Source of the DNA: a virus
Direction: 5' to 3' (one strand)
Virus record (IMG/VR): IMGVR_UViG_3300026292_000024
Location: 1-28,875 of that record
Length of the DNA stretch: 28,875 nt
The notes under the pieces were generated by a model. The model saw only the letters and a list, made by a program, of their open reading frames with translations. It was not told the origin of the DNA and made no database searches. Made by a program: the position numbers and the translations under genes. Every line of letters starts with the position of its first letter. Position 1 is the first letter of the stretch. Shown here piece by piece: positions 1-28,875 of this stretch.

Positions 1-58
1 GGGCCGTGACTCGCAGCTTTTGGCTAGTTTTTGAACATTTTCCGACTTGCCGATCTGG

Positions 59-77
59 CTTATTGAGAATCAATAAG
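59..77. other. Perfect 8-bp palindrome (hairpin or operator)
   Basis: CTTATTGA (59-66) and TCAATAAG (70-77) are perfect inverted repeats around a 3-nt loop. A second small dyad, GGTC-TTA-GACC, follows at once. There is no U-run directly after the first stem, so it is not a clean intrinsic terminator, although a short T-run lies about 20 bases further on. It sits in the roughly 210-base gene-free leader before the ParB-like gene. It could be a protein-binding site, a weak terminator of an upstream transcript or part of a packaging recognition region. The sequence does not decide between these. Confidence 0.4.
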
Positions 78-147
78 GTCTTAGACCCTCTCTTGTTTTT
101 CTAGATATGACGCTATATATGGGGATGCTGCCAAAACAGGCTTACGG

Positions 148-176
148 TTGACACTGCCGTGACAGTGGATTACTTT
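148..176 (+). promoter_or_regulatory. Possible sigma-70-like promoter before the packaging operon
   Basis: A perfect -35 hexamer TTGACA (148-153) is followed 17 bases later by a weak -10, TACTTT (171-176). An inverted repeat CACTG/CAGTG (152-156, 163-167) overlaps the -35 and spacer and could be an operator. The next gene starts at 213 with GGAGG at 193-197. The poor -10 keeps confidence low. Confidence 0.35.
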
Positions 177-212
177 TTTCTTATGATCCCTTGGAGGTAA
201 AGGCTTTTCAGC

Positions 213-725
213 GTGGCAATTGCAACACCAAGCAAAATCGAAATGTGGCCAGTGGCTCGGCTTGTTCCTTATGAGCACAACGCCCGCACTCATCCGCCCG
301 AGCAAGTGGAGAAAGTAGCAGCCTCTATTGTTTCTTATGGATTCAATGCACCAATATTGATTGATTCAAAAGATGGAATTATTGCGGGACATTGCCGCCT
401 AATGGCTGCAAAGCAACTCAACTTAAAAGAAGTTCCAGTGATAAAGCTTGATCATTTAACAGAAAAGAAAAAGCGGGCATATATCTTGGCGGACAATAAA
501 TTGTCCGAGCTTGGCGGTTGGGATGAAAACGCCTTGAACTATGAACTGGAATTGTTGAAAGATTGGCAGATAGATATGACTGAGCTTGGCTTTGATGATT
601 CCCAGTTGGATGTTGTGATGGAGGAACTAGATGAACATTTTGAAGATCAAGACGAAATTGAAAAGGACACTGGATTGAGTCTTTGCGTATGTCCGAAATG
701 TGGACATGAATTTGAGAGCTCTTAA
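213..725 (+). CDS. ParB/Srx-like domain protein
   Basis: This 170-residue protein has a ParB N-terminal (ParB/sulfiredoxin) fold. Visible are the LVPYEHNARTH start, a GHCRLMAAKQL box near residues 58-68 and an ILADNKLSELGGW segment near 91-103. Phage members of this family are usually DNA-binding or nuclease-like proteins and often sit next to the terminase or are fused to a DNA methyltransferase. Here no methylase follows. The protein ends with a C-x-C-x2-C cluster (CVCPKCGHEF) that looks like a zinc ribbon. The start is GTG; the in-frame stop at 198-200 leaves no plausible earlier start, and GGAGG lies 15 bases upstream. It is separated from the small terminase gene by two bases. A role in packaging or DNA processing is inferred from position only. 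Confidence 0.8.
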   Translation: MAIATPSKIEMWPVARLVPYEHNARTHPPEQVEKVAASIVSYGFNAPILIDSKDGIIAGHCRLMAAKQLNLKEVPVIKLDHLTEKKKRAYILADNKLSELGGWDENALNYELELLKDWQIDMTELGFDDSQLDVVMEELDEHFEDQDEIEKDTGLSLCVCPKCGHEFESS

Positions 726-727
726 AG

Positions 728-1237
728 ATGGGAGTATCAATTCGACAATATGCAAAAGAGCGGGGCTGTTCTCATGAGGCAGTACGTCGAGCAATTGCGG
801 CGGGTCGATTAAAAAAAGCAGTCAAAAAAAAAGGGCGGAACTATGACATAGATATTTCAAAAGCAAATGAAGAATGGGAGTTAAACACAGACGACACAAA
901 GCAAAACAATATGGGATCACAAGCGACAATCAAGAGTCCTTCTTTAACTCAGGCTAGAGCGGTGAGAGAAATGTATGCGGCAAGATTGACTCAGTTAGAA
1001 TTTGAAGAAAAGAGCGGGCTACTTTGCAAGGTGGCGGAAGTTAAGTTGGAATATTTTCAAAAAACGAGAATTGCCAGAGATGCTTTGTTGAATGTTCCAG
1101 TCCGAGTTGTTTCAGAACTAGGTGGATTAGTGGGAGATATTACAGACCAACAGCGGCACGATATTTTGCAGCTATTAACTAAAGAAGTGAACTCAGCTCT
1201 GGAACAACTAGCGGAGGAAGATGATGGCACTAGCTAA
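728..1237 (+). CDS. Terminase small subunit (Nu1-like)
   Basis: This 169-residue protein starts with a winged-helix or MerR-like DNA-binding segment (residues about 3-45, IRQYAKERGCSHEAVRRAI followed by a Lys-rich wing). A central helical region with LTQARAVREMYAARLTQLEFEE follows, then a C-terminal helical tail. This is the layout of lambda gpNu1-type small terminases, which recognise the packaging site and recruit the large subunit. Length is close to lambda Nu1 (181). It overlaps the start of the large terminase gene by 17 bases, so the two are probably translationally coupled. The Shine-Dalgarno sequence before its ATG is weak, and coupling to the preceding ParB-like gene two bases upstream is likely. 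The family assignment is firm from layout and neighbour, less so from sequence. Confidence 0.82.
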   Translation: MGVSIRQYAKERGCSHEAVRRAIAAGRLKKAVKKKGRNYDIDISKANEEWELNTDDTKQNNMGSQATIKSPSLTQARAVREMYAARLTQLEFEEKSGLLCKVAEVKLEYFQKTRIARDALLNVPVRVVSELGGLVGDITDQQRHDILQLLTKEVNSALEQLAEEDDGTS

Positions 1238-3098
1238 AGGAAAACAAGTTTTAAGGGAGGCATGGATTGAAGGTTTCAAACCTGATCCATTGCTTACGGT
1301 TTCTGAGTGGAGTGCTCGATATAGATTTCTTTCAACCAAGGCATCAGCCGAACCGGGGTTGTGGAGAAATAGTCGAACGCCGTATCTCGTCTCGATAATG
1401 GATTCACTCTCTCCGAGTAGCTCTTGTGAAAAAGTTGTATTCATGAAAGGAGCTCAGATTGGCGGGACTGAATGTCTGAATAATTTTGTTGGAGCTTGTA
1501 TTGATAATTTTCCGGGTCCATTTCTTTTGGTGAATCCAACTCAAGACATGGCCAAGAGAAATTCAAAAACAAGAATTGCTCCATTGATTGAAGAATGTCC
1601 ACAGTTAAGAAACAAAGTTCGGGAGGCCAAAAGTAGAGATTCAGGAAACAGCATTCTCCAGAAAGAATTTTTAGGAGGCATTATCGTCATGGTCGGGGCC
1701 AACTCGGCCAGCGGCCTCCGATCTATGCCAGCGAAATATTTGGGGCTTGATGAATGCGACGCCTACCCGGGGGACCTAGAGGGTGAAGGCTGTCCATGCC
1801 AATTGGCCGAGGCAAGAACTCGAACATTTAGCAAGAGAAAAATTTTCTATTGTTCAACTCCAACCTTTGCGGGTAGATCAAGGATCGAGCGTGAATACCT
1901 TGAATCAAATATGTCCTTGTATCACGTTCCTTGTCCGAACTGTGGGGAATATATTCCGATTGAATGGGAGTCTTTGCGATGGGATAAAAATTTGGAGTGG
2001 GTGAAATGTGCTTGTCCAGAATGCGGAGAGTTATTTGATGAGCATCACAAAGCCAAGATTTTGGGTGAAGGAAAATGGATTGCAAGGAACCCAGAATCAA
2101 AAGTCCATGGCTATCAACTCTCGTCTTTATATTCTCCTTTGGGTTGGTTCAGTTGGACCCAAGCGGTCAAGATGCACTTGAACGCAAAATCGGATGAAGA
2201 AAAAAAAGTTTTTACAAATACAGTTTTGGGTCGAACTTTTGCAGATGCGTTTGATGTTCCAGATTGGGAAGAGTTATATAACCGCCGAGAAAATTATCAG
2301 ATCGGAACAATTCCAGATAAAAAAATTGCTGTTTTAGTTGCTGGGGCTGACGTACAAAAAGACAGAATCGAGATGGAGGTTGTTGGCTTTTGTCCCAACA
2401 TGGAAAGTTATTCAATAGACCATCAAGTCGTTTATGGGAACACCGCCGAGGATGAGGTTTGGATTGAATTGTCAAAACGGATTCGATATATCTATCCGTC
2501 AAGTTGTGATGGAAAGGACATGGCGATTCGCATGGTTGCTATTGACTCAGGATTTAGAACTCAGGAGGTTTATAGATGGGTTAGGGGAGAGAACCAAGCT
2601 CAGGTGATTTGCATAAAAGGAAGGGAAACCCAATCCACAGTCATTGGTCCTTCATCATCGGTAGACGTAACGAGACGAGGGAAGACATGGAAAGCAGGGG
2701 TGAGGGTGTGGCCTGTTGGAACGTCAGTTACTAAGTCGGAATTGTATGGATGGTTGAAAAGAAAAAAACCATTAGATGAAGATGACGAACTTCCATTTGG
2801 TTGGGCTCATTTTCCAGAATGGCCAGAGGAGTATTTCAGACAGTTATGTGCAGAGCAATTAGTGACTAGGGTGGTGAGAGGATACCAAAAATTCCAATGG
2901 GAAAAAATCCGTGATAGAAATGAGATTCTTGACTTGCGGGTTTATGCTCGGGCCTGTGTTACTGCTCTTGGTTGTGATCGTTGGGATGAGAAACGATGGC
3001 TTAAAGAGTCCAGCAAAGTAAATCCAATTACAGAAAAAAAAGGAGCAAGTTCGGAAAAAGGTTTAAAGAGACGTAGAGGATCTTTCTTAAAGCGTTAG
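1221..3098 (+). CDS. Terminase large subunit, GpA family
   Basis: This is the 625-residue packaging motor ATPase and nuclease, close in length to lambda gpA (641). Visible are a Walker-A-like KGAQIGGTE (residues 76-84), a Walker-B-like LGLDECD (174-180) and a Cys cluster (CPNCG near 238-242, CACPECG near 263-269) typical of the GpA family. The C-terminal nuclease region has acidic residues in GADVQKDRIEMEV and AIDSGFRTQEVYRWV. The C-terminus is strongly basic (KGLKRRRGSFLKR). Two ATGs stand in tandem at 1221 and 1224. GGAGG at 1213-1217 is better spaced (6 bases) for 1224, so the true protein may lack the first Met. It acts at the portal vertex with the small subunit. Confidence 0.96.
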   Translation: MMALAKGKQVLREAWIEGFKPDPLLTVSEWSARYRFLSTKASAEPGLWRNSRTPYLVSIMDSLSPSSSCEKVVFMKGAQIGGTECLNNFVGACIDNFPGPFLLVNPTQDMAKRNSKTRIAPLIEECPQLRNKVREAKSRDSGNSILQKEFLGGIIVMVGANSASGLRSMPAKYLGLDECDAYPGDLEGEGCPCQLAEARTRTFSKRKIFYCSTPTFAGRSRIEREYLESNMSLYHVPCPNCGEYIPIEWESLRWDKNLEWVKCACPECGELFDEHHKAKILGEGKWIARNPESKVHGYQLSSLYSPLGWFSWTQAVKMHLNAKSDEEKKVFTNTVLGRTFADAFDVPDWEELYNRRENYQIGTIPDKKIAVLVAGADVQKDRIEMEVVGFCPNMESYSIDHQVVYGNTAEDEVWIELSKRIRYIYPSSCDGKDMAIRMVAIDSGFRTQEVYRWVRGENQAQVICIKGRETQSTVIGPSSSVDVTRRGKTWKAGVRVWPVGTSVTKSELYGWLKRKKPLDEDDELPFGWAHFPEWPEEYFRQLCAEQLVTRVVRGYQKFQWEKIRDRNEILDLRVYARACVTALGCDRWDEKRWLKESSKVNPITEKKGASSEKGLKRRRGSFLKR

Positions 3099-3122
3099 AC
3101 TATGAAAAGTTAGAGGTACGGC

Positions 3123-3326
3123 GTGGCTTCATCTTTATTTACACAAGCGGGATTGGATGCACTTGAGGAGAATATTGCGGCGGGACATTTAGAGGTTGAA
3201 TATGACAATAAAAGAGTTAGGTATAGAACTTTATCTGAGATGATGCAAATTAGAGATCTAATAAAAAGACGTCTTGGAGGGAAGACCACTCGCCGAGTTG
3301 TTCAATACTCAAACGGAATCAAATGA
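3123..3326 (+). CDS. gpW-like head-tail joining protein
   Basis: This 67-residue protein has nearly the length of lambda gpW (68). Features are a hydrophobic N-terminal helix, a YDNKRVRYRTLSEMMQIRDLI core and a basic C-terminus. In lambda, gpW stabilises packaged DNA in the head and prepares the vertex for tail attachment. The gene sits between terminase and portal exactly as in lambda. The start is GTG with AGAGGT 6-7 bases upstream. It overlaps the portal start by four bases (ATGA), which implies translational coupling. Confidence 0.85.
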   Translation: MASSLFTQAGLDALEENIAAGHLEVEYDNKRVRYRTLSEMMQIRDLIKRRLGGKTTRRVVQYSNGIK

Positions 3327-4828
3327 CAAAGACACCCTCACAAAATGCGGTTGATAAATTGATCGGCGTTGTTCATCCGTCGGAAGCTTTGAAACGTCAA
3401 AAAGCTCGGATGGCTTTGCATCAACTCAGAAGATTTGATGGAGCTGGCGGCGGACGTCGGACCGATGGTTGGACAAGTGCAACGTCATCCAGTGCGGATG
3501 CTGTTAATGGTCCAGACCTTGCAAAGATGCGAGATCGGTCTAGAGATTTAACAAGAAATAGTCCTTATGCGTCCAGAGCTGTTTCGACTATTTGTTCCAA
3601 TACTGTTGGAACTGGAATTCTTCCTCGGATAAGTTCACGGCGTTCAAAGGTTAGGCAATCCAGAATTACAGACTTGTTCAACGAATGGGCAACCGATCCA
3701 AGTCAAATTGATTGGGAGTCAAGAAATGATTTTTATGGTTTGCAAAATTTAGTTCTTAGAACTGTTGTTGAAAGTGGAGAGTGTTTAATTCGTCGTCGAA
3801 CAGTTTTAGATAATGAAACTATTCCTCTAAGGTTGCAAATTCTGGAACCAGATTTCTTGGATACTGGAAGGGATGGAGCAATTGCCACGGGCCATATAAA
3901 GCAAGGAATTGAATTTAATAGGGAAGGTCAAAGGGTTGCATATTGGGTATTTGAAACTCATCCGGGTGATTCTTCTATCTCGTCAATTAGTGGATTAGGA
4001 AAATCAAATCGAATTGATGCAAAAGAGATATTGCATGTTTACCGACAAGAAAGGCCGGGAGCTAGTCGTGGGATTCCTTGGTCGCATTCTGTAATTATTA
4101 AGCTTAGAGATTTTGAAGATTATTCCGACGCTCAATTGTTAAAGCAAAAAATCTCAGCTTGTTTCGCTGGTTTTGTTGTTGAGCCAGAAAGTCCAGACGC
4201 TGCTTTGGAAGGTGATTTGATCGAGTCTTTAGAGCCGGGTTTACTCGAAGTCTTGCCACCGGGAAAAGATATTAAATTTGCAAATCCTCCAAGTACTGCG
4301 GAATATGAAAAATTTACTCGTTCGATTCTTTTGCAGATTGCCAGCGGTTACGGAATAACTTATGAATCATTGACCTCCGATTTGTCCGCCACTAATTTTT
4401 CATCGGCTCGCCTTGGTTGGTTGGAGTTTTATCGAAATATTGAGACTTGGCGTTGGCAAATGTTGATTCCGCAATTTTTAACTCCTACATGGAAATGGTT
4501 TAAGAATGCGGCGGAAATTGGTGGAGTTCCTGTTGGAGATGTCAAAATAGAATGGACGCCACCTCGAAGAGAGTTAATTGATCCATCAACCGAAATTGAA
4601 GCAACAATAAAACAAGTTCGAGCGGGACTGCTCTCATTGCCAAAAGCTTTGAGGCAGTTCGGCTATGATCCCGAGGAGATCATGGCCGAGATCGGGGAAA
4701 GTAATGACAGGCTAGACGCCTTGAAATTAATTCTTGATTCTGACCCAAGACAGACGGCTCATAATGGGGCAACCCAAAAAGCCGAATCCTCAGAGGACTC
4801 ATCTACTGAAGAATCTCAAATTAATTGA
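3323..4828 (+). CDS. Portal protein, lambda family
   Basis: This 501-residue lambda gpB-type portal forms the dodecameric ring through which DNA enters and leaves the head. Supporting features are MRDRSRDLTRNSPYASRAVSTI (near residues 67-88), the NTVGTGILPRI segment, an ILEPDFLD motif, an HVYRQERPGASRGIPW segment and the GYGITYESLTSDLSATNFSSAR region, which are hallmarks of the family. Length is slightly below lambda gpB (533). The C-terminus is a Ser/Glu-rich tail. It overlaps the gpW-like gene and is followed by a 24-base gap before the protease-capsid gene. Confidence 0.95.
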   Translation: MTKTPSQNAVDKLIGVVHPSEALKRQKARMALHQLRRFDGAGGGRRTDGWTSATSSSADAVNGPDLAKMRDRSRDLTRNSPYASRAVSTICSNTVGTGILPRISSRRSKVRQSRITDLFNEWATDPSQIDWESRNDFYGLQNLVLRTVVESGECLIRRRTVLDNETIPLRLQILEPDFLDTGRDGAIATGHIKQGIEFNREGQRVAYWVFETHPGDSSISSISGLGKSNRIDAKEILHVYRQERPGASRGIPWSHSVIIKLRDFEDYSDAQLLKQKISACFAGFVVEPESPDAALEGDLIESLEPGLLEVLPPGKDIKFANPPSTAEYEKFTRSILLQIASGYGITYESLTSDLSATNFSSARLGWLEFYRNIETWRWQMLIPQFLTPTWKWFKNAAEIGGVPVGDVKIEWTPPRRELIDPSTEIEATIKQVRAGLLSLPKALRQFGYDPEEIMAEIGESNDRLDALKLILDSDPRQTAHNGATQKAESSEDSSTEESQIN

Positions 4829-4852
4829 TATTATTCTTTTGTAGGCGATAAC

Positions 4853-6787
4853 ATGAAAACGCAACCCAACGAAAACTCTATGGATGATCTCTTATTTACA
4901 AGAGGTCAATTCACTCCAGCTACTTATGACGCTGAAGAAAGAACCGTCGAGCTAATTTGGAGCACAGGAGCACCTGTTCAACGTCGGGGCTTATCTGGCC
5001 CTTTCATTGAAGAGCTGGATATGTCACCATCCTCAATAAGGATGGACCGACTTAACAGCGGAGCCCCTCTCTTAAATTCTCATCGATCAGGCGATCTTTC
5101 CGACGTTTTAGGCGTAGTGACTAGGGCGTGGATTGATGAGGAAAAAAACGAGGGTCGAGCCCTTGTGCAATTTTCAGCTAGGGATGAGGTTTCCTCAATT
5201 ATTGAGGATGTCCAGACTGGGGTGTTGAGAAACATCTCTGTCGGATATGCGACCCATTCAGTTGAAAAGCGATCCAATGAGGACACAGAAATTCCAATTT
5301 TAAGGGCTACCGATTGGGAGCCCATGGAAATTTCATTGGTCCCAGTTGGGGCTGATCCAGCCTCGCAAATCAGAGCCGAAGAAGCTCTATCTAAAAACCT
5401 AATTGACTTAAACAATCAGGAAGCCAACATGGAACAAACGAAGCGAACAGAGGAGGAGGCAACAGTGGAAACACCTGTAGTCGAATCATCTCGTATTTCT
5501 GCCGAGGACGTTCAGGCTGCCGTTGCCGCTGAGAGAACTAGATCTAACAAGATCCGATCCTCTGTTCGTGCCGCTGGCTTGCCCGATAAACTCGCAGATG
5601 AATTAGCTGAAAGCGGAGTTGATTTTTCAACCGCTTCAGAAAGAATTTTTGATGCCTTGCGTCAGAAAGAAGAAAAAGCACCAACTACTCAGCATGTCGA
5701 GGTAACAACTGGACATACTGAGAAAAGATATGAGTGCATGGGTGCAGCTCTTGAAGCTCGCACAGGTGCGGGTGAATGGACAGACGCAGCAAAAGAGTAT
5801 AGGGGTTCTTCACTTCTAGACCTTGCTAAGGAAGCACTCATTTTGAAAGGCGAATCCGTCCGAGGTATGGATGGAATGGAAGTGTCTCAACGTGCATTAC
5901 ATAGCACTTCAGATTTTCCAATCCTTCTTTCAAATACTGCAAACAAGTCTCTAGTTGCTGCTTATAACGCAGCCCCTCAGACTTTCCGCCCATTGGTTCG
6001 GACTGTTTCAGTTCCTGACTTCAAAACAGTTTCCAGAGTTTCACTCGCTGGAAAACCAAATCTTGAAGTCGTGAATGAAGGCGGCGAGTTCAAGCGTGGA
6101 AGTCTTGACGAGGCTCAAGAGACATACAGCATCAAGACCTACGGAAAGGTTTTGGCTGTAACTCGTCAGACAATTGTTAACGATGATCTTGACGGTCTTG
6201 GCCGTATTCCATCACTCTTTGGTCGTGCGGCTGCTGACCTTGAATCAGATTTGGTTTGGGGTTTGATTACTGCCAATGGAACAATGGGAGATGGCAGAGC
6301 ATTATTCCAAGCGGCTAACCATGCCAACTTGGCCAGTTCAGGCGGTGCTCTTTCTATTGCAACCGTAGGAGCTGCAAGAAAATCAATAAGACTTCAGAAA
6401 GACCTTTCTGGCAACAGAATTAACATTCAACCTGAATCTCTTATCGTTCCCGCTGCTCTTGAGGTAACTGCTCAACAGTTCCTTGCACCGGGTAATCAGT
6501 ATCAAGCCAACGCAGTTTCTGGAGCAACAGGACCTAACATTTTTGGCGGTGCTTTCAACTTGATTGTGGAGCCACGCTTGGATGATAATTCAGCTACAGC
6601 TTGGTACATGGCATCTAGCCCAAGTCAGCTTGACATGATCGAGCTTGCTTATCTTCAAGGTCGTAGCGGTCCTTTCACAGAACAAAGAGTCGGCTTTGAT
6701 GTTGACGGTTTGGAGCTGAAAGTTCGCCTAGATGTTGGAGCGGCTGTCCTTGACTACCGTGGCCTTTACAAAAACGCTGGGGCTTAA
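4853..6787 (+). CDS. Prohead protease - major capsid protein fusion
   Basis: One 644-residue reading frame carries three segments. Residues about 15-175 are a prohead protease of the HK97/U35 type, with candidate catalytic His77 (LNSHRSGD) and Ser129 (LRNISVGYATH), then the conserved WEPMEISLVPVGADP. Residues about 193-290 are an acidic, helical delta- or scaffold-like stretch. Residues about 300-644 are the major capsid protein (FRPLVRTVSVPDFKTV, GGEFKRGS, RQTIVNDDLDGL). Maturation would require the protease to cut itself away from the shell subunit. A possible internal start, Met193 at 5429, has AGGA 8 bases upstream and could give extra protease-free subunits. The main start is at 4853 inside the recurring CGATAACATG sequence, with AGG 7 bases upstream. 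Confidence 0.93.
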   Translation: MKTQPNENSMDDLLFTRGQFTPATYDAEERTVELIWSTGAPVQRRGLSGPFIEELDMSPSSIRMDRLNSGAPLLNSHRSGDLSDVLGVVTRAWIDEEKNEGRALVQFSARDEVSSIIEDVQTGVLRNISVGYATHSVEKRSNEDTEIPILRATDWEPMEISLVPVGADPASQIRAEEALSKNLIDLNNQEANMEQTKRTEEEATVETPVVESSRISAEDVQAAVAAERTRSNKIRSSVRAAGLPDKLADELAESGVDFSTASERIFDALRQKEEKAPTTQHVEVTTGHTEKRYECMGAALEARTGAGEWTDAAKEYRGSSLLDLAKEALILKGESVRGMDGMEVSQRALHSTSDFPILLSNTANKSLVAAYNAAPQTFRPLVRTVSVPDFKTVSRVSLAGKPNLEVVNEGGEFKRGSLDEAQETYSIKTYGKVLAVTRQTIVNDDLDGLGRIPSLFGRAAADLESDLVWGLITANGTMGDGRALFQAANHANLASSGGALSIATVGAARKSIRLQKDLSGNRINIQPESLIVPAALEVTAQQFLAPGNQYQANAVSGATGPNIFGGAFNLIVEPRLDDNSATAWYMASSPSQLDMIELAYLQGRSGPFTEQRVGFDVDGLELKVRLDVGAAVLDYRGLYKNAGA

Positions 6788-6793
6788 TTAACC

Positions 6794-7120
6794 ATGAAAA
6801 ATTTCGTTCAACCCGGAAATAATGTCACCGTCACAGCGGCGGCGACAACAACATCTGGCCAGCTTGTCGTTCAGACAAGTTTGGTAGGAGTTGCACTCAC
6901 TGACGCAGCCTCTGGGGCTGAGGTCGAGATTGCGACTACAGGTGTTTTCAAATATGCAATGGCATCTGGAGCAACTCTTAATGTGGGTGCTTTGGCATAC
7001 CTCAACAGTTCCGACGAGCTAACAAACACCGCTGGATCTGATCCAGCCGTGGGCGTTGTTGTTGGAACATATTCAACAGATCACAGAGATTTAAAAGTCT
7101 ACGGTCACAAGTTGAATTAA
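6794..7120 (+). CDS. DUF2190-type capsid decoration (cement) protein
   Basis: This 108-residue, Ala/Thr/Val-rich beta protein has the typical start MKNFVQPGNNVTVTAAATT, then an ALTDAASGAEVEIATTGVF segment and ends with GVVVGTYSTDHRDLKVYGH. This matches the DUF2190 family of small capsid-stabilising proteins found directly after major capsid genes, analogous in role to lambda gpD. The gap to the capsid gene is six bases. No clear Shine-Dalgarno sequence precedes the ATG, so translation probably depends on the upstream gene. Confidence 0.85.
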   Translation: MKNFVQPGNNVTVTAAATTTSGQLVVQTSLVGVALTDAASGAEVEIATTGVFKYAMASGATLNVGALAYLNSSDELTNTAGSDPAVGVVVGTYSTDHRDLKVYGHKLN

Positions 7121-7124
7121 TTAA

Positions 7125-7442
7125 ATGAATGAGGCCCTCACAAATCGAGTAGTCAGTGCGGCAATGCGGGAAATGGGCGAACCCATCACCTACACCCGAG
7201 AAGGCGTTCAATACTCGATTAGAGGGCTTTTTTCATCTGCTTATACAGGAATTGAGAATGGCATTCCTATTTCTGTAAATACTCCAGTCTTAACGATCAA
7301 TCGGAAAGATGTTTCATTTGATCCTAGAGATGGTGATCAAGTTTTAATCCGTGGAATTAATTATCGAGTAAGGGACACACAAGAGGACGGCGGAACAGGC
7401 GTTGCTCTACAACTACAGCGAACCGATGCCCGATCATCCTAG
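7125..7442 (+). CDS. FII-like head-tail joining protein
   Basis: This 105-residue beta-rich protein has MGEPITYTREGVQYSIRGLFS, TPVLTINRKDVSF and GDQVLIRGINYRVRDTQEDG. The pattern of a redox-like MG-x-P-x-TY start followed by a GD-x-V-x-I-x-G-x-x-Y-x-V motif resembles lambda FII / Gifsy-2 type head-tail connectors (FII is 117 residues). The family forms a ring on the head vertex to which the tail binds. The position just after decoration protein fits. It overlaps the next reading frame by 17 bases or more, depending on which start that gene uses. Confidence 0.75.
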   Translation: MNEALTNRVVSAAMREMGEPITYTREGVQYSIRGLFSSAYTGIENGIPISVNTPVLTINRKDVSFDPRDGDQVLIRGINYRVRDTQEDGGTGVALQLQRTDARSS

Positions 7443-8049
7443 AAAAATTATTCGACAAGGTTTGGCCACTCGGTTGGCCACGCAAAAAAGTGATAATACA
7501 TATTGGACTATTGCGGGAGCGTCGGCGTTCTCTACAAAGCCAGACGCAATTGATCCCTCAGACATGCCTTGCATTATTGTGAGGTCATTGGAAGAAAACG
7601 TCGAAGTGACAGGCGTTACAGAATTTTGCACATTTCAGAGACGCTCTCTCGTTTTAAGTGTTGATGGAATGATTGAGGCTTTAGATAATTTAGAGGATGT
7701 ATTGGATGATTTGGCCGAGGGAATAGAAAGTGCTTTTGATAGTTATCAAATTGTCGGAGTTGAGGACGCAAAAATTCAATTAAACAAAACTGAATTTGAT
7801 TTGCAAACTAACGCCGAAATTCCATTTGGAACTGTCCTAATGGAATATCTAGTCACTTACCACGTTAAAAAAGAGGGAGTAGACTATGGCAATGTAAGTC
7901 CAACATCTCCACTCAATAAAGAGTGTGACAAGGACCCCAACGCTACTTGTGTTGATCCTGTAAATGTGACTACCTTAATAGCTGAAATAAATCGGGAGTA
8001 CGATCCAAACGATCTTCCCGAGCCAGCGATTGAGACACTTATTCCCTGA
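7426..8049 (+). CDS. Probable tail terminator / minor tail protein
   Basis: This is a 207-residue protein if the ATG at 7426 is used. An alternative TTG at 7402 would add eight residues. The N-terminal two thirds (HPRKIIRQGLATRLA, a DMPCIIVRSLEE strand, DNLEDVLDDLAEGIESAF helix, GTVLMEYLVTYH strand) have the alternating strand-helix pattern of tail-terminator proteins such as lambda gpU, which cap the end of the tail tube. The C-terminal tail contains CDKDPNATCVD and is probably flexible. I recognise the type by pattern and by location between the head-tail joining genes, not by a strong motif. No strong Shine-Dalgarno sequence is visible, and the gene overlaps its neighbour. Confidence 0.55.
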   Translation: MPDHPRKIIRQGLATRLATQKSDNTYWTIAGASAFSTKPDAIDPSDMPCIIVRSLEENVEVTGVTEFCTFQRRSLVLSVDGMIEALDNLEDVLDDLAEGIESAFDSYQIVGVEDAKIQLNKTEFDLQTNAEIPFGTVLMEYLVTYHVKKEGVDYGNVSPTSPLNKECDKDPNATCVDPVNVTTLIAEINREYDPNDLPEPAIETLIP

Positions 8050-8054
8050 TTTTC

Positions 8055-8441
8055 ATGGCCACCAAAAAAACAACACCTAAGGCAGCGGCGAAGCCTAAAA
8101 CAACAGCCAAGAAAACGCCAGCAAAGGCAGCTCCAAAAGAAGCTCCTAAAGTTGAGGCTTGTCCAGCTCCTACTGTTTCGGCGTTAAGCTCTGAAGACTT
8201 AGCCAAGTTCTTGGCATTGCCAAAAGGTTATGACTCTAAGGAAGTTGGTTTGGTTTTACAAGCGGCAACTGATTATGCAAATGAGTACATTGGAAAAACT
8301 CCAAATCCAACTCATGAATACAAAATGGCTATTCAATTGTTAGCTGGAAAAATGTATGCAACAGGTTCTTTAGTAATTAATAACGCTGGAGAGATCCCCG
8401 GGAAAATTAGATATTTTCTTGAGATGGTTAAAAATCAATGA
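8055..8441 (+). CDS. gp6-like head-tail connector with H1-like N-terminus
   Basis: This 128-residue protein has two parts. Residues 2-40 are Lys/Ala/Pro/Thr-rich (repeating AAKPKT, AKKTPAKAA) like a histone H1 tail. Residues about 50-128 carry a helical domain, VLQAATDYANEYIGK followed by EYKMAIQLLAGKMYATG, that resembles HK97 gp6-type connector proteins. Those form a ring under the portal. The basic tail is not usual for the family and could contact DNA in the connector channel; that is inference. The stop overlaps the start of the baseplate V gene by four bases (ATGA). Confidence 0.6.
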   Translation: MATKKTTPKAAAKPKTTAKKTPAKAAPKEAPKVEACPAPTVSALSSEDLAKFLALPKGYDSKEVGLVLQAATDYANEYIGKTPNPTHEYKMAIQLLAGKMYATGSLVINNAGEIPGKIRYFLEMVKNQ

Positions 8442-9034
8442 GCTTTTCCGTCCCTCGTTCCGATAGTTCGGGGGGCGTTGGAGATTTTGAAAACTCGGAC
8501 GCCGCTCGTAATATTCATAGCCTTGTGCGTTATGGAGTAGTAGAAGAGGCTGACTATTTAAAAAGAGTTTTAAGAGTTCGGATTGGTAGAAAAGAAGACC
8601 CGGGCGGTTCAATCCTTACAGGTTGGATTCCGTTCATGGCTGATAGAGCTTTGAACTTAGGGAGTGCAACATGGGACCCTCCAGAGGTCGGGGAGAATGT
8701 CACCCTCCTATGTCCTAGTGGTGAAATAAATGAAGCAATAGTTCTAAATGGGGCAAGATATGGAACTTTGGGAATTCCACCTGTGGCGATTCCTAGAGGA
8801 ACAGTTCATCGGCGTCAATTTGCAGATGGAACTTTTTTGGAATATGACCGTTTGCATTCTCGTCTTAGAGCGTTCTTTTTAATAACTGGAACTACTCTTG
8901 AATATGATCAATTAAATCAAAAATTGCTTTTAGATGTTAAAGGCGATATTGAAATAAAAGCTACTGGAAATATTAAAATTACAGCGGAGGGAGACATGGA
9001 ACTCAAAGCTAATCGAATTGATTTAAACCCTTAA
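8438..9034 (+). CDS. Baseplate assembly protein V (tail spike)
   Basis: This 198-residue homologue of P2 gpV (211) / Mu gp45 has an N-terminal segment NIHSLVRYGVVEEAD and an OB-fold (residues about 30-110, RVLRVRIG through GWIPFMADRALN and VGENVTLLCPSGE). The C-terminal repeat (LEYDRLHSRL, LEYDQLNQKL, DIEIKATGNIKITAEGD) is the usual triple-stranded beta-helix of the membrane-piercing spike. The trimer sits at the centre of the baseplate. A PAAR protein encoded at 24910 probably caps its tip. The start overlaps the preceding gene (ATGA). A 41-base gap follows. Confidence 0.92.
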   Translation: MSFSVPRSDSSGGVGDFENSDAARNIHSLVRYGVVEEADYLKRVLRVRIGRKEDPGGSILTGWIPFMADRALNLGSATWDPPEVGENVTLLCPSGEINEAIVLNGARYGTLGIPPVAIPRGTVHRRQFADGTFLEYDRLHSRLRAFFLITGTTLEYDQLNQKLLLDVKGDIEIKATGNIKITAEGDMELKANRIDLNP

Positions 9035-9075
9035 CGGTTTTACAAGATAAACTTTATATGAGGCAAGTCAATTAA

Positions 9076-9417
9076 ATGTCAGTCCAAGGGATGAGCTCGA
9101 CAACTGGAAAAGACCTCGACGGCCTTGGTCATCTGACTCAAAGCCTGAGGGATATTCTGGCCACTCGAATTGGCACAAGGGTTTATCGTCGAGACTATGG
9201 GAGTTTGATTCCATCCTTGGTTGATAGACCTGTTAATGATTCATTAATTGCAGATATGCGGGCGGCTGTTGCTGATGCCATCGACAGGTGGGAACCTAGA
9301 GTGAAGTTGACTAAGGTTCAGATCCGAGCTGTTGATCCCGGTTCAGTAACAATGGACTTAACTATGGATTATGTAGTTGACGGTAAAACTGTTTTTATTG
9401 AGGGGTTCACTATCTAA
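9076..9417 (+). CDS. Baseplate protein W (gp25 / GPW family)
   Basis: This 113-residue protein matches P2 gpW (115) and T4 gp25 in length and pattern. It has a DLDGLGHLTQSLRDILATRIGTRVYRRDYGS segment with the invariant R-x-x-YGS, then LIADMRAAVADAIDRWEPRVKL and a final beta strand. It is part of the baseplate wedge that nucleates sheath assembly. The stop overlaps the J gene start by one base (TAATG). Confidence 0.92.
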   Translation: MSVQGMSSTTGKDLDGLGHLTQSLRDILATRIGTRVYRRDYGSLIPSLVDRPVNDSLIADMRAAVADAIDRWEPRVKLTKVQIRAVDPGSVTMDLTMDYVVDGKTVFIEGFTI

Positions 9418-10385
9418 TGGCTTTAGATCTTTCCAGCTTGCCAGCTCCAGCCCTGATTGAGGCTTTGGATTATGAAACTATTTTGGCTCGAATGGTTTCT
9501 GATTTAGTGGCTAGAGATCCGAGCTATTCGGCAATTTTAGAATCAGACCCAGCTATAAAAATTTTAGAAGTTGCAGCGGCTAGAGAATTAATTTTGAGAG
9601 GTAGGATTAATGATTCTTTTAAAGCAACATTAATAGCCTTTTCTAGTGGATCAGATCTTGATCAATTATCGGCTTTTTATGGAGTAACAAGACAGACAAG
9701 TGAAACAGATGCTGATCTAAGAGAAAGAATTGTTTTAAGAATCCAAGGAAGTTCAACAGCGGGCGGGGCGTCTTGGTATCGCTATCAGGGATTAAGTGCA
9801 TCGGCAAGATTGAAAGATGTGGCGGTTTCATCTCCAAGTCCGGGCGTCGTTGAAATGGCTGTTTTATCAGGTGAAAGAATTAAAGTTGAAAGTGAAACTG
9901 GAACAGCTTTGGATACGTCGGCGACTTATTACGGATTAACAAGAACAACTGGAGAAACAGACGCCGATCTAAAAACAAGAATTTTGGCCGCTATTGCAAA
10001 TCAAGGTTCAGATGGAACGGCAACAACTCAATTAGTTAATGAAGTTAATACACATATTCAGGGAGACGCCGTTCGGGTTTTAACTGATACGGTCAACACA
10101 GTTTCTGCAACTATTACTCCAGCGGATGTGACCGCCGTGGTTTATTTATATCCAGACACTCCGAGCTCTGTTTTTACAGGATTAGAAGCAAGCTTGACCG
10201 CCGCTTTTAATGCGGCTGTTGGTTTGGGTTGGGACCTTACAACTTCATGGCTTATTTCTTCATTACATCCAAGTGGTGTTCAAAGAGTTGAATTGAGTTC
10301 CCCAACTTCAAATATTGTTGTAGGTCCATCCGCCGCTGTTGCTCTGAATAGTGTGAATATTACTCTTGGAGGTTATGACAGATAA
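9417..10385 (+). CDS. Baseplate J-like protein
   Basis: This 322-residue homologue of P2 gpJ (302) / Mu gp47 has an N-terminal ALIEALDYETILARMVSDLVARDPSYSAILESDP followed by IKILEVAAARELILRGRINDSFKATLIAFSSGSDLDQLSAFYGV, the hallmark of the family. A Thr/Val-rich middle and a terminal beta region follow. One repeated element is visible: FYGVTRQTSETDADLRERI (near residue 84) and YYGLTRTTGETDADLKTRI (near 167) match closely, suggesting an internal duplication. The protein forms the baseplate wedge together with W and I. Genes J and I are adjacent with no gap. Confidence 0.94.
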   Translation: MALDLSSLPAPALIEALDYETILARMVSDLVARDPSYSAILESDPAIKILEVAAARELILRGRINDSFKATLIAFSSGSDLDQLSAFYGVTRQTSETDADLRERIVLRIQGSSTAGGASWYRYQGLSASARLKDVAVSSPSPGVVEMAVLSGERIKVESETGTALDTSATYYGLTRTTGETDADLKTRILAAIANQGSDGTATTQLVNEVNTHIQGDAVRVLTDTVNTVSATITPADVTAVVYLYPDTPSSVFTGLEASLTAAFNAAVGLGWDLTTSWLISSLHPSGVQRVELSSPTSNIVVGPSAAVALNSVNITLGGYDR

Positions 10386-12374
10386 ATGACGACCTCGCAG
10401 CTTTTACCTTCTAACGCTACTCAGCTTGAAATTGATATTTCAGCAGCCGCTGATTTTCTGTCGGTTACTGAGGGAGCCTTGCCATCGGTAAGGGATGCAA
10501 AATATCAGAATATTCCCAATGATGTTGTTCCATGGCTTGTTTATGAATATGGCCTTGGAGAATTATTGCCATATCTTCCAGACCCTCGAACGGCGTTGGC
10601 CGAGGGTGTCGTTTGGCAAAGAATCAGGGGAACGCCTCAGGCAATTAAGACGGCTCTTACTTGGATTAATTTCACAGCAATTTTAGAAGAGAGTGAAGCG
10701 GGAACAATTCGCTGGGCTCAATTTCAACTTGGATTGGATCAGGCTCCAGCATCTTTGGAATTTATTGGAAATGTAATTGGAATAAGTCGCTTATCAGCTC
10801 CAGCTCGTTCTGACCTTTTTAGGGTTTACGGTGGAACTTATGACACAAGACGATTTTGGCTAGATGATCATGAATTAAGTTCGGGGTCTTGGCTTTGTGA
10901 TCATTCAGGGGTCTATCTTCAATCTGATTGGCCTCAACTTTCTTTTGGTAGAGATCACCAAAGAAATCCAGCAATTCAAGAAACTCAGATATTTAGAACT
11001 AAAGAACATATAGAGGCAGAATTTTATAAATATGAGGATTCTTTTGTATTAAGTGAAAGTATTCTTGATGAGTGGTGGCATCTTTTACAGGAAGATGTTT
11101 TCACTATCAGTCGTTTACATTTCGGCCATTTCTGGGGATTAAATCCATTCCTCGGTGTTCCAGATTGGAACAGTGGATTACTTGTCGAAATATCTTGGCA
11201 AGGGACCGAAACTTGGAACTCTGTCGGAGCTTGGCGAAATCTTGGAACGCCTCCCGATCCATCGCCTCAATGGATTAATACAGTTTCATGGATTAAATTC
11301 TCGATGCTTCCTACTTTGCAATTTGCAAAGGCTGGAATTTATCTCTCAGATTATTCAATTCTTTCTGAAACTAATACTTGTTTTGCCGCTCGTCTGGAGG
11401 AAGAATTTGGCGACGGTCCATTCACTCTTTCTGATGCCGATTCGGCCACAGGTGAAAATATTTTAAGTGAGCATATTCAGCGATGGGAATATCAAGAATG
11501 GAATGAGCGAATTGATCGGGTTTATCAGACCACATTTACAGCCGCTCAGAATACAGCAAATGTTGGATTGGCTGAAAGGACTAACGCTCAATTCCTATTT
11601 ACTGAGCCAGCGACTTATGGTCAATTTACGCTTAGTGATGGTGTTCTTAGTGAGGAATGGCATGTCCTTTATCAGACAGCAATTCATCATCAGGTCGGCC
11701 TTTCATGGGGGCCACCCGCTCAACAAGAGACAGAGAATTGGAGAGGTGCTCAACTTTCAGCTCCAACTCACGACTGGCAAGGGACCGAGACATGGGAGTC
11801 AACAGGTCTTGTTTGGAGAGCGTTCGAGTCTACATGGGAAAGTCAGCTCCACTGGATGCCATTTGCCTCAAGACTATTCCTCGACCAGCAATGGACAGGA
11901 ATTTCTTGGAACGATGCTCAGGGTTACTGGACAGAAGAGGTTCTATCTTATGGACATAGAAATGGATTTGACTGGACATATACAGGCGAAACAGTTCAGG
12001 AGAGACAACATCACAGAACTCTCGCTGGCTCCTATTCATTAGGTACTGGCTATAATTGGCAATCATGGCAAGACGTCGGACTATTTACAGCCCCTGTTTA
12101 TCTAACAGCCTCCACAGGCGATTGGATTGATGAAAGTCTTGAATCTCCTTGGTGGATTTATGACGGATCGCCTGAAACGTGGGAAACTGTAGTTACTTGG
12201 TCTTCTACTGAGCCATGGTTGGACGCTGTTGCTAATACATGGCAAACAGCAACACCGGGTCAGTGGATTGTTTCTGATGACACCCATCAGGATCGGGCGG
12301 CTTGGTTTGACACCAATACCATCTGGATTCAATCCTCGTTGTCAATTTCGACAAAACACTATTCCCACAATTAA
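10386..12374 (+). CDS. Tail protein I with a long Trp-rich extension
   Basis: Residues 1 to about 155 match tail protein I of P2 type (P2 gpI is 176): LLPSNATQLEIDISAAADF, VPWLVYEYGL, EGVVWQRIRGTPQAIKTAL and SARSDLFRVYGG-like text near 137-150. Residues about 156-662 are an unusual extension. I count 38 tryptophans there (42 in the whole protein), in recurrent patterns such as WQGTETWNSVGAW and WQGTETWESTGLVW, plus FVLSESIL/FTLSDGVLSEEW-type elements. The domain I side attaches to the wedge, so the extension is probably a fibre-attachment arm or a receptor-facing part; that is inference. The position directly before the fibre genes agrees. Several overlapping frames remain open because of the TGG-rich DNA; I regard them as shadows. 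Confidence 0.88.
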   Translation: MTTSQLLPSNATQLEIDISAAADFLSVTEGALPSVRDAKYQNIPNDVVPWLVYEYGLGELLPYLPDPRTALAEGVVWQRIRGTPQAIKTALTWINFTAILEESEAGTIRWAQFQLGLDQAPASLEFIGNVIGISRLSAPARSDLFRVYGGTYDTRRFWLDDHELSSGSWLCDHSGVYLQSDWPQLSFGRDHQRNPAIQETQIFRTKEHIEAEFYKYEDSFVLSESILDEWWHLLQEDVFTISRLHFGHFWGLNPFLGVPDWNSGLLVEISWQGTETWNSVGAWRNLGTPPDPSPQWINTVSWIKFSMLPTLQFAKAGIYLSDYSILSETNTCFAARLEEEFGDGPFTLSDADSATGENILSEHIQRWEYQEWNERIDRVYQTTFTAAQNTANVGLAERTNAQFLFTEPATYGQFTLSDGVLSEEWHVLYQTAIHHQVGLSWGPPAQQETENWRGAQLSAPTHDWQGTETWESTGLVWRAFESTWESQLHWMPFASRLFLDQQWTGISWNDAQGYWTEEVLSYGHRNGFDWTYTGETVQERQHHRTLAGSYSLGTGYNWQSWQDVGLFTAPVYLTASTGDWIDESLESPWWIYDGSPETWETVVTWSSTEPWLDAVANTWQTATPGQWIVSDDTHQDRAAWFDTNTIWIQSSLSISTKHYSHN

Positions 12375-12419
12375 CTAGGACCGATAACATGACATTGACA
12401 ATGGAGGCCAAAAACTAAC
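12375..12419 (+). promoter_or_regulatory. Leader with CGATAACATG and a 9-codon mini-ORF
   Basis: The gap between tail protein I and the next fibre gene contains CGATAACATG at 12382-12391. The ATG (12389) opens a 9-codon frame, MTLTMEAKN, ending with TAA at 12416-12418, one base before the next gene's ATG at 12420. AGGA lies 8 bases before the mini-ORF ATG and GGAGG (12403-12407) before the gene. The arrangement could couple translation. The same ten bases recur at 4846 and, with CTCGATAACATG, at 18681-18692. Confidence 0.35.
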
Positions 12420-12905
12420 ATGGCAACTCTTACACAAGACGGAAGAGCTGGCCTCGCCGCATCCGTTAAAGCAAGAAACATTTATTTAGGTATTGGCTCA
12501 GGTCAAACCGCATGGGATACAACAACGCCCGCAGAATCAACAGCATCCTCGGCTCTAACAACAGCAGTTGGATATAGAGTTGCAACTCAAAAAGATTTTG
12601 TTGTAACCGCTCCCGGGACAGGTGCAATTTCACTTCCATCTGGAAGGTATGACGTTTCAGCAACTCAAACAAATCAACTTTATTTGAGGTTCACTTTAGA
12701 CTTTGCTGATGCAAGTTCCGCTACCATAAGGGAGACAGGAATTTTCCTTGATACAACTCCGAACAGTGGGCTCCCAGCGGGTCAACAGTTCTTCACAACT
12801 TCCGAGGTTTCTAGTGCGGGAACACTATATCTAGTGGAACATATAGCTGCAATCATCAGGACTGCCGCTACCCGTGAGACCTTTGAGTTCGTTTTGCAAT
12901 TCTAA
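12420..12905 (+). CDS. Fibre / baseplate-associated structural protein
   Basis: This 161-residue protein begins TLTQDGRAGLAASVKARNIYLGIGSG and continues with AWDTTTPAES and an ALTTAVGYRVATQKDFVV segment. This looks like the N-terminal domain of many phage tail-fibre proteins in which a pair of strands reads IYLGIG...AW. The rest is beta-rich, with RFTLDFADASSATIRETGIFLD, where the E-x-G-x-F/L-D element is typical of this family. It lies between tail protein I and the large fibre protein, so it may link baseplate and fibre. A specific name is not justified. Confidence 0.6.
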   Translation: MATLTQDGRAGLAASVKARNIYLGIGSGQTAWDTTTPAESTASSALTTAVGYRVATQKDFVVTAPGTGAISLPSGRYDVSATQTNQLYLRFTLDFADASSATIRETGIFLDTTPNSGLPAGQQFFTTSEVSSAGTLYLVEHIAAIIRTAATRETFEFVLQF

Positions 12906-12921
12906 AAATTAAGCTCCAACT

Positions 12922-15900
12922 ATGACAACACTCGCTGGGTACTACAACAGGTTCAACGTCGCTGACAAGTATGACAATTTACTTTTCAGGGCGTCTAAGG
13001 GTCTGCAATCCGCTGAATTAAATGAAATTCAGTCCATCCTTAGTGATCGAATTCAAAAGATCTCTAATGTCCTTTTCAAGGATGGATCAATTGTTCGTGA
13101 TGGATCGGCGACTATTGACGCCGCCACTGGACAAGTACAAATGGCCGCTGGAGCCATTTATGTTCTTGGAGCTGTTAGAGAAGTTTCAAGCACTACTTTC
13201 ACAATCCCGACGAGTGGACAGCTTTCAATTGGGGTAAGGGTTACAACTTCAGAAGTTACTGAGGTTGAATCATCAGCTCTTAGAGATCCAGCAACAGGGA
13301 CACGAAACTACGATGAGCCCGGTGCTGGTAGAACAAAACGAGAATTAGTTTGGGGCTGGTCTGGAGATGGTGGCTCAGGAACCTTCTATCAAATCTATGC
13401 GGTAGAAAATGCCACTCTAGTCACTCAGGTTGAACCACCTCAGCTTGATTCAGTAACTCAGCTAATTGCTAGATACGACAGAGACTCAAATGGCAACTAT
13501 GCGGTAAGAGGATTAAATGTTGTCAGTCAGGGTTCAAACGCCGCTGGAACTAACTATCTTTTCACTGTTACTCAAGGGGTAGGAAATGTAGAAGGATATA
13601 AGGTTGATAAGCCAGCATCGATTCAAAAAAGTTTCACAAAAAATCCTGATCTTTTTAGCATTAATAATGAGCCTCATTCATCCTCAACGGCTGCAACTCA
13701 AACAGTCACTCTGAACTATTCGCCACTTAATGCGATTAGTGATTGTGTTGTAACTCTTGAAAAGAGCGTTACTATTTCCCATGGTTCATTTACTGGAGCA
13801 TCCGACCCGCTTCCAGATACCGCCGTTTTAAGTATTCAATCTGTAACTCAGGGCGGTACAACTTACAGCCTTGGTACTGATTTCAATTTGACTTCAGATC
13901 AAGTTGACTGGAGCCCGGGAGGAGCTGAGCCAGCTCCCGGTTCTACTTATTCGGTAACTTACAGATATTTGGATTCGGTAACGCCCGCAAATATAAATGA
14001 AGATAATGGAACTTTTGAGGTCACAGGTGCTGTTGCTTCAACTTTGATTCTTGTTGATTACAATTGGAAGCTTCCTCGTTATGACGTCATGACGATGAAT
14101 AAAACAGGAGAAATAAATTTAATTAAAGGAGTTTCATCAAGATTCAATCCTGAGGTTCCGTTGCTATTTGTTCCAGATAGTGACCTTTTATTGGCCTCTA
14201 TTTATTACAACTGGAAGTCAACTCACACTCCATTGGTGGATGACATCGGAACCCGAGTCACATCTATGGATGACATGCGGAAAATCAAAAAGGCAATTGT
14301 CAACCTTCATGACTTGATAGCAATAGAACGTCTTGAACGTGACCTTGCATCAAAAGAGCCCGCCGCAAAATATGGAACATTCTCCGAGCCGTTCAACGAT
14401 GATAGCTTGAGAGATCTTGGACAAGCTCAGGACGCCGTGATGATTTCAGGCGACTTGCAAATGCCTGTTCCGATCACTCAGGTTGAGCCAACAAACAATG
14501 CAACAACAACCTCAACTCTGGATTACACAGAAGAGGCGGCCTTAAGTCAGGTTTTAAGAACTGGCTCAATGTTGATAAATCCTTATCAATCATTTGAACC
14601 AATCCCAGCCTTAGTGACGTTGAACCCATCAACAGACCTTTGGACAATTGTTGATGAGCAAGTTACCAATACAGACTCCACTCGAAGAATTGGAGCTGGA
14701 AATAGGTCCTCCACATGGACAACCGAAACTCTTGAACTTGTTTCATCTGTTAGTGAAGTAATCGAGTTTATGAGACAGAGAACAGTAGCTTTTGAGGTTG
14801 CTGGTTTTGGTCCTAGTGAAAATCTTTTAAGGCTTACATTTGCGGGTGATGAAATTACATTGTCACCAATGCCTCAGGCGAACGCCTCGGGTGAGCTGAC
14901 TGGATCTTTTACAGTTCCAGCAAATGTCCCCTCAGGTGACGTTGAGGTTGAGTTCTTAGGGGCTGGAGGAAGTAGAGGAACAGCCCGCTATTTTGCACAA
15001 GGAACCTTAAGGACTGAGCAATGGGTAAGGAATAGAGTCACAACAACTTCTTTTTGGTGGGGTGGCTGGGACCCTCTTGCTCAAACTTTTGCTTTGACAG
15101 AAGATCGTCAAATTAGTTCAGTTGATTTGAAATTTACTCAAGTTGGAAATACAGGGAATGAGGTTCAAGTTCAAATCAGAGAAACAGATAATGGATTCCC
15201 TACGGCCACTGTTATTGGTGAGGCTGTAATTCCGGGTAATCAATTAACTACTAATAATGTTTTTGTAAATGCAGCATTTTCAAACTTGGTTCATTTGGTA
15301 GCCGATAGAGAATATGCAATCGTGGTCATGACTGATGACGCCGCTCATGCTGTTGCTATTGCAGAAATTGGAAAATATGATCAATTTGCACAGACATGGG
15401 TAACAGCTCAACCGTTCACAATTGGAACTCTTTTAAGTTCATCAAACGCTAAGACTTGGACTCCACATCAAGATATGGATCTTTGTTTTAGGTTGAACGC
15501 TGCAAGCTTTACATCTACTTCTAAGACTGTTGACCTTGGTACTTTATCTGTCACTAACATGTCAGATATTCAACCATTCGCACCTGTTTATCTTCCTAGT
15601 GCGGCGACTAATACGATCTTTAAATACACAAGATCGACTGGAGAAATCTTCGAGATGGATTCAGGAACAGGGGTTAACTTGGCGGCGTTTGTAACTGACA
15701 CAATGTCAGTTCAAGCGGTTCTAAATGGAACCTCAAAATTGAGTCCTGTTTCATTCCCCGGAATGGTTACAAACATCGGCTCACTTGATACGGCGGCAAC
15801 ATACATCTCCCGAGCGTTCACGCTCAACACAAGTGGAGGAAGCCTCAAGATTTATTTTGATGCTTTAATTCAAGGAACGGCTACGGTCACACCTGAATAT

Positions 15901-16086
15901 GACGCTGGCTCACAAACATGGACTGGTCTATCTCTTGATAGTTCAACTCCATTAGGTGACGGTTGGGTTGAATATAAATATTCAGTCGCAGCCGCTGGCC
16001 TTTCAACAACTGCCATTAAATTGGCTCTCGCTGGAACTCCACAGTTCCGTCCAAGAGTTCGTAATTTGCGAGCCATCTACATCTAA
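12922..16086 (+). CDS. Large tail-fibre protein, DUF4815-like
   Basis: This 1054-residue protein has an N-terminal region (residues about 5-330: YYNRFNVADKYDNLLFRASKGLQSAELNEIQSI, DGSIVRDGS, GAIYVLGAVREV) that matches the DUF4815 family of large phage proteins, as I remember it. The remainder is long, Thr/Ser/Val-rich and mostly beta. A WVRNRVTTTSFWWGGWDPLAQTF segment lies near residue 695, DFNLTSDQVDWSPGGAEPAPGS earlier, and the C-terminus resembles a carbohydrate-binding-like sandwich (SLKIYFDALIQGTATVTPEY). It is almost certainly part of the long or short tail fibre. A Mu/P2-style fibre name is not supported. The Shine-Dalgarno sequence is weak; it follows the previous gene after 16 bases. 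Confidence 0.75.
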   Translation: MTTLAGYYNRFNVADKYDNLLFRASKGLQSAELNEIQSILSDRIQKISNVLFKDGSIVRDGSATIDAATGQVQMAAGAIYVLGAVREVSSTTFTIPTSGQLSIGVRVTTSEVTEVESSALRDPATGTRNYDEPGAGRTKRELVWGWSGDGGSGTFYQIYAVENATLVTQVEPPQLDSVTQLIARYDRDSNGNYAVRGLNVVSQGSNAAGTNYLFTVTQGVGNVEGYKVDKPASIQKSFTKNPDLFSINNEPHSSSTAATQTVTLNYSPLNAISDCVVTLEKSVTISHGSFTGASDPLPDTAVLSIQSVTQGGTTYSLGTDFNLTSDQVDWSPGGAEPAPGSTYSVTYRYLDSVTPANINEDNGTFEVTGAVASTLILVDYNWKLPRYDVMTMNKTGEINLIKGVSSRFNPEVPLLFVPDSDLLLASIYYNWKSTHTPLVDDIGTRVTSMDDMRKIKKAIVNLHDLIAIERLERDLASKEPAAKYGTFSEPFNDDSLRDLGQAQDAVMISGDLQMPVPITQVEPTNNATTTSTLDYTEEAALSQVLRTGSMLINPYQSFEPIPALVTLNPSTDLWTIVDEQVTNTDSTRRIGAGNRSSTWTTETLELVSSVSEVIEFMRQRTVAFEVAGFGPSENLLRLTFAGDEITLSPMPQANASGELTGSFTVPANVPSGDVEVEFLGAGGSRGTARYFAQGTLRTEQWVRNRVTTTSFWWGGWDPLAQTFALTEDRQISSVDLKFTQVGNTGNEVQVQIRETDNGFPTATVIGEAVIPGNQLTTNNVFVNAAFSNLVHLVADREYAIVVMTDDAAHAVAIAEIGKYDQFAQTWVTAQPFTIGTLLSSSNAKTWTPHQDMDLCFRLNAASFTSTSKTVDLGTLSVTNMSDIQPFAPVYLPSAATNTIFKYTRSTGEIFEMDSGTGVNLAAFVTDTMSVQAVLNGTSKLSPVSFPGMVTNIGSLDTAATYISRAFTLNTSGGSLKIYFDALIQGTATVTPEYDAGSQTWTGLSLDSSTPLGDGWVEYKYSVAAAGLSTTAIKLALAGTPQFRPRVRNLRAIYI

Positions 16087-16100
16087 GGAGTTTTTAACCA

Positions 16101-16550
16101 ATGACTATTCAAGACGACAGGACCACCAATTTAAACCTCAAAAAACCTTATCCAACTAACTTGCTGGCTGATGATGTTTTGAGGATGCGTGATGCTTTGG
16201 ACGCTATTGATACAGCGGTTCATGGCAAAGCATCAACAACGGCTGTTCAAGGTTTAATTGATACCGCTGTTGCAGCTTTGGTTGATTCCAGCCCAAATGC
16301 TCTTAATACACTTAATGAATTAGCAGCAGCGATCTCGGATGATCCTTCCTTTGCCACAACAATGACAAACAATCTTGCAACTAAGCTAGGATTGACAGGA
16401 GGCACAATGAGTGGTGGGGTGACTTTTTCAAGTGGTGATTTAACATTGTCAGCAGATCCAACCTCGGCTCTACATGCCACTACTAAGCAGTACACCGACA
16501 CACAAGTTGCTGGTCGGGCAACTCTCGGAATTGCCGTTGCACTCGGCTAA
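16101..16550 (+). CDS. Fibre protein with phage-tail-repeat-like end
   Basis: This 149-residue protein starts MTIQDDRTTNLNLKKPYPTNLLADDVLRMRDALDAIDTAV. It has a helical Ala/Asp-rich part with DSSPNALNTLNELAAAISDDPSFATTMTNNLATKL, the common phage-fibre element, and ends with a LTGGTMSGGVTFSSGDLTLSADPTSALHATTKQYTD element. The last part is the tail-fibre pattern TGG-x-MSG..L...PT...ATTKQYVD found in many phage fibres. Good SD AAGGAG precedes the ATG. It probably supplies one shaft segment. Likely trimeric, by family analogy. Confidence 0.75.
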   Translation: MTIQDDRTTNLNLKKPYPTNLLADDVLRMRDALDAIDTAVHGKASTTAVQGLIDTAVAALVDSSPNALNTLNELAAAISDDPSFATTMTNNLATKLGLTGGTMSGGVTFSSGDLTLSADPTSALHATTKQYTDTQVAGRATLGIAVALG

Positions 16551-16585
16551 CTTGTAAACCCTCAATTATTTAAAACATTCCTCTC

Positions 16586-16921
16586 ATGGCTGAAGTATTT
16601 AATAGAACTGGAGCATCACCCGGTTCATCAATGACCGCAATCTATACAGCTCCAAACAATGCAGCTACCGACGTAGCGATTGTCTTGTCTTGCAATTGTT
16701 CAAACATTTCTGGTTCCACTATCTCTCTTGATGTTCAAGTTTTTGATGGTTCAGGAAATGCCGCTCAATACATTTTGAAAAATGGTGCAATCCCGAGTGG
16801 AACATCTTTGGACGTTATTCAAAATAAACTTATTTTGAAAAATGGTGAAAGCATTAGAGCTTTACATTCAGGTGGAGCTGGTCAATTTGATCTTCAAGTT
16901 TCCGCCCTTGAAATTACATAG
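16586..16921 (+). CDS. Small beta-sandwich virion protein (unknown)
   Basis: This 111-residue protein is beta-rich and hydrophobic/polar alternating: AEVFNRTGASPGSSMTAIYTAP, TDVAIVLSCNCSNISG, DVQVFDGSGNAAQYILKNGAIPSGTSLDVI, LILKNGESIRAL. It resembles small fibre-associated proteins in environmental phages by pattern only, and I do not name it. It ends in a perfect terminator whose stem starts with the last base of the stop codon. No clear Shine-Dalgarno sequence is seen. Confidence 0.6.
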   Translation: MAEVFNRTGASPGSSMTAIYTAPNNAATDVAIVLSCNCSNISGSTISLDVQVFDGSGNAAQYILKNGAIPSGTSLDVIQNKLILKNGESIRALHSGGAGQFDLQVSALEIT

Positions 16922-16946
16922 AAACTAATTAGTTTCTATTTTTTTC
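16921..16946 (+). terminator. Intrinsic terminator after the small fibre gene
   Basis: GAAACTAATTAGTTTC (16921-16936) is a perfect 16-base palindrome and is followed by a T-rich run to about 16946. The stem begins at the last G of the TAG stop of the preceding gene. It separates the fibre block from the glycine-rich adhesin cassette. Confidence 0.7.
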
Positions 16947-16966
16947 TTTCCGCCCATTAGAGAACT

Positions 16967-18040
16967 ATGACCAAAAATTCAAAATGCTTTGGCTCTGATA
17001 CAGAAAATAGAGTTGGAGTTTACAGGCTAAACAATTACACCAATTACATTAGAAATAATGATTGGTGGTTTAATCCCGGTGAAAGTCGATTCCCCGATGC
17101 TGGCCATAACAGCGGTCAGCCGTCCACATACACATGGGTATGCCCTCCGGGCGTGACAAAAGTATCGGCGGTTTGCATTGGCGGCGGAGCTGGAGGCGGT
17201 CAGAATTGGGCTCAGGCGGGCGGCTCAGGTGGAGGACTTGGATGGAAGAACAATATCACTGTGGTTCCCGGTCAGAGTTACACAGTCCAAGTTGGCAGCG
17301 GCGGTCATAAGAGTAGTAATAGGGGCGGTAAATTGTCGTATTTCATAAACACCGGAACAGTTGTTGGCGGTGGTGGTGGAAATAATGACGGTCCTGAAAG
17401 TCAAAGCGACTGGACTCCTAACTCTGGGCCAGAAAGCCGTGGCGGCGGTTGGACTGGTGACGGTGGCGGCCCCGGAGGTCGAGCACATAGTTGGGACTGG
17501 GGTGCTGGAGCTGGAGGTTGGCAAGGCAATGGCGGCCAAAACGGTAGTGAAAATGGATCTGGAGGAGGTGGTGGAGCTGGCTCTCCATACAGTTCAACAC
17601 ATGGGTCAGGAGCTGGTGGCGGTGTGGGTTGGTATGAAAAAGGACCAAATGGCCGTGGCGGGTCATGTGCTGGGAGTTATCCTCAGAATGGAGCAAGGGG
17701 AGCGGCTGGTGGTTTCTGGAGCCAAAATAGTGGTCAAGGTTTAGGTGGTGAAGGTGGGTCAAAAGGATCTGGCCCTTATTCAAATTTTTACTCAGGATAT
17801 GATGGGATCGTTGGAGAAAACCCATGGGGGCATGGTCCATATAGCAACAACATAAATGGAGGCTGGCCGGGTGGCGGATCAGGCGGAGCTGGAACAAGCC
17901 AAGGAGGAGGCAATGGCGGCTGGGGTGCTGTTCGTATAATTTGGGAAGGTGAAGTTTATGGAACCAATAGAAGTTTCCCTTCTACTAATTGCACTGAGTT
18001 GAACCCAGCTCAGGGCTATCAAATCAACGTAAATTCCTAA
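16967..18040 (+). CDS. Glycine-rich tail-fibre adhesin
   Basis: This 357-residue protein has a short N-terminal segment (DWWFNPGESRFPD near residues 32-44) and a YTWVCPPGVTKVSAVCIGGGAGGG element (near 54-77) that opens a glycine-rich domain. That domain runs to about residue 320 with many GGG, GSGG and GAGG clusters. The C-terminus, GWGAVRIIWEGEVYGTNRSFPSTN, is the typical end of the cyanophage-like glycine-rich fibre domain. Such domains act as receptor-binding tips, similar in concept to the T4 gp38 glycine-rich adhesin. It follows a terminator and precedes a probable chaperone, so it may be an exchangeable host-range cassette. Low sequence complexity makes all alternative frames open; those are shadows. 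Confidence 0.82.
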   Translation: MTKNSKCFGSDTENRVGVYRLNNYTNYIRNNDWWFNPGESRFPDAGHNSGQPSTYTWVCPPGVTKVSAVCIGGGAGGGQNWAQAGGSGGGLGWKNNITVVPGQSYTVQVGSGGHKSSNRGGKLSYFINTGTVVGGGGGNNDGPESQSDWTPNSGPESRGGGWTGDGGGPGGRAHSWDWGAGAGGWQGNGGQNGSENGSGGGGGAGSPYSSTHGSGAGGGVGWYEKGPNGRGGSCAGSYPQNGARGAAGGFWSQNSGQGLGGEGGSKGSGPYSNFYSGYDGIVGENPWGHGPYSNNINGGWPGGGSGGAGTSQGGGNGGWGAVRIIWEGEVYGTNRSFPSTNCTELNPAQGYQINVNS

Positions 18041-18045
18041 AAAAA

Positions 18046-18606
18046 ATGGCAAACGAAGAAACTGTTTATTACATAAAAGTCGAGGATGGAATTCCTGTTG
18101 GAAATCCAATGGACTTAAGTTCTGTTCGGACTATTGGCTATTTTGAAAATGGCTATAGAAATGGAGAAATCCCAGCGGGTTATGAACGATATAAACATGT
18201 TCCCGAACCTGATGAACTTGAATGGTATCAGCGTTATTTTGAAGCCAACGGAGGCAAAGGTGATAGGAACCTACATAAAGTTAATGATGCTTGGCAAAGA
18301 ATTTGGACAGTTGAAACTATGAATGAAAATGAGAGAGCTGTTCATAGAGTAAGAGAGGCTGAGGCGTTCCATTTAAGACATCCTGAATATCCGTCATGGG
18401 TTTGGAGTGATGTTCGAGGTGGTATGGAACCTCCAGTTCCTTGCCCTCCAGAATGTGTTGTAAATCCAAAATGGAATGAAGCCTTGCAAAAATGGGAAGG
18501 ACAATCTTTAGAATCAACTGGTTTTACACCATTAACTGAAGAAGAAAAAGCAGCAATTAGACAGCAATTAGAAGATAAAAGAAAAGCGGCTTTAGGTTTA
18601 AATTAA
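18046..18606 (+). CDS. Possible tail-fibre assembly protein
   Basis: This 186-residue protein starts NEETVYYIKVEDGIPVGNPMDLSSV and has a Trp-rich middle (ELEWYQRYFEANGG, DAWQRIWTVETMNENERAVHRVREAEAFH, YPSWVWSDVRGGME). Its end, TPLTEEEKAAIRQQLEDKRKAA, is charged and helical. The order fibre, this gene, sheath equals H, G, FI in P2, where G is the fibre assembly chaperone. The short N-terminal YYIKVEDGIPV element resembles chaperone starts as I remember them. The positional argument is the main support. No Shine-Dalgarno sequence; the start lies five bases after the adhesin stop in an A-run. Confidence 0.5.
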   Translation: MANEETVYYIKVEDGIPVGNPMDLSSVRTIGYFENGYRNGEIPAGYERYKHVPEPDELEWYQRYFEANGGKGDRNLHKVNDAWQRIWTVETMNENERAVHRVREAEAFHLRHPEYPSWVWSDVRGGMEPPVPCPPECVVNPKWNEALQKWEGQSLESTGFTPLTEEEKAAIRQQLEDKRKAALGLN

Positions 18607-18722
18607 ATCTTTTTCCTAGTCCTCCCGAATTGCGGATACAATAGGAAAGACAACAGCGGCTGTTTCTTTTAACGCCGTGTCTCGATAACATGTCAACATC
18701 GAGGTAATTTTCAACTCGCACT
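18607..18722 (+). promoter_or_regulatory. Leader before the sheath gene with dyads and a mini-ORF
   Basis: This 116-base gap contains a possible -10, TACAAT (18637-18642), with no recognisable -35. It also has a small hairpin AACAG-CGG-CTGTT followed by TCTTTT. A second dyad, CTCGAT (18681-18686) and ATCGAG (18698-18703), covers CGATAACATG and the possible Shine-Dalgarno GAGG. The ATG at 18690 opens a 5-codon frame (MSTSR) ending at 18707. The sheath protein itself begins MSTSF. The GAGG lies 18 bases from the sheath ATG, too far for normal use. The layout suggests regulated or re-initiating translation, but this is only inferred. Confidence 0.35.
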
Positions 18723-20129
18723 ATGAGCACATCATTTCTTCATGGCGTCGAGGTGTTGGAGATCGACACAGGCTTAAGACCCATAAAAACAGTTCGCTCT
18801 GGGGTAATTGGCTTAGTCGGAACAGCTCCAGCAGCCGACGCAACAATTTTCCCGCTTGATACACCTGTATTAGTTGCGGGTGACAGAACCAAGGCTGGCA
18901 AGCTTGGAACTACTGGAACACTACCCGCCGCCATGGACGGAATATTTGATTCCGCTGGGGCTGTTGTAGTCGTAATCCGTGTTGATAGCACAGGAACTGA
19001 CGCTCAGGTTTTGAGTAATGTCATCGGCTCGTCTACTGGATACACAGGAGCTCATGCCCTTCTAGCTGCAAAAATGGAAGTTGGATTTGATCCAAAAATC
19101 CTTATTGCTCCCGGCTTTACATCAAGCCAAGTAACTGACGGAATAACTTCAATTAACGTCACGACTCCGGGCTCTGGTTATACATCAGCTCCTAGCGTTT
19201 CAATCTCAGGCGGCGGCGGAAACGGTGCAACAGCAACAGCAACAGTTAATGCCTCTGGAGTTGTTACCGCTGTAACTGTTACCGATGGAGGTAATGGATA
19301 TTCATCAGCTCCTACAGTTTCATTCTCAGGTGGTGGTGGATCATCAGCCGCTGCAACAGCAAACACAGGAACTTTGAAAAATCCTGTAGTAGCTGAGCTC
19401 GAAGGAATCGCTGATCAATTGGCCGCTGTTATTATTGCGGACGGTCCAAATACTACAGACGCTGCTGCTCAGGCTTATGCAGCCTTACACGCAAACCCAA
19501 GGATTTATGTAATTGATCCACACGTTAGGGTTTACGACACAGTGTCTAGCACTTATGTAAATCTTCCAGCGTCTTCCAGAGTTGCTGGCTTGATTGCTAA
19601 GACTGATGAGGAAAAAGGTTTTTGGTGGAGTCCTTCCAACCAAACACTTTCAGGAATTTCTGGAGTTGCTAGGACTGTTCCTTTCCAACTTGGTTCCTCT
19701 ACAAGTGCAGCAAATTTGCTGAACGAAAATCGCGTTGGCGTCATAATCCGCCAAGATGGATACAGATTGTGGGGAAATCGCAGTACCTCAAACGATTCTA
19801 AGTGGGCTTTCCTTTCTGTAAGGAGAACCGCTGACATGATCAATCAGTCTATTCTTGAGGCTCACTTGTGGGCTGTTGATAGATGTATTAATAGAACCTA
19901 TCTTCAAGATGTAAAAGAGGGAGTTGATGCGTATCTAAGGACCCTCATTGCTAAAGGAGCAATTCTTGGAGGTTCATGTTGGGTTGATCCTGAGCAAAAC
20001 ACTCCAGCCGATATTGCAGCGGGCAAGGTCACTTTTGATTTTGATTTCACTCCTTGCTACCCAGCCGAGAGAGTAACTTTCCGTAGTCAATTAACTAATG
20101 GCTACATCACATCAGCTCTATTTGATTGA
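18723..20129 (+). CDS. Contractile tail sheath protein (FI-like) with inserted repeats
   Basis: This 468-residue sheath protein is of the P2 gpFI type. It opens with FLHGVEVLEIDTGLRPIKTVRSGVIGLVGTAP and has GFDPKILIAPGFTS (near residues 121-134), then NPVVAELEGIADQLAAVIIADGPNTT (near 220-245). The C-terminus is the conserved helical core and strands (AFLSVRRTADMINQSILEAHLWAVDRCINRTYLQDVKEGV, FDFTPCYPAERVTF). Between the two conserved segments lie two tandem repeats of roughly 38 residues (about 141-217) that sheaths normally lack. Without them the length would be about 391, very near P2 gpFI (396). It polymerises around the tube and contracts. Confidence 0.93.
   Translation: MSTSFLHGVEVLEIDTGLRPIKTVRSGVIGLVGTAPAADATIFPLDTPVLVAGDRTKAGKLGTTGTLPAAMDGIFDSAGAVVVVIRVDSTGTDAQVLSNVIGSSTGYTGAHALLAAKMEVGFDPKILIAPGFTSSQVTDGITSINVTTPGSGYTSAPSVSISGGGGNGATATATVNASGVVTAVTVTDGGNGYSSAPTVSFSGGGGSSAAATANTGTLKNPVVAELEGIADQLAAVIIADGPNTTDAAAQAYAALHANPRIYVIDPHVRVYDTVSSTYVNLPASSRVAGLIAKTDEEKGFWWSPSNQTLSGISGVARTVPFQLGSSTSAANLLNENRVGVIIRQDGYRLWGNRSTSNDSKWAFLSVRRTADMINQSILEAHLWAVDRCINRTYLQDVKEGVDAYLRTLIAKGAILGGSCWVDPEQNTPADIAAGKVTFDFDFTPCYPAERVTFRSQLTNGYITSALFD
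19143..19373 (+). repeat. Two tandem GSGYTSAP-type repeats inserted in the sheath
   Basis: Residues 141-180 and 181-217 of the sheath protein align as two copies: ITSINVTTPGSGYTSAPSV then SISGGGGNGATATATV, against VTAVTVTDGGNGYSSAPTV then SFSGGGGSSAAATA. They share G-x-GY-x-SAP-x-VS-x-SGGGG. This type of beta repeat is frequent in aquatic phage and bacterial surface proteins, by recollection. It lies in a surface loop position of the sheath fold. Confidence 0.85.
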
Positions 20130-20139
20130 GGATTAATTC

Positions 20140-20643
20140 ATGCTTCCAAGAACTTTAAAAAATTTCCAGCTTTCCGTTGACGGTGTTGGATATGCGGGGA
20201 GGGTTACTGAACTCACCCCTCCTACTCTCTCAACTAAATCTGAGGAATACAGAGCGGGAGGGATGGATGCCCCTTATTACATTGACATGGGCAGTGAGGC
20301 CATGGAGGCCGAGTTCACTGTTTCTGAATACAACGAGGCACTCATTCAACAATGGGGCCTCCAAGATACAAACGCTGTTCAGTTGACCGCTAGGGGAGCA
20401 ATGCAGCGACCCGGTGAAGATGCTGTGGCGATTGTTATCAACCTCAGAGGTTGCATCAAGGAACTAGACATGGGATCTTTCCAGTCTGGAGAATTGACAG
20501 AGTGCAATTTCACAATGGGTGTTTCATATTATCGAGTTGAAATTGGTGGGACAAATCTCATCGAAATTGACGTTGAGAATATGACTCGCTTGATCGGCGG
20601 TACTGATCAGCTCGCATCTATGAGAACCGCTCTCGGTATCTAA
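20140..20643 (+). CDS. Tail tube protein (FII-like)
   Basis: This 167-residue homologue of P2 gpFII (172) has LPRTLKNFQLSVDGVGYAGRVTELTPPTLSTKSEEYRAGGMDAPYYIDMGSEAMEAEFTV at the N-terminus, typical of the family, and an FTMGVSYYRVEIGGTNLIEIDVENMTRLIGGTDQL end. The subunits form the inner tube beneath the sheath. The gene follows the sheath gene after ten bases, with GAGG 11 bases before the start. Confidence 0.94.
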   Translation: MLPRTLKNFQLSVDGVGYAGRVTELTPPTLSTKSEEYRAGGMDAPYYIDMGSEAMEAEFTVSEYNEALIQQWGLQDTNAVQLTARGAMQRPGEDAVAIVINLRGCIKELDMGSFQSGELTECNFTMGVSYYRVEIGGTNLIEIDVENMTRLIGGTDQLASMRTALGI

Positions 20644-20661
20644 AACTAAAACCCACCAAAC

Positions 20662-20988
20662 ATGACCACCAAGAAAACAACAACGGCGGATAAGTCTCCC
20701 ACCGTCCATGTTGACCTCGATTATCCAATCACAATTGCTGGGGCCACTGTTAGCTATTTAACAGTGCGTCGGCCTAAAGGTCGAGACTTGTTCGCTATGC
20801 AAGAGCAAGAGGCAAAGGGTGTATCTGAGGCTCAAAGAACTAAGACCATGTTGCAAAACCTTTGCGAGTGTGGTCCAGAAACTTTGGATGAATTAGACGT
20901 CTCAGATCTAACTCGACTAAGTGAGATGATTGCGACTTTTACCCAGTCGGGCGGCCAGAAATCGGAGAGTTCAGACGAGCCGTCCTGA
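20662..20988 (+). CDS. Tail assembly chaperone (E / Mu gp41-like)
   Basis: This 108-residue protein has a Lys/Thr-rich start, then VDLDYPITIAGATVSYLTVRRPKGRDLFAMQE, typical of the Mu gp41 / P2 gpE tail assembly chaperones, and a helical second half (QRTKTMLQNLCECGPETLDELDVSDLTRLSEMI). The family coats the tape measure protein during assembly. In many phages the gene produces a minor -1 frameshift product. Here the C-terminal 21 codons overlap a -1 frame that continues to 21128. The position between tube and tape measure gene fits. Confidence 0.88.
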   Translation: MTTKKTTTADKSPTVHVDLDYPITIAGATVSYLTVRRPKGRDLFAMQEQEAKGVSEAQRTKTMLQNLCECGPETLDELDVSDLTRLSEMIATFTQSGGQKSESSDEPS

Positions 20989-21128
20989 TCCTGTCAAAAT
21001 TAACAGGATGGGGCCTTAGCGAAATCCTCGATGAAACAGTAACTGAGATTTATGAATGGCTTAAGGCCGCTCAGAAACTAGAGGCCGAGGTCGCCAAAGA
21101 AACCAAAAAACAACTACGGAGGAAGTAA
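20925..21128 (+). CDS. -1 frame extension of the tail assembly chaperone (E'-like)
   Basis: This is a 67-codon frame with no ATG, GTG or TTG start. It is open from just after a TGA at 20922-20924 and stops at 21126-21128, directly before the GTG of the tape measure gene. Its product reads DFYPVGRPEIGEFRRAVLI then LSKLTGWGLSEILDE and TVTEIYEWLKAAQKLEAEV, an E'-like helical pattern. It is best explained by -1 ribosomal frameshifting within the 20925-20988 overlap. The only candidate slip site is the T-run around 20937-20940 (ACT TTT ACC in frame 0), which re-pairs well in the P site but not in the A site. Shifting there gives a 155-residue fusion. A perfect hairpin ATCCTGT/ACAGGAT (20988-20994, 21003-21009) follows the zero-frame stop. 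Confidence 0.75.
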   Translation, partial: DDCDFYPVGRPEIGEFRRAVLILSKLTGWGLSEILDETVTEIYEWLKAAQKLEAEVAKETKKQLRRK

Positions 21129-24038
21129 GTGGCCAAAGGACAATCCCACATAATTTTAAAAATTGGTGGGCAAGTTCTTGGTTCACTTAATAAGTCTATA
21201 AAACAAGCGAATGCCTCAGTCCGAGGCATGAGCACAACGGTCAGCAGAAACCTCAACGACGGCTTTGCAGCGGGTCAGCAGGGGATGATGAACGTGGTTA
21301 ACAACCCCGCTTGGCGAGCGGCGGCGGTTGCTTCCACAGGTATTGGGCTCGCTATGGTCGATACCATGAAGGTCGTTGCTGGATTCGAGCAGACCATGGA
21401 CGCCGTGTTTGCCAAAGTAGGCGACTCGACTGCGGCACAACAAGCAAGCCTCACAAACCTTGCAAAAGAATTAGGACGCACGACAAAATATACCGCTCAA
21501 GAATCAGCCGCTGCGATGGAGTTCCTCGCTCAGGCTGGATATAAAACGAATCAAATATTAGACGCAACACCCGGTCTTTTGGATCTTGCGACTGTAGGTA
21601 AACTTGAGCTTGCGGAAGCGGCTGATATTGCCTCGAATGTTCTCGGTGGCTTTGGTATGCAAGCCTCGGAGACTAGCAAGGTTGTAGACCTCTTAAGTAA
21701 GGCTTCCGTCTCAGGTAACGTAGACGTGACAATGTTGGGAGAGGCTTTCGCCAAAGCAGGACCACCATTTAAAAATGCTGGTCAATCAATTGAATCCTTA
21801 GCCGCTTCACTTGACATTCTCGGAAATGCTGGCGTTCAGGGTTCGGAGGCTGGAACTCACTTAAGGGCCATGATGCTCCGAATGGCATCAGGACAGGCGG
21901 ACGGTGCGTTGAATGAGTTGGGTGTTTCTGTAAAAGATGCCAACGGTCAAATGAAACCAATGGCCGATCTATTGGCAGAAATAGATAAGGCCATGCGTGA
22001 TCAAAACATTACTGGTCAGGCACAACTCGCAATGCAAAAAGATCTGTTCGGAATGCGAGCGGCGACGACTGGAATGATTCTCCAAGAAAAGGCAGCGACT
22101 GGAGAACTTCAAAAACAAATTGAGTTGTTAGCAGATAGCGAAGGTCACGCTTCAAAGACTGCTAAGAAGATGAACGATAATTTGGCAGGTGCTTTTAAAC
22201 GGCTTCAATCGGCGTGGGAAGGTTTACAGCATTCCATGGGTGGAGACTTAACAGGAATCCTGACGAAATTAACGGATGGACTTGCAAAAGTTGTCGGTGG
22301 TGTTGCTTGGTTATTTGAAAAAATCCCCGGTCTTGGTGAAGCGGTCTTTTTATTGAGTGGAGCTTTTGCCGCTTTAACCGCTGCCCTTCCTTTCATTTTC
22401 TATTCCGTCGGATTATGGAATGCGGGTCTGGGAACAATGGTTGGCAAAATGAAGCTTGCCTCTTTATGGGCAAGTATTTCATCTGTCAAATTCACAGCTA
22501 TGTGGGCCGCTGCTACAGGCCCAATTGGTTTGGCAATTGCTGGAATCGCCGCTGTTGTTGCTGGGGTCGTATTGCTATGGAAAAAATGTGACTGGTTTAG
22601 AAATGGAATAACTCAGATATTCAATTCAATTTTTGGGATTTTCCGAGGAGCATGGAATATGGTCAAAGGATTTTTCCAACTCATTGGCGGCCTAGTCACA
22701 GGGAACACAAAATTAATTGATACAGCTTTATCAAATTTATGGAAAGGATTCCAAGGATTCTTTGGAAATATTCTTGGTGCTGTTTTAAGGATTGCCAAAT
22801 TTATAATTCTTCTACCTTTCCAAATAGTCGGAACAATTATTAAAACTGTCATTTGGGGAATACAAAATCTATTTAAATTAGTTTTCAATTTAGTCAAAGG
22901 GAGTTTGTATCTTCTTTATAAATTGGTAGTTAATATTTTTGGCCTTGGCTGGATACACAAGGCGGTCATCCTTCCACTCTGGAATGGATTAAAAAATGGA
23001 ATTCCAAAGTTGATCAGCGGCGTTGGAAATCTTTTGACAGGTTTATTAAAAGGTCTAGGAACTTTAATTTTAAATATTATCCTTGCCCCATTTAGAGGAT
23101 TAAAAGCTCTTTTAGGAAAGGTAATTGTTCCAGCTTTCAAAGCAATTCCAAATCTTATTGGTGGAGCATTAAAAGGAATCGGAAGCGGAATTGTAAATAT
23201 TGCGACCGCTCCATTGAGAGGAATGGGGGCAATTTTGAAAGGCGTTGTAATGCCCGGATTATCTTGGCTATGGAATCTAGGGCAGCCAATAAGAGATGGC
23301 CTAATGAGGGGCCTTACTGGGGCGGCTCAGGCACTTTCTAATTTCACATCAACCATTGGCTCTTGGTTCTCCAATCTTGGCTCTAATGCGTTACAGGCTG
23401 GAGCCGATTTTGTTAATGCAATAAAGGATGGAATTTTAGGAGCTGCCCAAAACCTATGGAATGCAGTTACAGGGGTGTTTGGAAAAATTAGAAATATGCT
23501 TCCATTTTCAGACGCAAAAGAAGGCCCATTGGCTGACCTAACCGCAAGCGGAAAAATGATGATGGATACATTAGGGAAAGGAATTCAACTTGCAAAAGAT
23601 GGAGACATCCTTGGAGGCGTGAGACAAGCTCTTGGCGGGATTGCTGGGGCTATCTCTAATTTCCTATTGCCTAACCCTCAGGGCTCGGCTCAGGGGCAAG
23701 CGGCCACACCTCAAGGGGCTCCAGCTCCAGCCTTAGGAAGTACAGAACAAAATCAAAAGGCTCCAGCTCCAGAACCAAGTTTTTTAAATCTTGGCGGTTT
23801 GCTTAATCCAACTAATGTTCCAGCTCCAGTTTCCTTGGATGGATTAATTCCAGCCGCTCAACCTCAGCCCGCTTTGGCAACCGCTGGGGCGTCAATGGGC
23901 GGGCAAAACATCACGGCAACATTTAATATTAATGGGTCTAGCAGTGACGCTCAGGCCATAGCGGAGCAAGTCCGAACGGTGTTTAATGACATTGTTGAAG
24001 AGGCTCAGGCTGGGGCTCGTTCTTTCCTAAATGATTAA
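21129..24038 (+). CDS. Tail tape measure protein (TP901 type)
   Basis: This 969-residue protein sets tail length and is ejected with DNA. The N-terminal half has the TP901 element AKELGRTTKYTAQESAAAMEFLAQAGYKTNQILDATPGLLDLA and the SLDILGNAGVQGSEAGTHLRAM segment. Hydrophobic stretches lie near residues 380-490 (AVFLLSGAFAALTAALPFIF, IGLAIAGIAAVVAGVVLLW) and again near 560-640. The C-terminal 120 residues contain an Ala/Pro/Gln linker (AATPQGAPAPALG). The start is GTG, with GGAGG (21118-21122) six bases upstream inside the chaperone extension. The GTG immediately follows the frameshift product's stop. Length suggests a medium-long tail, by the usual rule of proportionality. Confidence 0.95.
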   Translation: MAKGQSHIILKIGGQVLGSLNKSIKQANASVRGMSTTVSRNLNDGFAAGQQGMMNVVNNPAWRAAAVASTGIGLAMVDTMKVVAGFEQTMDAVFAKVGDSTAAQQASLTNLAKELGRTTKYTAQESAAAMEFLAQAGYKTNQILDATPGLLDLATVGKLELAEAADIASNVLGGFGMQASETSKVVDLLSKASVSGNVDVTMLGEAFAKAGPPFKNAGQSIESLAASLDILGNAGVQGSEAGTHLRAMMLRMASGQADGALNELGVSVKDANGQMKPMADLLAEIDKAMRDQNITGQAQLAMQKDLFGMRAATTGMILQEKAATGELQKQIELLADSEGHASKTAKKMNDNLAGAFKRLQSAWEGLQHSMGGDLTGILTKLTDGLAKVVGGVAWLFEKIPGLGEAVFLLSGAFAALTAALPFIFYSVGLWNAGLGTMVGKMKLASLWASISSVKFTAMWAAATGPIGLAIAGIAAVVAGVVLLWKKCDWFRNGITQIFNSIFGIFRGAWNMVKGFFQLIGGLVTGNTKLIDTALSNLWKGFQGFFGNILGAVLRIAKFIILLPFQIVGTIIKTVIWGIQNLFKLVFNLVKGSLYLLYKLVVNIFGLGWIHKAVILPLWNGLKNGIPKLISGVGNLLTGLLKGLGTLILNIILAPFRGLKALLGKVIVPAFKAIPNLIGGALKGIGSGIVNIATAPLRGMGAILKGVVMPGLSWLWNLGQPIRDGLMRGLTGAAQALSNFTSTIGSWFSNLGSNALQAGADFVNAIKDGILGAAQNLWNAVTGVFGKIRNMLPFSDAKEGPLADLTASGKMMMDTLGKGIQLAKDGDILGGVRQALGGIAGAISNFLLPNPQGSAQGQAATPQGAPAPALGSTEQNQKAPAPEPSFLNLGGLLNPTNVPAPVSLDGLIPAAQPQPALATAGASMGGQNITATFNINGSSSDAQAIAEQVRTVFNDIVEEAQAGARSFLND

Positions 24039-24487
24039 TGACATTATCAACTCTTGGCTCATATAGATTTGAAGTAAATACGGCGGCCTTTGACGATTAT
24101 TCAAGGTCGGTTGATTATCGTTGGAAACAACAAGAACGCTTAGGAAGGGAACCCGCTCAGCAATACATGGGAAAGGGAACAGAAACAATAAGTTTAAAAG
24201 GGACAATCTATCCAAGCTTTAAAGGTGGCATTGGTCAGCTTGACGCAATGAGAGCATCAGCCGAAAAAGGAGAGCCGTTGACTTATGTGGATGGACTCGG
24301 AAATTTATTTGGAAAATATTGTATTAAATCAGTAAAAGAAACAGGAACTGTTTTTCATAAAAACGGAATTGCAAGAAAACAAACTTTTGATTTATCTCTA
24401 GTAAAATATGGATCAGAAACTGTTGAGGGTTCCGCCGCTGGATATTCTGGAACTCCTATCTCATTCCCTAGTACGGCCATAGCATGA
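24038..24487 (+). CDS. Tail protein U (P2 gpU-like)
   Basis: This 149-residue homologue of P2 gpU (159) has STLGSYRFEVNTAAFDDYSRSVDYRWKQQERLGREPAQQYMGKGTETISLKGTIYP at the N-terminus, which is diagnostic, followed by PLTYVDGLGNLFGKYCIKSVKE and QTFDLSLVKYG. The family acts in tail completion or baseplate assembly. Its start overlaps the tape measure stop by one base (TAATG) and its stop overlaps the X gene by four (ATGA). Confidence 0.93.
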   Translation: MTLSTLGSYRFEVNTAAFDDYSRSVDYRWKQQERLGREPAQQYMGKGTETISLKGTIYPSFKGGIGQLDAMRASAEKGEPLTYVDGLGNLFGKYCIKSVKETGTVFHKNGIARKQTFDLSLVKYGSETVEGSAAGYSGTPISFPSTAIA

Positions 24488-24702
24488 GTAGTTTTAAATA
24501 CATCACAAAACAAGACGACGAATTGGACGCAATTTGTTTTCAGTTCTATGGGAAGACTAGAGGAACAGTTGAAGCGGTTATGGATGCCAATAGAGAATTA
24601 TCAAAACATCTTCCATTGATTCCAGAGGGGCAAACAATCATTCTTCCAGAGTTGCCAAGTGAAGCTCCAGAGACACCAGCGGCGGTGAAATTATGGTCAT
24701 AA
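24484..24702 (+). CDS. Tail protein X (LysM-like, P2 gpX)
   Basis: This 72-residue protein is similar to P2 gpX (67) and carries one LysM-like module: YITKQDDELDAICFQFYGK, VEAVMDANRELSKH, IPEGQTIILPELP. It is thought to join tail hub components to the tape measure or cell wall. It begins inside the U stop and its end overlaps the next gene by ten bases. Confidence 0.88.
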   Translation: MSSFKYITKQDDELDAICFQFYGKTRGTVEAVMDANRELSKHLPLIPEGQTIILPELPSEAPETPAAVKLWS

Positions 24703-24926
24703 ATGGAACGCATTATGACGGCGATTTTGCGGTCAGAATTGACAATCAAATTCTCACATTTACAAACACAAAAGACATCCCAGACGATTTTGAACACTTA
24801 ATTAAATTCGCTCCAATATGTCCGCCGCCTCCACATACAGATGAGGATCATGAGCATCTGGGGAAGATGCACGATAAATTCAAAGAGCTTATGGAGATAG
24901 AAAAAAATCATGCCAGCGGCAACTAG
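24693..24926 (+). CDS. Small unknown protein between X and PAAR
   Basis: This 77-residue protein has a beta-rich first half (GTHYDGDFAVRIDNQILTFTN) and a His/Asp/Glu-rich second half (ICPPPPHTDEDHEHLGKMHDKFKELMEIEKNH). I do not recognise it. It overlaps X by ten bases and PAAR by 17, so it is part of the same coupled string and likely functions in baseplate or spike assembly. The His/Asp cluster suggests metal binding, an inference. Its start has no separate strong Shine-Dalgarno sequence. Confidence 0.6.
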   Translation: MVINGTHYDGDFAVRIDNQILTFTNTKDIPDDFEHLIKFAPICPPPPHTDEDHEHLGKMHDKFKELMEIEKNHASGN

Positions 24927-25194
24927 AATAGGCGACGCTGATGTTCCTCATTGTTCGGGGATGACGAGGGCTCAGGGAAGCGGCGACGTCTTTGTGAATA
25001 GCATTGGATGGTCAAGGCAGGGAGACAACAACACAGGCCATCTGCTGCCCGCTCCTATTTGCCCCGGTCATGCGGCTCCTATTTCCTCGGGGTCCTCTAG
25101 TGTTTATGTAAATGGCAAACAGGCTGGCCGTGTCGGGGACCCGACTTGTACGTCTGTAGCCGCTGGAAGTCCAGATGTTTTTTGTGGAGGTTAA
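24910..25194 (+). CDS. PAAR-domain spike-tip protein
   Basis: This 94-residue protein is a complete PAAR domain: AATRIGDADVPHCSGMTRAQGSGDVFVNSIGWSRQGD, CPGHAAPISSGSSSVYVNGKQAGRVGDPTC and SVAAGSPDVFCGG. These give the usual repeated strands and the His/Cys residues that bind a metal at the tip. PAAR proteins sharpen the spike made by gpV-type trimers. In this genome the V gene is 16 kb upstream, and PAAR stands next to the gpD hub gene. Confidence 0.94.
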   Translation: MPAATRIGDADVPHCSGMTRAQGSGDVFVNSIGWSRQGDNNTGHLLPAPICPGHAAPISSGSSSVYVNGKQAGRVGDPTCTSVAAGSPDVFCGG

Positions 25195-25197
25195 TAG

Positions 25198-26214
25198 ATG
25201 AAACCTGTTTGGAAAATTACTTGCAATGATTCCGACATAACAGACAAACTAAGAGATCGTCTTTTGAGTTTGAATTTAAAAGATGAGGCGGGGATGAAAT
25301 CCGACACAATGGATCTGCAATTGGATGATCGAGATTTTGAATGTCCTATCCCTCCAGCTAAAGGAATTTTAAAAGTGTGGCTTGGTTGGGGTAGCCCTGA
25401 ATACATGGGAACTTATGTCATTGATGAAATCGGTTTAAAAGGCAATGCAAAAACAATGACGATCCGAGCAAAGGCAAGCGAAACAGCTCCCGGTTATAAA
25501 TCACCTCATACTTTTTCTTTTGATGAAACAAACGTCAAAGAGATCGTGGAGACAATTGCAGCTCGTCACGGATTAACGCCCCTAGTGGACGCAAAATTTG
25601 CGTCTGACCTCATAACACACATAGACCAAGTAGAAGAGTCTGACGCCCATTTCCTCACCCGCTTAGCCAAGGATTATTCGGCGGTCGCAAAACCCGCAAA
25701 TGATAAATTGCTTTTTCATGAAAAAGATTCTGAAGCAACACCATCTGGAGCAAGTAAACCAGTATTAAAAGTTTTGGCTACAGACACAAAAGATTGGAAA
25801 GCAACTCTCATTGAGCGGAGCGATTACAAAGAGGTCCAAGCCAAGTGGATGAACCATGAGACAGGATTGGAAGAATGGTTGGTCGTAGCTAATGATTCAA
25901 CAACAGGGCAAAGCTTCAAAGAAAAAAAATTGTTTCCTACTAGAGCCGAGGCAAAAGAGGCGGCAACTTCAAAATTAAAGGAAATGACTCAAGGGAAGTT
26001 ATCTGTAGATTTCACATTAGCGACTGGAGATCCAACAATTTTTGCAGAGGGTCAAGCATCATTCTCGGGATTCCGTACACCGATAAATGGAAAACAACTA
26101 CCAATTAGGTCTGTATCACATAAACTAAGTGCGGCGGGATATACAACACAGGTGAACTGTTCCGAGAAAGCACCCGCAGTATCTGAAAAAGAAAGCTCGG
26201 ACGGTGGAGGATAA
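25198..26214 (+). CDS. Late control / baseplate hub protein gpD
   Basis: This 338-residue homologue of P2 gpD (387) is a hub protein with a T4 gp27-like role linking spike to tube. Visible are ITDKLRDRLLSLNLKDEAGMKSDTMDLQLDDR at the N-terminus, GSPEYMGTYVIDEIGLKG and TMTIRAKASETAPGYKSPHTFSFDETNVKEIVETIAARHGL, then VEESDAHFLTRLAKDYSAVAKPANDKLLF. It follows PAAR with only three bases between. The last residues (EKESSDGGG) are a short acidic/Gly tail containing GGAGG at 26206-26210, the Shine-Dalgarno sequence for the next gene. Confidence 0.94.
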   Translation: MKPVWKITCNDSDITDKLRDRLLSLNLKDEAGMKSDTMDLQLDDRDFECPIPPAKGILKVWLGWGSPEYMGTYVIDEIGLKGNAKTMTIRAKASETAPGYKSPHTFSFDETNVKEIVETIAARHGLTPLVDAKFASDLITHIDQVEESDAHFLTRLAKDYSAVAKPANDKLLFHEKDSEATPSGASKPVLKVLATDTKDWKATLIERSDYKEVQAKWMNHETGLEEWLVVANDSTTGQSFKEKKLFPTRAEAKEAATSKLKEMTQGKLSVDFTLATGDPTIFAEGQASFSGFRTPINGKQLPIRSVSHKLSAAGYTTQVNCSEKAPAVSEKESSDGGG

Positions 26215-26216
26215 AT

Positions 26217-26576
26217 TTGAACCGAAGAGATCCCGACACAGTTTCACAGTCTGATATATATCGGGCTATCGGAGTCTTAGAGGGAAAAGTTGATTCTCTG
26301 CATTCTGTAATTAATTCTAAAAGCGATGATTTAGGCGTTGCATTCGGACGCATATCTGAGCTAGAAAAGAGCGTGTCAAAAGCCGTTGGGATTGCGATTG
26401 CTTGTTCAGTGATTCTTCCCTTAGCCATGCAACTTTTAGGCGACTTTAGACAAAGCAATTTTGAGACGACAAAACAAACAACAATCGGGAGGTCTAGAGG
26501 TGATGACTTTCTTACAGGAAGCATTGAAAAGTTACACAGGCGATCCACATCAGGAGCAAGCATTCGCATTTCTTGA
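26217..26576 (+). CDS. Holin-like single-TM coiled-coil protein
   Basis: This 119-residue protein starts with TTG, supported by GGAGG six bases upstream. It has a polar helical N-terminal half (SQSDIYRAIGVLEGKVDSLHSVINSKSDDLGVAFGRISELEKSV, a likely coiled coil) and one hydrophobic segment (about residues 56-74, AVGIAIACSVILPLAMQLL). A polar C-terminus overlaps the next gene in another frame. The layout, coiled coil plus one TM segment just after the tail module, is like small holins or their accessory proteins (XhlA-type). No motif proves it. An endolysin is not seen near. Confidence 0.5.
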   Translation: MNRRDPDTVSQSDIYRAIGVLEGKVDSLHSVINSKSDDLGVAFGRISELEKSVSKAVGIAIACSVILPLAMQLLGDFRQSNFETTKQTTIGRSRGDDFLTGSIEKLHRRSTSGASIRIS

Positions 26577-26661
26577 AGGACGCATAAGCAAGACAGATCA
26601 ACAAATTTTTAAATCAATTTTTGACCAAACAATTTTTGAACCTCCAGAGGAAGATGATTAA
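26503..26661 (+). CDS. 52-residue unknown protein
   Basis: The frame extends up to 26461, but the best start is ATG at 26503 because GGGAGG lies 9 bases upstream. It gives a 52-residue protein, TFLQEALKSYTGDPHQEQAF then AFLEGRISKTDQQIFKSIF, ending in the acidic FEPPEEDD. It overlaps the 3' end of the holin-like gene in a different frame. It is helical and acidic with no recognised family. It is the last gene before the promoter array. Could be a lysis-associated protein by position only. Confidence 0.55.
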   Translation: MTFLQEALKSYTGDPHQEQAFAFLEGRISKTDQQIFKSIFDQTIFEPPEEDD

Positions 26662-26687
26662 TTGTTTCAGTTTGTTACGAAACCTGT

Positions 26688-26723
26688 AATGCTGTTTCAC
26701 TCTAGGCATTCCATGTTTATATT
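26688..26723 (+). promoter_or_regulatory. Array promoter A
   Basis: TATATT (26718-26723) is preceded 17 bases earlier by TTTCAC (26695-26700). An AATGC/GCATT dyad flanks the -35 and spacer. Upstream, GTTTC/GAAAC near 26664-26683 forms a small dyad and TTTGTTAC is shared with copies C and E. It drives the structured RNA unit. Confidence 0.55.
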
Positions 26724-26796
26724 AAGGGAGCCTTAAGTCACATATCGGGCGTGACTCCTCTGCACTGGACAAGATAAGTGTCAGCCTTTCAGGGAT

Positions 26797-26895
26797 ATGA
26801 GCTGCGATCAAATCCCCTCTTTTATTCTTTTTGAGGGTTCAAAAAGACGTTTCCTACTACTTCAGGACCGCAACGCATCGGCACTTCCAGAGTGA
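26797..26895 (+). CDS. Possible 32-residue peptide in the structured unit
   Basis: ATG at 26797 opens 32 codons: MSCDQIPSFILFEGSK then RRFLLLQDRNASALPE. It ends at TGA 26893-26895, three bases before the terminator stem. AGGG precedes the ATG but only 2 bases away, and it is paired in a GGGAT/ATCCC dyad. The tight fit of the stop to the terminator is the same as in the other array genes and argues for translation. The long leader and dyads argue for an RNA. No family is recognised. Confidence 0.35.
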   Translation: MSCDQIPSFILFEGSKRRFLLLQDRNASALPE

Positions 26896-26897
26896 GA

Positions 26898-26924
26898 AAG
26901 CCTCCCTAATCAGGAGGCTTTTTT
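26898..26924 (+). terminator. Intrinsic terminator of unit A
   Basis: AAGCCTCC (26898-26905), a seven-base loop, GGAGGCTT (26913-26920) and a run of T to 26924 form an 8-bp stem with a U-tail. It closes the first array transcript. Confidence 0.85.
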
Positions 26925-26964
26925 AATGGCATGATGTAGACAGAGATAAAAAGGTCATGCCGAA

Positions 26965-27078
26965 ATGGACAAAGAGCTCGACAAAGAAAAAACCAAAGAA
27001 GAAGAAAAGGACTATCAGTATGTAAGAGATGATCATTGGCTCATGGGAGACTGTGAAGATGAAGACCTTTACAACTGA
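26965..27078 (+). CDS. 37-residue acidic protein
   Basis: ATG at 26965 starts a frame of 37 codons: MDKELDKEKTKEEEKDYQYV then RDDHWLMGDCEDEDLYN. AAGG lies about 10 bases upstream. It is very acidic and highly charged. It stops at TGA 27076-27078, immediately before the AT-rich box of promoter B. I do not see a good promoter of its own after the unit A terminator. A 22-codon basic frame starts at 26957 in another phase and overlaps it; AAGG is too close to that ATG. No function is suggested. Confidence 0.4.
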   Translation: MDKELDKEKTKEEEKDYQYVRDDHWLMGDCEDEDLYN

Positions 27079-27081
27079 TTG

Positions 27082-27130
27082 TAAATTAAATATGAAAAGC
27101 TTTTGCTTTTAGGCTTTCCGTGTTTATATT
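27082..27130 (+). promoter_or_regulatory. Array promoter B
   Basis: The AT-rich box TAAATTAAATA (27082-27092) is followed by a dyad AAAGC/GCTTT, the -35-like TTTGCT (27102-27107), a 17-base spacer and TATATT (27125-27130). AAAGGAG follows, and GAGTC/GACTC (27135-27139, 27150-27154) then bracket the region just before the ATG at 27155. Confidence 0.6.
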
Positions 27131-27154
27131 AAAGGAGTCACCCGCCAAAGACTC

Positions 27155-27427
27155 ATGACACTTGTAATCGCTCAGCATTCCTTTCAAAAAGAAAAATTTG
27201 TATGGGATGGAATGTATTTGACCTATGGAGACAACAGAGACTTTATTGCTCGCTTCAAGTATGGCCGCAAAAATTACAAAACTTGGATTAATTTCCTTGT
27301 AAAAAATTTCACCGTTGAGGAATACTTGAAACTCATTGATCACAGAAACCCAGATCATGTTGCTCCATTGACCGCATTAGAAACAAAAGGTTTTGTTTCT
27401 AACTACAGAAAAAGCAAAAGAGGTTAA
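27155..27427 (+). CDS. 90-residue unknown array protein
   Basis: The start MTLVIAQHSFQKEKFVWDGMYL is followed by YGDNRDFIARFKYGRKNYKTWINFLVKNFTVEEYLKLI and a basic end (NYRKSKRG). The pattern, an aromatic-rich strand region then an F-x-x-FLxKNFTVEEY helix, looks like a compact globular phage early protein. I do not name it. The ATG lies 17 bases after GGAG with a short dyad between. Its stop codon sits in the loop of its own terminator. Confidence 0.7.
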   Translation: MTLVIAQHSFQKEKFVWDGMYLTYGDNRDFIARFKYGRKNYKTWINFLVKNFTVEEYLKLIDHRNPDHVAPLTALETKGFVSNYRKSKRG

Positions 27428-27443
27428 CCACCTCTTTTTTTTT
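27417..27443 (+). terminator. Intrinsic terminator of unit B
   Basis: AAAGAGGT (27417-27424) pairs with ACCTCTTT (27430-27437) across the loop TAACC, and a T-run extends to 27443. The TAA stop of the gene (27425-27427) is in the loop. Confidence 0.85.
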
Positions 27444-27458
27444 GTTTGTTACTAATTG

Positions 27459-27507
27459 TTAATTAAATACGGAAAGCTTGCCAAACTAAGCAATTCGGGT
27501 TTATATT
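27459..27507 (+). promoter_or_regulatory. Array promoter C
   Basis: TTAATTAAATA (27459-27469) is followed by CGGAAAGC, -35 TTGCCA (27478-27483), an 18-base spacer including GCAATTCGG, and TATATT (27502-27507). The leader ACATACCAAAGGA lies before the gene at 27531. Confidence 0.65.
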
Positions 27508-27530
27508 AAGAACATACCAAAGGACATCAA

Positions 27531-27770
27531 ATGAACTTCTTCAACACCTTCTTCACAGAAAAAAATCTTACAGAAGAAACCTATGAAGTCACCTCAGCAA
27601 ACGGAACTCCAAACCTAATTCCAACAAGTGCTGTTATCGATGCAATCAAAAGGACACAAGGAACAGAGGCTCAGCAAATCGAAAAAATCTTGAGACAGAT
27701 TGATTTCGCAAATGGCAACGTCCACCACTTCCTAAAGCACATCGCTCAAGGCTTAGCCATCGACTTCTAA
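27531..27770 (+). CDS. 79-residue unknown array protein
   Basis: NFFNTFFTEKNLTEETYEV and a NGTPNLIPTSAVIDAIKRTQ element are followed by QQIEKILRQIDFANGNVHHFLKHIAQGLAIDF. The second half reads as helices. A preceding AAAGGA gives a strong Shine-Dalgarno sequence 7 bases before the ATG. The gene is a single unit between promoter C and a GAAA-loop terminator. No family is named; it looks like a small soluble accessory protein. Confidence 0.7.
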   Translation: MNFFNTFFTEKNLTEETYEVTSANGTPNLIPTSAVIDAIKRTQGTEAQQIEKILRQIDFANGNVHHFLKHIAQGLAIDF

Positions 27771-27774
27771 AGAC

Positions 27775-27799
27775 AGCCCCGAAAGGGGCTCTTTTTTTT
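27775..27799 (+). terminator. Intrinsic terminator of unit C
   Basis: AGCCCC-GAAA-GGGGCT (27775-27790) forms a perfect stem with a GNRA tetraloop, followed by C and a T-run to about 27799. Confidence 0.9.
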
Positions 27800-27814
27800 G
27801 CTTATTACTAATTG

Positions 27815-27863
27815 TTAATTAAATATGTAATGCTTGCCAAAACGGGCTTTCCTAGTTTATATT
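27815..27863 (+). promoter_or_regulatory. Array promoter D
   Basis: TTAATTAAATA (27815-27825), -35 TTGCCA (27834-27839), an 18-base spacer containing GGGCTTTCC, and TATATT (27858-27863). The leader AACATACCAAAGGAACTTCA is identical in unit E. Confidence 0.65.
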
Positions 27864-27887
27864 TAAAACATACCAAAGGAACTTCAA

Positions 27888-28154
27888 ATGACTGCTAAAA
27901 CAAAAACTAACTTCATTTTTGAAATTGATCACCCTGATACAGTTTCCCCAAGAGCTATTCAAACAAGTGTTGTAGGACAAAAAGGATTGTTAGATTTCAA
28001 AGCTTTAGAGATTAACGAGATCTCACCTTTTAAGACAAGGTATGTTTTTCAAGTTAAGCACCCAAGACATATAACACCAAAAGAAATTGAACAAAAAATG
28101 GAAGGCCGCCAAGGTTGCATCTCTCTCAAAATTCTTGAAGTTATCCCTCAGTAA
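27888..28154 (+). CDS. 88-residue array protein with internal duplication
   Basis: This protein consists of two similar halves of about 35 residues. FIFEIDHPDTVSPRAIQTSV with VGQKGLLDFKALEI aligns with YVFQVKHPRHITPKEIEQKM and EGRQGCISLKILEV; HP, P, I, two G, K and LE are kept. Each half reads as strand, helix, strand. This would give a small alpha-beta sandwich, an inference. AAAGGA precedes the ATG by 7 bases. Function unknown. Confidence 0.7.
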   Translation: MTAKTKTNFIFEIDHPDTVSPRAIQTSVVGQKGLLDFKALEINEISPFKTRYVFQVKHPRHITPKEIEQKMEGRQGCISLKILEVIPQ

Positions 28155-28160
28155 CCACCC

Positions 28161-28182
28161 GACCCCGAAAGGGGTCTTTTTT
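28161..28182 (+). terminator. Intrinsic terminator of unit D
   Basis: GACCCC-GAAA-GGGGTC (28161-28176) is followed by a T-run (28177-28182), similar in design to unit C but with different stem bases. Confidence 0.9.
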
Positions 28183-28197
28183 GTTTGTTACTAATTA

Positions 28198-28246
28198 TTA
28201 ATTAAATATGTAATGCCTTTACTTTCGGGCAGTTCGGGTTTATATT
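28198..28246 (+). promoter_or_regulatory. Array promoter E
   Basis: TTAATTAAATA (28198-28208), -35 TTTACT (28218-28223), a 17-base spacer and TATATT (28241-28246). The dyad arms are AATGCC and GGGCAGTTC, less perfect than in A, B and F. The leader is identical to unit D. Confidence 0.62.
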
Positions 28247-28270
28247 TAAAACATACCAAAGGAACTTCAA

Positions 28271-28522
28271 ATGAACATCCACACAGCATCACCAACAATC
28301 ACAGGCTACACAATCAAAATTTCTGCAAAGCAAACTTTGAGCGTAGTTGTCAAGTCTGGTCCTAATGCTTATTGCTCAGTTTCTACAAAAACAGAAGGCG
28401 GACGCAATCTACCTTTTGGAAAAGTCTTCCACGGTGAAGACTGCTTAATTCAAGCTCTAAATTCTTACAAAAGAGCAACAGTTAAAAAAGCAATCCGTCA
28501 GGTTATCTCTGAGCAAGTTTAA
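28271..28522 (+). CDS. 83-residue basic unknown array protein
   Basis: The N-terminal half is beta-rich and Thr/Ser-rich (TITGYTIKISAKQTLSVVVKSGPNAYCSVSTKTEGG). The second half is helical and basic (DCLIQALNSYKRATVKKAIRQVISEQV). AAAGGA lies 7 bases upstream of the ATG. The last codons form the 5' arm of the terminator, with the stop in the loop. No recognised family; the basic nature allows nucleic-acid binding, but nothing proves it. Confidence 0.68.
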   Translation: MNIHTASPTITGYTIKISAKQTLSVVVKSGPNAYCSVSTKTEGGRNLPFGKVFHGEDCLIQALNSYKRATVKKAIRQVISEQV

Positions 28523-28538
28523 AGCTCAGAGATTTTTT
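28505..28538 (+). terminator. Intrinsic terminator of unit E overlapping the gene end
   Basis: ATCTCTGAGC (28505-28514) and GCTCAGAGAT (28524-28533) form a perfect 10-bp stem, then TTTTTC. The stop codon TAA (28520-28522) is inside the loop. Confidence 0.88.
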
Positions 28539-28551
28539 CTTTTACAACACA

Positions 28552-28602
28552 ATGTAAATAAATGCGGAAAGCCTTGACTTTTAGGCGTTCCGCTTTTATA
28601 TT
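28552..28602 (+). promoter_or_regulatory. Array promoter F (best copy)
   Basis: -35 TTGACT (28574-28579), a 17-base spacer and TATATT (28597-28602) make a near-consensus sigma-70 promoter. GCGGAAAGCC (28564-28573) and GGCGTTCCGC (28584-28593) are inverted repeats matching at 9 of 10 positions, with 20 bases between centres (two helical turns), bracketing the -35. This is the layout of a repressor operator. Confidence 0.72.
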
Positions 28603-28630
28603 TAATACATACCAAACAAAGGAACCGAAA

Positions 28631-28807
28631 ATGTCAAACTACAAGCCTTTCACTTCAACAAGAAAAGATGGCTCTACATTCGCTCTAGTTGTGAGAGTTG
28701 ACAGAGACGGCGAAACAAATGCAGTTCATGGATATGCTGGCCGCTACTTCAAAACAGAAAAGGCTGCCATCAGGAGCTGCGAGAGATGGATCGCTAAAAA
28801 CGCATAA
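28631..28807 (+). CDS. 58-residue unknown array protein
   Basis: The frame is open from 28562, but that region is the promoter. ATG 28631 has AAAGGA 7 bases upstream, as in the other units, and gives 58 residues: SNYKPFTSTRKDGSTFALV, VRVDRDGETNAVHGYAGR and YFKTEKAAIRSCERWIAKNA. The sequence is compact beta-beta-alpha by pattern, with FKTEKAAIRSCERW as a likely helix. No family recognised. Its stop is built into the terminator. Confidence 0.7.
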   Translation: MSNYKPFTSTRKDGSTFALVVRVDRDGETNAVHGYAGRYFKTEKAAIRSCERWIAKNA

Positions 28808-28829
28808 GAGCCGAAAGGCTCTTTTTTTT
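28806..28829 (+). terminator. Intrinsic terminator of unit F
   Basis: AAGAGCC-GAAA-GGCTCTT (28806-28823) with a T-run to about 28829. The stem begins within the TAA stop of the gene (28805-28807). Confidence 0.9.
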
Positions 28830-28846
28830 GCTTTTACAACTAAATG

Positions 28847-28875
28847 TTAATTAATAGCGGAATGCCTTTGCTTCG
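28847..28875 (+). promoter_or_regulatory. Array promoter G, cut by the window end
   Basis: TTAATTAATA (28847-28856) and AGCGGAATGCC match the left part of the other array promoters, followed by TTTGCT. The -10 and the gene would lie beyond the window, so at least one more unit follows. Confidence 0.6.

Follow-up and report, generated by a model that had tools for sequence, protein, structure and literature searches.

The promoter array at 26.66-28.88 kb of the stretch of viral DNA analysed here (28,875 bases; hereafter the window) is best explained, with a probability of about two in three, as a series of self-contained cassettes that share a common promoter-operator, which would be bound by a dimeric protein, and whose joints exchange genes between related viruses. 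Each independent cassette would comprise a sigma-70-type promoter with an operator dyad over the -35 region, a short leader, a tiny accessory gene or non-coding RNA, and an intrinsic terminator. The anatomy of the array, the conserved symmetric core at a fixed distance from the -10 element and the gene exchange with breakpoints inside promoters can be read directly from the DNA of the window and of a handful of relatives, all of them metagenomic contigs that were compared by sequence throughout.

The gene order of the window, which belongs to a virus record, runs from a lambda gpA-type terminase (phrog_15), through a myovirus morphogenesis module (a DUF4815 protein, the tape measure and a gpD-like tail protein), to the promoter array, which lies downstream of the late tail genes and in the same direction. 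The virus belongs to a small myovirus lineage that is unrelated to the T4-type phages. A 238-aa protein encoded beyond the array in relatives matched 409 phage records, of which almost all are cyanophages, and the best matches of a tryptophan halogenase are likewise in cyanophages; it is therefore likely that this marine virus has a marine Synechococcus or Prochlorococcus as its host. Despite this likely cyanobacterial host, the DUF4815 protein (window 12922-16086) finds its best matches in Acidithiobacillus and Wolbachia phages (VrlC-like). Bases 1-11 of the window (GGGCCGTGACT) are identical to the last bases of the related contig L021 and also match the right end of L022, which suggests cohesive (cos-type) genome ends and, in turn, that the window and its relatives cover nearly the whole gene content; a genome of about 45 kb is suggested as an estimate. 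The Marine virus AG-345-D19 has one protein in common with this lineage and lacks the motif, the tail protein, when searched against prokaryote genomes, had a single weak and irrelevant match in Idiomarina, and the first 90 bases of the window gave only short chance matches among named phages.

Six complete promoter copies (A-F) and a seventh (G), which is cut by the contig end, make up the array (Table 1). In each copy an upstream box is followed by the dyad GNAANGC-N12-GCNTTNC around the -35 region, three free bases and TTTATATT. With TATATT taken as -12 to -7, the left arm occupies -43 to -36 and the right arm -25 to -18 in every copy, the centre of the dyad falls near -30.5 throughout, and the 10-nt loop between the arms contains the -35 region. 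Copy A differs slightly, as its loop has one extra base and TTGTTTCAGTTTGTTACGAAACC stands in place of the AT-rich box that is present in B-G. The leader ACATACCAAA(GGA) is common to C-F, and leader stretches of ~36 nt are identical between some copies. The seven copies with the last one cut, the AT-rich box in most of them and the leader shared by C-F had all been noted in a preliminary description of this DNA and are confirmed. Matches to the -35 consensus are good in several copies (TTGACT, TTGCCA) and weak in several others. In the promoters of B-E the AT box is separated from the left arm by about the same distance as the -10 element from the right arm (e.g. 27814-27824), and on the opposite strand it reads TTTAATT, such that a weak divergent promoter is conceivable; when a second dyad was sought in this box no placement stood out.

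Table 1. Promoters, genes and other features of the array, in window coordinates
Feature	Coordinates	Strand	Details
Promoter A	26662..26723	+	box TTGTTTCAGTTTGTTACGAAACCT; arms 26686-26693, 26705-26712 (one extra loop base); TATATT 26718-26723
Unit A, apparent non-coding RNA	26727..26925	+	~195 nt; terminator hairpin ~26893-26920
37-aa ORF	26965..27079	+	C-terminal part fused to upstream gene in L006
Promoter B	27070..27130	+	arms 27094-27101, 27112-27119; TATATT 27125-27130
Unit B gene	27155..27427	+	90 aa; phrog_22119, function unknown; terminator 27416-27438
Promoter C	27447..27507	+	arms 27471-27478, 27489-27496; TATATT 27502-27507
Unit C gene	27531..27770	+	79 aa; phrog_6004, function unknown; terminator 27775-27790
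Promoter D	27803..27863	+	arms 27827-27834, 27845-27852; TATATT 27858-27863
Unit D gene	27888..28154	+	88 aa; no family; terminator 28161-28176
Promoter E	28186..28246	+	arms 28210-28217, 28228-28235; TATATT 28241-28246
Unit E gene	28271..28522	+	83 aa; terminator hairpin within 28505-28540, overlaps gene end
Promoter F	28542..28602	+	arms 28566-28573, 28584-28591; TATATT 28597-28602
Unit F gene	28631..28807	+	58 aa; no family; terminator 28806-28823
Promoter G (cut by contig end)	28835..28875	+	AT box and left arm 28859-28866

The motif exceeds chance by several measures. A weight matrix built from 21 copies gave the window copies 45-72 bits, against -3.8 for the best of 40 shuffled windows, the matrix having been trained on the very copies that it scored. 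The pattern G.AA.GC-N12/13-GC.TT.C-N3-TTTATATT, which is independent of the matrix and still derived from these same copies, was matched six times within the array region when no more than one mismatch was allowed, and in none of 300 dinucleotide shuffles. Among 549 possible placements of a dyad on 14 non-redundant copies the one described here ties for best, with 6.0 of 8 positions paired against a mean of 2.2, in copies that are related by descent and may owe part of their shared sequence to inheritance. Across the whole of IMG/VR the strict pattern was recovered from only four stretches, three of which belong to this lineage and the fourth of which is a chance match; named phages and the rest of IMG/VR gave only short AT-rich or chance matches to the motif. 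Contig L024 was discarded as a chance match with a matrix score of -13. A scan for the sigma-70 consensus alone returned 10 matches against 9.5 in shuffled sequence, five of the ten being at the dyads.

The conservation of the dyad bears on what might recognize it. In the 14 non-redundant copies no change is seen at the left-arm columns G1, A3, G6 and C7 or at the right-arm columns that pair with them; two right arms differ at the partner of A4, and arm positions 2, 5 and 8 are variable. An alignment of four orthologous promoters of the last unit has 105 columns, of which 34 vary, and the 10 core positions are not among these. When right arms were re-dealt among the copies 6.02 +/- 0.18 of 8 positions paired, versus 6.00 observed (P=0.61), and a symmetric change was seen in a single orthologue pair (GGAAAGC/GCTTTCC in L028, GTAAAGC/GCTTTAC in L006). 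Hence, the covariation that would have supported the dyad as an RNA stem is absent. Since the symmetric core is invariant, the arms do not covary and the one orthologue pair has changed symmetrically, the dyad fits the operator of a dimeric protein better than an RNA stem. The preliminary description had made its proposal depend on conservation of the dyad in relatives, and the core is indeed conserved there; its covarying arms dissolve in the re-dealing, and the two helical turns that it placed between them shrink to 18 bp (8-mers) or 19 bp (7-mers) from centre to centre, rather than ~21. Three contigs have one more dyad away from the array, on the minus strand (L021 5370, L022 5355, L020 5370). 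Its upstream box resembles that of A, TTTAATAT could serve as its -10, and it precedes a 61-aa ORF with coiled-coil or membrane-like character.

The conserved symmetric core makes it plausible that a common regulator binds the dyad. We propose that a dimeric DNA-binding protein recognizes GNAANGC-N12-GCNTTNC and most likely represses all the units together, because the dyad covers about -43 to -18 and thus overlies the -35 region. Repression would be the simplest mode of action, and the weak -35 of several copies leaves room for activation. It could thus be supposed that a phage or host dimer over a weak -35 recruits RNA polymerase and switches the array on at a particular stage, middle or late. 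In line with this, conservation is comparatively low in the loop around the -35 (mean information 0.73 bits versus 1.4 for the arms), and the array follows the late tail genes in the same direction. However, the -35 contact would lie beneath a dimer spanning -43 to -18, an arrangement that agrees better with a block, and several copies retain a good -35, and we consider activation to be rather unlikely.

Turning to what the promoters drive, an intrinsic terminator (a hairpin followed by a T run) closes each of the six complete units, where the preliminary description had claimed this of most. Its statement that each promoter drives an unrelated tiny gene stands for units B-F, which contain one ORF each (58-90 aa) and whose five proteins are mutually unrelated, and falls for unit A, which has no obvious ORF. 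Other phages encode distant relatives of the proteins of B and C, as reflected in the family assignments of the two (Table 1). Models of defence systems gave only two weak matches, both to the protein of unit E, which we take as chance. The cassettes may carry larger genes too, as in L006 an ORF between two dyad units (~2439-3480) resembles, by eye, a cytosine-5 DNA methyltransferase.

Unit A is apparently a structured, non-coding sequence: no ORF of at least 38 aa is found behind its promoter, and its sequence folds moderately better than shuffled versions (z -2.26). A search of Rfam yielded no family at gathering score for this unit; the best match, Phe_leader, fell below that score and came mainly through the terminator hairpin, and was rejected. 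The sequence is nearly unchanged in three contigs, and a different sequence lies behind the same promoter in L005 (9686-9951). The 350-bp A cassette (window 26655-27004) lies within a reading frame that runs unbroken in L006, where the match to window position 26,654 joins the match to 27,005 with five bases between them. This single ORF of L006 (1467-1700) reads ...FEPPEEETKEDYQYVRDDHWLMGDCEDEDLL, and its counterpart in the window is split into a 5' ORF and the 37-aa ORF. The cassette may have been lost in L006 or gained in the others.

Exchange of genes at the promoters emerged from a comparison of the window with three sets of relatives, G1 (L004/L007/L010), G2 (L005) and G3 (L006). On the one hand, near-identical promoters precede unrelated genes: the C promoter of the window is 95% identical to the C promoter of L005, and its F promoter is 98% identical to the D promoter of G1 (G001), with unrelated genes behind them in both cases. 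On the other hand, members of one gene family occur behind different promoters. The 83-aa family of unit E is found behind an E-type promoter in the window and G1 (with 98% identity between the window E promoter and its G001 counterpart) and behind a C-type promoter in L005, and a 105-112-aa family has different promoters in G1 and in L006. Finally, the C units of G1 and L005 share almost identical DNA that begins at the right dyad arm and extends over the gene, and they diverge upstream of that arm, which places a breakpoint within the promoter. These comparisons strongly support the view that the promoters are recombination joints at which relatives have swapped genes in and out, and the earlier notion of plug-in genes behind a standard promoter is thereby upheld.

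Such clear shuffling raises the question of whether the promoters are only recombination joints comparable to the PeSLs discussed below, with the dyad being retained because it provides shared homology or forms a DNA/RNA hairpin and no regulator involved, a view with which the failure to find a CI-type repressor in the composite of relatives would agree. We regard this as unlikely: homology alone would not keep a symmetric core free of change when the loop, box and flanks around it have diverged, the arms lack the covariation of a stem, and the dyad also appears outside the array, on the opposite strand, ahead of the 61-aa ORF in three contigs. It is very improbable that the array and the swaps are only mimicked, either by a single promoter that was duplicated recently or by assembly chimaeras formed where promoters are repeated, as would be conceivable given that every sequence is a metagenomic contig and that some copies share identical leader stretches, for the core is invariant while loop, box and flanks have diverged, the contigs bear different sample identifiers, and several different swaps are seen.

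Returning to cassettes with a common operator, we envisage that the terminator-promoter joints offer short stretches of homology on which a RecT/nuclease pair of the phage itself could recombine them, and that a captured gene would end up behind the same regulated promoter. A RecT-like annealing protein and a PD-(D/E)XK nuclease, both encoded by the relatives, together are a plausible engine of such short-homology exchange. Neither an integrase nor a CI-type repressor was seen in the composite of the window, whose own genome is incomplete, and its relatives, and the only HTH protein recognized in the relatives is a 60-aa HTH_17 protein that is weakly excisionase-like. As a more specific and decidedly tentative version, joint and operator may form one conserved element, by which a captured gene joins a single co-regulated set in a lytic dwarf cyanomyovirus, under a dimeric regulator of GNAANGC-N12-GCNTTNC that is either host-encoded (cyanobacterial) or a new phage-encoded protein. 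A conserved operator in the joint would explain how tiny accessory genes can be gained and lost without disturbed regulation. The dyad also provides a precise bait sequence in the search for the regulator, and the tiny genes of unknown function are listed here for testing in cyanobacteria.

Several known systems share features with this array. The late promoters of P2 are bound by Ogr/Delta at a site centred near -55. The present promoters are similar in having a short dyad upstream of the -10, in a phage with P2-like tail genes, but their dyad is centred near -30.5 and in no copy near -55. The genomes of cluster A mycobacteriophages, like this array, contain many copies of one regulatory site; however, their operators and stoperators are asymmetric 13-mers that are recognized by a monomeric immunity repressor and also occupy intergenic non-promoter positions (PMC9283540), whereas the site described here is a symmetric dyad that is always paired with a -10, and an immunity repressor was not found in the composite of relatives, the window's own genome being incomplete. 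Morons are independently transcribed accessory genes of phages (PMC2920897), and the cassettes resemble them in that each accessory gene stands alone with a promoter and a terminator of its own and is present in some relatives and absent from others; they differ in that many units stand in tandem with one shared promoter-operator.

The PeSLs, or promoter early stem-loops, of T4-type phages, as described in PMC4503421 (citing Arbiol 2010 and Comeau 2014), combine a terminator hairpin with an adjacent promoter between small genes, lie densely in a plastic region, and are joints at which genes are shuffled between relatives. The same arrangement is present in this array, as is the shuffling, in this case by sequence comparison only. 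In contrast to the PeSLs, the lineage has a lambda gpA-type terminase and a gpD-like tail gene and not a T4-type core, the promoter sequence is not that of T4-type early promoters and its motif was found in this lineage only, and a conserved operator dyad covers the -35, with the terminator as a separate element. By this analogy the array appears to work like PeSL cassettes and is best classed as a variant of them rather than as a member, the operator built into the joint being the addition. The shuffling of promoter-terminator cassettes would in this way extend from the T4-type phages to an unrelated lineage of small marine myoviruses.
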